Made by a program: the position numbers and the translations under genes. DNA of 64,000 nucleotides. Origin: Stutzerimonas stutzeri. GTDB taxonomy: Bacteria; Pseudomonadota; Gammaproteobacteria; Pseudomonadales; Pseudomonadaceae. Within the stretch, counting starts at the first letter, position 1. Each line of letters starts with the position of its first letter. The DNA lies in NCBI RefSeq assembly GCF_000935215.1, contig NZ_JXXD01000315.1, positions 1 through 64,000 of the forward strand. The letters run 5' to 3'. Positions 1 through 64,000 of this stretch are shown here, piece by piece. Below the pieces are notes generated by a model. The model saw only the letters and a list, made by a program, of their open reading frames with translations, was not told the DNA's origin and searched no databases.

Positions 1-1093
1 GCATGAACATCGCCACGGTCTTGTGGCCCGTCAGCTTCATGCCCACCTTGGTCGGTACGCCCGAATTGGCAATGTCGGTCGTTGCGCGGTGGCGGATGCC
101 GTGCGTGCCGACGTGCGGCACACCAGCGGCCTTAAGCACGCGCTTCCAGCCGCCATAGTGTTCGCCGTGGGTCATGTGTTTGGCCGGGTCGTTGGGGGAC
201 GGCAGGACATAGGGGCAGCCTTCCAGGCGCGGCACCGTCGAAAGCAGCCGATAGGCTTCCTCGCTCATGGGCTTGGAGATACCGCCGGTCTTGCTGTCGG
301 GCCAGACGACGCGGCGCTTCTCCAGATCAACCCAGTCCCATTCGAGCGGGCAGATTTCGGAACGGCGGGCGGCAAACTCGAATTGCAACCGGATCGCCAA
401 CGGAATGACGTAGTTCTCCAGTCCTTCCGCCTCCAGATGCTCAAGGTGGCGGAAGATGCGCACCAGTTCATCATCCACGATGAGGCGGGTTTCCTTGCCC
501 GGCGGGTACATCGGGACGTGGCGGCACGGGTTCATGCCGTCAGGACGCAGTCCCCACACCTCGGCCATGTTGAACATCTTGCGCAGCACGCCGAAAGTGC
601 GGTTGGCCTCGGCCGGCTTGTGGGCCAGTTTCTTCATCAGCGCAGCCACGTCGGGGCGCCTAACGTCCTGTACCTTCATACGCCCCATGATGGGGACGAT
701 GCAGCGGTCAATAACGCCCTGGTAGCCGCGCTGCGTGCTGGCCTTGTTGCGCTGCTTGGAGTAGTCCTCCATGAAGGTGGTGCAATACTCCTTCATGGTG
801 GGCGCCTTGCGGGCGGCGTTCTTGGCTGCGCTCGGGTCGCCGCCCCGGCGCACCTCGGCCAGCCACTCCTGCGCCATGAAGCGGGCCTGTTCGACGGTCA
901 GCTCGCCAAACTGGCCCAAGGCAGGCTTGCGGCGCTCGCCAGCGTTCGTGCGGTACTGAAGCATGAACACCCGGCGGCCTGCTGGGGTAATCTTGCATAG
1001 GAAGCCAGGCACCACGGTATCCCGCAGTTCGACGGCCTGCGCCTGGGGTTGCGCCGATTCCACGGCGGTCTTGGTGAGCTTGATTCTTGCCAT
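1..1093 (-). CDS. Tyrosine recombinase (phage/island integrase), 3' end beyond window
   Basis: Site-specific recombinase that would integrate or excise a mobile element. Reading leftwards from ATG at 1093 (GAGGAG ribosome site just upstream) the frame stays open for 364 codons to the window edge. Residues ~20-75 look like the N-terminal arm domain of island integrases, ~95-190 like the SAM-like core-binding domain, and ~200 onward the catalytic domain. Visible catalytic residues are Arg243 (in AARRSEI), Lys268 (SKTGG), His331 and Arg334 (HGIRH) and His357 (LTGHK). The nucleophilic Tyr is expected about nine residues after His357, which is just outside the window. Nothing seen is broken. It transcribes away from the sulfur-gene module at 1323-3181. 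The island it serves, if any, mostly lies left of the window. Confidence 0.93.
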   Translation of the reverse strand, partial: MARIKLTKTAVESAQPQAQAVELRDTVVPGFLCKITPAGRRVFMLQYRTNAGERRKPALGQFGELTVEQARFMAQEWLAEVRRGGDPSAAKNAARKAPTMKEYCTTFMEDYSKQRNKASTQRGYQGVIDRCIVPIMGRMKVQDVRRPDVAALMKKLAHKPAEANRTFGVLRKMFNMAEVWGLRPDGMNPCRHVPMYPPGKETRLIVDDELVRIFRHLEHLEAEGLENYVIPLAIRLQFEFAARRSEICPLEWDWVDLEKRRVVWPDSKTGGISKPMSEEAYRLLSTVPRLEGCPYVLPSPNDPAKHMTHGEHYGGWKRVLKAAGVPHVGTHGIRHRATTDIANSGVPTKVGMKLTGHKTVAMFM

Positions 1094-1276
1094 GATGACT
1101 CCTCGGAAACCTCGGTTTCCAAGAGCCACATGGGAGCCACGCGACCGGAAGCCGGGTCAAGTTTCGGAAAGCACCGGCATATGATGGACGCACCTAAGTC
1201 CTTGATAAACCTGCTGTAGCGGGCTTGGGCGTAGTCCAGCGAAATGCCGAGCTGGAGTCATCGTGAAACAAAAAAA

Positions 1277-1303
1277 GGCCGACATCGATGTCGGCCTTTT
1301 TGC
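1277..1303. terminator. Bidirectional intrinsic terminator between integrase and DUF2892 gene
   Basis: A perfect 20-base palindrome (GGCCGACATCGATGTCGGCC, 1277-1296) has an A-run on its left (1270-1276) and TTTTT on its right (1297-1301), so it can terminate on either strand. It lies 19 bases past the stop of the minus-strand DUF2892 gene and most likely ends that operon. The rest of the gap, 1094-1322, shows no gene, and I could not identify an attachment site in it. Confidence 0.8.
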
Positions 1304-1322
1304 TGTGGAGCTTCGCAGACTC

Positions 1323-1523
1323 TCAGGACTTGGAATCGCACGCCTTGCAAGTCTTGATACCGAGCAGCGTATAGGCTGGGCAGAAACGGAAGATGCCAGT
1401 CGCCAGCGGCAACAGACCGATCCAGCCCCAGGCACCGATCACGCCGCCCAGGCTCAGACCGATAAGCACCAAGCCGACAACGATGCGCAGTGCCCGATCA
1501 ATGGTTCCAACGTTGACTTTCAT
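1323..1523 (-). CDS. DUF2892 (YgaP-type transmembrane domain) small membrane protein
   Basis: A 66-residue inner-membrane protein matching the DUF2892 family: MKVNVGTIDRALRI at the start, two hydrophobic segments (about 12-30 and 33-50), and a short cytoplasmic tail with three Cys (residues 48, 59, 62). The same domain forms the membrane part of YgaP, a membrane rhodanese. The start at 1523 is set by GGGAGG seven bases upstream; a longer frame reading through the next gene has no support. It lies 13 bases downstream of a YeeE/YedE gene, so it is probably the last gene of the sulfur-responsive operon that begins at 2707. Confidence 0.85.
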   Translation of the reverse strand: MKVNVGTIDRALRIVVGLVLIGLSLGGVIGAWGWIGLLPLATGIFRFCPAYTLLGIKTCKACDSKS

Positions 1524-1536
1524 AAAGACCTCCCGG

Positions 1537-1956
1537 TCAGCAAGCGCGCCGGCGTTCCAGCGCGGAGAACAACAGCATTCCGCCAAGCATGGCGAGAACG
1601 AAAAGCACGACCTGCCAGTGCCCGCCGAGCAGCATGGCGATGGCCGGGCCCGGACAGATGCCAGCGATTCCCCAGCCCACACCGAACAGCAGACTGCCAC
1701 CGATCAGCCTGCCATCCAGCTCGCGCTTGGTTGGCAGCTGCATCGGCGCATCGAGCAAAGAGCGCTCGTGTTTCCTCGCCCAGGTGAAAGGCACCAGCGC
1801 CGTAGCGATGGCACCGACCATCACCAGCGCCAACGAGGGATCCCAGGCGCCCGCCAGATCAAGGAAACCGATGACCTTGGCCGGGTTGGCCATTCCGGAA
1901 AGCAGCAGCCCCAGCCCGAATAGCAGACCAGCAGCAAATGAAGTCAACTTGCGCAT
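1537..1956 (-). CDS. YeeE/YedE (DUF395) sulfur-transport half-protein, PmpB-like
   Basis: A 139-residue membrane protein with about four hydrophobic segments and the Cys-containing YeeE/YedE signature GIAGICPGPAI near residues 105-115. The family includes thiosulfate and sulfur-compound transporters such as E. coli TsuA; the two-gene half-size form next to a BigR regulator is called PmpA/PmpB in plant pathogens. Start ATG 1956 lies two bases after the stop of the partner gene at 1959, so the pair should be co-translated. Likely role is movement of a reduced sulfur species during sulfide stress. The substrate is inferred from family and context, not shown. Confidence 0.85.
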   Translation of the reverse strand: MRKLTSFAAGLLFGLGLLLSGMANPAKVIGFLDLAGAWDPSLALVMVGAIATALVPFTWARKHERSLLDAPMQLPTKRELDGRLIGGSLLFGVGWGIAGICPGPAIAMLLGGHWQVVLFVLAMLGGMLLFSALERRRAC

Positions 1957-1958
1957 GC

Positions 1959-2393
1959 TCAGCCTCCCAACAGATGACGTAGTACATAGACCGTGGCGAA
2001 GCCGGCGACCATGAATGCCACGGTCGCCACGATGGAGCGCGGTGACAGTCGCGAGATCCCGCAGACCCCATGCCCACTGGTGCAACCGGAGCCGTAGCGA
2101 GTACCGACGCCGACCAACATCCCGGCCACCAGCAAACCGATCCAGCCGGACTGAAACTCCATCGCTGGCAGGGTGGCAAACAGCATCCACAGGAGCGGCG
2201 CGAGCAGGATGCCGAGCAGAAACAACAGTTTTTCGCTTCGCCCCTCGCCCCCCGTTTCCAACAGGCTGGCAAGCAGCCCGCTGATCCCGGCGATTCGGCC
2301 ATTGAGCAGGACGAACAAGCTGGCCGCGGCACCGATGAGGACACCACCAGCCAACGCCGCCCAAGGTGTGAAGTTGATCCAGTCGATGGTCAT
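1959..2393 (-). CDS. YeeE/YedE (DUF395) sulfur-transport half-protein, PmpA-like
   Basis: A 144-residue membrane protein, partner of the next gene. It shows the family motif [16 protein letters not shown] around residues 97-112, where the Cys residues would line the sulfur path, and four hydrophobic segments. The start ATG at 2393 overlaps the end of the upstream ArsR-type repressor gene by four bases, which points to translational coupling in one operon (repressor, transporter pair, DUF2892). Expression should therefore follow the palindromic operator at 2737-2760. Confidence 0.87.
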
Positions 2394-2707
2394 TGCTTGC
2401 CCCCTTCACAGAACAGCTGATAAAGCGTCGTGATCACCGCCAATGCTTCAGCGCTGCTGATCCGGTAGTAGACCTGCTTACCTTCGCGGCGCGTTGCAAC
2501 AAGCCCCTCCCGGCGCAATACGGCGAGCTGCTGCGACAGCGTCGGCTGCTGAATGCCCAGCAGCTGTTCCAGCTCGGAAACGTTGCGCTCGCCCAGCGAC
2601 AGCTGGCAAAGCAGCAAAAGGCGGTCAGGGTTGGCCAAAGCCTTCAGCAAAGCCCCCGCGGACGCCGCATTGGCGCGCAGTTGCTCGATATCCAGATCGG
2701 CAGTCAT
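2390..2707 (-). CDS. bigR: ArsR-family repressor of the BigR/SqrR/YgaV type
   Basis: A 105-residue winged-helix repressor of the ArsR/SmtB fold; the recognition helix lies in QQPTLSQQLAVLRREGLV (about residues 53-70). It lacks the clustered metal-binding Cys of ArsR. It does have two isolated Cys, at about residue 34 (LLCQLS) and 99 (LFCEGG), the arrangement that in BigR, SqrR and YgaV forms a disulfide or tetrasulfide to sense sulfide and persulfides. It opens the operon with the YeeE/YedE pair. A 9+9 AT-rich inverted repeat lies 30 bases upstream of its ATG, so autorepression is likely. The symbol rests on similarity and context. Confidence 0.82.
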   Translation of the reverse strand: MTADLDIEQLRANAASAGALLKALANPDRLLLLCQLSLGERNVSELEQLLGIQQPTLSQQLAVLRREGLVATRREGKQVYYRISSAEALAVITTLYQLFCEGGKQ

Positions 2708-2736
2708 AGGTCAGCGATCAAACATTTAAGATGATG

Positions 2737-2760
2737 ACAATATATTTTTTTATATATTGT
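2737..2760. promoter_or_regulatory. AT-rich palindromic operator, putative BigR box
   Basis: Perfect 9-base inverted repeat ACAATATAT / ATATATTGT separated by six T residues, inside a strongly AT-rich patch in an otherwise GC-rich region. It sits between the divergent bigR-like (2707) and CsoR-type (2891) genes. BigR-type repressors are known to bind AT-rich palindromes over their own promoter, so occupation here could shut off the operon and perhaps the divergent gene as well. Confidence 0.7.
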
Positions 2761-2890
2761 TTGGCAAGCCCTGACCGAAAGAAGTTGGCCGCCAGCGGCG
2801 GCATCGCTAGCATGCCCCTACCCGTATATGAGCCGCGACCCTAATCGGAATCTTCGCAGGCTCTCCATCCAGTCATGTCGAGGTAGCCGC

Positions 2891-3181
2891 ATGAATGACC
2901 AGACCCTCCCCGTGAAATCCGCAGAGATGCAGGCCCAGCAGCAGGCCATGCTGAAACGTTTAGCGAGAGTCGAGGGGCAGGTGCGCGGCATCCAGGCAAT
3001 GATCAAGCGAGGCGAAGATTGCGAAGCCATCGCTCAACAGTTTTCCGCTGCTCGTAGCGCGCTGGACAAAGCCTACCGGCTGATGCTGACCTGCCTGATC
3101 GAAGAGGCGCTGCACGACCAGACGCAAGATACAGGCGAGACCCTGGAACGGGTGCGCAGCATCTTCACCAAATACACCTGA
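2891..3181 (+). CDS. CsoR/RcnR/FrmR-family (DUF156) transcriptional regulator
   Basis: A 96-residue all-helical repressor. The hallmark LKRLARVEGQVRGIQAMI (residues 21-38) is the conserved DNA-contact helix of the family. Two Cys are present, Cys44 and Cys68. Copper, nickel and formaldehyde sensors of this family place a His 25 residues after the first Cys, and CsoR and CstR place a Cys 29 after it; here the second Cys is 24 after, so the effector cannot be assigned. Start ATG 2891 is preceded by GAGGT; an in-frame upstream start at 2828 has no ribosome site. It is divergent from the BigR-like gene and no transporter follows it, so its target may be the same intergenic region. Confidence 0.85.
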   Translation: MNDQTLPVKSAEMQAQQQAMLKRLARVEGQVRGIQAMIKRGEDCEAIAQQFSAARSALDKAYRLMLTCLIEEALHDQTQDTGETLERVRSIFTKYT

Positions 3182-3336
3182 GGGGACGCCCACCACCTTG
3201 AGCCTCCTCCGGCAGCCCGCCGCGCGATGCAGTAGGCTGGCCTGAGGTAGCGGACGGCGCCAGCGCATGGCAAGCCACGCAGGCGCTGGGCATAAAGATC
3301 AGCAAGAGCTGAGATCTGAAAGGGATCGACTGAAAC

Positions 3337-3366
3337 GAAAAAAGCGACCCTGAGGTCGCTTTTTTC
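3337..3366. terminator. Terminator of the tRNA unit (bidirectional)
   Basis: Stem AGCGACC (3343-3349) / GGTCGCT (3354-3360) with a CTGA loop, flanked by an A-run on the left and a T-run on the right. On the minus strand it ends the tRNA-Glu/tRNA-Gly transcript; on the plus strand it could end the CsoR-type transcript. Nothing else recognisable lies in 3182-3336. Confidence 0.8.
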
Positions 3367-3404
3367 TTTCTTCGATCACCTTGAAAAGGTCGCCGAAGAG
3401 AATT

Positions 3405-3480
<76 letters not shown>

Positions 3481-3497
3481 GTTGTCTACAACAAATA

Positions 3498-3573
3498 TGG
3501 CGTCCCCTAGGGGACTCGAACCCCTGTTACCGCCGTGAAAGGGCGGTGTCCTAGGCCACTAGACGAAGGGGAC
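3498..3573 (-). tRNA. tRNA-Glu (anticodon TTC)
   Basis: 76 nt including encoded CCA. Acceptor GTCCCCT pairs with AGGGGAC, the anticodon loop CTTTCAC gives TTC, and the T loop is GTTCGAGTC. It is the first gene of a two-tRNA unit, about 75 bases downstream of the promoter at 3647-3675. Confidence 0.97.
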
Positions 3574-3646
3574 GTTGCCCGGAAACCACAAGCTTCATTC
3601 CGGCTTGCAGCGCTCTGTTTGGTGCTTCACGCTGCAAGTGGCGCGC

Positions 3647-3675
3647 ATTCTATGGAGGCCCTCGGGAGTCGTCAA
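3647..3675 (-). promoter_or_regulatory. Sigma-70 promoter of the tRNA-Glu/tRNA-Gly unit
   Basis: On the minus strand: TTGACG, 17-base spacer, TAGAAT, followed by GCGCGCC. The GC-rich discriminator after the -10 is typical of stringently controlled stable-RNA promoters. Confidence 0.8.
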
Positions 3676-3790
3676 GCATAGTTTTAAAAAAAATTTGAAG
3701 GCCATATCCGGGCAGCACGCAGAGCTATCGGCCACATCATCAAGCCACTACACTCAAGCGAAAAACCAGCGGCTCGAGAGGTGCAGTCAA

Positions 3791-4558
3791 GTGTCTCCAT
3801 TAATGATCACTGCGTTGATCCTGGTCGGTGTGTTCCTGCTGGTCGGCATCGTCTACACCATTCAGATCGTCGAAAAAGGCAATCTGGAAAAGGCCCGTAA
3901 ACGGGCTGACCTCACTGACCGCTGCCGCCGCTGCGCGGAGCTGTCCGACGGACTCCCGGGACAGATGATGACACCCGCGCTGAAGCTATTGCTGACCCGC
4001 CTCGAACTTGCGCTGAGCGAACGCCTGCGGCCGGTGGACAAGGGCAATGACAAACTGAGCGCGCGAATGCAGGCGCTGCAGGCCGAGCTGGCCAAGGGCG
4101 AAGCGATCGAGATGCGCAATGCTCCGCGGCAGATCGTGACGGAAGCACAGGCCAAGGAAAGCCGCTTCATGCTCGAGGACCTCCACGCCCAGATCGTTCG
4201 CGCCACCAAGGACGGCCTGATCGATCAGGCCGAAGCCAAACGCTGGGTGCAGGACATCCAACGCATGCTGGCTATCCTGCACATCGAATTCTTCACCGGC
4301 TTGGGCAAACTTGCGCTGCAACAGAACCAGCCGCAACGCGCACGCCTGGCCTTCGAACGAGGCATTCAGCATATTCGCCGCCAGCCTGCACCGGCGCCTT
4401 ATCAGAGCCAGCTCAAACAGCTGGAAGCCCTCCTCGCACATGCCGACGCTTTGGTGTTGAAGAACGAGGTGCCCAAGACAGACGAGCCCAACGAGCTCGC
4501 CGAAGGCATGAAGGCGTTCGATGACGAAGATCTCTGGAAGAAAAACAACGTCTATTGA
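3791..4558 (+). CDS. Membrane-anchored conserved protein of unknown function
   Basis: A 255-residue protein with one N-terminal hydrophobic helix (about residues 5-25, MITALILVGVFLLVGIVYTI) and a long, mostly helical, charged cytoplasmic or periplasmic part. A helical stretch around residues 170-225 (EFFTGLGKLALQQ, RARLAFERGIQHI) looks like one or two TPR-type helix pairs. I do not recognise the family and give no function. The chosen GTG at 3791 has GAGAGG about nine bases upstream; ATG at 3803 is the alternative. The frame runs back to 3575 but that start would lie against the tRNA gene and is not supported. Confidence 0.7.
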   Translation: MSPLMITALILVGVFLLVGIVYTIQIVEKGNLEKARKRADLTDRCRRCAELSDGLPGQMMTPALKLLLTRLELALSERLRPVDKGNDKLSARMQALQAELAKGEAIEMRNAPRQIVTEAQAKESRFMLEDLHAQIVRATKDGLIDQAEAKRWVQDIQRMLAILHIEFFTGLGKLALQQNQPQRARLAFERGIQHIRRQPAPAPYQSQLKQLEALLAHADALVLKNEVPKTDEPNELAEGMKAFDDEDLWKKNNVY

Positions 4559-4594
4559 TCGCTCATCAGCCCTGATCTGCTACGGAGAAATCCC

Positions 4595-5272
4595 ATGACC
4601 TTGACCGTGTATGGCGTTCCCCTCTCCCCGTTCGTGCGCAAGGTGCGCCTGTGCCTCAGGCAAAAGGGGCTCGAGTATCAGCTAGAGACGGTCATGCCCT
4701 TCACGCCTCCGCAATGGTACCTGGCCATCAATCCGTTGGGACGCATCCCGGCGCTCAAGGACGGCGACTGCACACTCGCCGACTCCAGCGTGATCTGCCA
4801 GTACCTCGAGGAGGCCTATCCCGATACGCCGGCCCTTTACGCTGGTAACGCGCAGGAACGCGGGCGGGTCCGCTGGCTGGAAAAGTACGCGGACTACGAG
4901 CTGGCGCCACTGACCACCTTTACTGTTTTCCGCAACCGAATTCTCAAGCCGACCGCCGGTCAAGCCTGCAATGAAGAGGCAGTGCAGGCCGCGCTGCAGC
5001 AGAAATTGCCTCCGCACTTCGATTACCTAGAGCAGCAACTCGGTCAGCAGGAATTCTTTGCCGGCAACCAACTGTCGATGGCAGACATCGCAGTCGCCTG
5101 CCAACTGATCAACATGGCGCACGGTGGCGAACAGCTCGACGCGCAGCGCTGGCCCGACCTCGCAGCACATCATGCACGCATGCTGGCATTGCCATCGGTC
5201 GCGGGCATCCTGCCGGACGAGCAGCGCATGAACGCCAAGCTCAAGGAAATGGGCAAGGCCGCTACCGCCTGA
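4595..5272 (+). CDS. Glutathione S-transferase family protein
   Basis: A 225-residue cytosolic protein. Residues 1-80 form the thioredoxin-fold glutathione-binding domain (MTLTVYGVPLSPFVRKVRLCLRQKG; NPLGRIPALKDGD with the cis-Pro; DSSVICQYLEE, the E/DS glutathione contact). Residues ~90-215 are the all-helical domain with the fold motif FFAGNQLSMADIAVACQL. It conjugates or reduces substrates with glutathione; the particular substrate cannot be told. GGAG sits eight bases before ATG 4595. It follows the unknown gene by 36 bases on the same strand. Confidence 0.92.
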   Translation: MTLTVYGVPLSPFVRKVRLCLRQKGLEYQLETVMPFTPPQWYLAINPLGRIPALKDGDCTLADSSVICQYLEEAYPDTPALYAGNAQERGRVRWLEKYADYELAPLTTFTVFRNRILKPTAGQACNEEAVQAALQQKLPPHFDYLEQQLGQQEFFAGNQLSMADIAVACQLINMAHGGEQLDAQRWPDLAAHHARMLALPSVAGILPDEQRMNAKLKEMGKAATA

Positions 5273-5339
5273 GTTCCGATCACGCCCACGGTGAGGTCAC
5301 GCAGCAGGCCGCCTTGACGCGTTATCTCAGCAGATACGT

Positions 5340-6230
5340 TCAGCCTCGCGCTTCGAGCAGACGCTTTCCCACCCACTGCCGAGCGTACTGGTAGGCGCAG
5401 CGACCGTTGCGGTTGCCGCGCCCGGTTGCCCAACGAATCGCATCCTTCTCCAGGGCTTCGCTCCACTCCCAATCGAGGCTGGCCCGCCGCGCCAACGAAT
5501 CGATCCAGTGGCGTACCACACTGAGGTAGTGCTGCTGGGTAAAGGGGTAGAACGACAGCCACAAACCGAAGCGGTCGGACAACGCGATCTTGTCTTCCAC
5601 CGCTTCGTTCGGGTGCAGTTCGCCGTCGACCATCTGCCAGTTCTCGTTGTCACTCTGACGTTCCGGGACCAGGTGCCGGCGATTGGACGTGGCGTACAAC
5701 AGCACGTTCTCCGGCGCACGCTCCAGCGATCCATCCAGCACACTCTTGAGCACGCGATAGTCGCCCTCTCCCGCCTCGAACGAGAGGTCGTCACAGAACA
5801 GGACGAATGCCTGTCGTAACCCGGCCAACAGTTCGACAACGCGTGGCAGGTCCGCCAGATGGTCACGCTCGATTTCGATCAGACGCAGCCCATCCGCGGC
5901 GTATTCGGCCAGCAACGCGCGAATCAACGACGACTTGCCGGTGCCACGGGCGCCCCACAACAGCACGTGGTTGGCCGGCAATCCATCGACGAACTGGCGC
6001 GTGTTGGCGGACAGCAGATCGCGCTGGCGATCAATGCCGATCAGATCAGCCAGACTCAGATCCAAGCTGACTTCCAGCGGTGCCAGAAAGCCGCTGCGAG
6101 CATCACGCTGCCAGCGCGCCGCAAAGGTACGATCCCAATCGATGACCGCTGGCTGGGCAGGTAGCAGCGGCTCGATACGCGCCAGCAGTCCCTCGGCACG
6201 CTGCAGGAAGGCTTTCAACTCGACATCCAT
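5340..6230 (-). CDS. DUF815-family AAA+ ATPase
   Basis: A 296-residue ATP-binding protein of the DUF815 family. Walker A is LLWGARGTGKSSLIRALL (about residues 90-107) and Walker B is FVLFCDDLSFE (about 145-155). A sensor-like YATSNRRHLVPE follows, with the conserved C-terminal GRNRNGRCAYQYARQWVG. Family members are widespread AAA+ proteins without a settled function. The start ATG 6230 is chosen over 6275 because GGAG lies eight bases before it. It is convergent with the GST gene and lies downstream of gpx on the same strand, 88 bases away. Confidence 0.85.
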   Translation of the reverse strand: MDVELKAFLQRAEGLLARIEPLLPAQPAVIDWDRTFAARWQRDARSGFLAPLEVSLDLSLADLIGIDRQRDLLSANTRQFVDGLPANHVLLWGARGTGKSSLIRALLAEYAADGLRLIEIERDHLADLPRVVELLAGLRQAFVLFCDDLSFEAGEGDYRVLKSVLDGSLERAPENVLLYATSNRRHLVPERQSDNENWQMVDGELHPNEAVEDKIALSDRFGLWLSFYPFTQQHYLSVVRHWIDSLARRASLDWEWSEALEKDAIRWATGRGNRNGRCAYQYARQWVGKRLLEARG

Positions 6231-6318
6231 GATGACTCCAGAGACGAAAAGGCCCGGCTGAACCGGACCCGACAACAGGCAATCAGGCAGGCGAAACGCA
6301 ACCTCACTTAAGCAGCAG

Positions 6319-6801
6319 TCAAAGCAATGTCTCGATTTCCGTGGCCATTGCCTCCGGCGTGGTGCGAGAGGAAAAACGCCTCACCGCCCTACCCTGGTCA
6401 GAGATGAGAAACTTGGTGAAATTCCACTTGATCGCCTTGCTACCCAGCAGCCCAGGTGCGCGCTTTTTCAATTCAATGAAGAGCGGATGAGCATCCCCAC
6501 CGTTCACCTCGACTTTGGCAAACAGGGGAAAGGAAACGCCGAAGCGGCGTTCGCAGAATGCTGCGATTTCCTGCTCGCCGTCTGGCTCCTGCTTGCCGAA
6601 CTGGTTACAGGGAAATCCGAGCACGATCAATCCGCGCTCGCCGTAACGCTGCCACAACGCTTCCAACCCCTTGTATTGCGGGGTAAAACCACACTGGCTG
6701 GCCGTATTGACCACCAGCAGCACCTTGGCATCGAAATCCGCGAGCCTCTTCTGCTCGCCCTCGATGGTGACGCAGGGAATGTCCAGCAATGGGTCGTGCA
6801 T
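6319..6801 (-). CDS. Glutathione peroxidase family (thiol peroxidase)
   Basis: A 160-residue peroxidase of the bacterial GPx/BtuE family that reduces hydrogen or organic peroxides. The peroxidatic Cys lies in VNTASQCGFTPQY (about residue 38), the conserved Gln/Trp sites in FPCNQFGKQEP and KWNFTKFL. It has Cys rather than selenocysteine. Start ATG 6801 (MHDPLL) has GGAG upstream; the frame extends to 6942 without support. It follows msrB by 26 bases, forming an oxidative-repair operon. Confidence 0.93.
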   Translation of the reverse strand: MHDPLLDIPCVTIEGEQKRLADFDAKVLLVVNTASQCGFTPQYKGLEALWQRYGERGLIVLGFPCNQFGKQEPDGEQEIAAFCERRFGVSFPLFAKVEVNGGDAHPLFIELKKRAPGLLGSKAIKWNFTKFLISDQGRAVRRFSSRTTPEAMATEIETLL

Positions 6802-6827
6802 GCGAGGCTCCTTGCAACCGACGATGC

Positions 6828-7226
6828 TCAGGCTTCGCGCGGTTTCAGGTTGAGAGAGGCGGAATTGATGCAGTAGCGCAACCCGGTCGGCTGCGGGCCA
6901 TCGGGAAAAACATGACCGAGGTGTGCATCGCAGCGTGCGCACCTGACCTCGATCCGGTGCATACCGTGACTGAAATCATCCAGGCTGGCGATAGCGGTAT
7001 CACTGACCGGCTGGAAATAGCTGGGCCAGCCACAGCCGGAATCGAACTTAGCATCCGCATCGAACAGTGGCGTGTCGCAGCAGGCGCAATGGTAGATGCC
7101 AGGTGTCTTCGTGTCGTTGTACTTACCCGTGAAGGGACGCTCGGTGGCGCCCAGCCGGCAGATCTGGAACTGCTCATCGGAGAGTTCCTCGCGCCAGACG
7201 TCGAGCGGTTTTTCCAGCTTGTCCAT
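6828..7226 (-). CDS. msrB: Peptide methionine-R-sulfoxide reductase
   Basis: A 132-residue MsrB that reduces the R form of methionine sulfoxide in proteins. The structural zinc site is CACC (about residues 46-49) and [12 protein letters not shown] (95-106); the catalytic Cys is in RYCINSASL near residue 118. The start at 7226 is fixed by GAGGAG upstream. It is transcribed with the glutathione peroxidase gene and divergent from alaA across 190 bases in which I see no clear promoter. Confidence 0.96.
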
Positions 7227-7416
7227 CGATACACTCCTCAGCTCAAAAAAGGCCGATCTGTACCTTTTCCGGTGGTCGGGGCGCACGTATCATGCGTCCC
7301 TCTTCGACGCCTAGTCTGGCAGCGGGGTTTCCGACTGCCAAGGCGCCCGGGTTCATGCCAAGCGCGGCCAGCCATTTCCGGAACTGGCGCGTTTTCACTT
7401 CGGGACACTCAGGATC

Positions 7417-8628
7417 ATGCAGGTCAGCAAATCGAACAAGCTTGCCAATGTCTGTTACGACATCCGCGGGCCCGTGCTCAAGCACGCCAAACGCCTGGAA
7501 GAGGAAGGCCATCGCATCCTCAAGCTGAACATCGGCAACCCGGCGCCGTTCGGTTTCGAAGCACCGGAGGAAATCCTCCAAGACGTGATCCGCAACCTGC
7601 CCACGGCCCAGGGCTACAGCGACTCCAAAGGCCTGTTCAGCGCCCGCAAGGCGATCATGCAGTACTACCAGCAGAAGCAGGTTGAAGGCGTCGGCATCGA
7701 AGACATCTACCTCGGCAACGGTGTGTCCGAGCTGATCGTCATGTCCATGCAGGCATTGCTGAACAATGGCGATGAAGTGCTGATCCCTGCCCCGGATTAC
7801 CCGCTGTGGACCGCTGCGGTGAGCCTGGCCGGCGGCAAGCCGGTGCACTACCTTTGCGACGAGCAGGCCAACTGGTGGCCGGACCTGGCCGATATCAAGG
7901 CCAAGATCACGTCTAACACCAAGGCGTTGGTGCTGATCAACCCGAACAACCCCACCGGCGCGGTCTACCCCAAGGAAGTGCTCGAAGGCATGGTCGAGCT
8001 GGCGCGCCAGCACAAGCTCGTTCTGTTCTCCGACGAAATCTACGACAAGATCCTCTACGACGACGCCGTACACATCTCCACCGCCTCGCTGGCGCCGGAC
8101 GTGCTCTGCCTGACCTTCAACGGGCTGTCCAAATCCTACCGGGTTGCCGGCTTCCGTTCGGGCTGGGTGGCGATTTCCGGGCCTAAGCACAAGGCGCAGA
8201 GCTACATCGAAGGCTTGGATATCCTCGCCAACATGCGCCTGTGCGCCAACGTACCGTCGCAGCATGCGATTCAGACTGCACTGGGCGGCTACCAGAGCAT
8301 CAATGACTTGGTATTACCGCCGGGCCGCCTGCTCGAGCAGCGTAACCGTACCTGGGAGTTGCTCAACGACATCCCGGGCATCAGCTGCGTCAAACCCATG
8401 GGCGCGCTGTATGCGTTCCCGCGCATTGACCCGAAGATCTGCCCGATCCACAACGACGAGAAGTTCGTGCTTGATCTGCTGCTTTCCGAGAAGCTGCTGA
8501 TCGTTCAAGGCACTGCATTCAACTGGCCATGGCCGGATCATTTCCGCGTGGTCACCCTGCCCCGCGTCGACGATCTGGAGCAGGCCATTGGCCGCATCGG
8601 CAACTTCCTCAAGACCTACCACCAGTAA
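7417..8628 (+). CDS. alaA: Alanine-type PLP aminotransferase (AlaA family)
   Basis: A 403-residue fold-type I class I/II aminotransferase, most like the glutamate-pyruvate transaminase AlaA/YfbQ of gammaproteobacteria, which makes alanine from pyruvate and glutamate. The PLP lysine lies in NGLSKSYRVAGFRSGW near residue 240. Cofactor contacts include GNGVSELI, NPNNPTGAVY and FSDEIYDK. AGGA lies just before ATG 7417. A small gene follows after three bases and is probably co-transcribed. Confidence 0.9.
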   Translation: MQVSKSNKLANVCYDIRGPVLKHAKRLEEEGHRILKLNIGNPAPFGFEAPEEILQDVIRNLPTAQGYSDSKGLFSARKAIMQYYQQKQVEGVGIEDIYLGNGVSELIVMSMQALLNNGDEVLIPAPDYPLWTAAVSLAGGKPVHYLCDEQANWWPDLADIKAKITSNTKALVLINPNNPTGAVYPKEVLEGMVELARQHKLVLFSDEIYDKILYDDAVHISTASLAPDVLCLTFNGLSKSYRVAGFRSGWVAISGPKHKAQSYIEGLDILANMRLCANVPSQHAIQTALGGYQSINDLVLPPGRLLEQRNRTWELLNDIPGISCVKPMGALYAFPRIDPKICPIHNDEKFVLDLLLSEKLLIVQGTAFNWPWPDHFRVVTLPRVDDLEQAIGRIGNFLKTYHQ

Positions 8629-8631
8629 GCG

Positions 8632-9102
8632 ATGGATTTGCAGATCGACGATTTCTACAAGGATGCGGCGGGCGGCCTGCTGATGCTCTATCAGGCCTTC
8701 CCATGCAAGGTCTCGCTGTATGTAGAAGATCTGATCGGCCGGGAAGAGCCGGATGAGTTCGGCCTTCCCTCCAAACGCCACCAGAGCTGCCTGGGTGCCC
8801 TGCTCTGGCTCGCCGAGGAGGGCTATCTGCGTTACGAGAGCACCATTCATTTCCAGGCGCTGGACCAGGCGGTGCTTACCGAAAAAGGCTTCGTGCGCCT
8901 GTCACGAGCGGTGCCTGGACAGATCGCCGACGACCTCAGCCTCCCTCCCAGCGTGCTGCGCATTCAGGCCAGCCTCGCCCATCAGCTTCGCGAGGCATTG
9001 AAGCGCGCGAACAGCGAGCGCATCGCTCAGCTAGCCCGATTGATGTTCGAAAGCCAGTCCGGCGCGCCACTGCATCCCAGCCTCCATGGGCAAGCGACAT
9101 AG
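8632..9102 (+). CDS. Conserved hypothetical protein, possible winged-helix fold
   Basis: A 156-residue soluble protein with no signal or membrane segment. Residues ~5-75 (DLQIDDFYKDAAGGLLMLYQAFP through LLWLAEEGYLRYES) read like a winged-helix domain in which GALLWLAEEGYLRYE would be the helix and wing, but no DNA-binding role is shown. It begins four bases after alaA ends, so translation is probably coupled to alaA. Confidence 0.72.
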   Translation: MDLQIDDFYKDAAGGLLMLYQAFPCKVSLYVEDLIGREEPDEFGLPSKRHQSCLGALLWLAEEGYLRYESTIHFQALDQAVLTEKGFVRLSRAVPGQIADDLSLPPSVLRIQASLAHQLREALKRANSERIAQLARLMFESQSGAPLHPSLHGQAT

Positions 9103-9120
9103 CTTGAAATAGTCGCCCGG

Positions 9121-9149
9121 TTGAATAGCTCAAGGGCGCACCTTATATA
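9121..9149 (+). promoter_or_regulatory. Sigma-70-like promoter of htpX
   Basis: TTGAAT (9121-9126), 17-base spacer, TATATA (9144-9149), about 40 bases before the htpX start. No convincing sigma-32 element (CTTGAA with a CCCCAT box) was found at the right spacing, although htpX is heat-shock-induced in other bacteria. Confidence 0.6.
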
Positions 9150-9190
9150 GCCTATCGTTCTTCAATTCCTACCCTGGAGTCTGCCGCAAC

Positions 9191-10063
9191 ATGATGCGCA
9201 TTTTCTTGTTCCTGGCCACCAACCTTGCGGTACTGGTCATCGCCAGCATCACCCTGAAGCTGCTCGGGGTCGATCGCTATACCGGCCAGAACTACGGCAG
9301 CCTGCTGGTCTTCTGTGCGGTTTTCGGCTTCGCGGGCTCGCTCATTTCGCTGTTCATCTCCAAATGGATGGCGAAGATGAGTACGCGTACGGAGATCATC
9401 AGCCAGCCGCGCACCCGTCACGAGCAGTGGCTGCTGCAGACAGTCGAGCAACTGTCGCGCGACGCCGGCATCAAGATGCCCGAAGTCGGCATTTTCCCGG
9501 CCTACGAGGCCAACGCCTTTGCCACCGGCTGGAACCGCAACGACGCACTGGTGGCGGTCAGCCAGGGGCTGCTCGAGCGCTTCTCGCCGGATGAGGTGAA
9601 AGCGGTGCTTGCCCACGAGATCGGCCACGTGGCCAATGGCGACATGGTGACACTGGCGCTGATCCAGGGTGTGGTAAACACCTTCGTCATGTTTTTCGCA
9701 CGTATCTTCGGCAACTTCGTCGACAAGGCGATCCTGAAAAACGAGGACGGCCACGGCATCGGCTACTTCGTCGCGACGATCTTTGCCGAACTGGTACTGG
9801 GTCTGCTCGCCAGCATTATCGTCATGTGGTTCTCGCGCAAACGCGAGTACCGTGCCGACGAGGCCGGTGCCCAACTGGCCGGCACCAGTGCCATGATTGG
9901 CGCCCTGCAGCGCCTGCGTGCCGAACAGGGCATGCCGGTTCACATGCCCGACACGCTCAAGGCATTCGGCATCAACGGTTCGCTGAAGCATGGCCTTGCC
10001 GGGCTGTTCATGACCCACCCGCCGCTGGAAGACCGCATCGAAGCCCTGCGCCAGCGCGGCTAA
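9191..10063 (+). CDS. htpX: Membrane zinc metalloprotease HtpX (M48B)
   Basis: A 290-residue inner-membrane protease that degrades damaged membrane proteins together with FtsH. Two N-terminal transmembrane helices (about 4-24 and 33-55), the zinc motif HEIGH in [12 protein letters not shown] (about 140-151), further hydrophobic segments around 158-178 and 195-215, and the third ligand region [15 protein letters not shown] follow family order. Length matches E. coli HtpX (293). Own promoter at 9121-9149; GGAG upstream of ATG. Confidence 0.96.
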
Positions 10064-10081
10064 TTGCACTGAACGCAACAG

Positions 10082-10108
10082 GGGCGACGCAAGTCGCCCT
10101 TTTCTTTT
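10082..10108 (+). terminator. htpX terminator
   Basis: Perfect 7-bp stem GGGCGAC / GTCGCCC closed by a GCAA tetraloop and followed by TTTTCTTTT, 18 bases after the htpX stop codon. Confidence 0.85.
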
Positions 10109-10144
10109 GTCTATGCAGACTCAACCCGCATACAAGGAATCGCC

Positions 10145-10789
10145 ATGCGTCGTTTCATATTCGCCTGCTTCGCGCTGCTCGCGCTCGGCGGCTGTCAGAG
10201 TGCCTACTATTCAGCGATGGAGAAGGCCGGTATCCATAAGCGCGATATCCTGGTCGATCGTGTGGAGGAGTCGCGTGACGCGCAGCAGGAAGCCAAACAG
10301 CAGTTCAAGGATGCTTTGGAGCGCTATCGCAGCGTCGTCGAGGTCAAGGGTGGCGATCTGGAGAAGCGTTACGACGCACTCAACGAAGAGTACGAAGCCA
10401 GCGTAGCGAGTGCGCGTGACGTCCGCGCACGCATCGAAGCGGTCGAAGACGTGGCCGACGCGCTGTTCAGGGAATGGGAAAGCGAACTCAAACAATACAG
10501 CAACGCCAGCCTGAAAGCCGCCAGCGCCAAAGAACTCAACCGCACCCGCGCCGAATACCGAACGCTGATCCAGCGGATGAAAGCGGCGGAGAAACGCATC
10601 GACCCGGTGCTCAGCGTTCTGCGCGATCAGGTGCTGTTTCTCAAGCACAACCTCAATGCTCGCGCGATAAGCGCCTTGCACGGGGAATACCGCACGCTGC
10701 AGGGCAACGTCGACCAGCTGATGGCTGACATGCAGCGCGCCATCGACGAAGCCGACACGTTCATCCGCCGCTTACAGGCCGACGGCTGA
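10145..10789 (+). CDS. DUF2959 lipoprotein
   Basis: A 214-residue lipoprotein: signal peptide residues 1-17 with lipobox LGGC (Cys18). The mature part is almost wholly alpha-helical and charged, with long coiled-coil segments (about 45-125 and 150-210), matching DUF2959. No function is known for the family. Residue +2 after the Cys is Gln, so outer-membrane sorting is expected. It is convergent with tpm, 25 bases apart, and a 6-bp GC hairpin (CGGCGG/CCGCCG, 10808-10826) in that gap may be a shared terminator. Confidence 0.88.
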   Translation: MRRFIFACFALLALGGCQSAYYSAMEKAGIHKRDILVDRVEESRDAQQEAKQQFKDALERYRSVVEVKGGDLEKRYDALNEEYEASVASARDVRARIEAVEDVADALFREWESELKQYSNASLKAASAKELNRTRAEYRTLIQRMKAAEKRIDPVLSVLRDQVLFLKHNLNARAISALHGEYRTLQGNVDQLMADMQRAIDEADTFIRRLQADG

Positions 10790-10814
10790 TCGCTGCAGCA
10801 TTACAAGCGGCGGT

Positions 10815-11474
10815 TCAGACCCGCCGTTGCAGCCAATGGAAGTGCTCCTCGAGCCGCGTCAGGCCGCGCTCGCGCATCCGCGGATTACGCTCCAGCACTT
10901 CCTTGGCTTCCAGCAGTTCCACGCTCCACTCAGCGGCGTACAGGTCGCGCACCTCACTCGTACCCACCGCGAAGGGCGGGCCTTCCATCTCTGCCTGGTC
11001 ATAATCCAGCGTAACCAGAAGCTGCTGACAGCCGGCCGGGAGGATGCTCGACATCAGTGCCGCGTACCGCTGACGCATCGCGTGCGGCAATGCGATCAAG
11101 GCGGCGCGATCATAGACCGCCTGGCACCCGAGGACATCGGCCGTACTGAGCGCGAAGAAGTCGCCGCAACGGATCTCCAGGGTATCGGAGCGATAGACCT
11201 TGAACGGCCCTCGCTGGGAAATTTCAGCTTCGAGCTGCTGCTCGGAAAAAAATGCGTCTACAGCCTTCTCACTCAGCTCCACCCCCACGACATTGAACCC
11301 TTGCCCGGCCAGCCAGGCCAGATCCAGACTCTTGCCGCACAACGGCACCAGCACCGTCGCACCATCAGGCAACGCCAGTCGCGGCCAGTGGCGACGCATG
11401 CCGGGATGAACATCGTCAAGGTGGAAACCAATCTCGTTGCGAGCCCAGCGCTCCTGCCAGAAGTCTTTGTGCAC
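10815..11474 (-). CDS. tpm: Thiopurine S-methyltransferase
   Basis: A 219-residue SAM-dependent methyltransferase. FWQERWARNEIGFH at the N-terminus and the glycine-rich SAM site VLVPLCGKSLDLAWLAGQG (about 42-60) with VVGVELSEKAVDAFF are diagnostic of bacterial TPMT, which in Pseudomonas also methylates selenium and tellurium species. The start is a GTG at 11474; the nearby ATG pair is out of frame. It lies 54 bases after fleR on the same strand. In other pseudomonads that position is held by fliE, so the neighbour is unusual. Confidence 0.93.
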   Translation of the reverse strand: MHKDFWQERWARNEIGFHLDDVHPGMRRHWPRLALPDGATVLVPLCGKSLDLAWLAGQGFNVVGVELSEKAVDAFFSEQQLEAEISQRGPFKVYRSDTLEIRCGDFFALSTADVLGCQAVYDRAALIALPHAMRQRYAALMSSILPAGCQQLLVTLDYDQAEMEGPPFAVGTSEVRDLYAAEWSVELLEAKEVLERNPRMRERGLTRLEEHFHWLQRRV

Positions 11475-11528
11475 CTGGAAATCTCCATCATGAGGATGGC
11501 GGCAGCTTATCAGAGCGAGGTTGAGCGC

Positions 11529-12917
11529 TCAGCCCGCGTAGAGCGATGCCTCGACATCCATCCCGGCGTCGCGCATCTGCGCCAGCTTGTAACGCAGGGT
11601 GCGCGCACTGATGCCCAGGCGATCAGCCGTCTCCTTGCGCCGTCCACGTTCGGCACGCAGGGTATCGATGATCAACTGGAACTCGCGGCGGCGCAGATCA
11701 TCCCCCAGTCCCGAACAGGCCCCCGCCTCCCCTGCAGCGCCCTCGCACGGTTGTGCCGCGCTGCTGGCGACAGGCAAGCTGGTGACACCGCCCACACCCG
11801 CCAGGCACAGATCCTGCGGCTGGATCACGCCGCTCTGCTGAAGAATCAACGCTCGCTGTATCGCGTTGTCCAGTTCGCGCACGTTGCCCGGCCACGCGTG
11901 CGCCACCAGGCAGCGCTGCGCCTCGGCCGAAAGCCGCGCAGGCGCCTGGCGCATCTTCCTGGCGTGGCTGACCAACAGGCGTTCGGCCAGCGGCAGAATA
12001 TCGGCCGGGCGCTGCCTCAGCGGCGACCACGCCAGTGGGAAGACCGAAAGACGGTAATAGAGGTCCTCACGGAAGCGACCCGCCGCTACCTCGCCAGCGA
12101 GATCACGGTTGGTGGTGGCGAGCACACGAATATCCAGAGCGATAGGCTTCCGCCCACCGACCCGCTCGACCTCTCGCTCCTGCAGCACACGTAGCAGTTT
12201 CGCCTGCAACCCCAACGGCATCTCGGATATCTCGTCGAGCAGTAAAGTACCGCCGTCGGCCTGCTCGAACTTGCCAGGCTGACTGGCAATTGCGCCGGTG
12301 AAAGCGCCCTTCTCATGCCCGAACAGGGTTGCCTCGAGCATGTTGTCCGGAATGGCAGCGCAATTGATGGCGATAAATGGCTTGCCGTGCCTCGGTGACT
12401 GCTGGTGGATATAGCGCGCCAGCACCTCCTTGCCAGTGCCTGACTCACCGGAGATCAGTACAGTGGAGTCACTTTGCGCCACCCGCCGGGCAAGAGCCAG
12501 CAGCTGCTGGCTGGACGGCTCGAGCGCCACCGGCCCTTCTGCCTCGGTAGCGGCGATGCCGTTCACATGACGCCCCAAGAGCTCAAGCAATGTGCCTGGC
12601 TCGAACGGCTTGACCAGATAATCGACAGCGCCCTGGCGCATCGCATCCACCGCCCTCGTTACCGCGCCAAAGGCGGTCATCAGCAGCACGGGCACCTGCG
12701 GGTAGCGTTGCCGGACCAGCGAGAGCAGTTCGTGGCCGTCCATGCCGGGCATGTTCACGTCACTGATGACCAGGCCGAATGACTCTTCCTGCAGCGCACA
12801 CAAGGCCGCTTCGGCGCAATCGACGGCACGGTAATCGTAGCCCCCAAGCTGCAGCGTGATGCCTAGGGCTTCGCGCAGGGCGTGATCGTCTTCGACGAGA
12901 AGTATCGTGGCGGCCAT
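11529..12917 (-). CDS. fleR: Flagellar two-component response regulator FleR (sigma-54 activator)
   Basis: A 462-residue NtrC-type regulator. Receiver domain 1-115 with phospho-Asp in [16 protein letters not shown]+ sigma-54 domain ~125-365 with Walker A GESGTGKE, the sigma-54 contact loop GAFTGA, and Walker [11 protein letters not shown]; Fis-type HTH at the C-terminus ([22 protein letters not shown]). Phosphorylated by FleS, it activates sigma-54 promoters of hook and basal-body genes. ATG 12917 is chosen because GGAG lies eight bases upstream; a GTG at 12926 that overlaps the fleS stop has no ribosome site. Confidence 0.95.
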
Positions 12918-12922
12918 ACAGG

Positions 12923-14110
12923 TCACTCCGGTTTGTGAGTGGCGGGAATCAGCGGCAGGCTCATCAGCGCACAGGTTCCGCGGCCTGGCCGCGAGCGCAA
13001 CTGCAGGTCACCTTGATGGGCTCGGGCAACGGCCTTGGCCACTGCCAGACCCAGGCCGGTTCCCGTGGTCCGGGTGGTGAAAAACGGCTCGCCCAACCGG
13101 CCCAGTGTTTCGGCGTCGATGCCTTTACCGCAGTCGCTTATGCACACCCGCACCGTTTCGTCGCGGCGATACAGGTGGACCTTCAGACGCGGCGCCCCGA
13201 CGCTGGCCTGTAACGCATTTTCGATGAGATTGAGCAATGCTCCGACCAACGTATCGCGATTGCACAACACCTCCACCCCCTGCACGTCACACTGCCAGCA
13301 CACACTGGCGCCCTGCAGACGTGGCTCGCCGGCCGAACGCAGCGCCGACAACAGCGCAGCCGGACTCAGTCGGTCGTTCAGCGGCAGATCACCGCGGGCG
13401 AAGATCAGCATGTCACGGACCTGATGCTCCAGTTCGTGCAGACGAGCCTTGAGGCTACCGGCGAAGCGCTGCTGTTGCTGTTCGCTCAGGCCACCCTGCT
13501 CGAGGTGACTGGCATATAGCAACGCGGTGGACAGCGGAGTGCGAATCTGGTGGGCAAGCGAAGCCACCATGCGCCCTAGCGACGACAGCCGTTCATGGCG
13601 CGCCAGCTGATCCTGGAGTCGGCGGGTCTCGGTAAGGTCGGTGAGCAGCACCAGCTGACCAGGTTCCCCGGCAAGCGAGCGCGTAGCGATCGATAGGCGG
13701 CGACCATTGCGTAGCGATATCTCGTGCCCGTCGTCCCGCCGCGGCGCAAAACAGCGGCCAATCACCTCGCGCCAGGGGTGCCCCACGAGTGGCTCGCTCA
13801 ACAGCTCAAGAGCAACCGGGTTCGCATCGCGCACCACACCCTGCCCATCGATCACGATGACGCCACCTGGCAGCAGGTCGAGAACGCTCTGCAATCGTTG
13901 CGCGAGACGCTCTTTCTCCTCCAGCTCCTGTCGTCGAAGCTCGCCGGCCTCGGCAAGTTGCCCCTTGAGCTCGGCGACGCGTACCTGCAATAGCTCCTCG
14001 GATTCACCAAGCTGTCCGGATACCTGACGAAAGAGCTCCAGCGATCGAGTCAGCGCCAGCACGTCTGGGGCATCGAATGAACTTTCGGATGGCTTGGTGA
14101 CGGAATTCAC
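12923..14110 (-). CDS. fleS: Flagellar sensor histidine kinase FleS
   Basis: A 395-residue soluble histidine kinase (no membrane segment). Order: coiled coil ~25-75 (ELFRQVSGQLGESEELLQ), PAS domain ~75-165, HisKA with phospho-His in SLAHQIRTPLSTALLY (about residue 185), HATPase with N box NLIENALQ and G boxes DCGKGIDAE and GTGLGLAVAK. It phosphorylates FleR. Start GTG 14110 is preferred: the sigma-54 promoter at 14154-14169 would lie inside the gene if ATG 14215 were used, and the extra N-terminus is Arg/Pro-rich and unlike a PAS kinase. The stop lies six bases before the fleR ATG. Confidence 0.92.
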   Translation of the reverse strand: MNSVTKPSESSFDAPDVLALTRSLELFRQVSGQLGESEELLQVRVAELKGQLAEAGELRRQELEEKERLAQRLQSVLDLLPGGVIVIDGQGVVRDANPVALELLSEPLVGHPWREVIGRCFAPRRDDGHEISLRNGRRLSIATRSLAGEPGQLVLLTDLTETRRLQDQLARHERLSSLGRMVASLAHQIRTPLSTALLYASHLEQGGLSEQQQQRFAGSLKARLHELEHQVRDMLIFARGDLPLNDRLSPAALLSALRSAGEPRLQGASVCWQCDVQGVEVLCNRDTLVGALLNLIENALQASVGAPRLKVHLYRRDETVRVCISDCGKGIDAETLGRLGEPFFTTRTTGTGLGLAVAKAVARAHQGDLQLRSRPGRGTCALMSLPLIPATHKPE

Positions 14111-14153
14111 GGGTCGCTTGCGCCTGTCAAAAGAAAGTCGGTTGACGGGGACC

Positions 14154-14169
14154 AGCAATCTTCGTGCCC
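14154..14169 (-). promoter_or_regulatory. Sigma-54 promoter of fleSR
   Basis: On the minus strand GGGCACG-AAGA-TTGCT, one mismatch from the consensus TGGCACG-N4-TTGCW, with GG and GC elements at the correct spacing. Transcription would start near 14143, 33 bases before the fleS GTG. In P. aeruginosa fleSR is FleQ- and RpoN-dependent, which fits. Confidence 0.85.
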
Positions 14170-14218
14170 GGCACTCAGCACGTCCCGGCGGCCGCCATCG
14201 GCACGACCATGCCAAACG

Positions 14219-14247
14219 AAAAAGCCACCTGATCCAGGTGGCTTTTT
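14219..14247. terminator. Terminator between fleQ and fleS (bidirectional)
   Basis: Stem GCCACCTG (14224-14231) / CAGGTGGC (14235-14242), three-base loop, five A on the left and five T on the right. It isolates the fleQ transcript from the sigma-54-driven fleSR transcript. Confidence 0.85.
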
Positions 14248-14278
14248 GAACGTCTTTTTAGAATCGCCTAGCAGCGTG

Positions 14279-15748
14279 CTAGTCGCCCATATCGTCGTCG
14301 CGACGATTCATGCCGTACTTGCGCATTTTCTCGACAAGCGTGGTTCGACGAATCCTCAACCGCTCGGCAGCCCGAGCCACCACGCCACCAGCATCTTCGA
14401 GAGCCTGATGAATAAGTCCCTGCTCAAGATTGCCGAGGTATTCCTTGAGATCCAGACCCTCGATCGGCAGCATCGCCTGAGCTTCTGGTACTACCATTGG
14501 CGCACTGATTGCCGCACGCTCCTCCATCTCATCATGCAGGCTGGTCGCGTACTGCTCATCATCGTCGTCGACGTGGCGAAACTTCTTCGGCAGCTCCATT
14601 ACCCCGATAACGCCATAGGGGTGCATGATCGCCATGCGCTCTACCAGGTTGGCCAGCTCGCGGACATTACCCGGCCAGTCGTGCCGGCATAGCGACATGA
14701 TTGCAGCCGAGTTGAAACGTATAGAGCCGCGCTTTTCATGCTCCATGCGCGAGATCAGCTCGTTCATCAGCAACGGAATATCCTCGACACGCTCCCGTAG
14801 CGGCGCCATCTCGATGGGGAAGACATTCAGACGATAGTAGAGGTCCTCGCGGAAGGTCCCCTCCTCGATCATTTTCTCAAGGTCCTTATGCGTCGCCGCG
14901 ATGATGCGCACATCGGCATTCTGCGTACGGTTGCTGCCAACACGCTCGAAGGTGCGCTCCTGCAGAACCCGCAGCAGCTTGACCTGCATCGGCAACGGCA
15001 TGTCGCCTATCTCATCGAGAAACAGTGTGCCGCCCTCGGCAAGCTCGAAACGACCCGCGCGAGCAGTAATCGCACCGGTAAAGGCGCCCTTCTCGTGACC
15101 AAACAGTTCGCTTTCCAGCAACTCCGCCGGAATCGCTCCGCAATTGACAGGTACAAAAGGCCCCTGACGCCGCTTCGAGTGATAGTGCAGATTTCGCGCA
15201 ACCACTTCCTTGCCGGTGCCGGACTCACCAAGAATCAGCACACTGGCTTCGGTGTCGGCGACCTGTTCCATCATCTGCCGGACGTGCTGCACCGCTCGGC
15301 TGGTGCCGACCAGGCTGCGGAAAAGATTGGGCTCGCGCTGGCGACCACGGGACTTTGCCTGGTCGTACATCTCGCGATAGACCTGCGCACGGTGCAGGGA
15401 GTCGAGCAGCTTGTTATAGCTGGGTGGCATTTCCAGGCTGGTCAGCACTCGGCGTCGCAGATCGTCCGGCCAGTCCGCCGGAGCGGGCTCACCGATCAGC
15501 ATCAGCGGGACATTTTCATCCCATTTGCCCATCTGCTTGATCAGTTCGACAGCGCCGCCCTTGGAGGACACGTCGCCCAGCATGACACCGTTGACAACAC
15601 GGCTGGATTCGAGGCCGGCGACCGCCTCCTGCCATTCACTGCTTGAACAAGCCAGATGATCCTCGCTGAGAAAGTTCAGGATGACGGCCAGGTCGCGCCG
15701 GCGGTCGTGATCATCGTCTATCAACAAAATCTTGGTTTCACGCCACAT
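14279..15748 (-). CDS. fleQ: Flagellar master regulator FleQ (sigma-54 activator, c-di-GMP responsive)
   Basis: A 489-residue regulator at the head of the flagellar cascade; in pseudomonads it also binds c-di-GMP and controls exopolysaccharide genes, and is held in check by FleN. N-terminal receiver-like domain ~1-125, AAA+ domain ~140-380 (Walker [15 protein letters not shown] loop, Walker [12 protein letters not shown]), C-terminal Fis HTH ([21 protein letters not shown]). By my alignment the phospho-Asp position of the receiver is Gly (VMLGDVSS), with an Asp one residue later, in keeping with FleQ not being a phosphorylation-driven regulator. Start ATG 15748 gives the family N-terminus MWRETK. 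Confidence 0.96.
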
Positions 15749-15837
15749 CTTGTTTATAGGGCTCTAAAGAAGCTGAAAGAAAGCCTGCGCTCGCATCCAT
15801 GGAAGAACGGCGATCACACTGATGGCAGATGGAACGT

Positions 15838-15865
15838 AGATTAATGAAAAAATGAACTGAGTCAA
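15838..15865 (-). promoter_or_regulatory. Candidate sigma-70 promoter of fleQ
   Basis: Minus strand TTGACT, 16-base spacer, TAATCT, about 90 bases before the fleQ ATG. The surrounding 15749-16121 gap is clearly more AT-rich than the coding sequence around it and holds no gene I can support. Confidence 0.5.
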
Positions 15866-15912
15866 ATTTATGGCGTGAATTAGCGACCAAAGAACGAGCC
15901 AAAAATCAGTAC

Positions 15913-15930
15913 CTTGAGAGACGCCTCAAG
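15913..15930. promoter_or_regulatory. Inverted repeat upstream of the fleQ promoter, possible operator
   Basis: CTTGAG-AGACGC-CTCAAG, perfect 6-bp arms with a 6-base spacer, about 48 bases upstream of the candidate fleQ -35. The geometry resembles a dimeric activator or repressor site, but it does not match the Anr (TTGAT-N4-ATCAA) or CRP/Vfr consensus well. Function unknown. Confidence 0.35.
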
Positions 15931-16121
15931 ATCGATTTGAAGACTTCGGTGCACGATGACCGCGAAGATAGGTATTTACCAGGCAATAAGCGCCAATTAG
16001 CCGCTCGCCAACAAAAGGGTAGCGGCATAATGCCACATACTTTGTAATGATAAATATTGAGGAAGAATTCAGCCCCAGTGATCCTGGGAAGAATTTGAAG
16101 CTGTCGGGCCTGAGGCCACGC

Positions 16122-16418
16122 TTAGGCGAATAGCTGGTAGACCTTGGTACCCTGTTGAGACTGATTCAGCTGACGCAGCTCGCTTGCGACCCGTGCCTGT
16201 TCAATCTGGCAGGTCATTACCAGCTCACCATACATATCAAGAAGCTCCTGCAACCGCTGACGAACCACGCCGCTGTCGCGCTCATGTGCCTGCATCGCCT
16301 CGTCGACGGCATTACGGCACTCGCGATCCAGCATACTGATTGCGGCCCAGTCCTGCTGCGTCAGCGCATCGCGTAGAGCGGAACCAGTTTCTTCGAGGCG
16401 CTTGACGGAAGCATTCAT
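16122..16418 (-). CDS. fliT: FliT/FleP-type flagellar chaperone
   Basis: A 98-residue, all-helical, acidic protein (MNASVKRLEETGSALRDAL to QGTKVYQLFA) matching the small FliT-like gene found just before fleQ in pseudomonads, annotated as FliT or, in P. aeruginosa, FleP. FliT proteins bind the filament cap FliD and the export ATPase. ATG 16418 has GGAG upstream; the frame to 16538 is unsupported. Unlike the usual fliD-fliS-fliT-fleQ order, no fliD or fliS is beside it, and it has its own sigma-28 promoter. Confidence 0.82.
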   Translation of the reverse strand: MNASVKRLEETGSALRDALTQQDWAAISMLDRECRNAVDEAMQAHERDSGVVRQRLQELLDMYGELVMTCQIEQARVASELRQLNQSQQGTKVYQLFA

Positions 16419-16498
16419 TATCGACTCCGGGGCATGAGCCCGATGGACGGCATAGGCCGAGCCAGCTGGGAACGTTGCAGTGCAACGGTGCTGAACCT

Positions 16499-16525
16499 TT
16501 ATCGGCAATAGGCAAGCCGCCTTTA
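16499..16525 (-). promoter_or_regulatory. Sigma-28 (FliA) promoter of fliT
   Basis: Minus strand TAAA-N15-GCCGATAA, a perfect match to the core sigma-28 consensus, ending about 80 bases before the fliT ATG. It makes fliT a late-class flagellar gene controlled by the FliA encoded at 35544-36290. Confidence 0.85.
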
Positions 16526-16568
16526 GGCTGAAGCGCAAAAAGTTAGCGCCTGCTGCCGAGGAGTAACA

Positions 16569-17009
16569 TCAATAGCGGTCACGAAGACCCGGCGGAACAC
16601 TGGGCGGCGCGACCGGCTCCCACGGGCCATCGGGGCGCCCAGCACAGTACCAGTCGCCATCCCACCGGTAATACAGGCGCTCCCGGTAAAAGAGATCACG
16701 CCCCTCCACGACATAGACCCCAAGACGATTGTCCCAGTGCGCAGCCACGTGCGGTGGTGGCGCATAACGCGGATGGCTCTTCTGGGTAGTTGGAGCCCTG
16801 GGTGCCGGTGGCGCCTTGATAGGAGGGGGTGAGATAACCGGCCCACTGGGCTCGGGCGCACGCGGCACCGGACTTGGAGCAGGCCCCTGAGGCGCGGAAC
16901 CGTAGGGATTACCTGCGCAAGCGCCGAGCGCCAATGTCAATCCGAGCAGTACGACCCGCGGGCCGAACCGCGCAAGCCTAAGCGGGTGTGCTGACGAATT
17001 CGTGTGCAT
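16569..17009 (-). CDS. Proline-rich lipoprotein, function unknown
   Basis: A 146-residue predicted lipoprotein: charged start, hydrophobic stretch RVVLLGLTLALG and lipobox LGAC (Cys31). Residues ~35-85 are very proline-rich (PQGPAPSPVPRAPEPSGP), a likely extended linker across the envelope. The C-terminal ~60 residues hold aromatic repeats (DRLGVYVVEGRDLFYRERLYYRWDGDWYC) like those in other small envelope lipoproteins of unknown role. It lies 18 bases downstream of ccmI on the same strand and may be read through from the ccm operon. Confidence 0.75.
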   Translation of the reverse strand: MHTNSSAHPLRLARFGPRVVLLGLTLALGACAGNPYGSAPQGPAPSPVPRAPEPSGPVISPPPIKAPPAPRAPTTQKSHPRYAPPPHVAAHWDNRLGVYVVEGRDLFYRERLYYRWDGDWYCAGRPDGPWEPVAPPSVPPGLRDRY

Positions 17010-17026
17010 CTCTACCTCATGGGTGT

Positions 17027-18247
17027 TCAGGGAGCCTCGGCGCGGTCGATCACCAGATCAATGGCGTTATCGCTCGCAGTATCAAGCGCTTCGCTTTGAC
17101 CCATCCACTCACCTTTTGTTGCGTCGCCGGAACGGGAGACCCGCGCCATTACCGTGACCTGCTCGACGCTGGAGATCTTCATCGAAGGCACCATCGCATC
17201 GGCATCGCCAAGCGTGACGGTTGCAGGCAGATCGGCAATCGTCAGGCGTTTTGCTGCCAGCGGAACGGGTGGCCCCGCTACCGCGCGAGCGAATACGAAA
17301 ACCGTATCCTGCGGCGAAACCGATTCCGCCACCTTCGGGTCCAGCGCAACCTGAATCTGAAGCGTGGCCCCTGCGTTATCAGCCTTCTCGCTTGCCGCTG
17401 AGGCCTGTTCGGTGGTGGAGCTGCCCCCCTCGATCTGCTGCCGCGCCCGCTCGATGCCGCCACGGATCGCTTCGCGCGAAGGATCTTCTTCGGGAAGCGC
17501 CGCAACCAGTTGCTCCCAGAAGCGCACGGCATCCGGATAACGCGCTTCCTCGAATGCCGCGATGCCAAGCAGGCCGAGACTGGTCACCTCCTGCGGATCG
17601 CCCTGCAGCGCTTCGTCAGTAAGGGCTTGAAGCTTATCGGACCACTGACGGTCACCGGCGAAATAGAGCGCCTGCGCCAGCTGACCGAGCAGCTCGGGCT
17701 GACGGCCCGCAATTTCCACCACGCGCCCGAAAGCCTTGGCTGCGTCGGCTGGACGCTCCTGGTTCATATAAGTACGACCCAGGAAGTACCAGGCTTCGGC
17801 AGAATCCGGCTGCTCCTGTACGGCCTGCTCCAGATGAGCGGTCATTTCCTCGACTGTGCGAGGCTGCTCCGAAAACTGTCGAGCCATCTGAACTTTGTCG
17901 CTGGCGCCCCAATACATATAAAGCCCGTAGCCCATCAGGGGCACCAGAACCGCCGCAATCAGCGGAACGCTGCGACCAAGCTTGGCGATTCGCGGCTTGT
18001 CGCTATTCTCGGTGTCCTCCAACAGCTCGCGTGCAGCATCTGCTCGCCCAGCCTCCAACTGCTCGGCGGTCAAGGTTCCGGCAGAGTGCTGAGAGGTCAA
18101 CTCGGCAAGGCGCTCTTCATACAAGGCAACGTTCAGCGCCGTACGATCTTCTTCGGCCTGGGCTCGACGGCCACGCAGGATGGGTAACAACAAAAAGGCC
18201 AATGCCACCAGCAGCAAGGCGCCGGCGGCTATCCAGAAATCGATCAT
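17027..18247 (-). CDS. ccmI: Cytochrome c biogenesis protein CcmI (CycH)
   Basis: A 406-residue apocytochrome chaperone of System I. Two transmembrane helices (about 3-23 and 95-113) flank a cytoplasmic leucine-rich, charged segment ([13 protein letters not shown]). The periplasmic part has TPR motifs (~140-250: [23 protein letters not shown]) that hold the apocytochrome C-terminus, and a C-terminal beta-rich domain. Its start overlaps the ccmH stop by four bases. Last ccm gene of the operon. Confidence 0.94.
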
Positions 18248-18714
18248 GAGTCTTTTTTATCCAGAAGCTGGGCGAGACGTTCGCGCTCGGTCTCGGAAAG
18301 GGTTGATGCAGGTGCCTTTTCGACCCGGCGACGACGCACCAGAATCACGGTCAGCACGCCGAAGCCGAGGACCAGCAAACCAACCGGCCCATACCAGAGC
18401 AGCATGGTTTTCGCGTTTACCGGCGGCTTGTAACGAACGAAATCGCCGTAGCGATCGACGAGATAGTCGACGATCTGGTCATTGCTTTGGCCCTCTTCCA
18501 GCATGCGGAAGATTTCCTGGCGCAGGTCCATGGCGATCGGCGCGTTGGAATCGGCGATGTTCTGGTTCTGGCACTTCGGGCAGCGCAGCTCTTCGGTTAG
18601 GGTGCGGTAGCGCTCACGCTCGGCTTCGTCCCTGAATTCATAGGTATCGATTGCTGCCTGGGCGGTCGTGACCAGGAACAGACCAAGCAGCGCACCGCGG
18701 ATCAGTCGTTTCAT
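18244..18714 (-). CDS. ccmH: Cytochrome c maturation protein CcmH (CycL)
   Basis: A 156-residue thioredoxin-like apocytochrome thiol reductase. Signal peptide 1-20, the redox motif [19 protein letters not shown] (about 43-61), and one C-terminal transmembrane helix (about 105-125, [22 protein letters not shown]). It reduces the heme-binding CXXCH Cys pair in the periplasm with CcmG. It overlaps both ccmG and ccmI by four bases. Confidence 0.96.
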
Positions 18715-19241
18715 TCGTCCACCAGCTCCTGATAGAGCGCTGCCAGCTGTTCTCGCCAGACCCGATCGTCGATCACGCCGACGAACTTGTGGCGGATGAT
18801 GCCCTGCTTGTCGATGAGGAAGGTTTCAGGAGCGCCATAGACTCCCAAATCCAGCCCAAGACTGCCGCGTTCGTCGCGGATGTTCAGCTGATAAGGATCG
18901 TGGAACTCGTTGAGCCACTTCAACGCCGCGGCGTTGTCGTCCTTGTAGTTGACTCCATGAATCACCACACCCTGAGCTGCAAGACGGTTCAGCACTGGGT
19001 GCTCGACCTTGCAGGCGACACACCAGGTCGCCCACACGTTGACCAGCGCCGGCTTGCCCTTGAGGTCCTCGGCGGTGATGACGCGCTGCTCGTCTTCCAC
19101 CGACGGCAGCGAGAACGCCGGTAGTGGCTTGCCGATCAGCGCCGAAGGCAGCTCGGAAGGATCGAGGAACAGGCCGCGATAAAGGAACACTGCAACCACC
19201 AGGAAAATCACCAGCGGCAGCAACATCAGCAATCGTTTCAC
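18711..19241 (-). CDS. ccmG: Thiol:disulfide interchange protein CcmG/DsbE
   Basis: A 176-residue membrane-tethered thioredoxin-fold protein: N-terminal helix (about 3-22), then the active site WATWCVACKVEHP (about 70-82) and the cis-Pro segment YGAPETFLID. It passes electrons to CcmH and apocytochrome c. It starts two bases after the ccmF stop. Confidence 0.96.
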   Translation of the reverse strand: MKRLLMLLPLVIFLVVAVFLYRGLFLDPSELPSALIGKPLPAFSLPSVEDEQRVITAEDLKGKPALVNVWATWCVACKVEHPVLNRLAAQGVVIHGVNYKDDNAAALKWLNEFHDPYQLNIRDERGSLGLDLGVYGAPETFLIDKQGIIRHKFVGVIDDRVWREQLAALYQELVDE

Positions 19242-19242
19242 A

Positions 19243-21216
19243 TCAGGCTCCTTGTGCGGCCATGCCCAGCGCTTCGCGCACGCGGGTCTTCACCTTGACT
19301 CGATAACGACGATCACTCGCCGCCAGCACACCGCCGAGCCCCATCATCAGCGCTCCGAGCCAGATCCAGCGAACGAAGGGCTTGATGTGAACACGCACGG
19401 CCCACGCCCCATCACCCAGCGGCTCACCCAGCGCGACATAAAGGTCGCGGGTGAAGCCCGCATCGATACCCGCCTCGGTCATCGGCATCTGCTGCACGGT
19501 GTACAGGCGCTTTTCCGGGTGCAGCGTGGCGATCTGCTTGTCGCCGTCGAGCACGCGAATGGTCGCCTTGTCCGACGTGAAGTTCGGTCCTTCGTGATGC
19601 ACCGCGCCTTCGAAGACGAACTCATAGCCGCCAAGCGACAGCGACTCCCCAGGAGCCAGGCGCAGATCGCGCTCCGCACTTTGGTGGCTGGTGAGTACCA
19701 CGCCAATGGCACAGACCGCCAGCCCGAGGTGCGCCAGATGCATGCCCCAGTAGCTTGGCGCGAGGCTGCGCATGCCCTTGAACAAACCCTTGTGGCGCGT
19801 CTTGTCCAGCAGATCACGGACGCCAGCGATCACCACCCAGGCCGCCAGCAAGGACACTGCAAGCACCGCCCAGTTGAAGTCACCGAACAGCAACGAGCCC
19901 AGACCACCAAGCACTACGCTGGTGATCAGCACTGGCGTGAGCATGCCGAGCAACCACTTCAGCGGAGTGTCCTTCCAGCGCACCAGGATTCCGACACCCA
20001 ACGTCAGCATCAGCGCGCCAATCAGCGGAACGAACATCGCATTGAAGTACGGTGGGCCGACGGAAAGCTTGGCACCGGACAATGCGTCCAGCAGCAGCGG
20101 ATAGAGCGTGCCGAGGAGAATCATCGCCGTGGCGACGACCAACAGCAGGTTATTGACTAGCAGCAGAGTCTCGCGCGACCACAGGCCGAACCCGACCTGG
20201 CTTTTGACCACAGGCGCGCGCATGGCAAACAGCGTCAGCGAGCCGCCTACCACCATCAGCAGAAAGATCAGAATGAACACGCCACGCTCGGGATCGGTAG
20301 CAAACGCGTGCACCGACGTCAGCACGCCGGAACGGACCAGGAAGGTCCCAAGCAGGCTCAGCGAGAACGCCGCGATTGCCAGCAACACGGTCCAGCTCTT
20401 GAACACGCCGCGCTTCTCGGTCACTGCCAACGAGTGAATCAGCGCCGTACCGACCAGCCAGGGCATGAAGGAGGCGTTTTCCACCGGATCCCAGAACCAC
20501 CAGCCGCCCCAGCCGAGCTCGTAATAGGCCCACCAGGAGCCAAGGGCAATGCCCAGGCCGAGGAAGGCCCAGGCGACGAGCGTCCAAGGACGCGACCAGC
20601 GTGCCCAGGCCGCGTCAAGGCGACCACCGAGCAACGCGGCGATCGCAAAGGCGAACGCCACCGAGAAACCCACGTACCCCATGTAAAGCATGGGCGGGTG
20701 GACGATCAAACCGAAATCCTGCAGCAGTGGATTGAGGTCACGTCCATCCATTGGAACCTGCGGCAGCAGCCGCTCGAAGGGGTTCGAGGTGACGATAAGA
20801 AAGAGCAGGAAACCGATGCTGATCAAACCCATGACGCCGAGCACGCGCGCCAGCATGTCTTCCGGTAGCTGGCGGGAGAAGATCGCCACGGCAAAGGTCC
20901 AGCCGGCCAGGATGAAGGCCCACAGCAGCAAGGAGCCTTCGTGAGCGCCCCAGACTGCGCTGAACTTGTAGTACCAGGGCAAGGCACTGTTGGAGTTGTG
21001 GGCGACGTAGGCAACGGAGAAATCGTCGACCATGAAGGCGTAGGTCAGGCAGGCGAAGGAGAAACCGAGAAAGGCGAACTGACCCCAGGCGGCTGGTTGG
21101 GCCAGGCCCATCCACTGTCGGTCACCGCGCCAAGCACCGATCAGCGGCAGCGTGGCCTGGACCACTGCCAGGCACAGCGCCAGAATCATCGCCAGATGGC
21201 CGAGCTCGGGAATCAT
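19243..21216 (-). CDS. ccmF: Heme lyase subunit CcmF
   Basis: A 657-residue polytopic membrane protein with about fifteen hydrophobic segments, the core of the System I holocytochrome synthetase. The WWD heme-handling motif reads [20 protein letters not shown] (about 230-249). Other family blocks are [13 protein letters not shown] and the periplasmic C-terminal loop ([14 protein letters not shown], with a GxYxV-type start). Full length compared with E. coli CcmF (647). It overlaps the ccmE stop by four bases. Confidence 0.97.
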
Positions 21217-21680
21217 TTCGCGTACTCCTGCTTACCGCCCTCGTAGTGCTTCATCATGCCGCTCTTCTCCAGCGCCTGAGTTACTTCGGGCGGCATGTAG
21301 TTTTCGTCATGCTTGGCCAGCACTTCGTCGGCAACCAGAACACCCTCGGAATTGACCCGACCCAGCGCGACGATACCCTGCCCTTCGCGGAACAGGTCCG
21401 GGAGAATTCCCTGGTAAGTGATAGTGATCGCCTTGGCGCCATCAGTGACACGGAAGGCGACGCTGAGTGAGTCGTTGGTACGCTTCACCGAACCCTCTTC
21501 GACCAGGCCGCCTGCTCGAATCCGGGTGCCCTCAGGAGCCTCCCCCGCTGCGATCTGGGTCGGCGTGTAGAACAGGTTGATGTTCTGCTGCAGAGCGGAC
21601 AACGCCAGCGCCACGGCGATACCGACACCGGCGAGGATCGCCAGGACGATGAAAAGACGCTTCTTGCGCACCGGATTCAC
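21213..21680 (-). CDS. ccmE: Heme chaperone CcmE
   Basis: A 155-residue periplasmic, membrane-anchored heme carrier. Helix 8-27 anchors it; the OB-fold follows; the heme-attaching His lies in [13 protein letters not shown] (about residue 124) with the conserved Tyr four residues later. The start is a GTG at 21680 that overlaps the ccmD TGA by two bases (GTGA). Confidence 0.96.
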
Positions 21681-21853
21681 TTCGACTCCTCCCGGCGCAA
21701 ACGACGCGCCTCATCTTGCAGGTAACGCCGGCGTGCCAAGGCTGGCAGCGCGACGTTGAGAATCAGGACAGCCAGGCTGATGCCATAGGACGTCCAGACG
21801 TACACGCCATGATTGCCCATGGCGATGAAATCCGCGAAGGATGAAAAGTTCAC
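21677..21853 (-). CDS. ccmD: Heme exporter accessory protein CcmD
   Basis: A 58-residue protein too short for routine gene calling. It begins at GTG 21853 (overlapping the ccmC TGA) as [20 protein letters not shown], has one transmembrane helix (about 17-38, [19 protein letters not shown]) and a basic cytoplasmic tail ([18 protein letters not shown]), exactly the CcmD layout. CcmD helps release heme-loaded CcmE from CcmABC. GTGA overlaps at both ends show tight coupling with ccmC and ccmE. Confidence 0.93.
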
Positions 21854-22605
21854 GAGTTGTTTCCTACCAGAGCCTTGACCTCATTCTTCACCCAGCTGGC
21901 GCGCGATTCGCGACGCAGCACTTCCAGGCGCATGCGCATCAGCAGCACCACTGTGAAGAAGCAGTAGAAGCCGATCACCATCACCAGGAGCGGCAGCCAC
22001 ATTTCAATTGGCATCGCCGGTTTTTCGGTGACGGTGAACGTTGCCGGCTGGTGCAGCGTGTTCCACCACTCCACCGAATACTTGATGATCGGGATGTTCA
22101 CCACTCCGACGATGGCCAGCACAGCGCACGCCTTGGCCGCGCTGTCACGATTGCTGATCGCCTGTCCGAGCGCAATGATGCCGAAGTACAGAAACAGCAG
22201 GATGAGCATTGAGGTCAGCCGTGCGTCCCATACCCACCAGGCACCCCAGGTCGGCTTGCCCCAGACCGCGCCGGTCAACAGGGCGATAAAGGTCATCCAG
22301 GCGCCGATGGGGGCGGCCTGCTGCAGAGCCACATCGGCCAGCTTCATCTTCCAGACCAGCCCGACCACCCCCGCCACTGCGAGCATCACGTAGATCGACT
22401 GAGCGAGAAACGCAGCCGGCACGTGGATATAGATGATCCGGAAGCTGTTGCCCTGCTGGTAATCCTCAGGCGCGAACGCCAGACCCCAGACCACACCGAC
22501 GCTGACCAGCAGCACGGCTGCCCAGGCAAGCCAGGGCAGCCAGCGGCCGCTGATCTCGTAGAACCATTTGGGTGAGCCCAGCTTGTGAAACCATGTCCAG
22601 TTCAT
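21850..22605 (-). CDS. ccmC: Heme exporter/handling protein CcmC
   Basis: A 251-residue membrane protein with six hydrophobic segments that loads heme on CcmE. The WWD motif is [19 protein letters not shown] (about 120-138), and the conserved heme-ligating His is in [13 protein letters not shown] (about residue 60). Length agrees with E. coli CcmC (245). A 93-base gap separates it from ccmB, the only notable gap in the operon. Confidence 0.96.
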
Positions 22606-22698
22606 CGGATGACTCGTCGTCCAGCGGGACCTTGCAAATGCAGGCCCCGAGATTCGTTACATCGACCGGGTGTGAGCGCCGGCCATCTGGGTGTGTCG

Positions 22699-23370
22699 CT
22701 ATTCGCCAACGCTGATCTTCAGCCCGGCAGCTATCGCAAAGGGTGTAAGGGTCACGGCCAACGCAGTCAGACTGGCCAGCCAAAGCAGGTGACCGACTGC
22801 CGGCAGACCTTGCAACGACGCTTGCAGGGCGCCGCTGCCGAGAATCAGTACCGGGATGTAGAGCGGCAGGATGAGCAACGCCAGCAGCAAGCCACCCCGC
22901 TTTAATCCTACCGTCAACGCCGCGCCCACCGCACCGAGCAGACTCAGAATCGGCGTCCCCAGCAACAGTGAAACCAGCAGCACCGGAATGGTCCCAAGCG
23001 GCAGACCCAACATCAAGCCCAACAGCGGCGCCAGTAGCACCAGCGCCAACCCGGAAAAAGCCCAGTGCGCCAGCACCTTGGCGAGAACCAGGAGCGCGAG
23101 CGGGTGCGGCGAAACGACCCACTGCTCGAGCGAGCCATCTTCGAAATCACTGCGAAAAAGACCATCCAGTGACAGCAGAACGGCCAATAGTGCTGCCACC
23201 CAGACCAAGCCGGGAGAGATGGTTTGCAGAAGCTGAGTCTCCGGCCCTACCGCAAGCGGGAACAACGCGATAACGATGGCGAAGAACACCAGCGGGTTGG
23301 CCAGCTCAGCCGGGCGACGGAACAGCAGACGCGTCTCGCGCGCCAGCAGAAGAGTGAATACGCTGCTCAT
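22699..23370 (-). CDS. ccmB: ABC transporter permease CcmB
   Basis: A 223-residue permease with six hydrophobic segments; opening [30 protein letters not shown] and [18 protein letters not shown] are family-specific. It forms the CcmAB ATPase complex with CcmC and CcmD, which frees holo-CcmE. It overlaps the ccmA stop by four bases. Confidence 0.95.
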
Positions 23371-24002
23371 GCGGCTCGCTGTCCCAGATCGAGCTCACAG
23401 TAGCCGGTAGGCTTTTCCGTCAGGCTGTGGTGAGTGGTCAGTACGACCAGTCCGCCCTGCTCGCAATGCGCTGCGAGATGCCTCTCAAGCTGAGCCACGC
23501 CATGTTTGTCGAGCGCGGTAAATGGCTCATCGAGAATCCACAGCGGCGGTGGCGAGAGATACAGACGCGCCAACCCCACGCGGCGCTGCTGGCCAGCAGA
23601 AAGGGTATGACAGGGCACGTCTTCGAACCCGCGCAGTCCCACTTCGGCAAGTGCATGCCATATCGCCTCGCGGCTGGCCGGCTGGTGCAACGCACAGAGC
23701 CAGGTGAGATTCTCCTCAGCTGTCAGCAAGCCCTTGATGCCAGCAGCATGGCCGATCCACAACAGGTTGCGTGCCAGTTCACCACGCTGAGCGCTGAGCG
23801 ACCGGCCCTTGAGCAGCACCTCGCCTGCGGTTGGTTGCATCAGGCCGCATAGCAGGCGCAGCAGACTGGTTTTGCCGCTGCCATTGGGCCCGGAAATCTG
23901 CAGCATTTCCCCACTCTCGAGACGCAGATCCAGCTTGTCGAAAAGCAGCCGCCAATCCCGTTCGCAAGCGAGGGCTACGGCTTCGAGAAAGGGAGTTGAC
24001 AC
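23367..24002 (-). CDS. ccmA: ABC transporter ATP-binding protein CcmA
   Basis: A 211-residue ABC ATPase. Walker [15 protein letters not shown] (about 35-48), signature [16 protein letters not shown] (about 133-148), Walker [13 protein letters not shown]. First gene of the ccm operon. Two GTG codons could start it. The one at 24002 ([16 protein letters not shown]) has TTGAGGTG nine bases upstream; the one at 24014 would overlap that site. Confidence 0.94.
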
Positions 24003-24070
24003 GGCTGGCGACACCTCAAGATGAAAAAGGCCTGGCCGCTATACTCAGGAAGCAGGGCCAGGCGGGCGGA

Positions 24071-24076
24071 ATTATA
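24071..24076 (-). promoter_or_regulatory. Candidate -10 box of the ccm operon
   Basis: Perfect TATAAT on the minus strand, about 70 bases before ccmA; the sequence 16-18 bases upstream has no recognisable -35. An inverted repeat GCCTGGCC (24030-24037) / GGCCAGGC (24056-24063) would then lie in the 5' leader. Confidence 0.35.
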
Positions 24077-24138
24077 CATGGCAACCTTTGGTGCCGAGGG
24101 CCGCGAACGCGAAAGGTTGTAAGAGCATTTGAGGAAAG

Positions 24139-25668
24139 ATGACCGAGATCAAGAGTACCACTGCCCTGCCCCCAAGCAGCGCGCCGCGCCAGGCGGCAGC
24201 GGCGAATGACCTCGCTTTGAAACTGCTGCAACCGATGCAAGGCCTTCTGGCGGCTGGCGAAAACGCCGAAGCGGAGGTAGTCAGCATCAGGGAAGCGGCG
24301 CAGGCATTTCGGCTGGTGCTGCGGCTGACCATGGGCAGCGGGCGCCAGGCGACCGTCGAGGTCAGCAGCAACAAGGCGCCGCCACCCGGCACCGCATACG
24401 TCATCACCGCCCTGTCCGACACCCGGTTGCTGGCCGCCCCACAGATCGCCGGGCGCCAGCCCGCCTCGATGATCGACCTTCAACAACTGCCGGTCGGCAG
24501 CGTCATCCAGGGCCGTGTCGTGGCGACCAGTCAACAGCAGCCGGAGGACGGGCAGAAGATCTTCAAGGCGGTCATCAGCCTGCTCAACAGCTCCGTCGCT
24601 GGACAGAAGCTGAATATCGAATCAGCCAACCCGCTGGCACTCGGCAGCCTGCTGACAGCGCAGGTTAAGGGCGACCAATCCCTCGCATTCCTTCCGCTGA
24701 GCGGGCGCCTCGATCAGCTGCATCTCGGCGAGCAACTGGGCGCCCAACACAACCGCCAGGCCTCGCTGGAAGGCCTGTTCAAGGCTCTACAGGGTGGTAT
24801 CGGGGCGCTCCCCGGGGGGCTGCGCGGCGCCGCCGAAAAACTGCTGGGGCTGATACCCGAAATGCAGCAACTGGGCGATGCCAAGGCACTCGCCGCAGCG
24901 CTGGCCAGGAGCGGCGTGTTCCTTGAGGCACGCTTGCTGGCCGGGCAAACCGAAGGACTGCAGGGCGACCTCAAGGCTGGGCTGCTGCGCCTACTGGCGC
25001 AAATGCCCAATCTTCCAGGTAGCACGCCGCTGGCCAGCGCCCAGGCCAGTGCCGCCATGGGCCAGGCGTTGCCTGCATTTGCGCGGCAAGCGCTGGGCTC
25101 CCTGGCGCAAAGCAATGTCCGTCAGCTCGCGCAGGGGTTCCCGCTACCAACCCGGCTGCCGCCTGGTCTGGAAGAAGAAGCCGACCTCGAAATGCTGCTC
25201 AAGCTCGCAGCCGCCGCGGTATCCAGGCTGCAGACCCATCAACTGTCCAGTCTCGCGCAGACACAAATCGGCCCGGACGGCGCCCTCCTCACCACCTGGC
25301 AGCTGGAGCTGCCAATGCGCGACCAGCGCGATATCGTGCCGCTGCAAATCAAGCTGCAGCGCGAAGAAGAGCCGAGAAAGCAGGAAAAGGAGCGTGGCGA
25401 GCCGCTCTGGAAGATCGAACTCGCATTCGATGTCGCACCACTCGGGCCACTGCAAGTTCAAGCACAGTTGACGCGCGGCACCCTCACCAGCCAGCTGTGG
25501 GCCGAGCGCAGTGCCACGGCCCAGTTGGTGGCGACCGAACTTACCCATCTGCGTGAGCGCCTACAGGCAGCCGGGCTGAGTGTCGGAGAACTGAGCTGCA
25601 GGCAAGGAATGCCACCGCAGGGTCCGAGCACCAATCTGGAGCAACGCTTCGTGGACGAAAAGGCATGA
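24139..25668 (+). CDS. Second FliK-like protein (hook-length control C-terminal domain)
   Basis: A 509-residue protein with low-complexity Ala/Gln/Leu-rich N-terminal and middle parts and a C-terminal domain (about 385-490: LELPMRDQRDIVPLQIKLQRE through FDVAPLGPLQVQAQLTRGTLTSQLWAE) like the FliK/Flg_hook domain. A standard FliK is encoded separately at 47123-48361, so this is a paralog of unproved role, probably as a partner of the FlhB-like product that follows. Its stop overlaps that gene's ATG by three bases. It is divergent from ccmA. Homologues sit beside ccm genes in other pseudomonads as far as I recall. Confidence 0.8.
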   Translation: MTEIKSTTALPPSSAPRQAAAANDLALKLLQPMQGLLAAGENAEAEVVSIREAAQAFRLVLRLTMGSGRQATVEVSSNKAPPPGTAYVITALSDTRLLAAPQIAGRQPASMIDLQQLPVGSVIQGRVVATSQQQPEDGQKIFKAVISLLNSSVAGQKLNIESANPLALGSLLTAQVKGDQSLAFLPLSGRLDQLHLGEQLGAQHNRQASLEGLFKALQGGIGALPGGLRGAAEKLLGLIPEMQQLGDAKALAAALARSGVFLEARLLAGQTEGLQGDLKAGLLRLLAQMPNLPGSTPLASAQASAAMGQALPAFARQALGSLAQSNVRQLAQGFPLPTRLPPGLEEEADLEMLLKLAAAAVSRLQTHQLSSLAQTQIGPDGALLTTWQLELPMRDQRDIVPLQIKLQREEEPRKQEKERGEPLWKIELAFDVAPLGPLQVQAQLTRGTLTSQLWAERSATAQLVATELTHLRERLQAAGLSVGELSCRQGMPPQGPSTNLEQRFVDEKA

Positions 25669-25998
25669 CCGACAAGCAGCCACGCCAGGCAATCGCGCTC
25701 AGCTTATGACGGTGTCAACGCGCCAAGTCTGAGCGCCAAGGGTGATGACGAGCTGGCCGAGACGATCCTCGCCATCGCTCGGGAACATGAGGTGCCGATC
25801 TACGAGAACGCCGATCTGGTGAGATTGTTGGCGAAACTGGAGCTGGGCGACGAGATCCCGGAAGCGTTATACCGCACCATCGCGGAGATCATCGCCTTTG
25901 CCTGGTATCTCAAGGGCAAATGCCCACCAGGGTTCCACGAACGGAGCGCAGGCGAACCAGCGCCACCCCTGCCGCAACTCAGTGGGCCTGCGCGTTGA
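25665..25998 (+). pseudogene. FlhB C-terminal-domain (EscU/YscU-like) gene with a one-base frameshift
   Basis: From ATG 25665 (overlapping the FliK-like stop) the frame reads MTDKQPRQAIALS, then TTA and stop TGA at 25707. One base further along, the frame continues as YDGVNAPSLSAKGDDELAET and on to EVPIYENADLVRLLAKLELGDEIP and ALYRTIAEIIAFAWYL, the cytoplasmic C-terminal domain of the FlhB/YscU export family. Dropping a single T in 25703-25706 restores a protein of about 110 residues. Either the gene is recently broken or a base was mis-sequenced. The 3' end overlaps the convergent rhodanese gene by 20 bases. Confidence 0.8.
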
Positions 25999-26419
25999 GT
26001 ACGACGGCTGCACGATCTTCACCAGTGACCTGAGGGAGATCATGCAGCTGCCAGGCGAAATAGCCGGCACGGAAATAGAACACCCGCTGGTAGCCCCAGG
26101 CCACGGCCATTCTTGCGGCTTCCGCGCTACGCGGGCAGATTTCGCTGTCGCAGTAAATCACCAGCGGAAGCTCACGCGGCCACTCCGGCCCGGCCAGGCT
26201 GACGAAATCACTGGCCAGATCGAAGTGCACGGCGCCTTCCACGTGGCCCCATAACCATTCGCGGTCGGCACGCACATCGATGAAGACGGCGCCCAGTTCA
26301 TGAAGGCGCTTGGCTTGAAAGACGTTTACGGTCATTGCGCCGTCCACATCGTCTGGCGCCTCGACGGCCTGAGCGCCAAGCGAAACCATGAACAGCAACA
26401 GAATGAGAGTAAGCCGCAT
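25979..26419 (-). CDS. Periplasmic rhodanese-domain protein
   Basis: A 146-residue exported protein: signal peptide MRLTLILLLFMVSLGAQA, cleaved near residue 18, then one rhodanese domain. The predicted catalytic Cys lies in VIYCDSEICPRSAEAARMA (about 91-109); FIDVRADREWLWGHVEGAVHF is the family's N-terminal block. Start ATG 26419 has AGGAGG six bases upstream; ATG 26422 is adjacent. The role may be sulfur transfer or binding in the periplasm. It lies 137 bases after the DUF2802 gene. Confidence 0.83.
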   Translation of the reverse strand: MRLTLILLLFMVSLGAQAVEAPDDVDGAMTVNVFQAKRLHELGAVFIDVRADREWLWGHVEGAVHFDLASDFVSLAGPEWPRELPLVIYCDSEICPRSAEAARMAVAWGYQRVFYFRAGYFAWQLHDLPQVTGEDRAAVVLNAQAH

Positions 26420-26555
26420 CATTGCCCTCCTCGCCCCAAGCATGGGACCTGGACAAGCTCAGCAATGCCAAGCTGATACGGATTGGAATGTGCAGGGTGT
26501 GGGAGGTTCCGGCGCAAGACCCGGAAGGGACGACCAGTCGACGGAAAAACCGCAA

Positions 26556-26969
26556 TCAGGGTTTCTTGCGAGCCTGATGCAGTTTGCTCATCAGCTCCGC
26601 CTCGGATTGCGACAGGCCACAGGACTGCGTCAGGTCGTCGACGCTTGCGCCCATGCCGACCAGTTTGGCCGCCTGGGAGAAGGAGAAGTTGTTGGGGTCG
26701 CGCTGTTCCAGCTGGGTGAGCTTGTCCGGCAACGGCGCCAGCGTGCGACTCAGCTCACGCAACTCATCACCCATGCGCAAGCTGCCTTCCAGATAGGCAT
26801 CCAGGCGGCTGCTCAGCTCCTTGATGCGCTTATCCCTGTTCGCATCGCGTTGCTGCTGTTGTTCGGCCAGAAACCGCTGCCGCCTGAGCAGCCACAGGCA
26901 GAAGCCCAGCAGCCCAAGACAGCAGAAGGCCAGCGCAACCAACGATGCGACCAGCGACGCGATCAGCAT
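26556..26969 (-). CDS. DUF2802 protein of the chemotaxis cluster
   Basis: A 137-residue protein: one N-terminal transmembrane helix (about 3-28), a coiled-coil (about 33-75), and the DUF2802 C-terminus (SFSQAAKLVGMGASVDDLTQSCGLSQSEAELMSKLHQ), which resembles a helix-turn-helix fold. It always follows cheW in pseudomonad motility clusters, as here (three bases apart). Its function is not established. Confidence 0.88.
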   Translation of the reverse strand: MLIASLVASLVALAFCCLGLLGFCLWLLRRQRFLAEQQQQRDANRDKRIKELSSRLDAYLEGSLRMGDELRELSRTLAPLPDKLTQLEQRDPNNFSFSQAAKLVGMGASVDDLTQSCGLSQSEAELMSKLHQARKKP

Positions 26970-26972
26970 GTA

Positions 26973-27452
26973 TCAGATGCTCTCAAGCTCGGCCCATTCT
27001 TCTTCGCTCATCATCTTGTCGAGTTCGACCAGAATCAGCAGCTCGCCGTTCTTGTTGCAAACGCCCTGGATGAATTTGGCTGACTCATCATTACCGACGT
27101 TGGGCGCAGTTTCGATCTCGGATTGGCGAAGATAGACCACCTCGGCAACGCTATCGACCATGATGCCGATGACCTGACGATCCGCCTCGATGATCACGAT
27201 TCGAGTATTGTCCGATACCGACGCGGTTTCCAGGCCGAAACGCTGACGCGTGTCGATCACCGTCACCACATTGCCGCGCAGGTTGATGATGCCGAGCACA
27301 TAGCTCGGAGCACCCGGTACCGGCGCAATCTCGGTATAACGCAACACCTCCTGGACCTGCATCACGTTGATACCGTACGTCTCGTTGTCCAGACGGAAGG
27401 TCACCCATTGCAGTACAGGATCTTCGGAACCCTGCGCAGACGTCATCTTCAT
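26973..27452 (-). CDS. cheW: Chemotaxis coupling protein CheW
   Basis: A 159-residue SH3-like adaptor that joins receptors to CheA: VLQWVTFRLDNETYGINVMQVQEVL, then GAPSYVLGIINLRGNVVTVID, the receptor/CheA contact surface. Start ATG 27452 (MKMTSAQG) has GTGGGG upstream; the frame to 27509 has no site. It ends the parC-parP-cheW set. Confidence 0.95.
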   Translation of the reverse strand: MKMTSAQGSEDPVLQWVTFRLDNETYGINVMQVQEVLRYTEIAPVPGAPSYVLGIINLRGNVVTVIDTRQRFGLETASVSDNTRIVIIEADRQVIGIMVDSVAEVVYLRQSEIETAPNVGNDESAKFIQGVCNKNGELLILVELDKMMSEEEWAELESI

Positions 27453-27535
27453 AGCCCCACCTTCTTCAGTTACCGCAATGGCGGTCGATTCTATCGCCGG
27501 GCCGCGCAACAGGCGCGACCGTCAATTGTTTGCTT

Positions 27536-28336
27536 TCAATGCGTCCGCGGCTTCGTCGCGCCCTGCATCTGTTTCACAGCGCCACTGGCGATCAGCTCGG
27601 CCAGCGCAGTCACGTCGACCAGCGCGCACATATGCTCGATTACCGTACCGGCCAGCCATGGACGCTGACTGCGCTGCGTACGCCACTTGACCTCACTGGG
27701 GTCGAGGCGAATCGAGCGACTGACCTGATGGACCGCCAGCCCCCATTCGTAGCCCTGAACCGAGATCACGTACTGCAACCCCTCGCGGAAGTCGTCACGG
27801 TACCGATCAGGCATCACCCAGCGCGCGGTGTCCAGCACCTTCAGATTGCCTGACTGGCTCGGCAGTATGCCAAGAAACCAGTCGGGCTGACCGAACAGCG
27901 GCGTCAGCTCCTGCCCGGCCAGCGGATAGATGGAGCCCAGGCACACCAGCGGCACCGCCAGGGTCAACCCTGCCACATCGAACAGCAGACACTCGAAAGG
28001 CTCCTCACCCCAACCCGGATGAGCGTCAGGCACGGCTTCGACTGGCTCGCTGGGCAGCTGCGGCGCAACCTCGAGCTCCACGACCGGCTCAAGAGTCAGC
28101 ACCGACGGCATCGCCAGAGGCGCTTCCACCACGGGCGGCGGCGCCGGCTGGACTATTTCCAGACGCGGCGGTTGGCTCTGCCGTGTATCACGCAGTTGCT
28201 CCTCGAGCACGGCCGCCTGGAATTCGTCCTGACTGACCGAGTCGGCCAGTTCGATGGCAGCGTCCTGCAACAGCCCATCGAGATAGGACTGCAGCGCCTG
28301 CTGGGATCGGGTTTCGGTTAGGACGGTGCGGCTCAT
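27536..28336 (-). CDS. parP: ParP, CheW-like chemosensory-array localisation protein
   Basis: A 266-residue protein. Residues 1-40 are helical, ~50-110 a Pro/Glu/Val-rich linker (VQPAPPPVVEAPLAMPS), ~110-266 a CheW-like domain (FECLLFDVAGLTLAVPLVCLGSIYPL) corresponding to the AIF domain of Vibrio ParP. ParP couples CheA and receptor tips to polar ParC so that arrays segregate properly. Position between the ParA-like gene and cheW supports the name. Confidence 0.85.
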   Translation of the reverse strand: MSRTVLTETRSQQALQSYLDGLLQDAAIELADSVSQDEFQAAVLEEQLRDTRQSQPPRLEIVQPAPPPVVEAPLAMPSVLTLEPVVELEVAPQLPSEPVEAVPDAHPGWGEEPFECLLFDVAGLTLAVPLVCLGSIYPLAGQELTPLFGQPDWFLGILPSQSGNLKVLDTARWVMPDRYRDDFREGLQYVISVQGYEWGLAVHQVSRSIRLDPSEVKWRTQRSQRPWLAGTVIEHMCALVDVTALAELIASGAVKQMQGATKPRTH

Positions 28337-28423
28337 GGAACGAACTCGTTATGAGAATCTGAACAGGCTATCGGCCACTGGCGCGACAAACTTGAGCTGG
28401 CAGGCGCCGAGCGGCATGGCACT

Positions 28424-29212
28424 TCACGCCACCTGCGGAGACACTTGCGACGCCAGCAGATGCTTGAGCAAGGCACGATAGGCAAGAACCGCACGACTGG
28501 TCGGATCGAACTGCGAAGGCGTCAGGCCGGCGCGGCTGGCATCGCGCAGCCGCGTATCGACCGGGATGAACGCTGGCCAGAGATGATCGGCATAACCGGC
28601 TCGCAGTACCTTGAGCGTATTCATCGAGGCCTGGGTGCGGCGGTCGAACAAGGTCGGCACGATGGTGTAAGGCAGCGCTTGCTTGCGCGAACGGTTGATC
28701 ATCGACAGCGTGCTGACCATTCGCTCGAGACCCTTCATCGCCAGAAACTCCGTCTGCACCGGAATCACCAGCTGCTGACTGGCAGCCAGCGCGTTGACCA
28801 TCAGCACGCCGAGCAGCGGCGGGCTGTCGATGATGGCGTAATCGAAGTCCTGCCAAAGCTGCGACAGGCTCTTGGCAATGACCAGCCCGAGGCCGTTCTG
28901 CCCGGGCGACTGGCGCTCGAGTGTCGCCAGCACGGTACTGGAAGGCATCAGCGAGATACGCTCGTGACTGGTGGCCAGCAGCAGCTGCCACGGCAGGCCA
29001 TCCGGCACGGTACCCTGGTGCTGGAAGAGATCGAAGACGCTATGGTCCAGGTTATCGGGATCATGCCCGAAATAGCTGGTCATCGACCCATGCGGATCCA
29101 GATCCAGCACGACGACGCGCTTGCCGGAATCGGCCAGCAAGCCCGCCAGTGCGATCGACGTAGTGGTCTTGCCCACCCCACCCTTTTGATTGGCTACAGC
29201 CCAGACTCTCAT
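28424..29212 (-). CDS. parC: ParA-family ATPase ParC (polar chemotaxis positioning)
   Basis: A 262-residue MinD/ParA-type ATPase with deviant Walker A ANQKGGVGKTTTSIALAGL (about 6-24), switch I LDLDPHGSMTSYFGHD and Walker B DYAIIDSPPLLGVL. No ParB gene or parS site is nearby, and it is linked to parP and cheW, so it is the chemotaxis ParC and not the chromosome-partitioning ParA. ATG 29212 is used; the frame reaches 29263 without support. Confidence 0.9.
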   Translation of the reverse strand: MRVWAVANQKGGVGKTTTSIALAGLLADSGKRVVVLDLDPHGSMTSYFGHDPDNLDHSVFDLFQHQGTVPDGLPWQLLLATSHERISLMPSSTVLATLERQSPGQNGLGLVIAKSLSQLWQDFDYAIIDSPPLLGVLMVNALAASQQLVIPVQTEFLAMKGLERMVSTLSMINRSRKQALPYTIVPTLFDRRTQASMNTLKVLRAGYADHLWPAFIPVDTRLRDASRAGLTPSQFDPTSRAVLAYRALLKHLLASQVSPQVA

Positions 29213-29298
29213 TGATCTTCCACCCGGCGAAGCTGACCGGAACGGCATTGCCTGAAACGGCAAAGCGACGGTGTTTTGACGACTGCGCCCTGAAGCGC

Positions 29299-30141
29299 TT
29301 ACATGGACACAGCCGGTGCAGATTGTGTGCCAGCCCGGCGCAACGCATCGTCAGGCCGTACATTGCTGCTGCCCATTCCGGTGACACTCCGGCGCACATC
29401 GAGATTGCGCGACACCACCAGAATCACCCGCCGGTTGCGCGCCCGGCCTTCGGCCGTCGCGTTGTCCGCCACGGGCTGAAATTCGCCATAGCCCACCGCT
29501 GCCATCCGCGAAGGGTCCACCCCCTGCGCTGCAAGCATCCTCACAACGCTGCCAGCGCGGGCTGCGGACAGCTCCCAGTTGGTAGGGAACTGGCTGGTGC
29601 TGATTGGCAGATTGTCGGTAAACCCTTCGACATGGATCGGGTTGTCGAAAGGGGCCAGAATTCCGGCGACCTTGTCGATCAGCAGAAATGCCTGGTCGTT
29701 GGGAAGCGCATCGCCGCTGGGGAACAGCAGGCTGGAGTTGAGTTCGATCTCGATCCACAGCTCATTGCCACGGATCGTCAGTTGCTCGTTGGCGATCAGC
29801 TCGCCGAACGTCTCGCGCATGCTCTGCGCAATTCGCTCCAGCGGATCGAGGGTCGGCTTCCCCGCCGACGAAGCCGGGCCCGACAGATCCTCGACCTGGG
29901 ACACATCCGCCTCGGTGGTCCGAGGTCGCTCCTCACCGATGGGGATGGGCTTGACCGAACGATCGACCTGATTGAACACGCCGACCAGCGAATCGGAGAG
30001 GATCTTGTACTTGCCCTCGTTGATCGAGGAGATCGAGTACATCACCACGAAGAAGGCAAATAACAGCGTGATGAAGTCGGCGTAGGACACCAGCCATCGC
30101 TCGTGATTCTCGTGCTCTTCCGGTGGTCTGCGTCTGGCCAT
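29299..30141 (-). CDS. motD: Flagellar stator protein MotD (OmpA-like)
   Basis: A 280-residue MotB homologue. One transmembrane helix (about 20-40) includes the proton-carrying Asp in VSYADFITLLFAFFVVMYS. The C-terminal OmpA/MotB peptidoglycan-binding domain reads IHVEGFTDNLPIS, NWELSAARAGSVVRML and GYGEFQPVADNATAEGRARNRRV. With MotC it forms the second stator used by pseudomonads for swarming and motility under load. It begins five bases after motC. Confidence 0.95.
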   Translation of the reverse strand: MARRRPPEEHENHERWLVSYADFITLLFAFFVVMYSISSINEGKYKILSDSLVGVFNQVDRSVKPIPIGEERPRTTEADVSQVEDLSGPASSAGKPTLDPLERIAQSMRETFGELIANEQLTIRGNELWIEIELNSSLLFPSGDALPNDQAFLLIDKVAGILAPFDNPIHVEGFTDNLPISTSQFPTNWELSAARAGSVVRMLAAQGVDPSRMAAVGYGEFQPVADNATAEGRARNRRVILVVSRNLDVRRSVTGMGSSNVRPDDALRRAGTQSAPAVSM

Positions 30142-30146
30142 GGCGG

Positions 30147-30887
30147 TCAGTCCATGAAGCCTTGCAGCTTCATCTCGATGGAACGCGGATTTTCGCCCTC
30201 GGCGATGGACAGCACGCCCTCCAGCAGCATCTCGCGATAGGCGGTCTGCCGCTGGACGACGCTCTTCAGCTTGTTGCCGACCGGCAGCACCAGCAGGTTG
30301 GCGAAAGCGACGCCATAGATGGTCGCCACGAACGCAACGGCGATGCCGCTGCCCAGCTGGCTGGGATCGGCCAGATTGCCCATCACGTGGATCAACCCCA
30401 TTACCGCGCCGATGATGCCGATGGTCGGCGAGTAGCCACCCATGCTCTCGTAGACCTTGGCCGCGCGCAGGTCACGCCCCTCCTGGGTATACAGATCGAC
30501 CTCGAGGATGCTGCGGATCACTTCCGGCTCGGCGCCATCGACCAGCAACTGCAGGCCCTTGCGCGCGTATGGGTCGGGTTCCGTCTCGGCGACCGGCTCA
30601 AGGCCGAGCAACCCCTCCTTGCGCGCAGTATTGCTCCAGGTAGTGACCATGAGGATGCCGCGCGCGAGATCGATCCGCGGCGGAAAGAATATCCAGCGAC
30701 CGATACTCATCGCCCGCATGAACACGGCGATGGGCGTCTGCAGCAGGACGGCACCCAGGGTACCGCCAAGCACGATCAACGCGGCCGGCCCATTGAGCAG
30801 CGCCGAGATATGGCCGCCCTCGAGAAAATTGCCCCCAACGATGGCGACGAACGCCAACAGCAGCCCGATCAGGCTGAGCACGTCCAT
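30147..30887 (-). CDS. motC: Flagellar stator protein MotC (MotA family)
   Basis: A 246-residue MotA/ExbB-type ion-channel subunit with four transmembrane helices (about 3-22, 28-47, 150-170, 180-200) and a large cytoplasmic loop that contacts FliG. The signature YSPTIGIIGAVMGLIHVMGN spans helix 3. ATG 30887 (MDVLSLIGLLLAF) is the family start; the frame to 30962 runs into the cheB 3' end. Confidence 0.95.
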   Translation of the reverse strand: MDVLSLIGLLLAFVAIVGGNFLEGGHISALLNGPAALIVLGGTLGAVLLQTPIAVFMRAMSIGRWIFFPPRIDLARGILMVTTWSNTARKEGLLGLEPVAETEPDPYARKGLQLLVDGAEPEVIRSILEVDLYTQEGRDLRAAKVYESMGGYSPTIGIIGAVMGLIHVMGNLADPSQLGSGIAVAFVATIYGVAFANLLVLPVGNKLKSVVQRQTAYREMLLEGVLSIAEGENPRSIEMKLQGFMD

Positions 30888-30903
30888 TAGAGGCGGGCCT
30901 CCA

Positions 30904-32019
30904 TCAGATGCACGCCTCGGCCAGATTGCGACCGATATCGTCGAGCCCGTAGACCGCATCACTCAGGTTGGCTTTGACCACCGCCATCGGCATGCCATAG
31001 ATCACGCAGCTGGCTTCATCCTGCGCCCACACCTGGCTGCCGCTCTGCTTGAGCAACCGTGCGCCTTCGCGACCATCGGCACCCATGCCGGTCAGCACCA
31101 CCGCCAGCACCTTGTCGTGAAACGACTTGGCGGCCGAACCGAAGGTAACGTCGACGCAGGGCTTGTAGTTGAGGCGATCATCGCCCGGCAGGATGCGGAC
31201 CGCACCGCGGCCATCGATCATCATCTGCTTGCCACCCGGTGCCAGCAGAGCAAGCCCTGGGCGCAGCACGTCGCCGTCCTCGGCCTCCTTGACACGAATG
31301 CGGCAAAGCTTGTCCAGACGATCGGCGAAGGCTTTGGTGAACGCGGCCGGCATGTGCTGGATGAGCACGATCGGCGCGGGGAAATTCGCCGGGAGCTGAG
31401 TGAGCACACGCTGCAGCGCCACCGGACCGCCAGTAGACGTACCGATGGCCACCAGCTTGTACGCCTTGCGCTTGGGCGCCGGCGAACGAGCTGCCGGCGC
31501 CGCGGGCGCTGGCGTTGTAGCGCCGGTCCGGGGGGCTGCAGTAGCCAATGTCGAGGCAGTGCCACGCGCGGATACCGGCGGCGTACTTACGCTCGAGGTA
31601 CAGAACGTGCTGTAGCGCCGGTTGCTGCGCGAAACGGTATGTACCTTCTCGCACAGCAGCTGCTTGACCTTATCCGGGTTACGCGAAATGTCTTCGAAGT
31701 TCTTCGGCAGATAGTCGACGGCGCCGGCATCCAGTGCATCGAGGGTGACCCGAGCGCCTTCGTGCGTCAGCGAGGAAAACATCAACACCGGTGTGGGGCA
31801 GCGCTGCATGATCTGCCGCACCGCCGTGATGCCGTCCATCATCGGCATCTCGTAGTCCATGGTGATGACATCCGGCTTCAACGCCAGCACCTGGTCGATC
31901 GCCTCGCGTCCGTTGGTGGCGGTGCCGACGACCTGGATATTCGAATCAGAGGAAAGGATTTCCGAGACGCGCCGACGAAAGAAGCCGGAATCGTCGACGA
32001 CCAGGACCTTGACTGCCAT
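30904..32019 (-). CDS. cheB: Chemotaxis protein-glutamate methylesterase CheB
   Basis: A 371-residue receptor demethylase/deamidase. Receiver 1-125 with phospho-Asp in DVITMDYEMPMMDG; an Ala/Pro/Thr-rich linker ~150-180; methylesterase ~185-371 with catalytic Ser (GTSTGGPVAL), His (IQHMPAAFTKAF) and Asp (GMGADGREGA). The acid box and Lys (DYLPKNF) are present. Between cheA and motC, in the usual pseudomonad order. No cheR lies in the window. Confidence 0.96.
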   Translation of the reverse strand: MAVKVLVVDDSGFFRRRVSEILSSDSNIQVVGTATNGREAIDQVLALKPDVITMDYEMPMMDGITAVRQIMQRCPTPVLMFSSLTHEGARVTLDALDAGAVDYLPKNFEDISRNPDKVKQLLCEKVHTVSRSNRRYSTFCTSSVSTPPVSARGTASTLATAAPRTGATTPAPAAPAARSPAPKRKAYKLVAIGTSTGGPVALQRVLTQLPANFPAPIVLIQHMPAAFTKAFADRLDKLCRIRVKEAEDGDVLRPGLALLAPGGKQMMIDGRGAVRILPGDDRLNYKPCVDVTFGSAAKSFHDKVLAVVLTGMGADGREGARLLKQSGSQVWAQDEASCVIYGMPMAVVKANLSDAVYGLDDIGRNLAEACI

Positions 32020-32072
32020 ACATCACTCCTAGCGGCAGCGCTCCCATCCGAGGTAAGCGCTGCCTGACTGAA

Positions 32073-34265
32073 TCAAATCCTGCGTGCGTAGCGCTTGAGC
32101 ATGCTGGGAACATCGAGAATCAGCGCGATGCGGCCATCGCCGGTGATCGTCGCGCCGGACATGCCAGGCGTACCCTGCAGCATCTTGCCAAGCGGCTTGA
32201 TGACCACTTCTTCCTGGCCCACGAGCTGATCGACGACGAAGCCGATGCTCTGATTGCCGACGCTGAGAATTACTACATGGCCTTCACGCTGCTCTTCCTG
32301 AGCCGCATCGTTGACCAGCCAGCGCTTGAGGTAGAACAGCGGCAGCGCCTTGTCGCGGACGATCACCACTTCCTGGCCATCGACGACGTTGGTCCGCGAC
32401 AGGTCGAGGTGGAAGATCTCGTTGACGTTGACCAGCGGGAAGGCGAAGGCCTGGTTGCCGAGCATGACCATCAGGGTCGGCATGATCGCCAGGGTCAGCG
32501 GCACCTTGATCACCACCCGCGAGCCCTGGCCCTTGGTGGAGAACACGTTCACTGTGCCATTGAGCTGGGAAATCTTGGTCTTGACCACGTCCATGCCGAC
32601 ACCGCGGCCGGACACGTCGGAAATCTCGGTCTTGGTCGAGAAGCCCGGCGCGAAGATCAGGTTATAGCACTCCAGGTCGCTCAGGCGATCGGCGGCATCC
32701 TTCTCCAGCATGCCTTTCTCGACGGCCTTGGCGCGCAGGACGTTGGCATCCATACCCTTGCCGTCATCACTGATGATCAACAGGATATGGTCGCCTTCCT
32801 GCTCGGCGGAAAGCACTACCCGTCCGGTACGTGGCTTGCCGGCGGCTTCGCGCTCCTCGGGCATCTCGATACCGTGGTCGACCGCGTTGCGCACCAGGTG
32901 CACCAGCGGATCGGCCAGGGCTTCGACCAGGTTCTTGTCGAGATCGGTTTCTTCACCGACGAGCTCAAGGTTGATCTCTTTCTTCAGGCTGCGAGCCAGG
33001 TCGCGGACCAGGCGCGGGAAGCGACCGAAAACCTTCTTGATCGGCTGCATGCGGGTCTTCATCACCGCACTCTGCAGATCGGCCGTCACCACGTCGAGGT
33101 TGGAGACGGCCTTGGCCATCGCCTCGTCGCCGCTGTTGGAGCCCAGGCGTACCAGACGGTTACGCACCAGCACCAGCTCGCCGACCATGTTCATGATCTC
33201 GTCCAGGCGTGCGGTATCGACGCGCACGGTGGTCTCGGCCTCGGCCGGAGGCTTTTCCGCCGGAGCAGCCGCGGCCGGCTTGCTCACCGCAGCTGCCGGA
33301 GCGGCCTTGGCCGGAGCAGCAGCAGGGGCAGGCTTGGGCGCCGGTTTGATCGGCACAGCCGCAGCAGGTTCAGCCGGAGTCTCGACGACCGCAGGCTCGA
33401 ACTTGCCCTTGCCATGCAGTTGATCGAGCAGTGCTTCGAACTCGTCGTCGGTGATCTCATCAGCCGCACCAGCTGTTCCACCGCCCTTTGCCGGTTCGGC
33501 GCTTGCTGGCGCAGCGGGTTCAGACGGGGCCGCTTCGAACTTGCCCTTGCCATGCAGCTGGTCCAGCAAGGCTTCAAATTCGTCATCGGTGATTTCGTCA
33601 CTGGTCGGCGCAGCAACGAACTCGCTCTCGGCAGGCATCGAGGCACCCGCAGCGGCAGAGAATTGTCCCTTGCCATGCAGCTGGTCGAGCAGCGACTCGA
33701 ATTCGTCGTCGGTAATCTCGTCGGTGGCAGGGCCAGTCGCTACTTCGGCCGCAGCCGGCTCGCTGGCGGCCGGCTGAATGGCATCGAGCATCTGTTCGAA
33801 TTCGCTATCGGCGCCCTCGGACCGGGATTCGGCCACGACCTGCGGTTCGACTGCCGGCGCTGGCTCATCAGCCGAGGCTGGCTCCGCCAGACGTGCCAGC
33901 GCCGCAAGCAACTCACGCGAGGCTGGCGTCGGCTCGACGCGCTCGCGGACCTGGCTGAACATCGCGTTCACGGCGTCGAGCGCCTGCAGAACGACATCCA
34001 TCAGTTCGGAATCGACTCGACGCTCACCCTTACGCAGGATGTCGAAGACGTTTTCGGCGATATGGCAGCACTCCACCAGCTCATGCAGCTGGAGGAACCC
34101 GGCACCGCCCTTGACCGTATGGAACCCGCGAAAAATCGCATTGAGCAACGCCATGTCATCGGGGCTGCTTTCCAGCTCCACGAGTTGCTCGGACAATAGT
34201 TCGAGAATCTCGCCGGCCTCTACCAGGAAGTCCTGGAGGATTTCTTCATCGGCGTCGAAGCTCAT
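32073..34265 (-). CDS. cheA: Chemotaxis histidine kinase CheA
   Basis: A 730-residue kinase. HPt domain with phospho-His49 in FRGFHTVKGGAGF; a long acidic and Ala/Pro-rich linker (~120-355) with three copies of a 21-residue motif; dimerisation and HATPase domains (VGELVLVRNRLVRLG, NAVDHGIE, SDDGKGMDA, GRGVGMDVV) and a CheW-like domain (from about 605). It phosphorylates CheY and CheB. ATG 34265 is chosen because GGGGAA lies six bases upstream; an in-frame GTG two codons earlier is less well placed. No canonical CheY-binding P2 domain is evident in the linker. Confidence 0.96.
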   Translation of the reverse strand: MSFDADEEILQDFLVEAGEILELLSEQLVELESSPDDMALLNAIFRGFHTVKGGAGFLQLHELVECCHIAENVFDILRKGERRVDSELMDVVLQALDAVNAMFSQVRERVEPTPASRELLAALARLAEPASADEPAPAVEPQVVAESRSEGADSEFEQMLDAIQPAASEPAAAEVATGPATDEITDDEFESLLDQLHGKGQFSAAAGASMPAESEFVAAPTSDEITDDEFEALLDQLHGKGKFEAAPSEPAAPASAEPAKGGGTAGAADEITDDEFEALLDQLHGKGKFEPAVVETPAEPAAAVPIKPAPKPAPAAAPAKAAPAAAVSKPAAAAPAEKPPAEAETTVRVDTARLDEIMNMVGELVLVRNRLVRLGSNSGDEAMAKAVSNLDVVTADLQSAVMKTRMQPIKKVFGRFPRLVRDLARSLKKEINLELVGEETDLDKNLVEALADPLVHLVRNAVDHGIEMPEEREAAGKPRTGRVVLSAEQEGDHILLIISDDGKGMDANVLRAKAVEKGMLEKDAADRLSDLECYNLIFAPGFSTKTEISDVSGRGVGMDVVKTKISQLNGTVNVFSTKGQGSRVVIKVPLTLAIMPTLMVMLGNQAFAFPLVNVNEIFHLDLSRTNVVDGQEVVIVRDKALPLFYLKRWLVNDAAQEEQREGHVVILSVGNQSIGFVVDQLVGQEEVVIKPLGKMLQGTPGMSGATITGDGRIALILDVPSMLKRYARRI
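33399..33722 (-). repeat. Three in-frame copies of a 63-bp repeat in cheA
   Basis: Copies at 33660-33722, 33537-33599 and 33399-33461 each encode DEITDDEFE-(S/A)-LLDQLHGKG-(Q/K)-F (CheA residues ~182-202, 223-243, 269-289), separated by Ala/Pro-rich spacers of 20-25 residues. A weaker fourth copy, DSEFEQMLDAI, precedes them at residues ~153-163. Acidic amphipathic helices spaced on a flexible tether suggest repeated docking sites. Confidence 0.9.
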
Positions 34266-34276
34266 ATTCACTTCCC

Positions 34277-35071
34277 CTAAAAGCCCAGGCTTGAAAGCAG
34301 ATCATCGACATCGTCCTGGCCGGAAACGACGTCTTCACGCATATCGGCATGCATCTGCGGACCTTCACCCTTGGAAGGCTCTTTTTCTTGTTTTTTCTTT
34401 TCCTGCTCGGCGCGCATCGCCTCGCGGTCATGCTGGATGCCTGCCACGCGATCGACCTGCCCCGCCATCAGGACAAGATTGAGCAGGTTGCTTTCGAGGT
34501 CACTGATGAGGCGGGTCACTCGCTTGATCACCTGGCCCGTCAGGTCCTGGAAGTCCTGCGCCAGCATGATTTCGCTGAGGTTCTGCGACAGCTGGCCGCC
34601 GTCGTTCATGCTGCGCTGCAAGTACTGGTCGATGCGCTTGACCAGGTCGCGGAACTGATCGGCGTTCATTTCACGACGCATGAAACGCTGCCAGTCGGCT
34701 GTCAGGCTCTGCGCCTCATAGCTCACGTAGTTCACCAGCGGCGCTGATTCTTCGACCAGGTCCATGGTGCGGTTGGCAGCCTTCTCGGTCATCTCCACCA
34801 CGTAGGACAGGCGATCGGTCGCGTCCGTGATCGGCGACGGATCGCCGCCAGTGGCGCAGGTGTCCATCTCGAGCTTGACGATGGCGTTGTGCAGCTCGCG
34901 TGTGAGCTTGCCAACCTCCAGATAGAGCCCGTGGTTGCGCACCTGATTCAGCTCATTGAACATCTGCGTCGCTTCATCGAAGCGGCCCTGCTGCAGACTT
35001 TCGATCAACTTGGGTGCATGCGCCTTCAGAGTCGCTTCGAACTCTGCCAGGCTTTGGTCTGCTTGCGTCAT
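34277..35071 (-). CDS. cheZ: CheY-P phosphatase CheZ
   Basis: A 264-residue, nearly all-helical phosphatase. The catalytic Gln lies in LAQDFQDLTGQVIKRV (about residues 168-183), within the long four-helix bundle. The C-terminal DDVDDLLSSLGF is the CheY-binding tail, and the preceding region is charged and low-complexity (EQEKKKQEKEPSK). Between cheY and cheA, eleven bases before the cheA start. Confidence 0.95.
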   Translation of the reverse strand: MTQADQSLAEFEATLKAHAPKLIESLQQGRFDEATQMFNELNQVRNHGLYLEVGKLTRELHNAIVKLEMDTCATGGDPSPITDATDRLSYVVEMTEKAANRTMDLVEESAPLVNYVSYEAQSLTADWQRFMRREMNADQFRDLVKRIDQYLQRSMNDGGQLSQNLSEIMLAQDFQDLTGQVIKRVTRLISDLESNLLNLVLMAGQVDRVAGIQHDREAMRAEQEKKKQEKEPSKGEGPQMHADMREDVVSGQDDVDDLLSSLGF

Positions 35072-35094
35072 AGTGCCCTCGCGGCGTTGCTGCT

Positions 35095-35469
35095 TCAGCC
35101 GTTGACGCGCTCGAAGATCTTCTCGATCTTCTCCTTGAGCACCTGGGCAGTGAAAGGCTTGACCACATAGCCGTTAACCCCAGCCTGGGCGGCTTCGATG
35201 ATCTGATCGCGTTTCGCTTCGGCCGTCACCATCAGCACCGGCAGGTGCTTGAGGCGCTCATCGGCACGCACGGTGCGCAGCAGATCGATGCCGCTCATTC
35301 CCGGCATGTTCCAGTCGGTCACCAGGAAGTCGAAGCTACCGCTCTTGAGCATCGGCAGCGCGGTAGTACCGTCATCCGCTTCGGCGGTGTTGGTGAACCC
35401 CAGATCACGCAGGAGGTTCTTGATGATTCGTCTCATCGTCGAGAAGTCATCGACGATGAGGATTTTCAT
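35095..35469 (-). CDS. cheY: Chemotaxis response regulator CheY
   Basis: A 124-residue single receiver domain: acidic pair in [12 protein letters not shown], phospho-Asp in [13 protein letters not shown], Thr/Lys switch residues in VTAEAKRD and VVKPF. CheY-P binds FliM to reverse the motor. ATG 35469 gives the family N-terminus MKILIVDD. However, the strong site GGAGG lies five bases before an in-frame TTG at 35481, which would add four residues; the true start may be the TTG. Confidence 0.95.
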
Positions 35470-35543
35470 GTTCTTGTCCAAGTCGACCTCCGTAAGTCCC
35501 AAAATGCCTCAGCAAACCGAGCACGTCATACCGCAAACAATCG

Positions 35544-36290
35544 TCAATTGGCGCGCCATTCGCCGAGGCGCGCGCGCAAGCGCGCAGCGCACTGGCTATG
35601 CAACTGGCTCACACGCGACTCGCTGACCCCCAGCACCAGACCGATTTCCTTCAAATTCAATTCTTCGTCGTAATACAGCGACAGCACCAGCTTTTCACGC
35701 TCGGGCAGGTTGGCGATGGCGTCGGCCAGCGCCTGCTGAAAACGTTCATCCTCGAGATCACGGAACGGCTCCGGGTGGAGACTGGCAGCGTCTTCCTCGA
35801 GCTCGCCATGATCGCCTTCCTGCAGCAGATCGTCGAAGCTGAACAGGCGACTCCCCAGCGTATCGCCCAGAATGCCGTAATACTCGTCGAGACTTAGCTT
35901 AAGTTCGGCCGCAACCTCGTGATCTTTAGCGTCGCGCCCGGTTTTCGCTTCGATCGCCCGGATCGCCTCGCTGACCATCCGCGAATTGCGATGCACCGAA
36001 CGCGGCGCCCAGTCACCCTTGCGGACTTCGTCCAGCATGGTGCCGCGAATGCGGATACCGGCGTAGGTTTCAAAGCTGGCACCCTTGCCGGCGTCGTATT
36101 TCTTAGCTGCTTCCAGCAGTCCGATCATTCCAGCCTGAATCAGATCGTCCACTTGCACGCTTGCAGGCAGACGCGCCAACAAGTGGTAAGCGATTCGCTT
36201 GACCAACGGGGCGTACTGATCGATCAGGCGGTACTGCGCATCCTTTGCCTGAGCCTTGCTGTAATACATAGCGGATCCGGCACCTGTCAT
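35544..36290 (-). CDS. fliA: Flagellar sigma factor FliA (sigma-28)
   Basis: A 248-residue alternative sigma factor. Region 2 reads RLPASVQVDDLIQAGMIGLLEAAKKYD and FETYAGIRIRGTMLDEVRKGDW; region 4 HTH reads LNLKEIGLVLGVSESRVSQLHSQ. It drives late genes (flagellin, chemotaxis receptors); one matching promoter is seen before fliT at 16499-16525. Its ATG overlaps the fleN stop by four bases (ATGA). Confidence 0.97.
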   Translation of the reverse strand: MTGAGSAMYYSKAQAKDAQYRLIDQYAPLVKRIAYHLLARLPASVQVDDLIQAGMIGLLEAAKKYDAGKGASFETYAGIRIRGTMLDEVRKGDWAPRSVHRNSRMVSEAIRAIEAKTGRDAKDHEVAAELKLSLDEYYGILGDTLGSRLFSFDDLLQEGDHGELEEDAASLHPEPFRDLEDERFQQALADAIANLPEREKLVLSLYYDEELNLKEIGLVLGVSESRVSQLHSQCAARLRARLGEWRAN

Positions 36291-37114
36291 TCGTGGCTGG
36301 GTGAAGCGGGGCTGATGAGGCGCTCTACGAAGAACTCAAGATGACCCCGCGGCGTCGCCGGCAGCGGCCAGGTATCAACCTTCTGCGCGATCGCCTTGAA
36401 GGCTAGTGCACATTTCGAGCGCGGGTACGCTTCATAGACTGCGCGCTGCTTCTGCACGGCCTTGCGCACCGCTTCGTCGTAAGGGACCGCACCGACATAC
36501 TGCAGCGCCACGTCGAGAAAGCGCTCGGTAACCTTGGTCAGCTTGGCGAACAAATTGCGGCCTTCCTGCGGTGCGTGAGCCATGTTGGCCAACACGCGGA
36601 AGCGGCTGATGCCGTAATCGCGGTTCAGCAGCTTGATAAGTGCATAGGCGTCGGTGATGGACGTGGGCTCGTCGGTGACCACCAGCAGCACTTCCTGAGC
36701 TGCGCGCACGAAGCTCACCACGGAATCGCCGATGCCAGCCGCGGTGTCGATGATCAGCACGTCGAGCTCGTCGCCAAGCTCGCTGAACGCCTGGATCAAC
36801 CCGGCGTGCTGCAGGGAAGACAGCTGCACCATGCTCTGCGTGCCGGATGCGGCCGGCACTACGCGGATGCCGCCCGGCCCCTGGATCAGCACGTCGCGCA
36901 GATCACATTCGCCGGCGATGACGTCAGCCAGGGTGCGCTTGGTGGTAAGCCCCAGCAGCACGTCGACGTTGGCCAGGCCAAGGTCGGCGTCAAGCAACAC
37001 CACACGCCGGCCGAGGTCCGCCAGCGCCAGTGCCAGATTGACCGACACGTTGGTCTTGCCGACGCCACCCTTGCCGCCAGTCACCGCAATCACCTGTACG
37101 GGATGCATACCCAT
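36287..37114 (-). CDS. fleN: Flagellar number regulator FleN (FlhG)
   Basis: A 275-residue MinD-like ATPase: deviant Walker A VTGGKGGVGKTNVSVNLALAL (about 10-30), LLDADLGLANVDVLLGL, and LIIDTAAGIGDSVV. In pseudomonads it binds FleQ and caps flagellar number at one. ATG 37114 (MGMHPVQVIAVTGG) is used; the frame to 37171 is not supported. About 90 bases after flhF. Confidence 0.96.
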   Translation of the reverse strand: MGMHPVQVIAVTGGKGGVGKTNVSVNLALALADLGRRVVLLDADLGLANVDVLLGLTTKRTLADVIAGECDLRDVLIQGPGGIRVVPAASGTQSMVQLSSLQHAGLIQAFSELGDELDVLIIDTAAGIGDSVVSFVRAAQEVLLVVTDEPTSITDAYALIKLLNRDYGISRFRVLANMAHAPQEGRNLFAKLTKVTERFLDVALQYVGAVPYDEAVRKAVQKQRAVYEAYPRSKCALAFKAIAQKVDTWPLPATPRGHLEFFVERLISPASPSHE

Positions 37115-37205
37115 GTTCACATGCCTATATCTTGCTGGGGCCTTGCGGCCGGCGATGCGTCCGCATGGCACGCATCTGATTCATTCGAGTACCGCTGTCG
37201 CAGCA

Positions 37206-38498
37206 TCATCCAGCCCGCCGTGACGAGCCGTTGTACAACCCGGCGAACATGTCGGCCATGGTTTCTTCGCTCGGCTCCTCGCCGGACTGCAGGCTCACCG
37301 CCCGACTGACCAGCTGATGGCTGCGCGGCAGATGCAGGTCGTCAGGAATCCGGGGACCATCGGCGAGGTAGGCTATCGGCAAATGCTGGCTGATCGTGAG
37401 ACCGAGCACATCGCCAAGGCTGCCCGCCTCGTCGAGCTTCGTCAGGATACAACCGGCCAGCCCACAACGACGATAGTTGTGCCATGCGGCCTTGAGCACC
37501 TGGCTCTGGCTGGTTGCCGCCAGCACCAGGTAATTCTTCGATTTGACGCCCTTGTCCGACAGCGCTTCGAGCTGCATGCGCAGCGTCGGATCGCTTGCCG
37601 GCAAGCCGGCGGTGTCGATCAGGATGATCCGCTTACGCGCCAGCGAGGCCAGCGATTTGCTCAGCGGCTGGCTAGGATCGATCTGCACCACCGGCACGTC
37701 GAGGATCCGGCCCAGTGTCTTGAGCTGCTCCTGCGCACCGATCCGATAATTGTCCATGCTGGCCAGCGCAATGCTCTGCGCGCCGTGTTTCAGCACGTAG
37801 CGAGCAGCCAGCTTGGCCAGCGTAGTGGTCTTGCCGACGCCTGCTGGGCCGACCAGAGCAATCACACCGCCCTCTTCCAGCGGCTCGTTCTTGGTGACCT
37901 TGATTGCCTGCGCCAGATACGCCAGCACCATGCGCCAGGCCTGACGCGGCTCGTTGATACCGGCGACCTTTTCCAGCAGGCTACGCGACAACTCGGCCGG
38001 CAGGCCAAGACGCTGCAGGCGGCGCCAGAGGCCGGCCTGCTGCGGACGACGGCTCTGCTCCTGGCCCCAGGCGATCGAGCCGAGCTGCACTTCGATCAGC
38101 TCGCGCAGACCGTGCAATTCCGAGTACATCGCTTCGATGGCACGGAAATCGGCCGCAGGGGAAGGCTCGGCGACCGCCTCCGACTGCACCTTGCTGGCGG
38201 CTGCGGCGGGCTTCTCGTCAACCAGTTGACGATCCTGCATTTTCGCCCGCGGGGCAGTGCTCAGCTCGGCATGTGCATTGGCCAGGCGCGACTGCGTCTT
38301 GCGTAATTCGGCTTCCAGCGCCGGATTGGGCTTGTTGGCCGCCGGTGCGGACTGCATAGGGTAATCGAGCACAGCAGTCAGCTCGACGCCACCGGCCACC
38401 CGGCGATTGCCGATGATCACGGCATCGGCGCCCAGCTCGTCGCGGACCATTTTCATGGCGATGCGCATATCGGCGGCGAAGAAACGTTTGACCTGCAT
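37206..38498 (-). CDS. flhF: Flagellar placement GTPase FlhF
   Basis: A 430-residue SRP-type GTPase that directs the flagellum to the pole. N-terminal basic domain (MQVKRFFAADMRIAMKMVRDELG), a linker ~70-130, N domain, and the GTPase G domain with GPAGVGKTTTLAKLAARYV (about 225-243), ILIDTAGLPASD and the TKLDEAGSLG motif. ATG 38498 has GAGGG eight bases upstream. Seven bases after flhA, so co-transcribed. Confidence 0.95.
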   Translation of the reverse strand: MQVKRFFAADMRIAMKMVRDELGADAVIIGNRRVAGGVELTAVLDYPMQSAPAANKPNPALEAELRKTQSRLANAHAELSTAPRAKMQDRQLVDEKPAAAASKVQSEAVAEPSPAADFRAIEAMYSELHGLRELIEVQLGSIAWGQEQSRRPQQAGLWRRLQRLGLPAELSRSLLEKVAGINEPRQAWRMVLAYLAQAIKVTKNEPLEEGGVIALVGPAGVGKTTTLAKLAARYVLKHGAQSIALASMDNYRIGAQEQLKTLGRILDVPVVQIDPSQPLSKSLASLARKRIILIDTAGLPASDPTLRMQLEALSDKGVKSKNYLVLAATSQSQVLKAAWHNYRRCGLAGCILTKLDEAGSLGDVLGLTISQHLPIAYLADGPRIPDDLHLPRSHQLVSRAVSLQSGEEPSEETMADMFAGLYNGSSRRAG

Positions 38499-38513
38499 GG
38501 CCTGCACCCTCGG

Positions 38514-40634
38514 TTAATTCTGACCCACCGTCGAGACGATGGTGACCTGCTTGTTGTCCGGTATTTCCTGGTAGGCCAAAACATGAATGTTCGGCACCGC
38601 CAGACGCGCGAATCTCGAAAGCATCGCCCGTACCGGGCCGGCTACCAGCAACACCGCCGGTTTGCCGAGCATTTCTTGACGCTGTGCTGCTTCTACCAGG
38701 GACCTTTGCAACTTCTCGGCCATTCCCGGCTCCAGCAGAATGCCGTCTTCGGAGCCTTGCCCAGCCTTCTGCAGGCTATTGAGCAAAATCTGTTCCAACC
38801 GAGGCTCCAGGGTGATCACAGGCAGCTCCGGCTCTAGTCCCACAACGTTTTGCACGATTGCGCGAGACAGTGCGACGCGCACCGCGGCCACCATTGCGGC
38901 GGGATCTTGACTCTTGGCGGCGGCATTGGCGATGGCCTCGGCGATGGTACGGATGTCGCGCACCGGCACCTGCTCCTGCAGCAAGGCTTGCAGCACCTTG
39001 AGCAGCGTTGACAGCGAAACCATCCCGGGCACCAGCTCCTCGGCCAGCTTGGGCGAGCTCTTGGCCAGCAGCTGCAACAGTTGCTGGACTTCCTCATGGC
39101 CAAGCAGCTCATGTGCATGCTTGTGCAATACCTGATTGAGGTGGGTAGCGACCACAGTACTGGCATCCACCACGGTGTAACCCAGCGACTGCGCCTGATC
39201 GCGCTGACTCGCCTCGATCCAGACCGCCTCCAGCCCAAACGCCGGGTCTCTGGCGGTAATGCCGTTCAGCGGTCCGAACACCTGGCCCGGATTGATCGCC
39301 AGCTCGCGATCCGGATAGACCTCAGCCTCGGCCAGGCTCACACCCATCAGCGTCAAGCGATAGGCGTTGGGCAGCAGATCCAGGTTGTCGCGGATGTGAA
39401 CCGAGGGCATCAGGAAACCCAGGTCCTGCGAGAGCTTCTTGCGCACCCCCTTGATACGCGCCAGCAGTTGCCCCCCCTGGTTGCGATCCACCAGCGGAAT
39501 CAGCCGGTAGCCAACTTCCAGCCCCACCATGTCCACCGGCGTCACATCGTCCCAGCCCAGCTCCTTGGTTTCCGCCGCACGCTGGGCCGGGAGCAGATCC
39601 TGCTGCTTCTGTACTTCCTGCTCGGCCTTCTTCACGACCTGCTTCTGCCGATGCCAGATCCAGTACGCACCACCTGCAGCCGCGGCGCCAAGGCCGAGGA
39701 AGGACATGTGCGGCATGCCGGGAACCAGACCCATGGCAATCATGATTGCCGCGGAAACGGCCAGCGCCTTGGGCGAGGCGAACATCTGCCGCTGCACCTG
39801 CTGCCCCATGTCCTCGGAACTGGTAACACGGGTGACCATGATGGCCGCCGCGGTAGACAGCAGCAGCGAAGGAATCTGCGCAACCAGGCCATCACCGATG
39901 GTCAGCAGTGCATAGACCTGGCCGGCATCGCTGAAGCTCATACCGTGCTGCGCCATGCCGATACCGACGCCGCCGATCAGGTTGATGAAGAGAATCAGCA
40001 GACCGGCGATGGCGTCACCACGGACGAACTTCGACGCACCATCCATGGAACCGTAAAAATCAGCTTCCGATGACACTTCACTACGACGCTTCTTGGCTTC
40101 TTCCTGGTCGATCAGGCCGGCGTTGAGGTCGGCGTCGATCGCCATCTGCTTGCCGGGCATGGCATCAAGGGTGAAGCGCGCACTCACTTCCGAGATGCGG
40201 CCGGCACCCTTGGTCACCACGACGAAGTTGATGATCATCAGGATCGCGAACACCACGATACCGACGACGTAGTTGCCGCCGATCACCACATTACCGAAGG
40301 CCTCGATCACATGGCCGGCAGCGGAGCCGCCTTCATGGCCGTTGATCAACACCACCCGCGTCGACGCCACGTTCAACGCCAGACGCATCAGCGTGGCGAC
40401 CAGCAGAATCGTCGGGAACACCGCGAAATCCAGCGGGCGCAACGCATAGACGCTGACCAGCAGCACGACGATCGACAACGCAATGTTGAAGGTGAACAGC
40501 AGATCCAGCAGGAACGGCGGCACCGACAGCATCATCATGCCCATCATCACGAGCAGCAGCAGCGGCACGCCGAGGTTGCCGCGCCCCGCACCCGTCAGGC
40601 CATTGCGAATATTGATGAGTTGCGTGCGATCCAA
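38514..40634 (-). CDS. flhA: Flagellar export gate protein FlhA
   Basis: A 706-residue export-gate component. About eight transmembrane helices occupy residues 20-320, including the FHIPEP-family block RISEVSARFTLDAMPGKQMAIDADLNAGLI; the cytoplasmic domain (350-706) docks chaperone-substrate complexes. The start is a rare TTG at 40634 (MDRTQLINIR) with GGGGG six bases upstream; no better start lies nearby. In most pseudomonads flhB is just upstream; here sodC intervenes. Confidence 0.96.
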   Translation of the reverse strand: MDRTQLINIRNGLTGAGRGNLGVPLLLLVMMGMMMLSVPPFLLDLLFTFNIALSIVVLLVSVYALRPLDFAVFPTILLVATLMRLALNVASTRVVLINGHEGGSAAGHVIEAFGNVVIGGNYVVGIVVFAILMIINFVVVTKGAGRISEVSARFTLDAMPGKQMAIDADLNAGLIDQEEAKKRRSEVSSEADFYGSMDGASKFVRGDAIAGLLILFINLIGGVGIGMAQHGMSFSDAGQVYALLTIGDGLVAQIPSLLLSTAAAIMVTRVTSSEDMGQQVQRQMFASPKALAVSAAIMIAMGLVPGMPHMSFLGLGAAAAGGAYWIWHRQKQVVKKAEQEVQKQQDLLPAQRAAETKELGWDDVTPVDMVGLEVGYRLIPLVDRNQGGQLLARIKGVRKKLSQDLGFLMPSVHIRDNLDLLPNAYRLTLMGVSLAEAEVYPDRELAINPGQVFGPLNGITARDPAFGLEAVWIEASQRDQAQSLGYTVVDASTVVATHLNQVLHKHAHELLGHEEVQQLLQLLAKSSPKLAEELVPGMVSLSTLLKVLQALLQEQVPVRDIRTIAEAIANAAAKSQDPAAMVAAVRVALSRAIVQNVVGLEPELPVITLEPRLEQILLNSLQKAGQGSEDGILLEPGMAEKLQRSLVEAAQRQEMLGKPAVLLVAGPVRAMLSRFARLAVPNIHVLAYQEIPDNKQVTIVSTVGQN

Positions 40635-40693
40635 CGTAGCCCCCGGGGATACAGAACGAATTCTTGACGCGACAAGCGTCCTGCCCGGGTTAT

Positions 40694-40709
40694 AGCAAGA
40701 AGGGGTCCA
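40694..40709 (-). promoter_or_regulatory. Probable sigma-54 promoter of flhA-flhF-fleN-fliA
   Basis: Minus strand TGGACCC-CTTC-TTGCT. The essential GG and GC elements are at the correct 10-base spacing and the -12 half is perfect, but the -24 half departs at three positions. It lies 60 bases before the flhA TTG and is the only candidate in the flhA-sodC gap. Confidence 0.6.
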
Positions 40710-40855
40710 ACTTCTGCGGCCCGTCGCAGAGCCCGCCGCACGGTCTGTCCCTAGCCAGACCTGCGAGCCGCCGCGCCAGCGAACGCCACCGACAACTGGC
40801 AGTCACACTAGCAACCGGCGACAGCCCGTCGCCGTTTGTACAAAGGAGCTTCCAG

Positions 40856-41377
40856 ATGAAACAGTGGATCATCGCCGCGCTGGCCGGCTGCACTGCGGTC
40901 GCCGTTCAGGCTGATACATTGAACGTCAAGGTGAACGCCGTGACGGCACAGGGCGTCGGCGAATCGGTCGGCAGCGTCAAGATCGAAAACAGCGAATACG
41001 GGCTGGTGTTCCGCCCCGAGCTATCTGGCCTGCAGCCTGGCGCCCACGGCTTTCACGTTCACGCCAAGGGCAGTTGCGAGCCGGCCGAGATCGATGGCAA
41101 GCAGACCCCGGCTGGCGCAGCGGGCGGTCACTGGGACCCGAAGAACAGCGGCAAGCATGGCGAGCCATGGGGTGACGGCCATATGGGCGACCTGCCGGCG
41201 CTGTACGTCGACAGCGAGGGCAAAGCCAGTCAGCCAGTGCTGGCGCCGCGCCTGAAGAGCTTGGGCGATATCAAAGGCTTGGCGCTGATGGTTCACCAGG
41301 GCGGAGACAATCATTCCGACCATCCGCAACCCCTCGGCGGTGGCGGTGCGCGGGTCGCCTGCGGCGTCATCGAATAA
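40856..41377 (+). CDS. sodC: Periplasmic Cu,Zn superoxide dismutase SodC
   Basis: A 173-residue exported enzyme. Signal peptide [19 protein letters not shown] (1-19). Cu/Zn ligands are in [36 protein letters not shown] and [11 protein letters not shown], and the disulfide Cys pair is in KGSCEP and VACGVIE. AAGGAG precedes ATG 40856. It stands on the plus strand, divergent from flhA and convergent with flhB, splitting a flagellar export locus that is contiguous or nearly so in relatives. Confidence 0.96.
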
Positions 41378-41420
41378 CGCAGGGACATGCGGCGAGCCGG
41401 CAATCGCCGCGTGATGCGCT

Positions 41421-42557
41421 TCAGTCGTCGCGGCGCAGATTCGGCGGGATGGGCACATCATTCAAGGGGTCCGGCCGCCGCCCCTTGCCCGCGCGGTACT
41501 GGCGCAGCTGATAGACGTACGCCAGTACCTGCGCCACTGCCAGGTAAAGGCCGGCGGGAATCTCCTGATCCAGTTCGGTCGAGTAGTACACGGCCCGCGC
41601 CAGCGCCGGTGACTCCAGCACCGTCACCTTGTGCTCCTGGGCGATTTCGCGAATCTTCAGCGCGACGAAGTCGCCGCCCTTGGCCACCAGCCGGGGCGCA
41701 CCGCCCTTGTCGCCGTCGTATTTCAGGGCGACGGCGAAGTGCGTCGGGTTGGTGATCACCACGTCTGCCTCGGGCACAGCCTGCATCATGCGCCGCTGCG
41801 CCGCCTCACGCTGCAGCTGGCGGATGCGTGACTTGACCTCCGGCTTGCCCTCGGAATCCTTGTACTCGTCCTTGACCTCCTGCTTGGTCATCATCAGCTT
41901 CTGCTTGTTGTCCCAGAGCTGGAACGGCACATCCACCGCCGCGATCAGGATCAAGCCGCAGGCCATCCAAAGGGCGCACCAGCCAACCACCTCGGCACTG
42001 TGCATGATGGCCAGGTCCAACGGCTGCTTGGCGATGGACAGCAGATCGTCCTGATAGGCCGAAAGCACCAGCAACGCCACGCCGAGTACCACGAGAAACT
42101 TGCCCAGCGCCTTGAGCAGCTCGACCAGCGCCTTGGTGGAGAACATCCGCTTGAGCCCGGCAGCCGGATTCATCCGGCTCATCTTCGGCGCCATCGCCTT
42201 GGCCGAGAACAACCAGCCACCCAGCGATACCGGGCCGACGATCGATGCGATCAGCAAGGCGATCAGCAGCGGCATGATCGCCTCCAGCGCAATCATGCCG
42301 CTGCCCATCAGCAGTCGTACCATGGAGCCTTCGTCGAGCAGCGTTTCCCGGCTCAGCTCGAAGGTACCCTGCATCATCGCCATCAGGCTCTGCGCCAGAC
42401 CTGCGCCAGACGCCAGCAGCCCGCCGATACCGCCCAGGGTCACTGCGACCGTGCTGAGCTCGCGGGAACGGGCCAACTGCCCTTTTTCGCGAGATTCGCG
42501 CAGGCGTTTCTCTGTGGGTTCCTCACTTTTGTCCGCGCCGCTTTCGCTCTCAGCCAT
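41421..42557 (-). CDS. flhB: Flagellar export switch protein FlhB
   Basis: A 378-residue export-gate protein. Four transmembrane helices (about 30-210), then the cytoplasmic domain with the autocleavage motif NPTH in DVVITNPTHFAVALKYD (about 268). Cleavage changes export specificity from rod/hook to filament, under FliK control. The N-terminus is short and charged (MAESESGADKSEEPTEKRLRESREKGQ). Last gene of the fliL operon. Confidence 0.96.
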   Translation of the reverse strand: MAESESGADKSEEPTEKRLRESREKGQLARSRELSTVAVTLGGIGGLLASGAGLAQSLMAMMQGTFELSRETLLDEGSMVRLLMGSGMIALEAIMPLLIALLIASIVGPVSLGGWLFSAKAMAPKMSRMNPAAGLKRMFSTKALVELLKALGKFLVVLGVALLVLSAYQDDLLSIAKQPLDLAIMHSAEVVGWCALWMACGLILIAAVDVPFQLWDNKQKLMMTKQEVKDEYKDSEGKPEVKSRIRQLQREAAQRRMMQAVPEADVVITNPTHFAVALKYDGDKGGAPRLVAKGGDFVALKIREIAQEHKVTVLESPALARAVYYSTELDQEIPAGLYLAVAQVLAYVYQLRQYRAGKGRRPDPLNDVPIPPNLRRDD

Positions 42558-42584
42558 GCGCGACCTCCGACCCTGCCACTCTCA

Positions 42585-43361
42585 TCAGCGCGCTCCCGCC
42601 AGTTCACGCAGCATGGCCAGCGCCTCGCTGACAAAAACCTGGTACTGCGCAAAGATGTCCGCCATGCCGATCCAGACGATGATCAGGCCCAGCACCAGGG
42701 TCAACGGAAAGCCAATGGAGAAGATGTTCAATTGCGGCGCGGCCCGCGTCATCAGGCCGAACGCCAGGTTCACCACCAGCAGTGCGGTGATCGCAGGCAG
42801 CACCAGCAGCAACCCGGCGCCCAAGACCCAACCCAGCTTGCCCGCCACCTCCCAGTAATGATTGGTCGACAGACCACCACCTACCGGCAGCGTCACGAAG
42901 CTCTCGGCAAGAATCTCCAGCACCACCAGATGGCCGTTTACCGAGAGGAACAACAGGATCACCAGCATGTTGAAGAACTGACCGAGCACCGGCACCGAGA
43001 TGCCGTTGGCAGGATCGACCATCGACGCGAAACCCAGGCCCATCTGCATGGCCAGCAACTGGCCGGACACGATGAATACGTGGAAGAAAAGCTGCAGGAC
43101 GAACCCCAGCATCACACCGATCACCAGCTGCTCGGCGATCAGCAGCAACGAGGCCAGGCTGAGCGACTCGACCACCGGCATGGGCGGCAACGTCGGCACC
43201 AGTACCAGGGCGATGGCCAGCGACAGGTAAAGCCGCACCCTCATCGGCACCAGCTGCGTACCAATCAGCGGCATACTCATCAGCAAGGCGGCGATACGGA
43301 ACAGCGGCAGCAGGAACTGCCCTACCCAGCCGCCGATCTGCGCATTGCTCAGCTCAAGCAC
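42585..43361 (-). CDS. fliR: Flagellar export gate protein FliR
   Basis: A 258-residue membrane protein with about six hydrophobic segments; family blocks RIAALLMSMPLIGTQLVPMRVRLYLSLA and FGLMTRAAPQLNIFSIGFPLTL. It builds the FliPQR export channel. The start is GTG 43361, four bases from the fliQ stop. Confidence 0.95.
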   Translation of the reverse strand: MLELSNAQIGGWVGQFLLPLFRIAALLMSMPLIGTQLVPMRVRLYLSLAIALVLVPTLPPMPVVESLSLASLLLIAEQLVIGVMLGFVLQLFFHVFIVSGQLLAMQMGLGFASMVDPANGISVPVLGQFFNMLVILLFLSVNGHLVVLEILAESFVTLPVGGGLSTNHYWEVAGKLGWVLGAGLLLVLPAITALLVVNLAFGLMTRAAPQLNIFSIGFPLTLVLGLIIVWIGMADIFAQYQVFVSEALAMLRELAGAR

Positions 43362-43365
43362 GCGC

Positions 43366-43635
43366 TTACCCGATCAGCAACGGAATGTTCTGGACGAGGT
43401 TCTGGGTGTACTCCATCAGCTCGCGCACCAGCCATGGCCCAGCCCAGATCAGCGTCAGCAGCATCACCAGCAGGCGCGGCAGGAAGCTCAGGGTTTGCTC
43501 GTTGATCTGCGTCGCGGCCTGGAACATCGCCACCACCAGGCCGACCAGCAGGCTTGGCACCACCAGCACGCCGACGATCATCGCCGTCATCCACAACCCT
43601 TCGCGAAACAGGTCCACCGCTACTTCTGGAGTCAT
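43366..43635 (-). CDS. fliQ: Flagellar export gate protein FliQ
   Basis: An 89-residue protein with two transmembrane helices (about 15-38 and 50-75). MTPEVAVDLFREGLWMTAMIVGVLV is a typical FliQ start. Four copies join the FliPQR channel. Between fliP and fliR with 4-11 base gaps. Confidence 0.95.
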   Translation of the reverse strand: MTPEVAVDLFREGLWMTAMIVGVLVVPSLLVGLVVAMFQAATQINEQTLSFLPRLLVMLLTLIWAGPWLVRELMEYTQNLVQNIPLLIG

Positions 43636-43646
43636 ATGCGTGGTTC

Positions 43647-44423
43647 CTAAAGCGTGCCGAAGCTACCGGCCAGCGTGCCGATGATCAGACCCCAGCCGTC
43701 CACCAGCACGAACAGCATGATCTTGAACGGCAACGAGATGATCAGCGGCGACAGCATCATCATGCCCATCGCCATGAGCACGCTGGCCACCACCATGTCG
43801 ATGATCAGGAAGGGAATGAAGATCATGAAGCCGATCTGGAACGCCGTCTTCAGCTCGGAGGTGACGAATGCCGGCACCAGGATGGTCATCGGTGCAGCTT
43901 CCGGCGATGCGATATCGGTGCGTCGTGACAGCCTGACGAACAGCTCCAGATCGCTCTCGCGGGTCTGCGCCAGCATGAAGCCCTTGAGCGGCACCTCGGC
44001 CCGGGCGATCGCTTCCTGCGCCGGGATCTGCTCGCTGAGATAAGGCTGAAGCGCTTCCTGGTTAATCCGCTCGAACACCGGCGCCATGATGAATAGCGTG
44101 AGGAACAGGGTCAGACCGATGAGGATCTGGTTCGACGGTGTCTGCTGCAGGCCAAGCGCCTGACGCAGGATGGAAAACACGATGATGATGCGGGTGAAGC
44201 TGGTCATCAGCATGACGAACGCCGGAATGAAGCTCAGCGCCGTCATGATCAGCAGAATCTGCAGGCTGACCGAGTATTCCTGCTGTCCTTCCGCGTCGGT
44301 GGTCAGAGTGATCGCCGGAATCGAGAGCGGGTTGTTTCCCTGGGCCAGGATGCCGGAAGGCTCCTGCGCCATGGCGAGCGGGCCGAGCAACATCAGCGTG
44401 ACCACCAGCAGAATGCGCAACAT
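43647..44423 (-). CDS. fliP: Flagellar export gate protein FliP
   Basis: A 258-residue protein with a cleaved signal peptide (about 1-20) and four transmembrane helices. Family signature [28 protein letters not shown] (about 80-107) and [38 protein letters not shown] 44423 shares one base with the fliO stop (TGATG). Confidence 0.96.
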
Positions 44424-44842
44424 CAAGGCTTATCCTTGTGGTCCTTGCCGAGCAGCTCCATCAGACGCTGGGCGAATTCAGGGTTGGCCGGCTCGGCGTC
44501 CGGCAGGTGCACCGGCTCCTGCATCACGTGCAGTGGCGTGATGCGGCCGCCACTGAGGCCGATCAGGATCTGCTCGCCGCCGACCTGGACCAGCACCAGC
44601 CGCTCGCGCGGCCCCAGCGCCTGGGTGGAGATCAGCTTGATCACCTGGGTGCCGCGCGGGTTCAACTGCTGAACCCGACGCAGCAGCCATGCGAGCAGGA
44701 AGATCAGTCCGATCACCAGCAACAGGCCGAGCATCAGCTTGCTCAGCTGCGCGCCCATGCCGGCGCTGCTCATGCTGGCTGCCGGCTCTGCGGCGAAGGC
44801 TGGCAGCGCGACGAACGCCGTCAGGAATGCGAGCGCGCGCAT
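44423..44842 (-). CDS. fliO: Flagellar export assembly protein FliO
   Basis: A 139-residue protein: signal peptide (1-17), one transmembrane helix (about 32-53, [21 protein letters not shown]), then a cytoplasmic domain ([30 protein letters not shown]). FliO helps assemble FliP. Its start lies one base after the fliN stop. Confidence 0.93.
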
Positions 44843-44843
44843 G

Positions 44844-45317
44844 TCAGCGCAGCTTCTTGATACGTTCGGTCGGGCTGATCACATCGGTCAGCCGGATGCC
44901 AAACTTCTCGTTGACCACCACTACCTCGCCATGGGCGATGAGGGTGCCGTTGACCAACACGTCCAGCGGTTCGCCGGCCAGACGATCAAGCTCCACCACC
45001 GAGCCCTGGTTGAGCTGCAGCAGGTTGCGGATGCTGATTTCGGTACTGCCGACCTCCATCGAGATGGAAACCGGGATGTCGAGGATCACATCCAGGTTCG
45101 GGCCGTCCAGCCCCAGCTGCACGCCATTGGACTTGGGCGCGCTGGCGAAATCCTCCAGCGGTGCGCGCGGAGCGGCCGGGGCGGCTGCTTCCGGGCCCTG
45201 ATTCAGCAGCGCATCGATGTCGTCCTGGCTGGCGTCGCCGGCTTCGGCCAGCGCTGCAGCCCATTCATCGGCCAGCGCCTGTTCCTCGGGGGAGGTGTTG
45301 TCGTGTTCGTCTGCCAT
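44844..45317 (-). CDS. fliN: Flagellar motor switch protein FliN
   Basis: A 157-residue C-ring protein. An acidic N-terminal extension (1-70, DDIDALLNQGPEAAAPAAP) precedes the SpoA domain (VILDIPVSISMEVGSTEISIRNLLQLNQGSVVELDRLAGEPLDVLVNG). The start at 45317 follows from the family N-terminus MADEHD; the longer frame is antisense-like sequence from fliM. Confidence 0.95.
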   Translation of the reverse strand: MADEHDNTSPEEQALADEWAAALAEAGDASQDDIDALLNQGPEAAAPAAPRAPLEDFASAPKSNGVQLGLDGPNLDVILDIPVSISMEVGSTEISIRNLLQLNQGSVVELDRLAGEPLDVLVNGTLIAHGEVVVVNEKFGIRLTDVISPTERIKKLR

Positions 45318-45357
45318 CGCTAATCCTCGATCGGCTCGAATTGAGTAAAGGGCTGGC

Positions 45358-46329
45358 TCAGCGTGGGCGGACCACGGGCTCCAGCACCTGCAATGCCAGG
45401 TTGCCTTTGTGGGCACCCAGCTTGACCTTGAAGGACGGCATGCCATTGGCACGCATGATCATGTCTTCTGGCATTTCCACCGGGATCACGTCGCCCGGCT
45501 GCATGTTCAGAATGTCGCGCAATTTCAGTTGCCGCCTGACGACAGTCGCGCCGAGCGGAACGTTGACGTCGAGAATGTCTTCGCGCAGCGCCTTGACCCA
45601 ACGCTCATCCTGGTCACTGACGTCCGACTGGAAGCCGGCATCCAACATCTCGCGGATCGGCTCGATCATCGAATAGGGCATGGTCACGTGCAGGTCGCCG
45701 CCGCCGCTGTCCAGTTCGATGTGGAAGGTGGAAACCACCACCACTTCGCTGGGGCTGACGATGTTGGCCAGGGCCGGATTCACTTCCGAATTGACGTACT
45801 CGAAGTTGACGTCCAGCACCGCGTGCCAGGCTTCCTTGAGATCGGTGAAGGCCTGATCAAGCACCATGCGTACGACTCGCAACTCGGTCGGGGTGAACTC
45901 GCGCCCCTCGATCTTGGCGTGGCGACCGTCGCCGCCGAAGAAGTTGTCCACCAGCTTGAACACCAGCTTGGCGTCGAGAATGAACAGCGCGGTGCCACGC
46001 AGCGGCTTCATCTTCACCAGATTGAGGCTGGTGGGTACGTACAGCGAATGCACGTACTCGCCAAACTTCATCACCTGCACGCCACCCACCGATACATCGG
46101 CCGAGCGGCGCAGCAGGTTGAACATGCTGATGCGGGTGTAACGGGCGAAACGCTCGTTGATCATTTCCAGGGTGGGCATGCGCCCGCGAACGATGCGGTC
46201 CTGACTGGTCAGGTCATAGCTCTTGATGGATCCCGGCTCGGAATCGCTTTCGGTATCCACCAGACCGTCGTCGACCCCGTGCAGGAGCGCATCGATCTCG
46301 TCTTGCGAGAGCAGGTCTTGAACAGCCAT
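45358..46329 (-). CDS. fliM: Flagellar motor switch protein FliM
   Basis: A 323-residue C-ring protein. The CheY-P-binding peptide DLLSQDEIDALLHG is at residues 5-18; the middle domain has LVFKLVDNFFGGDGRH and EFTPTELRVVRMVLD; the C-terminal SpoA domain is ~245-320. ATG 46329 (MAVQDLLSQ) begins 13 bases after the fliL stop. Confidence 0.96.
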   Translation of the reverse strand: MAVQDLLSQDEIDALLHGVDDGLVDTESDSEPGSIKSYDLTSQDRIVRGRMPTLEMINERFARYTRISMFNLLRRSADVSVGGVQVMKFGEYVHSLYVPTSLNLVKMKPLRGTALFILDAKLVFKLVDNFFGGDGRHAKIEGREFTPTELRVVRMVLDQAFTDLKEAWHAVLDVNFEYVNSEVNPALANIVSPSEVVVVSTFHIELDSGGGDLHVTMPYSMIEPIREMLDAGFQSDVSDQDERWVKALREDILDVNVPLGATVVRRQLKLRDILNMQPGDVIPVEMPEDMIMRANGMPSFKVKLGAHKGNLALQVLEPVVRPR

Positions 46330-46342
46330 CTGCGGCAGCCTT

Positions 46343-46876
46343 CTATTGCAATACGAAGTTGGTGAAAAGCACTTGCTCGACGGCAAGCTTGCCAATTTCC
46401 TTCTGCGCCAGTTCCTGCACGCTGGCAGTCGCCTGCTGACGCAGCATTTCCTTGCCCACGGGCGTTTTCAACGCCTCGAAGTCCTGACTGGAAAACAGCA
46501 TGACCAGTCGGTTGCGCAACAACGGCATATGCACTTTCAGTGCATCCAGCGCAGCCTGATCACGCGACATCAATGCAATGCTGACCTGCATGTAACGCTG
46601 GCGCCCCTTGTTGCTGAAATTGACCACGAAGGCCGGCATCAGGACTTCATAGATCGCCGGCTGCTTGCCGGAGGCAGTGGTCGCGGCCTCTTCGGCCTTT
46701 TCGTCACCGAGGTCGCCGCCCTTGTTCATGAAGTAAAGCGTACCGCCGATGGAAAGCCCTACGGCCACCAACATGGCGACCACTATCACCAGGATGAGTT
46801 TCAGCTTTCCCTTGCCTGCCGGTTCCGCTTCCGGCCCGGTTGGCGGCACTGTCGGTGGAGCCTGTTTCTTAGCCAT
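46343..46876 (-). CDS. fliL: Flagellar basal body-associated protein FliL
   Basis: A 177-residue single-pass protein: cytoplasmic Pro-rich start (PPTVPPTGPEAEPAGKGK), transmembrane helix ~26-48 (KLILVIVVAMLVAVGLSIGGTLYFM), periplasmic stomatin-like domain to the C-terminus. It associates with stators. First gene of fliLMNOPQR-flhB; a sigma-54 promoter lies 50 bases upstream. Confidence 0.94.
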   Translation of the reverse strand: MAKKQAPPTVPPTGPEAEPAGKGKLKLILVIVVAMLVAVGLSIGGTLYFMNKGGDLGDEKAEEAATTASGKQPAIYEVLMPAFVVNFSNKGRQRYMQVSIALMSRDQAALDALKVHMPLLRNRLVMLFSSQDFEALKTPVGKEMLRQQATASVQELAQKEIGKLAVEQVLFTNFVLQ

Positions 46877-46925
46877 GCCAAATATCCGTCATCAACAGCG
46901 TTCGATTCTGATTTCAGAAGTTAGG

Positions 46926-46941
46926 AGCAACAGCTGTGCCA
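46926..46941 (-). promoter_or_regulatory. Sigma-54 promoter of fliLMNOPQR-flhB
   Basis: Minus strand TGGCACA-GCTG-TTGCT, matching the sigma-54 consensus except for the last base of the -24 box. Transcription would start near 46915, about 40 bases before fliL. The remainder of 46942-47122 shows no gene. Confidence 0.88.
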
Positions 46942-47122
46942 ACGTCAATGCACGCCGGTACGGCGCAGCGCCTCGGGCTCCAGGCAGAGCGCTCACAAGG
47001 TATCAGGAAAAGGATGGAGATAACGCCTGGATAGGCGGCGCGAAAGCGATTGCAGCGACGGGCGGCAGAAAACCGGCGCGCACCTGAACGGCGGCGCCGC
47101 ATTATCCCTCAAAGCGGATGGC

Positions 47123-48361
47123 TCAGGCGTAGTAGTCGACGAGTCCGCGGTCACCGGCGGTACGACTGGAGGCGATTTCCGTCACGCCGAGCTCCAGCTC
47201 ATCGCCTGCCAGATCGCCCTCACCCGACGCTCCACCCCGCGAGGAGCCACCATCGGCTCCGCCTTGCCAGCCACGCGCCAGCGACTGATCGGATACGTTC
47301 ACGTCCATCAGGTTCATGCCCTGCTGGGTGAACATTTCCCGTAGTCGCTGCATCTGCCCTTCCAGCGCGTCGCGCACCCCCGCATGCGGGCTGAGGAAGG
47401 TCACCTGCGCCTGATCCTTGGTCAGGTCGATACGCACTTCCATACGACCGAGTTCAGCCGGATCGAGTTGGATTTCCGCCGACTTGAGATTCTGGCTGGA
47501 CAGCCACATCACGCGGTCGACGACCGCCTCGCTCCAGCCGGACTGCTGCATCTGTACCGGTTGACCCGGCACCAGTTGCGGACGCTGCGATTGCTGCACC
47601 TGCTGAGCGATGGCCTGGCTCAAGGGGTTGAGGCGTCCCGCAGCCAGTTCGCTGGCGCTGGCACGACTCTCCTTTGGCGCCTCCACGCTTTCCAGCAGGT
47701 CCTTGGTCAGCAATTCCACATCGAGCTCTTCGCCCTCACCCGCGTCCTGACTCGCCAGCAACGCGCTGGCAAAGCCATCGTCAGCCGAGACCTTCGCCTG
47801 CGCATCGGTCAGCGGGTTCTGCAATTGCTGCTGGGCCGTCTTCTGCATAGCTGCCGGGGTTTCGGTCAGCGTACGCATGCCGGCCAGTGTTGCTTCGTCC
47901 GCATCGACGGCCTCATCGCCGGCGATGCCGGCAGCGGCCGTCGGCAGCCCCGGAAGCAGTGAGACAGCATCGACCTCGGTTTCAGGCTGGGCTTCAGACT
48001 CCGCCACAAACTGCGTGCCAAGACCAAGCAGCAGCATTGGATCGAGCTCCGCCTCCGGAATTTCCTCAGCCGGCGTTTCGGGAGGCAAGGTATTGCCGCT
48101 TTCGGCAACCGCCGGCTTCTCGTCGGTGGTCGCCTCCGCCGTTTCCTGCTCGCGCTTGTCCTCGACCGGCTTGTCGCGGCTGGCCTCGTTGCGCACCGAG
48201 CGCTCGGTTGGTTTCGTCTGACGCTCCTTGGCGTAGACATCGGAGAAGCTGGAACTGCCGCTGTCTCGCCCTTCACGCGGCATCTCCGGCGCTTTGGCCG
48301 CAGCTTTGGGACGTGCGTCGACGGAAGGGGATCTAAGCAACAGGTCGGGGGAAACAGCCAT
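47123..48361 (-). CDS. fliK: Flagellar hook-length control protein FliK
   Basis: A 412-residue secreted ruler. The N-terminal half is low-complexity, rich in Glu, Ala and Thr. The C-terminal Flg_hook domain (about 275-365) reads LKSAEIQLDPAELGRMEVRIDLTKDQAQVTFLSPHAGVRDALEG. That domain is followed by a Gly/Ser-rich tail. It meets FlhB to stop hook growth. Own sigma-54 promoter at 48400-48415. Confidence 0.92.
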   Translation of the reverse strand: MAVSPDLLLRSPSVDARPKAAAKAPEMPREGRDSGSSSFSDVYAKERQTKPTERSVRNEASRDKPVEDKREQETAEATTDEKPAVAESGNTLPPETPAEEIPEAELDPMLLLGLGTQFVAESEAQPETEVDAVSLLPGLPTAAAGIAGDEAVDADEATLAGMRTLTETPAAMQKTAQQQLQNPLTDAQAKVSADDGFASALLASQDAGEGEELDVELLTKDLLESVEAPKESRASASELAAGRLNPLSQAIAQQVQQSQRPQLVPGQPVQMQQSGWSEAVVDRVMWLSSQNLKSAEIQLDPAELGRMEVRIDLTKDQAQVTFLSPHAGVRDALEGQMQRLREMFTQQGMNLMDVNVSDQSLARGWQGGADGGSSRGGASGEGDLAGDELELGVTEIASSRTAGDRGLVDYYA

Positions 48362-48399
48362 GAGGTCATTCCGCTACGGATGGATCGTAGCGGAAGCAG

Positions 48400-48415
48400 A
48401 GCAAGTTCCGGGCCA
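48400..48415 (-). promoter_or_regulatory. Sigma-54 promoter of fliK
   Basis: Minus strand TGGCCCG-GAAC-TTGCT, one mismatch from TGGCACG-N4-TTGCW, about 40 bases before the fliK ATG at 48361. Confidence 0.78.
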
Positions 48416-48529
48416 GCAGCATGTTTGCCGGAAAAACACCGGGGATACGCGCTGACATTGCCAGAAATGATGGCCCGACGGGCCGCGGCTCAGCTCTCAG
48501 AAGCGCTTGCGCGTCAGAGATTTGGCCAC

Positions 48530-48880
48530 TCAGCCGTGGCGCTGGCGCTCGGCGCGGAACAGGATGCCGATGATGGCGAACTCTCGCTCGATGGATTCGA
48601 TGAGCGCCGGGGCCTGGGCGAGGTTCTCCTCCCGAGCGGCACTCTCGAGCTCCTGGCAGAGGTCGGCCAGCAGCGTCGCGCCCATGTTGCTGCAGCTGCC
48701 TTTGAAGCTGTGCGCAGCACGCCGCAAGGTTTCAGACTGGTCGGCGAGACAGGCCTGGCGGAGCAGCCGAACGCGCTCCTCGGAGTCGGCAAGAAAGGTA
48801 TCCAGCAGCGCCGGATACTCACTCTCCATCACGTCCTGCAGCGTGGTCAGCACGGCGCTGTCGAGATGAGTGTTGGACAC
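48530..48880 (-). CDS. hptB: Histidine phosphotransfer protein HptB
   Basis: A 116-residue single HPt domain; the phospho-His is His57 in RRAAHSFKGSCSNMGA. In P. aeruginosa HptB relays phosphate from hybrid kinases of the RetS/PA1611 group to the response regulator HsbR. The start is GTG 48880. Follows hsbR by 28 bases. Confidence 0.9.
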   Translation of the reverse strand: MSNTHLDSAVLTTLQDVMESEYPALLDTFLADSEERVRLLRQACLADQSETLRRAAHSFKGSCSNMGATLLADLCQELESAAREENLAQAPALIESIEREFAIIGILFRAERQRHG

Positions 48881-48908
48881 CGGTACACCCCTGAATGAAA
48901 GCGGACGA

Positions 48909-50600
48909 TTATGCCTCAGCCTGCCAGATGAACTCCACGCTCAGCCCGCGTCCATCCGACTGCCAGTCGAATCGGTCGCTCAACTGGCGCACCAGATGCA
49001 AACCGCGACCGCTGAAGCGATCGCTGCCAAACTGCGCCTGCAACGCGCGTGACACATCGAAGCCCGAACCGCTGTCGCTGATGCCGATGCGCAGCCAACC
49101 ACCCTGCGGGGCGGTCTTGATGTTCAGCTGCAGGTGCACATGGCCGTCGACCAACGCCTGCAGACGTTGCTGGCGTAAGTCGTAGTAATGCTTGAAACCG
49201 TCGGCATCACACTTGAGGCTCGAATCGAGGCCGAGCACGCCATGCTCCAGGGCATTGGAATAGAGCTCGCCCAACACGGTGTAGATCTCACCGACACGCG
49301 AGCGCAACTGATTGACCTGCAGCAGGATCTGCAGCAACGAAGGCAATGGATTGCCGCTGCGCAGGCTGTCGGCACGCAGCTCGAGCCGAATCGACCAGTC
49401 CATCGGCCGTGAGCGGTGCGCGGTGGCCGGGGCAATCGACGGCATCGTGATCACCTCCGGGCTGACCACGACCTCGACCAGGCTCAGGTCGTCGTGCTGC
49501 TGGCCGTGGAAATCCAGCAGCGCCTGCTCGATCTCGCCGAACAGCCGTGCAGGATCGTCGTTGGCGTCCAGAGTGGCTAGCAGGCGCTGTTCGCCGAACA
49601 GCTCGTCATTGGCATTGCGGCTCTCGACCACGCCGTCGGACAGCAGCAACAGCCGGTCGCCGGGGGCCAAGGGGTAATGCTCGAACTTGTTGTCCAGCGC
49701 CGCCGGGGAGACGACGCCGAGCGGCAGGTGACGGGACACCAGCGCCGTGCGCCGACCATCCGCGCCGATCAGGTAGCCATCCGGCAACCCGCCATTCCAC
49801 ACCCGCAGACTGCCCTGCTTGGGATCGATATCGAGCAGCGTCGCGCAGCAGAACATTTCCACCGGGAGGATCTGTTTGAGCTTGGCATTCATCTCGCGAA
49901 GGATGTCGGTGCTCGAATACCCCTTCGCCGCCATCCCGTAAAAGGTTTCCGCCAGCGGCATGGCCCCGATCGCGGCGGGCAGGCCGTGGCCGGTGAAATC
50001 GCCGAGCAGGACAAACATCTGCCCCGCCGGAGCCTGCGCCGCCAGCAGCAGGTCGCCGTTGAACAGCGCCTGCGGCGACTGGCGGAAGCGGATGGTCGGC
50101 GCGCTCAGGCAACCAGCATGTGCGACTTTGTCGAAGATCGCCTTGGCGGCCCGATGTTCGTCGAGCAGCTGCTGATTGCGCCTGGCGATCAGGTCGCGCT
50201 GCTCGAGCACGGTCGCCTGCAGGCGGCGCAGGCGATGCATGGCCTGAATCTTGGCTTCGAGAATGATCGGGTTGTAAGGCTTGGCGATGAAGTCGTCGCC
50301 GCCAGCCTCGAGGCAGCTGACCAGCGCTTCGTGCTCGGTCAGCGAGGTGAGAAAGATGATCGGGACCAGCTCATCGCCGGCCAGTTGCTTGATGCGCCGC
50401 GCCGCCTCGAAGCCATCCATTACCGGCATCAGCGCGTCCATCAGCACCAGCTGCGGTCGCTCCTCCTGAAACAGCTCGACCGCCTCCTGCCCATCGGCTG
50501 CCGTCAGCACCCGGTGGCCCTGCTTGGCAACGATGGTGGAAAGCAGCATCCGATCGACCGGGCTGTCCTCGGCGATCAGGATCGACAGCCGCATGGGCAT
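48909..50600 (-). CDS. hsbR: HsbR: receiver, PP2C phosphatase and anti-sigma kinase
   Basis: A 563-residue three-domain regulator. Receiver ~1-120 (phospho-Asp in QLVLMDALMPVMDG), short coiled coil, SpoIIE/PP2C phosphatase ~180-385 (FTGHGLPAAIGAMPLAETFYGMA; LLLLSDGVVESRNAND), and a C-terminal HATPase of the RsbW/SpoIIAB type (ELYSNALEHGVLGLDS; ISDSGSGFDVSRALQ). It switches between phosphorylating and dephosphorylating HsbA. Its ATG lies one base after the hsbA stop, so translation is coupled. Confidence 0.93.
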   Translation of the reverse strand: MPMRLSILIAEDSPVDRMLLSTIVAKQGHRVLTAADGQEAVELFQEERPQLVLMDALMPVMDGFEAARRIKQLAGDELVPIIFLTSLTEHEALVSCLEAGGDDFIAKPYNPIILEAKIQAMHRLRRLQATVLEQRDLIARRNQQLLDEHRAAKAIFDKVAHAGCLSAPTIRFRQSPQALFNGDLLLAAQAPAGQMFVLLGDFTGHGLPAAIGAMPLAETFYGMAAKGYSSTDILREMNAKLKQILPVEMFCCATLLDIDPKQGSLRVWNGGLPDGYLIGADGRRTALVSRHLPLGVVSPAALDNKFEHYPLAPGDRLLLLSDGVVESRNANDELFGEQRLLATLDANDDPARLFGEIEQALLDFHGQQHDDLSLVEVVVSPEVITMPSIAPATAHRSRPMDWSIRLELRADSLRSGNPLPSLLQILLQVNQLRSRVGEIYTVLGELYSNALEHGVLGLDSSLKCDADGFKHYYDLRQQRLQALVDGHVHLQLNIKTAPQGGWLRIGISDSGSGFDVSRALQAQFGSDRFSGRGLHLVRQLSDRFDWQSDGRGLSVEFIWQAEA

Positions 50601-50601
50601 G

Positions 50602-50907
50602 TCAGGCGATCACGAACAATTGTTCGAAATTCGATACCGACAGGATCTTGCGCACGTCGCCATTGCAGTTGAGCAGGCGGATGTCCGCCTCGTCGCCACC
50701 GGCGTGATCGCGCAACAAGAGCAGCATGCCCAGCGCCGAACTATCCATGTAAGTGGTGCCTTGCAGATTGACCACATAACGCTGCGGATTCACGTCCTGA
50801 CGCTGGTAAGCATCACGGAAGGCCTGATGCGCATTGAAGTCGAAGCGTCCGCTGATGGATATGGTCAACTCCTGGCCATCCGTCGAAGGCTGCGAGGTAA
50901 TGGTCAT
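50602..50907 (-). CDS. hsbA: Anti-sigma factor antagonist HsbA (STAS domain)
   Basis: A 101-residue STAS protein. The phospho-acceptor is Ser56 in TTYMDSSALGMLLLL. In P. aeruginosa unphosphorylated HsbA binds FlgM, the anti-FliA factor, and phosphorylated HsbA promotes c-di-GMP signalling through HsbD, so the trio links surface signals to flagellar gene output. ATG 50907 is used. The 237 bases to the fliJ stop hold no recognised gene. Confidence 0.92.
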   Translation of the reverse strand: MTITSQPSTDGQELTISISGRFDFNAHQAFRDAYQRQDVNPQRYVVNLQGTTYMDSSALGMLLLLRDHAGGDEADIRLLNCNGDVRKILSVSNFEQLFVIA

Positions 50908-51144
50908 GTGGCACTCCTGATCCGGTACGTCTTGAAAGCGGCTTGCGAGCAGCCGTCGCGATAAGCGAAATGAACAGCCGTGTACCGGCTGAAAGGCGGC
51001 CATCCGGTTCTGAGACTTATCCTCGGAAGAACCAGATGGCAGCTGAAACGATCTGTTGGCGGTCGCCGCGCTGAAACGCGGTCAAGATTTATCATCCAAG
51101 CAGCGGTACGGCAAGCACGAATCCGGCCTGAGACCGTGGCTGGA

Positions 51145-51597
51145 TCACTGCTCACGCGTTCTCCCGGAAAGCCGCTGGGCGTACTCGTCGAGCAACTTCT
51201 GCTCACGCTTGTCCGCCGCGATCCGCGCCTCCTTCTGATAGCTTTCGACCAGCTTGCTCAGGCCTTCGACACGCGCATGGCGCTGGTGCCACTGCTGGCG
51301 CAGCTTCTTCAGGTTGTCGCGGTACCAGTTGACGCTGCGCTGCTGCTGCCCGATGGCCGACTCCAGCTGCGACAGGAAGCGCTGGTAATTCATCAGCCAC
51401 TGCCCTGAGACGCCCTGACTGCCCTGCTGCATCCATTGCTGCTGGTAGTCGCTGAAGTACTGCTCCAGCTCACCGAGCTTGGCCTCGGCCTGATTCAGCT
51501 GAGTCTGGCCCTGGCCCAGCAACCGTGCGGCTTCCTGCTCGGCCTTTTCGGCCATCTCGATGACCGGCGCCAGGCGCGCCGCCCGACTAGCCGCCAT
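51145..51597 (-). CDS. fliJ: Flagellar export protein FliJ
   Basis: A 150-residue coiled-coil protein (EKAEQEAARLLGQGQTQLNQ; YQRFLSQLESAIGQQQ) that acts in the FliHI ATPase ring and in chaperone cycling. Length matches family (147). Starts three bases after the fliI stop; last gene of the fliE operon. Confidence 0.94.
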   Translation of the reverse strand: MAASRAARLAPVIEMAEKAEQEAARLLGQGQTQLNQAEAKLGELEQYFSDYQQQWMQQGSQGVSGQWLMNYQRFLSQLESAIGQQQRSVNWYRDNLKKLRQQWHQRHARVEGLSKLVESYQKEARIAADKREQKLLDEYAQRLSGRTREQ

Positions 51598-51600
51598 CGG

Positions 51601-52959
51601 TTAGCCGCCCTGCCGTGGATTGAACACCGCTGCGAGCTGCGCCGCGCTGCGCGTCAGGTCCTCGCTCTCATCGAGGCCCTGACGCAGGTAACTGACCATC
51701 TCGGCCTGGCGCGCGATGGCCATATCCGTTTCCGGATCGCCACCTGGCACATAGGCGCCGACACTGATCAGGTCGCGGCTCTGCTGGTAGCGCGACCAGA
51801 GCTGCTTGAAACGCTGCGACGCGCGCACATGCTCGGCGCTCACCACTTGCGGCATGACCCGGCTGATGGAGGCTTCGATGTCGATAGCCGGATAGTGGCC
51901 TTCTTCGGCCAGACGGCGCGACAGCACGATGTGGCCGTCGAGTACACCGCGAGCGGCATCGGCGATCGGGTCCTGCTGGTCGTCACCTTCGGAGAGCACG
52001 GTGTAGAACGCCGTGATCGAGCCGCCGCCCTGCTCGGCATTACCGGCGCGCTCGACCAGACTCGGCAGCTTGGCGAACACCGACGGCGGATAGCCCTTGG
52101 TCGCTGGCGGCTCGCCGATGGCCAGGGCGATCTCGCGCTGGGCCTGGGCATAGCGCGTCAGCGAGTCCATCAGCAGCAGCACGTTCTTGCCCTGATCGCG
52201 GAAGTACTCCGCAATACGCGTGCAGTACTGCGCGGCGCGTAGGCGCATCAGCGGCGCTTCGTCAGCCGGCGATGCCACCACCACGGAGCGCTTGATGCTT
52301 TCCTCGCCGAGGATGTTCTCGATGAATTCCTTGACCTCTCGCCCCCGCTCGCCGATCAGGCCGACGACGATGATGTCGGCCTCGGTGAAGCGGGTCATCA
52401 TGCCCAGCAGCACCGACTTGCCGACACCGGTGCCGGCAAATAGGCCTAGGCGCTGACCGCGACCGACGGTCAGCAAGCCATTGATACTGCGGATGCCGAC
52501 ATCCAGCGGTTCGCTGATGGGGTGGCGCTTGAGCGGGTTGATAACGGGGCCGTCCATCGGCACCCAATCCTCCGCTCTCATGCCGCCCTTGCCGTCCAGT
52601 GCACGCCCTGCGCCATCCAGCACGCGGCCGAGCATGGACATGCCCATGGGCAGCCGTCCGGTATTGACCAGCGGCACGACCCGCGCGCCCGGCGCGATGC
52701 CGGCAAGGCTGCCGACAGGCATCAGATACAGCTTGCCGCTGGAAAAGCCCATCACCTCGGCCTCGACCTCAGTGGGGTGATAACTGTCGTCGTTGATCAC
52801 CAGGCAGCGACTGCCAACGGCTGCGCGCAGCCCTTCAGCCTCCAGCGTCAGACCGACCATGCGCAACAGGCGCCCTTCGAGCATGGGCTGGCTGGGCAGT
52901 TTGATCGCTTCGCCATAGGCTTCGAAACGCTTGGCGAAACTGGTTCGCTCAAGGCGCAT
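51601..52959 (-). CDS. fliI: Flagellum-specific ATPase FliI
   Basis: A 452-residue export ATPase of the F1-beta type: Walker [18 protein letters not shown] (about 170-186), Walker [18 protein letters not shown], and the family block [18 protein letters not shown]. It energises loading of export substrates. It overlaps the fliH end by eleven bases. Confidence 0.97.
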
Positions 52960-53725
52960 CGGGCATGTCCAGATCGATGGTCAGATCGGCGGCAGGGGGA
53001 CGGGTGGCATTCTCGCGCTGCTGTTCGAACAGTTGCTTGATGGCCTGGGTGAGGCGCGTCTCGATGCTCGCATCGATGCGGCTGTGCTCGGTTTCGATAT
53101 GACAGCCACCAGGCAGTAGGCTGCTGTCCTCGAGAATTCGCCAGCTTTCCTCGTGGCGCTCGCGCAGCGCCTTGATCAGCTCGAAGTCCTGCGGATTGAC
53201 GTGGATTCGCACATTGCTGGCGCCCATTGGCAGCAACTTCAGCGCCTCACGCAGCACCTGACGGATCTGGCTGGAATCGATCAGCAGATCACGCTGGATC
53301 ACTTCGCGCGCCATGTGACTGACCAGGGTCGCCATGGCGTGCTCGAGATTGCGATCCTGATCGGCAATCGGCTCGAGCAACTGACCCATCAGCTGCTCAA
53401 GGTTTTCCAGCCGCGGCGCCAACGCGGCCTCGGCCTCCTGCCGCGCCTTGAGCTGGCCGGCATGGAAACCATCTTTCTCGCCAGTGGCGAAACCTTCGTT
53501 GTATGCCTGCTGGCGGATCGCTTCGAGTTCGTCGAGAGTCAGCGGTTTGACTTCCTCGACCGGGACGTCCTCGCTTCGCGCCAGCTCTTCGGCGGGTTCT
53601 TCCACGACCTCTGCCGCAGGCAATTCGTCTTCTTCGCCCTGCGGGTCGAAGCTGGGCAGCGACCATCGATCGAACAGGCTGACGTCTTTCGCACGTATGA
53701 CGTCGCTGGGGTTGTCCTTGGCCAT
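52949..53725 (-). CDS. fliH: Flagellar export regulator FliH
   Basis: A 258-residue protein. An acidic N-terminus with a conserved Trp region ([14 protein letters not shown], binding FliN/FlhA) is followed by a coiled-coil with GxxxG-type repeats ([24 protein letters not shown], about 90-113) and a V-ATPase E-like C-terminal domain. It anchors and restrains FliI. Confidence 0.95.
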
Positions 53726-53744
53726 GGGTGGAATTCGTACCTGG

Positions 53745-54761
53745 TTAGATCATCTCTTCGCCGCCCTTGGAACCCAGGACGATTTCACCGGCCTCGGCCA
53801 TGCGGCGAGCAATGGTAAGGATTTCCTTCTGCGCATTCTCGACATCGCTGACACGCACCGGGCCCTTCGCCTCCAGGTCGTCACGCAGCAGCTCGCCGGC
53901 GCGCTTGGACATATTCTTGAAGACCTTTTCCTTGATGCCGTCGTCGGCGCCCTTGAGCGCCATCACCAGCACGTCGGAGGATACCTCACGCAGCAGCACC
54001 TGGATGCCACGGTCGTCGACGTCGGCCAGGTTGTCGAAGACGAACATCAGGTCCTCGATCTGGCTGGACAGGTCCTCGTCCACGTCGCGGATCGCATCCA
54101 TCAGCTGGCCTTCGACGGAGCTGTCCAGATAGTTCATGATGTCGGCCGCACGCTTCACGCCGCCCAGGCTGGCGCGGCTGGTGTTGGTGTTCCCGGAGAA
54201 CTGCTTCTCCAGGATCAGGTTCAGTTCCTTCAGCGCGGCCGGCTGGACGGTATTGAGCGAGGACACGCGCAGGACGATGTCCAGGCGTACCTTGTGGTCG
54301 AAATGCGAGAGCACCTCGCCGGCCTGATCAGGGTCGAGATAGGCCACCACGATGGCCTGAATCTGCGGGTGCTCGTAGCGGATCACATCCGCCACGGCGC
54401 GCGGCTCCATCCATTTCAGGCTGTCCAGACCGCTGGTGTTGCCGCCCAGCAGGATACGGTCGATCAGGCCGCCGGCCTTGTCCTCGCCGAGGGCCTGGGT
54501 GAGCATCTTGCGAATGTAGCCATCGGAGCCCACGCCGAGGCTGGTCTGGTCGCCGACGATCTCGACGAACTCGCTCATCACCTGTTCGATCTGCACCTTC
54601 TGCACGTTGCGCATCTGCGCCATGGCAGTACCGACGCGTTGCACCTCTTTCGGACCGAGGTGACGCAGGACCTGCGCCGCGTCGGTTTCACCCAGCGAGA
54701 GCAGCAGGATGGCGGCCTTGTCGACCTTGTTGAGCTTGGCTTGAACTCGATTGTCATTCAT
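53745..54761 (-). CDS. fliG: Flagellar motor switch protein FliG
   Basis: A 338-residue rotor protein: N domain (LSLGETDAAQVLRHLGPKEVQRVGTAM), middle domain with the EHPQ motif (IRYEHPQIQAIVVAYLDP), and C-terminal torque helix with charged residues (MSKRAGELLRDDLEAKGPVRVSDVENAQ). Its ATG overlaps the fliF stop by eight bases. Confidence 0.97.
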   Translation of the reverse strand: MNDNRVQAKLNKVDKAAILLLSLGETDAAQVLRHLGPKEVQRVGTAMAQMRNVQKVQIEQVMSEFVEIVGDQTSLGVGSDGYIRKMLTQALGEDKAGGLIDRILLGGNTSGLDSLKWMEPRAVADVIRYEHPQIQAIVVAYLDPDQAGEVLSHFDHKVRLDIVLRVSSLNTVQPAALKELNLILEKQFSGNTNTSRASLGGVKRAADIMNYLDSSVEGQLMDAIRDVDEDLSSQIEDLMFVFDNLADVDDRGIQVLLREVSSDVLVMALKGADDGIKEKVFKNMSKRAGELLRDDLEAKGPVRVSDVENAQKEILTIARRMAEAGEIVLGSKGGEEMI

Positions 54762-56532
54762 CGGCGTTGATCCACTCTTTCACCACCTGGGCTACCCGTC
54801 CCGGGTCATCGGCCACCAGGTTCTTGATCGCGTTCAGCTGGGCTTCATATCCCTCGCTGGGGCTCGGCAGCAGAATGTTCTGCGGGCCGCTCAGGCTGAC
54901 CCGGTCGCTGGCCAGGCCGGAATCCAGTCCATCATCGCCGCCCAGCTCGCCCGGACCGCTGGCAACCTGCAGCTCCTTGCCGCTGGACGGATTGGTGAGG
55001 CTCTTGAGCACCGGACGCAGCACACCGAACACCAGCACCAGGATGAACAGTACGCCGAGGACCTGCTTGACCACATCCCAGAACCACGGCTGCGAATAGA
55101 ACGGTATCTCTTCGAAGGTCTCCCCTGCGCTGTCGGCGACGAACGCGGTGTTGATCACGCTGACGCTGTCACCGCGGCTGGCATCGAAACCCACCGCGTC
55201 CTGCACCAGGCGGGTGAAGCGCGCCAGATCATCGGCGTTCCACGGTACGCGAACCATCTCGCCGGCCGCATTGAGCGTCATCTGATCGTCGACCACTACC
55301 GCCACCGAGAGCCGGCGCAGGCGACCCTGCTGCTGCTTGGTATAGCTGATCGAGCGATCGAGTTCGTAATTGCGCGTAGCCTGCTCACGCTTGTCGGCCG
55401 GATAGGGCGCAAGCATCGGCTGACCGGTCACGGGGTCCATGACCTGCTGACCATTGGCATCGAGCAGAGGCTGACCAGGAGCCACGGCACCCGCGGCGGC
55501 GGCCTGATTGGCCTGCTCGGGCGCGGTCGCCGGGCCAGGAGGCTGATTGCTCAGGGCGCCCGGCACGCCTTGCGGCGGCAGGCTGCTCTGACGCTGTTCA
55601 TTGACGCTCTGCTCGCTGCGCAGCGCCGGCTGATCGGGGTTGAAGGTTTCCGAGGTGGATTCGACGGCGCTGAAATCCACGTCCGCGGAGACTTCGGCCT
55701 TGTAGCGGCCGCTGCCCAGCACCGGTTGCAGAATGTTGTGCACGCGCTGGGTGTAAAGGCCTTCCATGCGGCGGCTGTAGTCGAACTGCTTGCCGGCCAT
55801 GCTCAGTTCGGTGAGCTCCTGCTGGTCGGAGAGCAGATTGCCCTTCTGATCCACCACGGTGATCTGCGACTTGTTCAGTTCCGGCACGCTGGTCGCAACC
55901 AGGTTGATGATCGCCATCACCTGACTCGGCTCCAGCGCGCGGCCCGGGTAAAGCTCTACCAGTACCGAGGCACTGGGCTTGCGCTCGTCGCGAACGAACA
56001 CCGAACTCTTCGGGATCGCCAGGTGCACACGGGCGCCCTTGACGTTGTTCAGGCTGGAAATGGTGCGGCCCAGTTCGCCCTCGAGGCCACGACGATAGCG
56101 GGTCGCCTCCATGAACTGGCTGGTACCCAGACCCTGTTCCTTGTCGAGGATTTCGAAACCGATGTTGCTGTCCGCCGGCGCGATACCCGCACCGGCGAGC
56201 TTGAGACGTGCACGCGCAAGATCATCCGCCTTGACCAGCAGGGCGCCGGAGTTCGGTTCGACGGTATAGGAGATGTCCGCGGCGGCGAGGGTTTCCATCA
56301 CCTGGTTGGCATCCATCCCCGCCAGGCTGCCGAGCAGCGGGCGGTAATCGGGCTGCTGCGACCAGAGCACCACGGCAAAACCGATCGCCACGCTGGCTGC
56401 CAGCCCGACCAGCAGGCCGACCTGCCGCAGCATGGACATATCCGAAAGGTTTTCCAGGAAGGACAGGCCCAGCAAGGGCTTCTTGATACCCTCGGGAGTA
56501 ACCGGCACCGGAACGTTCACCGCTTCAGCCAT
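54754..56532 (-). CDS. fliF: Flagellar MS-ring protein FliF
   Basis: A 592-residue double-pass membrane protein. Transmembrane helices at about 35-55 and 455-475; ring-building motifs between ([44 protein letters not shown]); C-terminal cytoplasmic FliG-binding tail (LNAIKNLVADDPGRVAQVVKEWINADE). Thirteen bases after fliE. Confidence 0.97.
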   Translation of the reverse strand: MAEAVNVPVPVTPEGIKKPLLGLSFLENLSDMSMLRQVGLLVGLAASVAIGFAVVLWSQQPDYRPLLGSLAGMDANQVMETLAAADISYTVEPNSGALLVKADDLARARLKLAGAGIAPADSNIGFEILDKEQGLGTSQFMEATRYRRGLEGELGRTISSLNNVKGARVHLAIPKSSVFVRDERKPSASVLVELYPGRALEPSQVMAIINLVATSVPELNKSQITVVDQKGNLLSDQQELTELSMAGKQFDYSRRMEGLYTQRVHNILQPVLGSGRYKAEVSADVDFSAVESTSETFNPDQPALRSEQSVNEQRQSSLPPQGVPGALSNQPPGPATAPEQANQAAAAGAVAPGQPLLDANGQQVMDPVTGQPMLAPYPADKREQATRNYELDRSISYTKQQQGRLRRLSVAVVVDDQMTLNAAGEMVRVPWNADDLARFTRLVQDAVGFDASRGDSVSVINTAFVADSAGETFEEIPFYSQPWFWDVVKQVLGVLFILVLVFGVLRPVLKSLTNPSSGKELQVASGPGELGGDDGLDSGLASDRVSLSGPQNILLPSPSEGYEAQLNAIKNLVADDPGRVAQVVKEWINADE

Positions 56533-56545
56533 GATTCAATCCGCC

Positions 56546-56875
56546 TCACACCGGCATCTGCATGATGTCTTGATAAGCCTGAACCAGTTTGTTGCGCACC
56601 TGGGTCATGGCTTGAAAGGAAACGCTGGCCTTCTGGGAGGCGATCATCACTTCGGTCAGGTCGACACCGCCCTGCCCCATCTCGAAGGCAGACGACAGCT
56701 GGCTCGAAACCTGCTGGGTTTCGTGCACTTTATTCACCGCCTGGCCAAGCATGTCGGAAAAGCTCGGAGCGCCGACCTCCTGGGTCTTGACCTCCGGCTT
56801 GGCGCGCGCCATTGCATCGGTCTGCATGGCCCGCATTTCCAGCATCAAGCGATTGAATTGAACACCCTGACTCAT
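56546..56875 (-). CDS. fliE: Flagellar hook-basal body protein FliE
   Basis: A 109-residue rod adapter. The C-terminal half [22 protein letters not shown] and [39 protein letters not shown] is highly conserved in FliE. First gene of fliEFGHIJ; a sigma-54 promoter lies 57 bases upstream. Confidence 0.96.
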
Positions 56876-56931
56876 CTATTCCTCCAACAGCCGCGGTTTT
56901 TTTGACGCATCGCGGCAGGCAAAGACTAGAT

Positions 56932-56947
56932 AGCAACAAGGGTGCCA
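56932..56947 (-). promoter_or_regulatory. Sigma-54 promoter of fliEFGHIJ
   Basis: Minus strand TGGCACC-CTTG-TTGCT, matching the consensus except for the last base of the -24 box; start near 56921. The rest of the gap to benE (56948-57120) has no recognised element. Confidence 0.88.
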
Positions 56948-57120
56948 GATCGAATACCAACGGCCTGGCACGGCGATGACCTGCACGCACATCGCCGCGA
57001 CTGTTACGTGCAATCCGCTGGTGGCTGTACCGCGACGCTACCCGACCACCGCCAATAGGCTTGTACGATAGGCTCGCAGCAGCCGCGCGACGCCATACCT
57101 TGCATAAGTAGAAAACAGCA

Positions 57121-58308
57121 ATGAACCAGATCAGCCGCACCGCCCTGCGCCCCCTGAGCGACAGCTCGCCTTCGACCGTCGTCGCCGGCTTCATCGCCAT
57201 GCTCACCGGCTATACCAGCTCACTGGTGCTGATGTTCCAGGCCGGCCAGGCGGCGGGCCTGAGCGGGCAGCAGATATCCTCCTGGATCTGGGCGCTATCG
57301 ATCGGCATGGCGATCTGCAGCATCGGCCTGTCGCTGCGCTATCGCACGCCGGTGGTGGTCGCCTGGTCGACGCCGGGCGCGGCCCTGCTGATCACCAGCC
57401 TGCCCGGCGTGCCGTATGCCGAGGCGATCGGCGCGTTCATCTTCGCCTCGGCGCTGATCGCCCTGTGCGGCCTGACGGGCAGCTTCGACCGGCTGATGCG
57501 CCGGGTGCCGGCCTCGCTGGCCGCCGCCCTGCTGGCCGGCGTGCTGTTCAATATCGGCAGCGAGATTTTCCGTGCCGTCGAGATTCAGCCGCTGCTGGTG
57601 CTCGGCATGTTCTTCAGCTACCTGCTGGCCAAGCGCCTGCTGCCGCGCTATGCGGTGCTCGCCGCGCTGCTGGTCGGCTGCCTGATCGCCGGGCTGTCGG
57701 GCCTGCTGGATTTCCAGCGCTTCAGCCTGCAGGTCGCGGTGCCGGTGTGGACCACACCGGCGTTTTCCCTCGCAGCGATCTTCAGTATCGGCATCCCGCT
57801 GTTCGTCATCGCCATGGCCTCGCAGAACATGCCGGGACTCGCCGTATTGCGCGCCGAAGGCTACCAGGTACCGGCCTCGCCACTGATCTCCACCACCGGC
57901 ATCGCCTCGGTGCTGCTGGCGCCCTTCGGTTCCCACGGCATCCACCTGGCGGCGATCACCATGGCTATCTGCGCCGGCCCCGAGGCGCACCCCGACCCAC
58001 ACAAGCGCTATACCGCGGCCGTCTGGTGCGGCGTGTTCTACGGCATCGCTGGCATCTTCGGCGCCACCTTGGCAGCGCTGTTCGCAGCCTTCCCGGCGGC
58101 GCTGGTGCTGTCCATCGCGGCGCTGGCGCTGCTCGGCTCGATCGGCTCGGGACTGACCCAGGCGATGCAGCAGCCGCACGAGCGCGAGGCGGCGCTGATC
58201 ACCTTCATGGTCACCGCTTCCGGATTGACGTTGTTCGGTATCGGCGCAGCGCTCTGGGGGCTGATCGCGGGGGCGCTGACGCTGGTGATTCTTAACAAGC
58301 GGGTCTGA
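57121..58308 (+). CDS. benE: Benzoate/H+ symporter family protein (BenE/YdcO)
   Basis: A 395-residue membrane transporter with about 12 hydrophobic segments. Family motifs: YRTPVVVAWSTPGAALL (about 79-95), ASQNMPGLAVLRAEGYQVP and STTGIASVLLAPFGSHGIHLAAITMAICAGPEAHPDP. The family imports aromatic acids in some members; with no benzoate catabolic genes nearby the substrate stays open. No strong ribosome site precedes ATG 57121. Confidence 0.87.
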   Translation: MNQISRTALRPLSDSSPSTVVAGFIAMLTGYTSSLVLMFQAGQAAGLSGQQISSWIWALSIGMAICSIGLSLRYRTPVVVAWSTPGAALLITSLPGVPYAEAIGAFIFASALIALCGLTGSFDRLMRRVPASLAAALLAGVLFNIGSEIFRAVEIQPLLVLGMFFSYLLAKRLLPRYAVLAALLVGCLIAGLSGLLDFQRFSLQVAVPVWTTPAFSLAAIFSIGIPLFVIAMASQNMPGLAVLRAEGYQVPASPLISTTGIASVLLAPFGSHGIHLAAITMAICAGPEAHPDPHKRYTAAVWCGVFYGIAGIFGATLAALFAAFPAALVLSIAALALLGSIGSGLTQAMQQPHEREAALITFMVTASGLTLFGIGAALWGLIAGALTLVILNKRV

Positions 58309-58326
58309 AGCTGGGTAGACAACCGG

Positions 58327-59080
58327 ACTGGCAAGATTGCGTGTTGCTGTCATCCCAGGGTTGTACCTCGGTGATCAGGGCGCTTAGCGAGTGTGCTGAT
58401 ACTTCTGGTTTCGCCCTGCTGGGCGAGTCCCTTTTTCTTGCTTGGCCAAGAAAAAGGAACCAAAAAGAAGGCCACCCGACATCCGGCCCCGGCTGCGCCG
58501 GGGTTCCCTCCTTCCGGTGCCGCTCCGGGGGCCGTCACGAAGGGACGTCCCTGTCCCTTCGTTCCTCGCTCGGCGTCCATGCCTCGCGTCCCCCTGCGCG
58601 ACACCTCCACTCGGCCTCCTGACGGGAACGGAGTCCGAGTCGCCTGGAAGATCGTGGAGATCGAGAATTATTGGTTTTTGCTTTTTGCTCGATGCACAAA
58701 CTATCAGGCGACTCCAAACGCCCCATCAGGAGGGTGAGCGGAATCGTCGCGTAAGGGGTTGAGCCGCAGGGATGCGGCGAAAGGCTTAAAGGGCCATGGA
58801 TGGCCCTTGTAAGCCGACCCCTGGAGCGACGATGGAGCGAAACGGAGCGTAGCGGAGTAACAGCCGCAGGCTGGCCCGAAGGGCGAGCGAAGCAAGTAAC
58901 GAACCCCGGCGCAGCTGGGGCCGGATGCAAGGGGCAAGACTTTTTGGTTCCTTTTGGCGGGGCCGGCCATCCGGGCGACTGCCAAAAGGGACTCGCCCAG
59001 CAGGGCGAAACCAAACTTTCAAGCAACTCGATAAGCGATCATGAAAGCGAAACTTTCATTCAACATCCAATCTTGCCAGT
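58327..59080. repeat. Giant imperfect palindrome (~754 bp), mobile-repeat-like
   Basis: Outer 13-base arms (ACTGGCAAGATTG, 58327-58339, and its complement at 59068-59080), perfect 30-base arms (58406-58435 and 58984-59013), and inner arms down to GAGTCGCCTG (58637-58646) / CAGGCGACTC (58705-58714), with partial matching between, make almost the whole benE-SDR gap one interrupted inverted repeat centred near 58690. Each 30-mer also contains a small hairpin (CGCCC-TGCT-GGGCG). No transposase is present, and the short frames on both strands are by-products of the symmetry. Confidence 0.85.
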
Positions 59081-59116
59081 ACGGTATCAGCAGCCCCCAT
59101 CCCGAACACCGACAAC

Positions 59117-59878
59117 CTAGATCGCCGTCGCCCCGCCATCCACCGCCAGCGCGTGGCCGGTGGTGAAGGCGGCGCCGTCGCTGCACAGGTACAGCACCGC
59201 AGCCGCAATTTCCTCAACCTTGCCGATGCGCCCGACCGGGTGCATCGCGGCAGCGAACTCGGCCTTGCGCGGGTCCGCCTCGTAGGCGCGGCGGAACATG
59301 TCGGTGTCGATCACCGCCGGGCATACCGCATTCACACGAATCTGCTTCTTGGCGTACTCGATCGCCGCCGACTTGGTCAGGCCGATCACCGCATGCTTGG
59401 ATGCCGCGTAGATGCTCATCTTCGGCGCCGCGCCAAGACCTGCGACTGACGCGGTGTTGACGATCGCGCCGCCGCCCTGCGCCAGCATGACCGGCAGCTG
59501 ATGCTTCATGCACAGCCAGACACCCTTGACGTTGACGCCCATGATCGCGTCGAACTCCGCCTCGCTGCCCTCGGCCAGGCGCCCCTGCTCGATCTCGATG
59601 CCGGCGTTGTTGAAGGCGTAATCGAGCCGCCCGTACTGCGCCAGCGTCTGCTCGATGAGCGCCTTGACCTCCGCATCGCGCGTTACGTCGCAGCGCACGG
59701 CGATCGCCTCGCCGCCAGCAGCACGAATGCTTTCTGCGCCATCGCGAATGCCCGCCTCATCGATGTCGGCCAGCACCACCTTGAGACCCTGCTCGGCGAA
59801 CGCCTGCGCCGTGGCGCGACCGATTCCTGCCGCTGCGCCGGTAACCAGGGCAACCTGCCCGGAGAATGTCATGCTCAT
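59117..59878 (-). CDS. Short-chain dehydrogenase/reductase (SDR)
   Basis: A 253-residue classical SDR. Cofactor motif TGAAAGIGRA (about 12-21); Asp at the end of beta-2 (VVLADIDEAG) favours NAD(H). NNAGIE, catalytic Ser in NTASVAG, and YAASKHA with Tyr and Lys are all present, as is C-terminal GHALAVDGGATAI. Substrate unknown. ATG 59878 has GGGAAG seven bases upstream. Divergent from the next oxidoreductase. Confidence 0.9.
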   Translation of the reverse strand: MSMTFSGQVALVTGAAAGIGRATAQAFAEQGLKVVLADIDEAGIRDGAESIRAAGGEAIAVRCDVTRDAEVKALIEQTLAQYGRLDYAFNNAGIEIEQGRLAEGSEAEFDAIMGVNVKGVWLCMKHQLPVMLAQGGGAIVNTASVAGLGAAPKMSIYAASKHAVIGLTKSAAIEYAKKQIRVNAVCPAVIDTDMFRRAYEADPRKAEFAAAMHPVGRIGKVEEIAAAVLYLCSDGAAFTTGHALAVDGGATAI

Positions 59879-60095
59879 GATTGTTCTTCCCGAAGAATTC
59901 GACTCACCTTGCGCCTGCAAAATGACCGCACAAGGCTTCCCGGTCGAACTTATACCGCTATGCGCTCGTGCATTTAACTGCCGTCACGGTCATATCACCG
60001 AACTGGATGCCCTTTCATTCCAGCCTGCTGACGTAGCTTGCAGCGCGGTGCTGGCCGGGCTAAACCAAACCTTTCGCAAACACGAGGTTTATTTC

Positions 60096-61100
60096 ATGAC
60101 CCTGCTCAACCAGCAATTCCTGCTAGCCCAGCGGCCGATCGGTGCGCCGACCCGGGAGACCTTCGACTACGTCGAAAAGCCGGTGAGCGAGCCTGGCCCC
60201 AATCAGATTCTGGTCAAGGTCGAATACCTGTCCATCGACCCAGCCATGCGCGGCTGGATGAACGATGCCAAGTCCTACATTCCGCCGGTGGGCATCGGCG
60301 AAGTGATGCGCGCCCTCGGCGTCGGCAAGGTGATCGCCTCGCAGCATCCGGACTACAAGGAAGGCGACTATGTAAACGGTGCGCTGGGCGTGCAGGCGTA
60401 CTATCTCGGCGAGCCGAAAGGCTTCTACAAGGTCGATCCGCAGCAGGCCCCGCTGCCGCGTTACCTGTCGGCGCTGGGCATGACCGGCATGACCGCCTAC
60501 TTCGCGCTGCTCGCGGTCGGCCAGCCCAAGGCCGGCGAGACCGTGGTGATCTCCGGGGCCGCCGGTGCGGTCGGCAGCGTTGCCGGGCAGATCGCCAAGA
60601 TCAAGGGATGTCGCGTGGTGGGTATCGCCGGTGGCGCGGACAAGTGCCGTTTCCTCACCGAGAAACTCGGTTTCGACGGCGCCATCGATTACAAGAACGA
60701 AGATTTGGCCGCGGGCTTGAAGCGTGAATGCCCGAAAGGCGTGGATGTGTTCTTCGACAACGTCGGCGGCGACATTCTGGATACGGTACTGCAACGCATC
60801 AGCGTCGGCGCGCGAGTGGTCATCTGCGGTGCCATCAGCCAGTACAACAACAAGGAAGCGGTGAAGGGCCCATCCAACTACCTGTCGCTGCTGGTCAATC
60901 GCGCGCGCATGGAAGGTATGGTGGTGACCGACTACGTCTCGCGCTACCCCGAGGCGATGCGCGACATGGCTGAATGGCTCGCGAGCGGCCAGCTCAAGAG
61001 CAAGGAGGACATCATCGAAGGGCTGCAGACCTTTCCAGACACGCTGATGAAGCTGTTCACCGGCGGCAACTTCGGCAAGCTGGTGCTCAAGGTCAGTTGA
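60096..61100 (+). CDS. NADP-dependent oxidoreductase, MDR family (CurA/leukotriene-B4-dehydrogenase type)
   Basis: A 334-residue zinc-free medium-chain reductase. N-terminal MTLLNQQFLLAQRPIGAPTRETF, YLSIDPAMRGWM, and the Rossmann motif GAAGAVGSVAGQIAKIKGC (about 153-171) with VVGIAGGADKCRFL are typical of YncB/CurA-like enzymes that reduce alpha,beta-unsaturated ketones. GAGG lies upstream of ATG 60096; the frame back to 59655 is antisense to the SDR gene. The divergent SDR may share regulation across 59879-60095. Confidence 0.9.
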   Translation: MTLLNQQFLLAQRPIGAPTRETFDYVEKPVSEPGPNQILVKVEYLSIDPAMRGWMNDAKSYIPPVGIGEVMRALGVGKVIASQHPDYKEGDYVNGALGVQAYYLGEPKGFYKVDPQQAPLPRYLSALGMTGMTAYFALLAVGQPKAGETVVISGAAGAVGSVAGQIAKIKGCRVVGIAGGADKCRFLTEKLGFDGAIDYKNEDLAAGLKRECPKGVDVFFDNVGGDILDTVLQRISVGARVVICGAISQYNNKEAVKGPSNYLSLLVNRARMEGMVVTDYVSRYPEAMRDMAEWLASGQLKSKEDIIEGLQTFPDTLMKLFTGGNFGKLVLKVS

Positions 61101-61121
61101 TCACCCACCCGCTGCGTCAAG

Positions 61122-61152
61122 AAGGCTGAGCCGTGAGGCCCAGCCTTTTTTC
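61122..61152. terminator. Terminator between the oxidoreductase and pyrF
   Basis: Hairpin AAGGCTGAGCC-GTGA-GGCCCAGCCTT with one mismatch in the stem, followed by T6. It lies 21 bases after the oxidoreductase stop and just after the convergent pyrF stop, so it probably serves both. Confidence 0.75.
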
Positions 61153-61153
61153 G

Positions 61154-61849
61154 TCATGCCAGCTCAGCCACCACGGCTGCCAACGCTTGTGCCGGATCGG
61201 CTGCCTGCCCGATCGGCCGGCCGATCACCAGATAATCGGAGCCTGCAGCCATGGCCTGGGCGGGAGTCAGGATGCGCCGCTGGTCGTCCTGCGCACTGCC
61301 GGCCGGACGAATGCCCGGAGTGACCAGCTGTAGCGCGGGGAACTGCGCCTTGAGCGGCACGGCCTCCTGCGCCGAACAGACCAGCCCATCCAGCCCAGCC
61401 TGCGCAGCCAGCCCGGCCAGCCGCAACACCTGCTCCTGCGGCGCGACATCCAGACCGATGCCAGCGAGGTCGTCCTGTTCCATGCTGGTCAGCACGGTGA
61501 CACCGATCAGCAACGGCGCAGGCCCGGACATGCCGGAAAGCGTGTCACGGCAGGCCGCCATCATCCGCAGACCGCCGGAGCAGTGCACGTTGACCATCCA
61601 CACACCCAGCTCGGCAGCAGCCTTCACCGCCATCGCGGTGGTGTTGGGAATATCGTGAAACTTGAGGTCGAGAAACACCTCGAAGCCCATTCCCTGCAAT
61701 GCCTCGACCACGGCAGGACCACAACGCGTGAACAGCTCCTTGCCGACCTTGACCCGGCAAAGCCGCGGATCGAGCTGGCGCGCCAATGCCAAAGCAGCAT
61801 CGCGGGATGGGAAATCGAGCGCTACGATAATCGGAGTCTGGCAGGTCAT
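61154..61849 (-). CDS. pyrF: Orotidine 5'-phosphate decarboxylase
   Basis: A 231-residue TIM-barrel enzyme, last step of UMP synthesis. The catalytic D-x-K-x-x-D motif is in [12 protein letters not shown] (about 59-70); substrate phosphate contact [17 protein letters not shown] and [11 protein letters not shown] near the C-terminus. Full length. Divergent from the small DUF2897 gene, a neighbour it commonly has in pseudomonads. Confidence 0.97.
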
Positions 61850-62015
61850 GACACGTCCTCGGAAAAGTCGGCGCGCATTGTCGCAGAAAACACCGCACGC
61901 GACGAAAGCCTGCCTGCGGGGTCAGAATAGCTATCGCAACGCAGATCGTGACCACCCAGGCGCCGCCCCGTAGAGTGCGGCGCGCCATAGCCGATCAATC
62001 GCCTGGAGGAAAAAC

Positions 62016-62183
62016 ATGCCTTGGTATTTCTGGCTTATCCTGCTCGTCGCGCTGGGCTCGATCGTCGGTAGCCTGCTGATGCTGCGCTCGACGGCCAAGA
62101 AGATTCCGCTGACCGACGAACAGAAGAAACGCATCGCTCAACGCAATGCCGAAGCGGACGCGCAGGACTCCCGCGACCGCTGA
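62016..62183 (+). CDS. DUF2897-type small membrane protein
   Basis: A 55-residue protein: MPWYFWLILLVALGSIVGSL is a single N-terminal transmembrane helix, followed by a charged cytoplasmic tail (KKIPLTDEQKKRIAQRNAEADAQ). GGAGG lies seven bases upstream of ATG 62016, so translation is well supported despite its size. Function unknown. Confidence 0.82.
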   Translation: MPWYFWLILLVALGSIVGSLLMLRSTAKKIPLTDEQKKRIAQRNAEADAQDSRDR

Positions 62184-62306
62184 AAGCCGATCCAATGCAG
62201 CAGCTCGGGCCAGCGGTCCGCTGCTACTTACGATGATTTTGCCGAGCGGTAGCGGCACCATGCCGGCATTGCCGCGATCCAAAGCAGTGCTGGCAGGAAT
62301 CCCCTC

Positions 62307-64000
62307 ATGCAAACGCCCCCTCCCGATGATGGCCCGGTCAAACCGAAGGCCAGATCGATCTTCGCCCGCCGCATTCTTCCTGGCATGGCCGCGTTGCTGG
62401 TCGTCGCCCTCGTTGTGGCCGCCGCTGCGCTGATCCACATCGCCCGGCGAATCGATCAGGACGCGCTGCAACAAAGCCACTTCCTCGTAGGCAAGGCGCT
62501 GCAGACGCAGCGCGACTGGATGAACCGTTCCATCGTCGACTATGCGTTCTGGGGCGATGCCTACGTGCACCTAAACAGCCGGGTCGATCTCGACTGGGCC
62601 TTTACCCAGGCCAATCTCGGCCCGTCCCTGTACAAGGACTTCGGCTACGAAGCGGTGCTGGTCATCACTCCGGCAGGCAATACGGTCTACTCCGTGGTTC
62701 GCGGCGAACTGCAGCCAATCGACAGTTTCGAGTTTCTCCAGCGCGGCTTACCACAACTACTGGCGCGAGCCCGAGAAGCTGTCGAGGAAGAATCGGGCGT
62801 CTCCGCCCTGCTCTGGGCTGACGGTCAGCCGGCGCTGGTCGTCGCGGCCGAACTGACCACCGGAGGTACGGATGTCGAGCAGGACGAAGGGCCGGCATCG
62901 GTTCTGTTGTTCGTCGACCTGCTGGATGCCGAGCGGCTGGCAGAAATCGGTGAGCAGTATGCGATCGAGCGTCTGCGCCTGGCTTCGGATTCGGTGCCAA
63001 CCGATGGTCCGCGCATCGAGCGACCGCTGGAAGATGGCTCGACCATCCAGCTCACCTGGACGCCGGCCCAGCCCGGGCGCCTGCTGCTGTGGGTCACCCT
63101 GCCGATCCTCGCCGCCGTGGCACTGGGGCTGGGGCTGCTCGCCTGGTTGCTCATTCGCCATGCCTTGCGCAGCCTGCGGTTGCTCGACATCAGCTATGCA
63201 CGGCTGGCCGCCAGCCGCAGCGCGCTGGCAGAAAGCGAAGAACGTTTTCGCGATATCGCCGAGGCCGCCTCCGACTGGATCTGGGAGACCGACGCGCAAG
63301 CTCGGCTGACCTTCCTTTCCAATCGCTTTCGCCAGATCACCGGTCACGAGCCCAGCCAGTGGCTGGGCCGCCCGTTGCTGGAGCTGCTGATCAGCGACAG
63401 CGCCGCACTGCAGAACTGGCTCCAGGCACCACAGGACGCACCGCTGCGCAGCAGCTATCGCGCAGCCGATGGCTGCGAGCGTTTCTGCCGGCTGGCCGCA
63501 CGCGCCATCCATCAGGACGCCGAGCTGATCGGCTACCGCGGTACCGCCAGCGACATCACCGAGGAAACCAGGGCGCAGGCTCGCGTCCAGTACCTCTCCC
63601 AGCATGATGCCCTCACCGGCCTGCCCAACCGCAGCCGGCTGCGCGACTACCTCGATCAGAATCTGGCGGCGCTTCGTAGCGGTTCGGCCCTGACACTGCT
63701 CTACATCGATCTGGACCGCTTCAAACCGGTAAATGACACGCTCGGTCACGCCGCTGGCGACGAGGTGCTGATCGGCGTGGCATCCCGACTGCGCCAACAC
63801 ACCCGCGACGGCGATCTTGTAGCCCGGCTAGGCGGCGACGAGTTCGTCGTCGCGCTTCATCGGATGAGCGAAGACACCGATATCGATCGTCTCTGCAACC
63901 GCATCATCGAGGCACTCAGCGCGCCCTTCGTCTACGAGGACCAGCAGATCACTATCGGTGCCAGCATCGGCGTAGCCTTGGCGCCCAACGATGCCAACCA
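62307..64000 (+). CDS. Membrane CHASE4-like/PAS/GGDEF diguanylate cyclase, 3' end beyond window
   Basis: 564 codons are visible and the frame is open at the edge. Transmembrane helix ~23-45, periplasmic sensor ~46-255 (WMNRSIVDYAFWGDAYVHL is typical of CHASE4), second helix ~256-278, PAS ~300-425 (RFRDIAEAASDWIWETDAQARLTFLS), then GGDEF. The active site is intact, GGDEF in VARLGGDEFVVAL, preceded by an RDGD inhibitory (RxxD) site and DRFKPVNDTLGHAAGDE. It should make c-di-GMP, the ligand of FleQ. An EAL domain may follow outside the window. Start ATG 62307 has AGGA upstream. Confidence 0.9.
   Translation, partial: MQTPPPDDGPVKPKARSIFARRILPGMAALLVVALVVAAAALIHIARRIDQDALQQSHFLVGKALQTQRDWMNRSIVDYAFWGDAYVHLNSRVDLDWAFTQANLGPSLYKDFGYEAVLVITPAGNTVYSVVRGELQPIDSFEFLQRGLPQLLARAREAVEEESGVSALLWADGQPALVVAAELTTGGTDVEQDEGPASVLLFVDLLDAERLAEIGEQYAIERLRLASDSVPTDGPRIERPLEDGSTIQLTWTPAQPGRLLLWVTLPILAAVALGLGLLAWLLIRHALRSLRLLDISYARLAASRSALAESEERFRDIAEAASDWIWETDAQARLTFLSNRFRQITGHEPSQWLGRPLLELLISDSAALQNWLQAPQDAPLRSSYRAADGCERFCRLAARAIHQDAELIGYRGTASDITEETRAQARVQYLSQHDALTGLPNRSRLRDYLDQNLAALRSGSALTLLYIDLDRFKPVNDTLGHAAGDEVLIGVASRLRQHTRDGDLVARLGGDEFVVALHRMSEDTDIDRLCNRIIEALSAPFVYEDQQITIGASIGVALAPNDAN

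What the first reader, a model, noticed from the sequence alone, without database searches (positions are those of the whole stretch)
58327..59080. Near-palindromic ~750-bp intergenic element with nested inverted repeats
The whole benE-SDR gap folds on itself: 13-base outer arms, exact 30-base arms, and matching inner segments down to a centre near 58690. A transcript could form a very long hairpin, and the DNA a cruciform. It carries no transposase, so it may be a non-autonomous repeat or a structured RNA source. The half-element alone contains a compact hairpin, so it may exist as a single-copy unit elsewhere that was duplicated head to head here.
Basis: seen in the sequence. Interest (0 to 1): 0.65.

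Follow-up and report, generated by a model that had tools for sequence, protein, structure and literature searches.

The report
Paired RsmA-type RNA units on dispersed repeats
The near-palindrome is a real, scattered DNA repeat made of two back-to-back copies of a structured RNA whose loops look like landing sites for the bacterial regulator RsmA/CsrA, so many bacterial genomes may carry extra, repeated copies of such an RNA; that the RNA is made and binds the regulator is still untested.

Summary
In detail: window 58322-59085 is a near-palindrome (30/30 exact arms, 88% outer arms). It is no assembly artefact: another genome carries it almost unchanged. It is a dispersed repeat (36 of 37 genus genomes). 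Each half is one ~250-nt unit read outward from the centre. Across 82 copies 28 of 51 base pairs show compensatory change; on the 31 pairs found from either strand, G-U outnumbers A-C 54 to 9, so selection probably acts on RNA of the outward strand. Two hairpins keep A-N-GGA-Y loops (GGA 81/82 and 82/82), the CsrA/RsmA consensus. Rfam's TwoAYGGAY (RF01731), already predicted to bind CsrA, hits both halves just under cut-off. Units sit as divergent pairs in 80 of 100 loci, and in three of six other families looked at. At the benE-SDR site 16 of 28 genomes have only a 43-48-bp gap. ISL3-type ends occur in few copies (6 of 100 loci). Best reading: a dispersed, orientation-indifferent repeat delivering RsmA-binding RNAs. 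Not shown: transcription, RsmA binding, a promoter (none found), the usual way of moving. New: TwoAYGGAY as a paired, dispersed element.

The parts
58322..58346 (.). left outer arm (inner part of the element's terminal inverted repeat)
   Evidence: 88% complementary to 59061-59085; aligns with the ends of nine other full copies, one of them the G033 orthologue
58406..58655 (-). left RNA unit (subtype B), read outward, i.e. on the - strand
   Evidence: profile hit E 1.5e-61; RF01731 TwoAYGGAY 39.7 bits at 58528-58592 -; row L122 of alignment A1
58406..58435 (+). exact 30-base arm; holds helix P6, terminator-like when read inward
   Evidence: 3 terminator-like sites in the region, 1.3 expected, sd 1.1: weak
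58537..58562 (-). P3 hairpin of left unit, loop AGGGAC
   Evidence: (I17)
58572..58583 (-). P2 hairpin of left unit, loop ATGGAC
   Evidence: sequence, fold
58656..58695 (.). AT-rich centre between the two units, 40 nt; no promoter consensus found
58696..59013 (+). right RNA unit (subtype A), read outward, i.e. on the + strand
   Evidence: profile hit E 1.9e-62; RF01731 42.3 bits at 58754-58821 +; fold z -4.1
58743..58833 (+). P1 helix of right unit (arms 58743-58759 / 58817-58833) enclosing P2 and P3
   Evidence: (I6); all 8 pairs of the homologous helix have compensatory changes
58763..58778 (+). P2 hairpin of right unit, loop AGGGAT
58789..58808 (+). P3 hairpin of right unit, loop ATGGAT
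58839..58897 (+). 59-nt insertion in the right unit, itself a repeat found elsewhere
   Evidence: query 540-598; part of it also
58984..59013 (-). exact 30-base arm; holds helix P6, terminator-like when read inward
   Evidence: weak, as above
59061..59085 (.). right outer arm (inner part of the terminal inverted repeat); weak similarity to the ISL3-type end seems to go on to about 59120
   Evidence: alignment, by eye beyond 59085
57121..58308 (+). flanking gene benE
   Evidence: Pfam PF03594, E 1.1e-160
59117..59920 (-). flanking short-chain dehydrogenase gene
   Evidence: Pfam PF13561, E 1.8e-72

Best explanation
The feature is one copy of a dispersed repeat whose payload is two structured RNA units in divergent (back-to-back) order. 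Each unit, transcribed outward, folds into a long basal helix (P0/P1) carrying two short hairpins (P2, P3) with A-N-GGA-Y loops. I think these loops bind the dimeric regulator RsmA/CsrA (one dimer could bridge both), so the transcripts titrate RsmA or recruit it to RNAs into which the element is read. Because the units point opposite ways, read-through from either side, or a promoter in the centre, would yield a sense unit whatever the insertion orientation. A minority of copies, the window's probably among them, was spread in trans by an ISL3-type transposase. Shown: dispersal, pairing, conserved covarying fold, invariant GGA loops, presence/absence at the locus, ISL3-like ends in some copies. 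Probable: selection on RNA of the outward strand. Inferred: transcription, RsmA binding, titration, and how most copies moved.
For: Dispersed: 36 of 37 genus genomes, 0 of 21 from other families. Fold: 28 of 51 pairs with compensatory change, also when only Watson-Crick types are counted; 97.6% of cells paired v 84.8% in shuffles; 543 doubly changed cells v 159 (sd 16.5) shuffled and 17-64 when slid. Strand: on the 31 pairs predicted from either strand G-U 54 v A-C 9 (12 columns v 4); consensus energy -67.7 outward v -40.5 inward. Loops: GGA kept in 81/82 (P2) and 82/82 (P3) while the second base varies; 300 ANGGAN hairpins outward in 171 units, 0 inward, 0.04 per unit in shuffles. Family: RF01731 hits in 33 of 37 genus genomes and 0 of 14 controls, in 187 of 298 family genomes; both window halves hit, at 42.3 and 39.7 bits. 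PMC4333381 (passages read) predicted TwoAYGGAY to bind CsrA. A CsrA-family gene in 58 of 58 genomes. Pairing: 80 of 100 loci divergent, none convergent. Mobility: gap sizes at the benE locus; ISL3-type ends in some copies.
Against: No transcription data. No promoter: sigma-70 best-match mean 6.99 v 7.35 shuffled over 123 units; GacA-box-like matches of 9 or more of 12 in 21 of 123 units against 7-16 in 20 shuffle rounds, but 17 of the 21 are one hairpin-like repeat (GGTAAGC...GTTACC type), not a GacA box. The first strand count (G-U 220 v A-C 17) is inflated, because the structure was made on that strand: the structure made on the inward strand shows its own excess, 448 v 64. Both window halves score below RF01731's cut-off. 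In other Gammaproteobacterial families the second loop is often not ANGGAN (e.g. L380, L382), and in three of the eight genomes looked at no two hits pair up. Total GGA per unit is only slightly above composition (9.2 v 7.8 shuffled). ISL3-type ends were found in only 6 of 100 loci, the target duplications seen are A/T runs, and the window's own genome showed no full ISL3 match (one, E 6e-12). A read-through transcript would also carry the antisense of the other unit.
Confidence: 0.5

Rival explanations
1. The structured RNA binds RsmA (or another GGA-reading protein) in cis: the unit is a 3'-UTR or intergenic mRNA module that changes stability or termination of the neighbouring gene's transcript, not a free titrating RNA.
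For: No own promoter found; weak inward-facing terminator-like hairpins at both ends; units lie beside genes in all orientations (44 tandem, 17 convergent, 15 divergent, 4 uncalled of 80 paired loci).
Against: 15 paired loci lie between divergent genes by the estimate, where no read-through is expected; neighbour genes were not compared beyond the window's own site.
Confidence: 0.22
2. The repeat is simply a MITE; its hairpins serve DNA transposition or are neutral, with no RNA function.
For: Dispersal, palindromy, ISL3-type ends in some copies, presence/absence at benE; a DNA hairpin would also give Watson-Crick covariation, and the wobble count is weaker than first made (54 v 9 on shared pairs).
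Against: Compensatory change in every P1 pair, invariant GGA in both loops with a free second base, G-U above A-C even on pairs found from either strand, and recurrence of the hairpin pair in other families.
Confidence: 0.1
3. The element is a bidirectional terminator or insulator that replaces the native intergenic hairpin at gene ends.
For: 16 of 28 orthologous gaps are only 43-48 bp, mostly a G+C-rich hairpin by eye; three recent copies lie beside terminator-like hairpins by eye; inward terminator-like sites, weak.
Against: Does not explain the outward fold or invariant ANGGAY loops; loci are not mainly convergent.
Confidence: 0.1
4. The RNA is part of the mobility machinery, for example a guide or scaffold RNA bound by a transposase or recombinase acting in trans (as bridge RNA or omega RNA do, recalled).
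For: A conserved structured RNA that is repeated in the genome; most copies have no recognised transposase ends, so their way of moving is open.
Against: No variable guide-like loop seen in the alignment; the ISL3 IS that shares the ends is a DDE enzyme not known (recalled) to use RNA.
Confidence: 0.05
5. Assembly artefact from a read inversion.
For: Long inverted repeats are a known source of misassembly (general knowledge).
Against: Same locus in G033, almost unchanged; shorter forms of the same element at the same gap in L358, L368, L188.
Confidence: 0.01

Closest known systems
Rfam RF01731 TwoAYGGAY RNA
   Same: Two neighbouring hairpins with AYGGAY loops; hits both halves and many sister copies; predicted in PMC4333381 to bind CsrA
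   Different: Window halves score 42.3 and 39.7 against a cut-off of 43; two of four loops are AGGGAY; here the fold is longer (P0, P1, P4-P6), repeated, and set in divergent pairs, none of which is mentioned in the passages I saw of PMC4333381 and PMC2864571
Csr/Rsm protein-sequestering sRNAs (RsmX/Y/Z, CsrB/C)
   Same: Repeated GGA hairpins of the CsrA/RsmA consensus; RsmY itself is found in all 6 genomes checked
   Different: Dispersed, paired, several to many copies, no recognisable promoter or GacA box; binding untested
MITEs, ISL3-derived
   Same: In a minority of copies, terminal inverted repeats matching an ISL3 IS of a relative (25-26 nt, 88%), A/T-run insertion sites; no Pfam match in the window copy
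   Different: 6 of 100 loci have such ends; carries a conserved structured payload; outermost end degenerate in the window copy
QMITE1/QMITE2 of Coxiella (PMC5896051, abstract and passages read)
   Same: MITE families that give rise to small RNAs
   Different: There sRNAs arise at some insertions and use promoter parts at or beside the insert; here the RNA itself is the conserved payload and recurs in several families
REP / BIME / REPIN repeats of Pseudomonas
   Same: Dispersed intergenic palindromes; some copies here abut a REP-like one
   Different: REPs are 20-40 bp (start of abstract of PMC3733652, seen in a listing); this unit is ~250 nt with a different sequence and fold

Membership tests
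RF01731 TwoAYGGAY | covariance-model score at or above gathering cut-off (43 bits) | tested here: not met
   window halves 42.3 and 39.7 bits; a sister copy in the same genome scores 44.2
RF01731 TwoAYGGAY | two adjacent hairpins with AYGGAY loops | tested here: inconclusive
   loops ATGGAC + AGGGAC (left) and AGGGAT + ATGGAT (right): one strict AYGGAY and one AGGGAY in each half
Csr/Rsm titrating sRNA | several GGA hairpin loops of the CsrA/RsmA consensus | tested here: met
Csr/Rsm titrating sRNA | binds and sequesters RsmA/CsrA | not testable with these tools
   needs EMSA or CLIP
Csr/Rsm titrating sRNA | own promoter, commonly with a GacA box (recalled) | tested here: not met
   no sigma-70 site, no excess upstream of 123 units; GacA-box-like matches are mostly one unrelated hairpin-like repeat. 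Other promoter types not covered
ISL3-derived MITE | terminal inverted repeats shared with an autonomous IS | tested here: inconclusive
   met for some relatives (7 of 7 full-length ISL3 copies in G010 lie beside a hit of the end sequence, E 0.01-0.04); the window copy keeps only the inner part, and 94 of 100 loci show no such end
ISL3-derived MITE | target-site duplication | tested here: inconclusive
   A/T runs of about 4-8 nt on both sides in L080, L084, L092, L106; none clear in L022, L088 or L089
ISL3-derived MITE | no coding capacity | tested here: met
   six ORFs of the gap, 0 Pfam hits at E 0.1
REP/REPIN | 20-40 bp palindrome with GTAG or CGTC tag | tested here: not met
   unit length ~250 nt; the tags themselves were not searched; definition from the start of the abstract of PMC3733652 in the listing

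The most novel reading that the evidence does not exclude
A widespread class of dispersed, orientation-indifferent elements carries divergent pairs of RsmA/CsrA-binding RNAs, so gain and loss of copies resets the dose of a global regulator's antagonist, and Rfam's TwoAYGGAY is the visible core of that class across Gammaproteobacteria.
Probability: 0.27. Interest if true: 0.9.

Novelty: new variant of a known kind. Interest (0 to 1): 0.7.

Why it matters
TwoAYGGAY was listed in 2010 as a candidate RNA without known function, with a CsrA prediction from 2014 (passages). Here it turns out to be one piece of a longer covarying unit that comes in divergent pairs on dispersed repeats in 187 of 298 family genomes sampled and in scattered other Gammaproteobacteria. 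If the RNAs bind RsmA, genomes carry many more antagonist genes than the textbook RsmX/Y/Z, their number differs between close relatives, and repeated, sometimes mobile DNA would tune a global regulator. The prediction is directly testable in laboratory strains.

Tried and rejected
Coding reading: six ORFs of the gap have no Pfam match. Phage or plasmid origin: no phage hit, one partial plasmid hit over 7% of the query, none with a unit query; two viral-contig pattern hits were not followed. Own promoter: none found; the GacA-box signal (21 of 123 v 7 of 123) dissolved on inspection into one hairpin-like repeat (17 of 21). Simple MITE without RNA function: judged unlikely from covariation and loop invariance, but less firmly than I first thought, because the raw strand count turned out to be biased by how the structure was made. 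The first gene-context estimate was too crude (longest open frames) and was replaced by a GC3-based one with the window's own flanks as control. Literature: the nine searches returned no listing that describes a dispersed or paired TwoAYGGAY/RsmA-binding repeat; I saw listings, starts of abstracts and, for seven papers (six of them passages only, PMC5896051 also its abstract), passages; no whole text, and supplements were not available. Correction: those calls are six papers, not seven: PMC4333381, PMC2864571, PMC7366521, PMC5896051, PMC4383904, PMC11332353.

Full report
What is there. The benE-SDR gap holds a near-palindrome. Exact 30-base arms lie at 58406-58435 / 58984-59013, 88% outer arms at 58322-58346 / 59061-59085, and 79-80% inner arms between them. 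Aligned outward, the two units are identical at 184 of 242 positions, far above shuffles. The same locus occurs in G033 at 100% as rounded over 811 bases, so it is no assembly artefact.

It is a dispersed repeat. The 811-bp query finds about ten other places in its own genome, some of them only short stretches, and matches in 36 of 37 genomes of the genus but 0 of 21 from other families of the order.

Each half is one unit. Rfam's TwoAYGGAY (RF01731) hits both halves just below its cut-off, on the - strand for the left half and the + strand for the right: both units point outward. A profile search of 100 fetched loci (100 of the 122 clusters made from the 150 rows that one search listed) gave 80 with a divergent pair, 20 with a single unit, and none convergent. 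Some single ones lie at contig ends and some loci are orthologues of each other, so the counts are not independent. Among the 120 named stretches 123 clusters were found: 63 with a divergent pair (59 -+, 2 --+, 2 -++), 57 single, 3 same-strand, 0 convergent. In eight genomes of six other families, picked because they had many hits, 24 two-hit clusters are divergent and 1 convergent, with 89 single hits; the pairs come from five genomes of three families, and three genomes (G085, G101, G222) show no two-hit cluster at all.

The unit has a conserved fold. Eighty-two outward units were aligned. RNAalifold proposes 51 pairs, 28 of them with compensatory change, also 28 when only Watson-Crick types with at least two rows each are counted. 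On that structure 97.6% of cells pair against 84.8% in shuffles, 543 cells show changes on both sides against 159 (sd 16.5), and sliding the partner by 1-3 columns leaves 17-64; all eight pairs of one P1 helix are compensated. The structure came from the same alignment and is favoured to some degree for that. Single-sequence folds agree: z -4.1 for the right unit, -2.25 for the left.

Which strand. Counted on the outward structure, G-U cells outnumber A-C cells 220 to 17. That count is biased, because the structure was predicted on that strand with wobble allowed: the structure predicted on the inward strand shows its own excess, 448 to 64. The fair comparison is the 31 pairs found from both strands: 54 G-U to 9 A-C in outward letters, 12 columns to 4. 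The outward consensus is also the more stable (-67.7 v -40.5, 51 v 45 pairs). I take this as moderate support that RNA of the outward strand is what is selected.

The loops. P2 and P3 end in A-N-GGA-Y. GGA is intact in 81 of 82 (P2) and 82 of 82 (P3) rows, while the second base is T, G or A; five rows have a 5-nt loop. In 171 near-full-length units, 300 such hairpins lie on the outward strand and 0 on the inward strand, with 0.04 per unit expected from shuffles. This is the CsrA/RsmA consensus (recalled; hairpins with GGA in the loop, in pairs for the dimer, are described in passages of PMC4333381 and PMC4383904). PMC4333381 proposed TwoAYGGAY as CsrA-binding. A CsrA-family gene is found in 58 of 58 genomes examined, and RsmY above cut-off in 6 of 6.

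Mobility. Some full copies carry imperfect terminal inverted repeats (62 aligned positions at 82% in L080; alignment of ten copies). Searching with one end also hit, weakly (E 0.01-0.04) but beside the gene in 7 of 7 cases, the full-length ISL3-family elements of G010; the window's own genome showed one distant match to that transposase family (E 6e-12). Of seven complete copies printed, four lie in A/T runs (by eye, three beside terminator-like hairpins and one inside another copy) with A/T duplications, and in three no duplication is clear. But only 6 of the 100 loci show such ends at E 0.01, the window's among them with the inner part only. Conservation otherwise stops about 27 nt beyond helix P6, so how most copies moved is unknown.

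The site itself. At the window's own gap 31 orthologous loci were compared: 28 have both genes. Sixteen of these have a gap of 43-48 bp, mostly one G+C-rich hairpin by eye; 2 have the 808-bp element; L368, L358 and L188 have shorter forms (a pair, a left unit, a right unit); L361 has what looks like only the two ends; four gaps of 109-122 bp keep what looks like an end remnant; two (74 and 238 bp) hold something else. Of the three loci without the second gene, L353 breaks off at a contig end inside the element.

Distribution. RF01731 is found in 187 of 298 genomes of the family, 14 of 19 genera, and in 24 of 369 sampled over the class, two of them from the window's genus, with 6-30 hits in each of the eight looked at closely; 0 of 14 control genomes in each search. 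In those other families the second loop is often AGGAC or ACGAC (sequences printed), so the RsmA reading is strongest in Pseudomonadaceae.

How it most likely works. Shown: dispersed, paired, covarying fold, invariant GGA loops. Probable: outward-strand RNA. Inferred: transcription, RsmA binding, titration. No promoter was found, and the GacA-box-like matches are mostly one unrelated hairpin-like repeat. A divergent pair gives a sense unit for read-through from either side, which would make insertion orientation irrelevant; this is my inference. Paired loci are not concentrated at convergent gene ends (44 tandem, 17 convergent, 15 divergent, 4 uncalled of 80), against a pure terminator role; the estimate rests on GC3 and was checked only on the window's own two genes.

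Pair subtypes. Of 75 pairs typed, 43 are A/A, 24 A/B (as here) and 8 A/untyped; 20 of 24 A/B pairs have 32-45 nt between units, while A/A spacing runs 25-389.

Novelty. The RNA core is known and the CsrA prediction is in print; MITE-born sRNAs are known in Coxiella (PMC5896051). I found no listing describing TwoAYGGAY-type RNA as a dispersed, divergent-pair element.

Noticed in passing
58839-58897: A 59-nt segment inserted in the right unit is itself a repeat: inverted copies (93-97%) sit at another point of the element in G021, and short stand-alone matches to part of it occur elsewhere in G000, G010, G021 and G033.
   Followed up: partly
L131, L148, L192 and others, outward of the units: Several copies are followed closely by a REP-like palindrome (like CTTCGCGGCCAAGGCCGCTCCCAC), suggesting shared target sites (by eye; REP label recalled).
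   Followed up: no
L207, L208, L220 and others, between A/A units: A hairpin-like repeat of the type GGTAAGCTTCGCGTTACC recurs upstream of 17 of 123 units, which explains the apparent GacA-box signal.
   Followed up: no
G234:C3:106074-106683: The only convergent pair of RF01731 hits seen; could be two neighbouring elements.
   Followed up: no
L348, L349: Two IMG/VR viral contigs carry the hairpin pattern; prophage flanks or true phage cargo not decided.
   Followed up: no
G017, and G006, G008, G030: G017 has no match to the element at E 1e-6, and all four have no RF01731 hit at E 0.01, although a CsrA-family gene is present: natural element-poor comparison strains.
   Followed up: partly
L352 (G021), benE-SDR gap: A 238-bp gap with a different, repeat-like sequence at the same site.
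   Followed up: no
54754-56875 (-): Long - strand ORFs that look like flagellar fliF and fliE (recalled from the translation, not searched).
   Followed up: no
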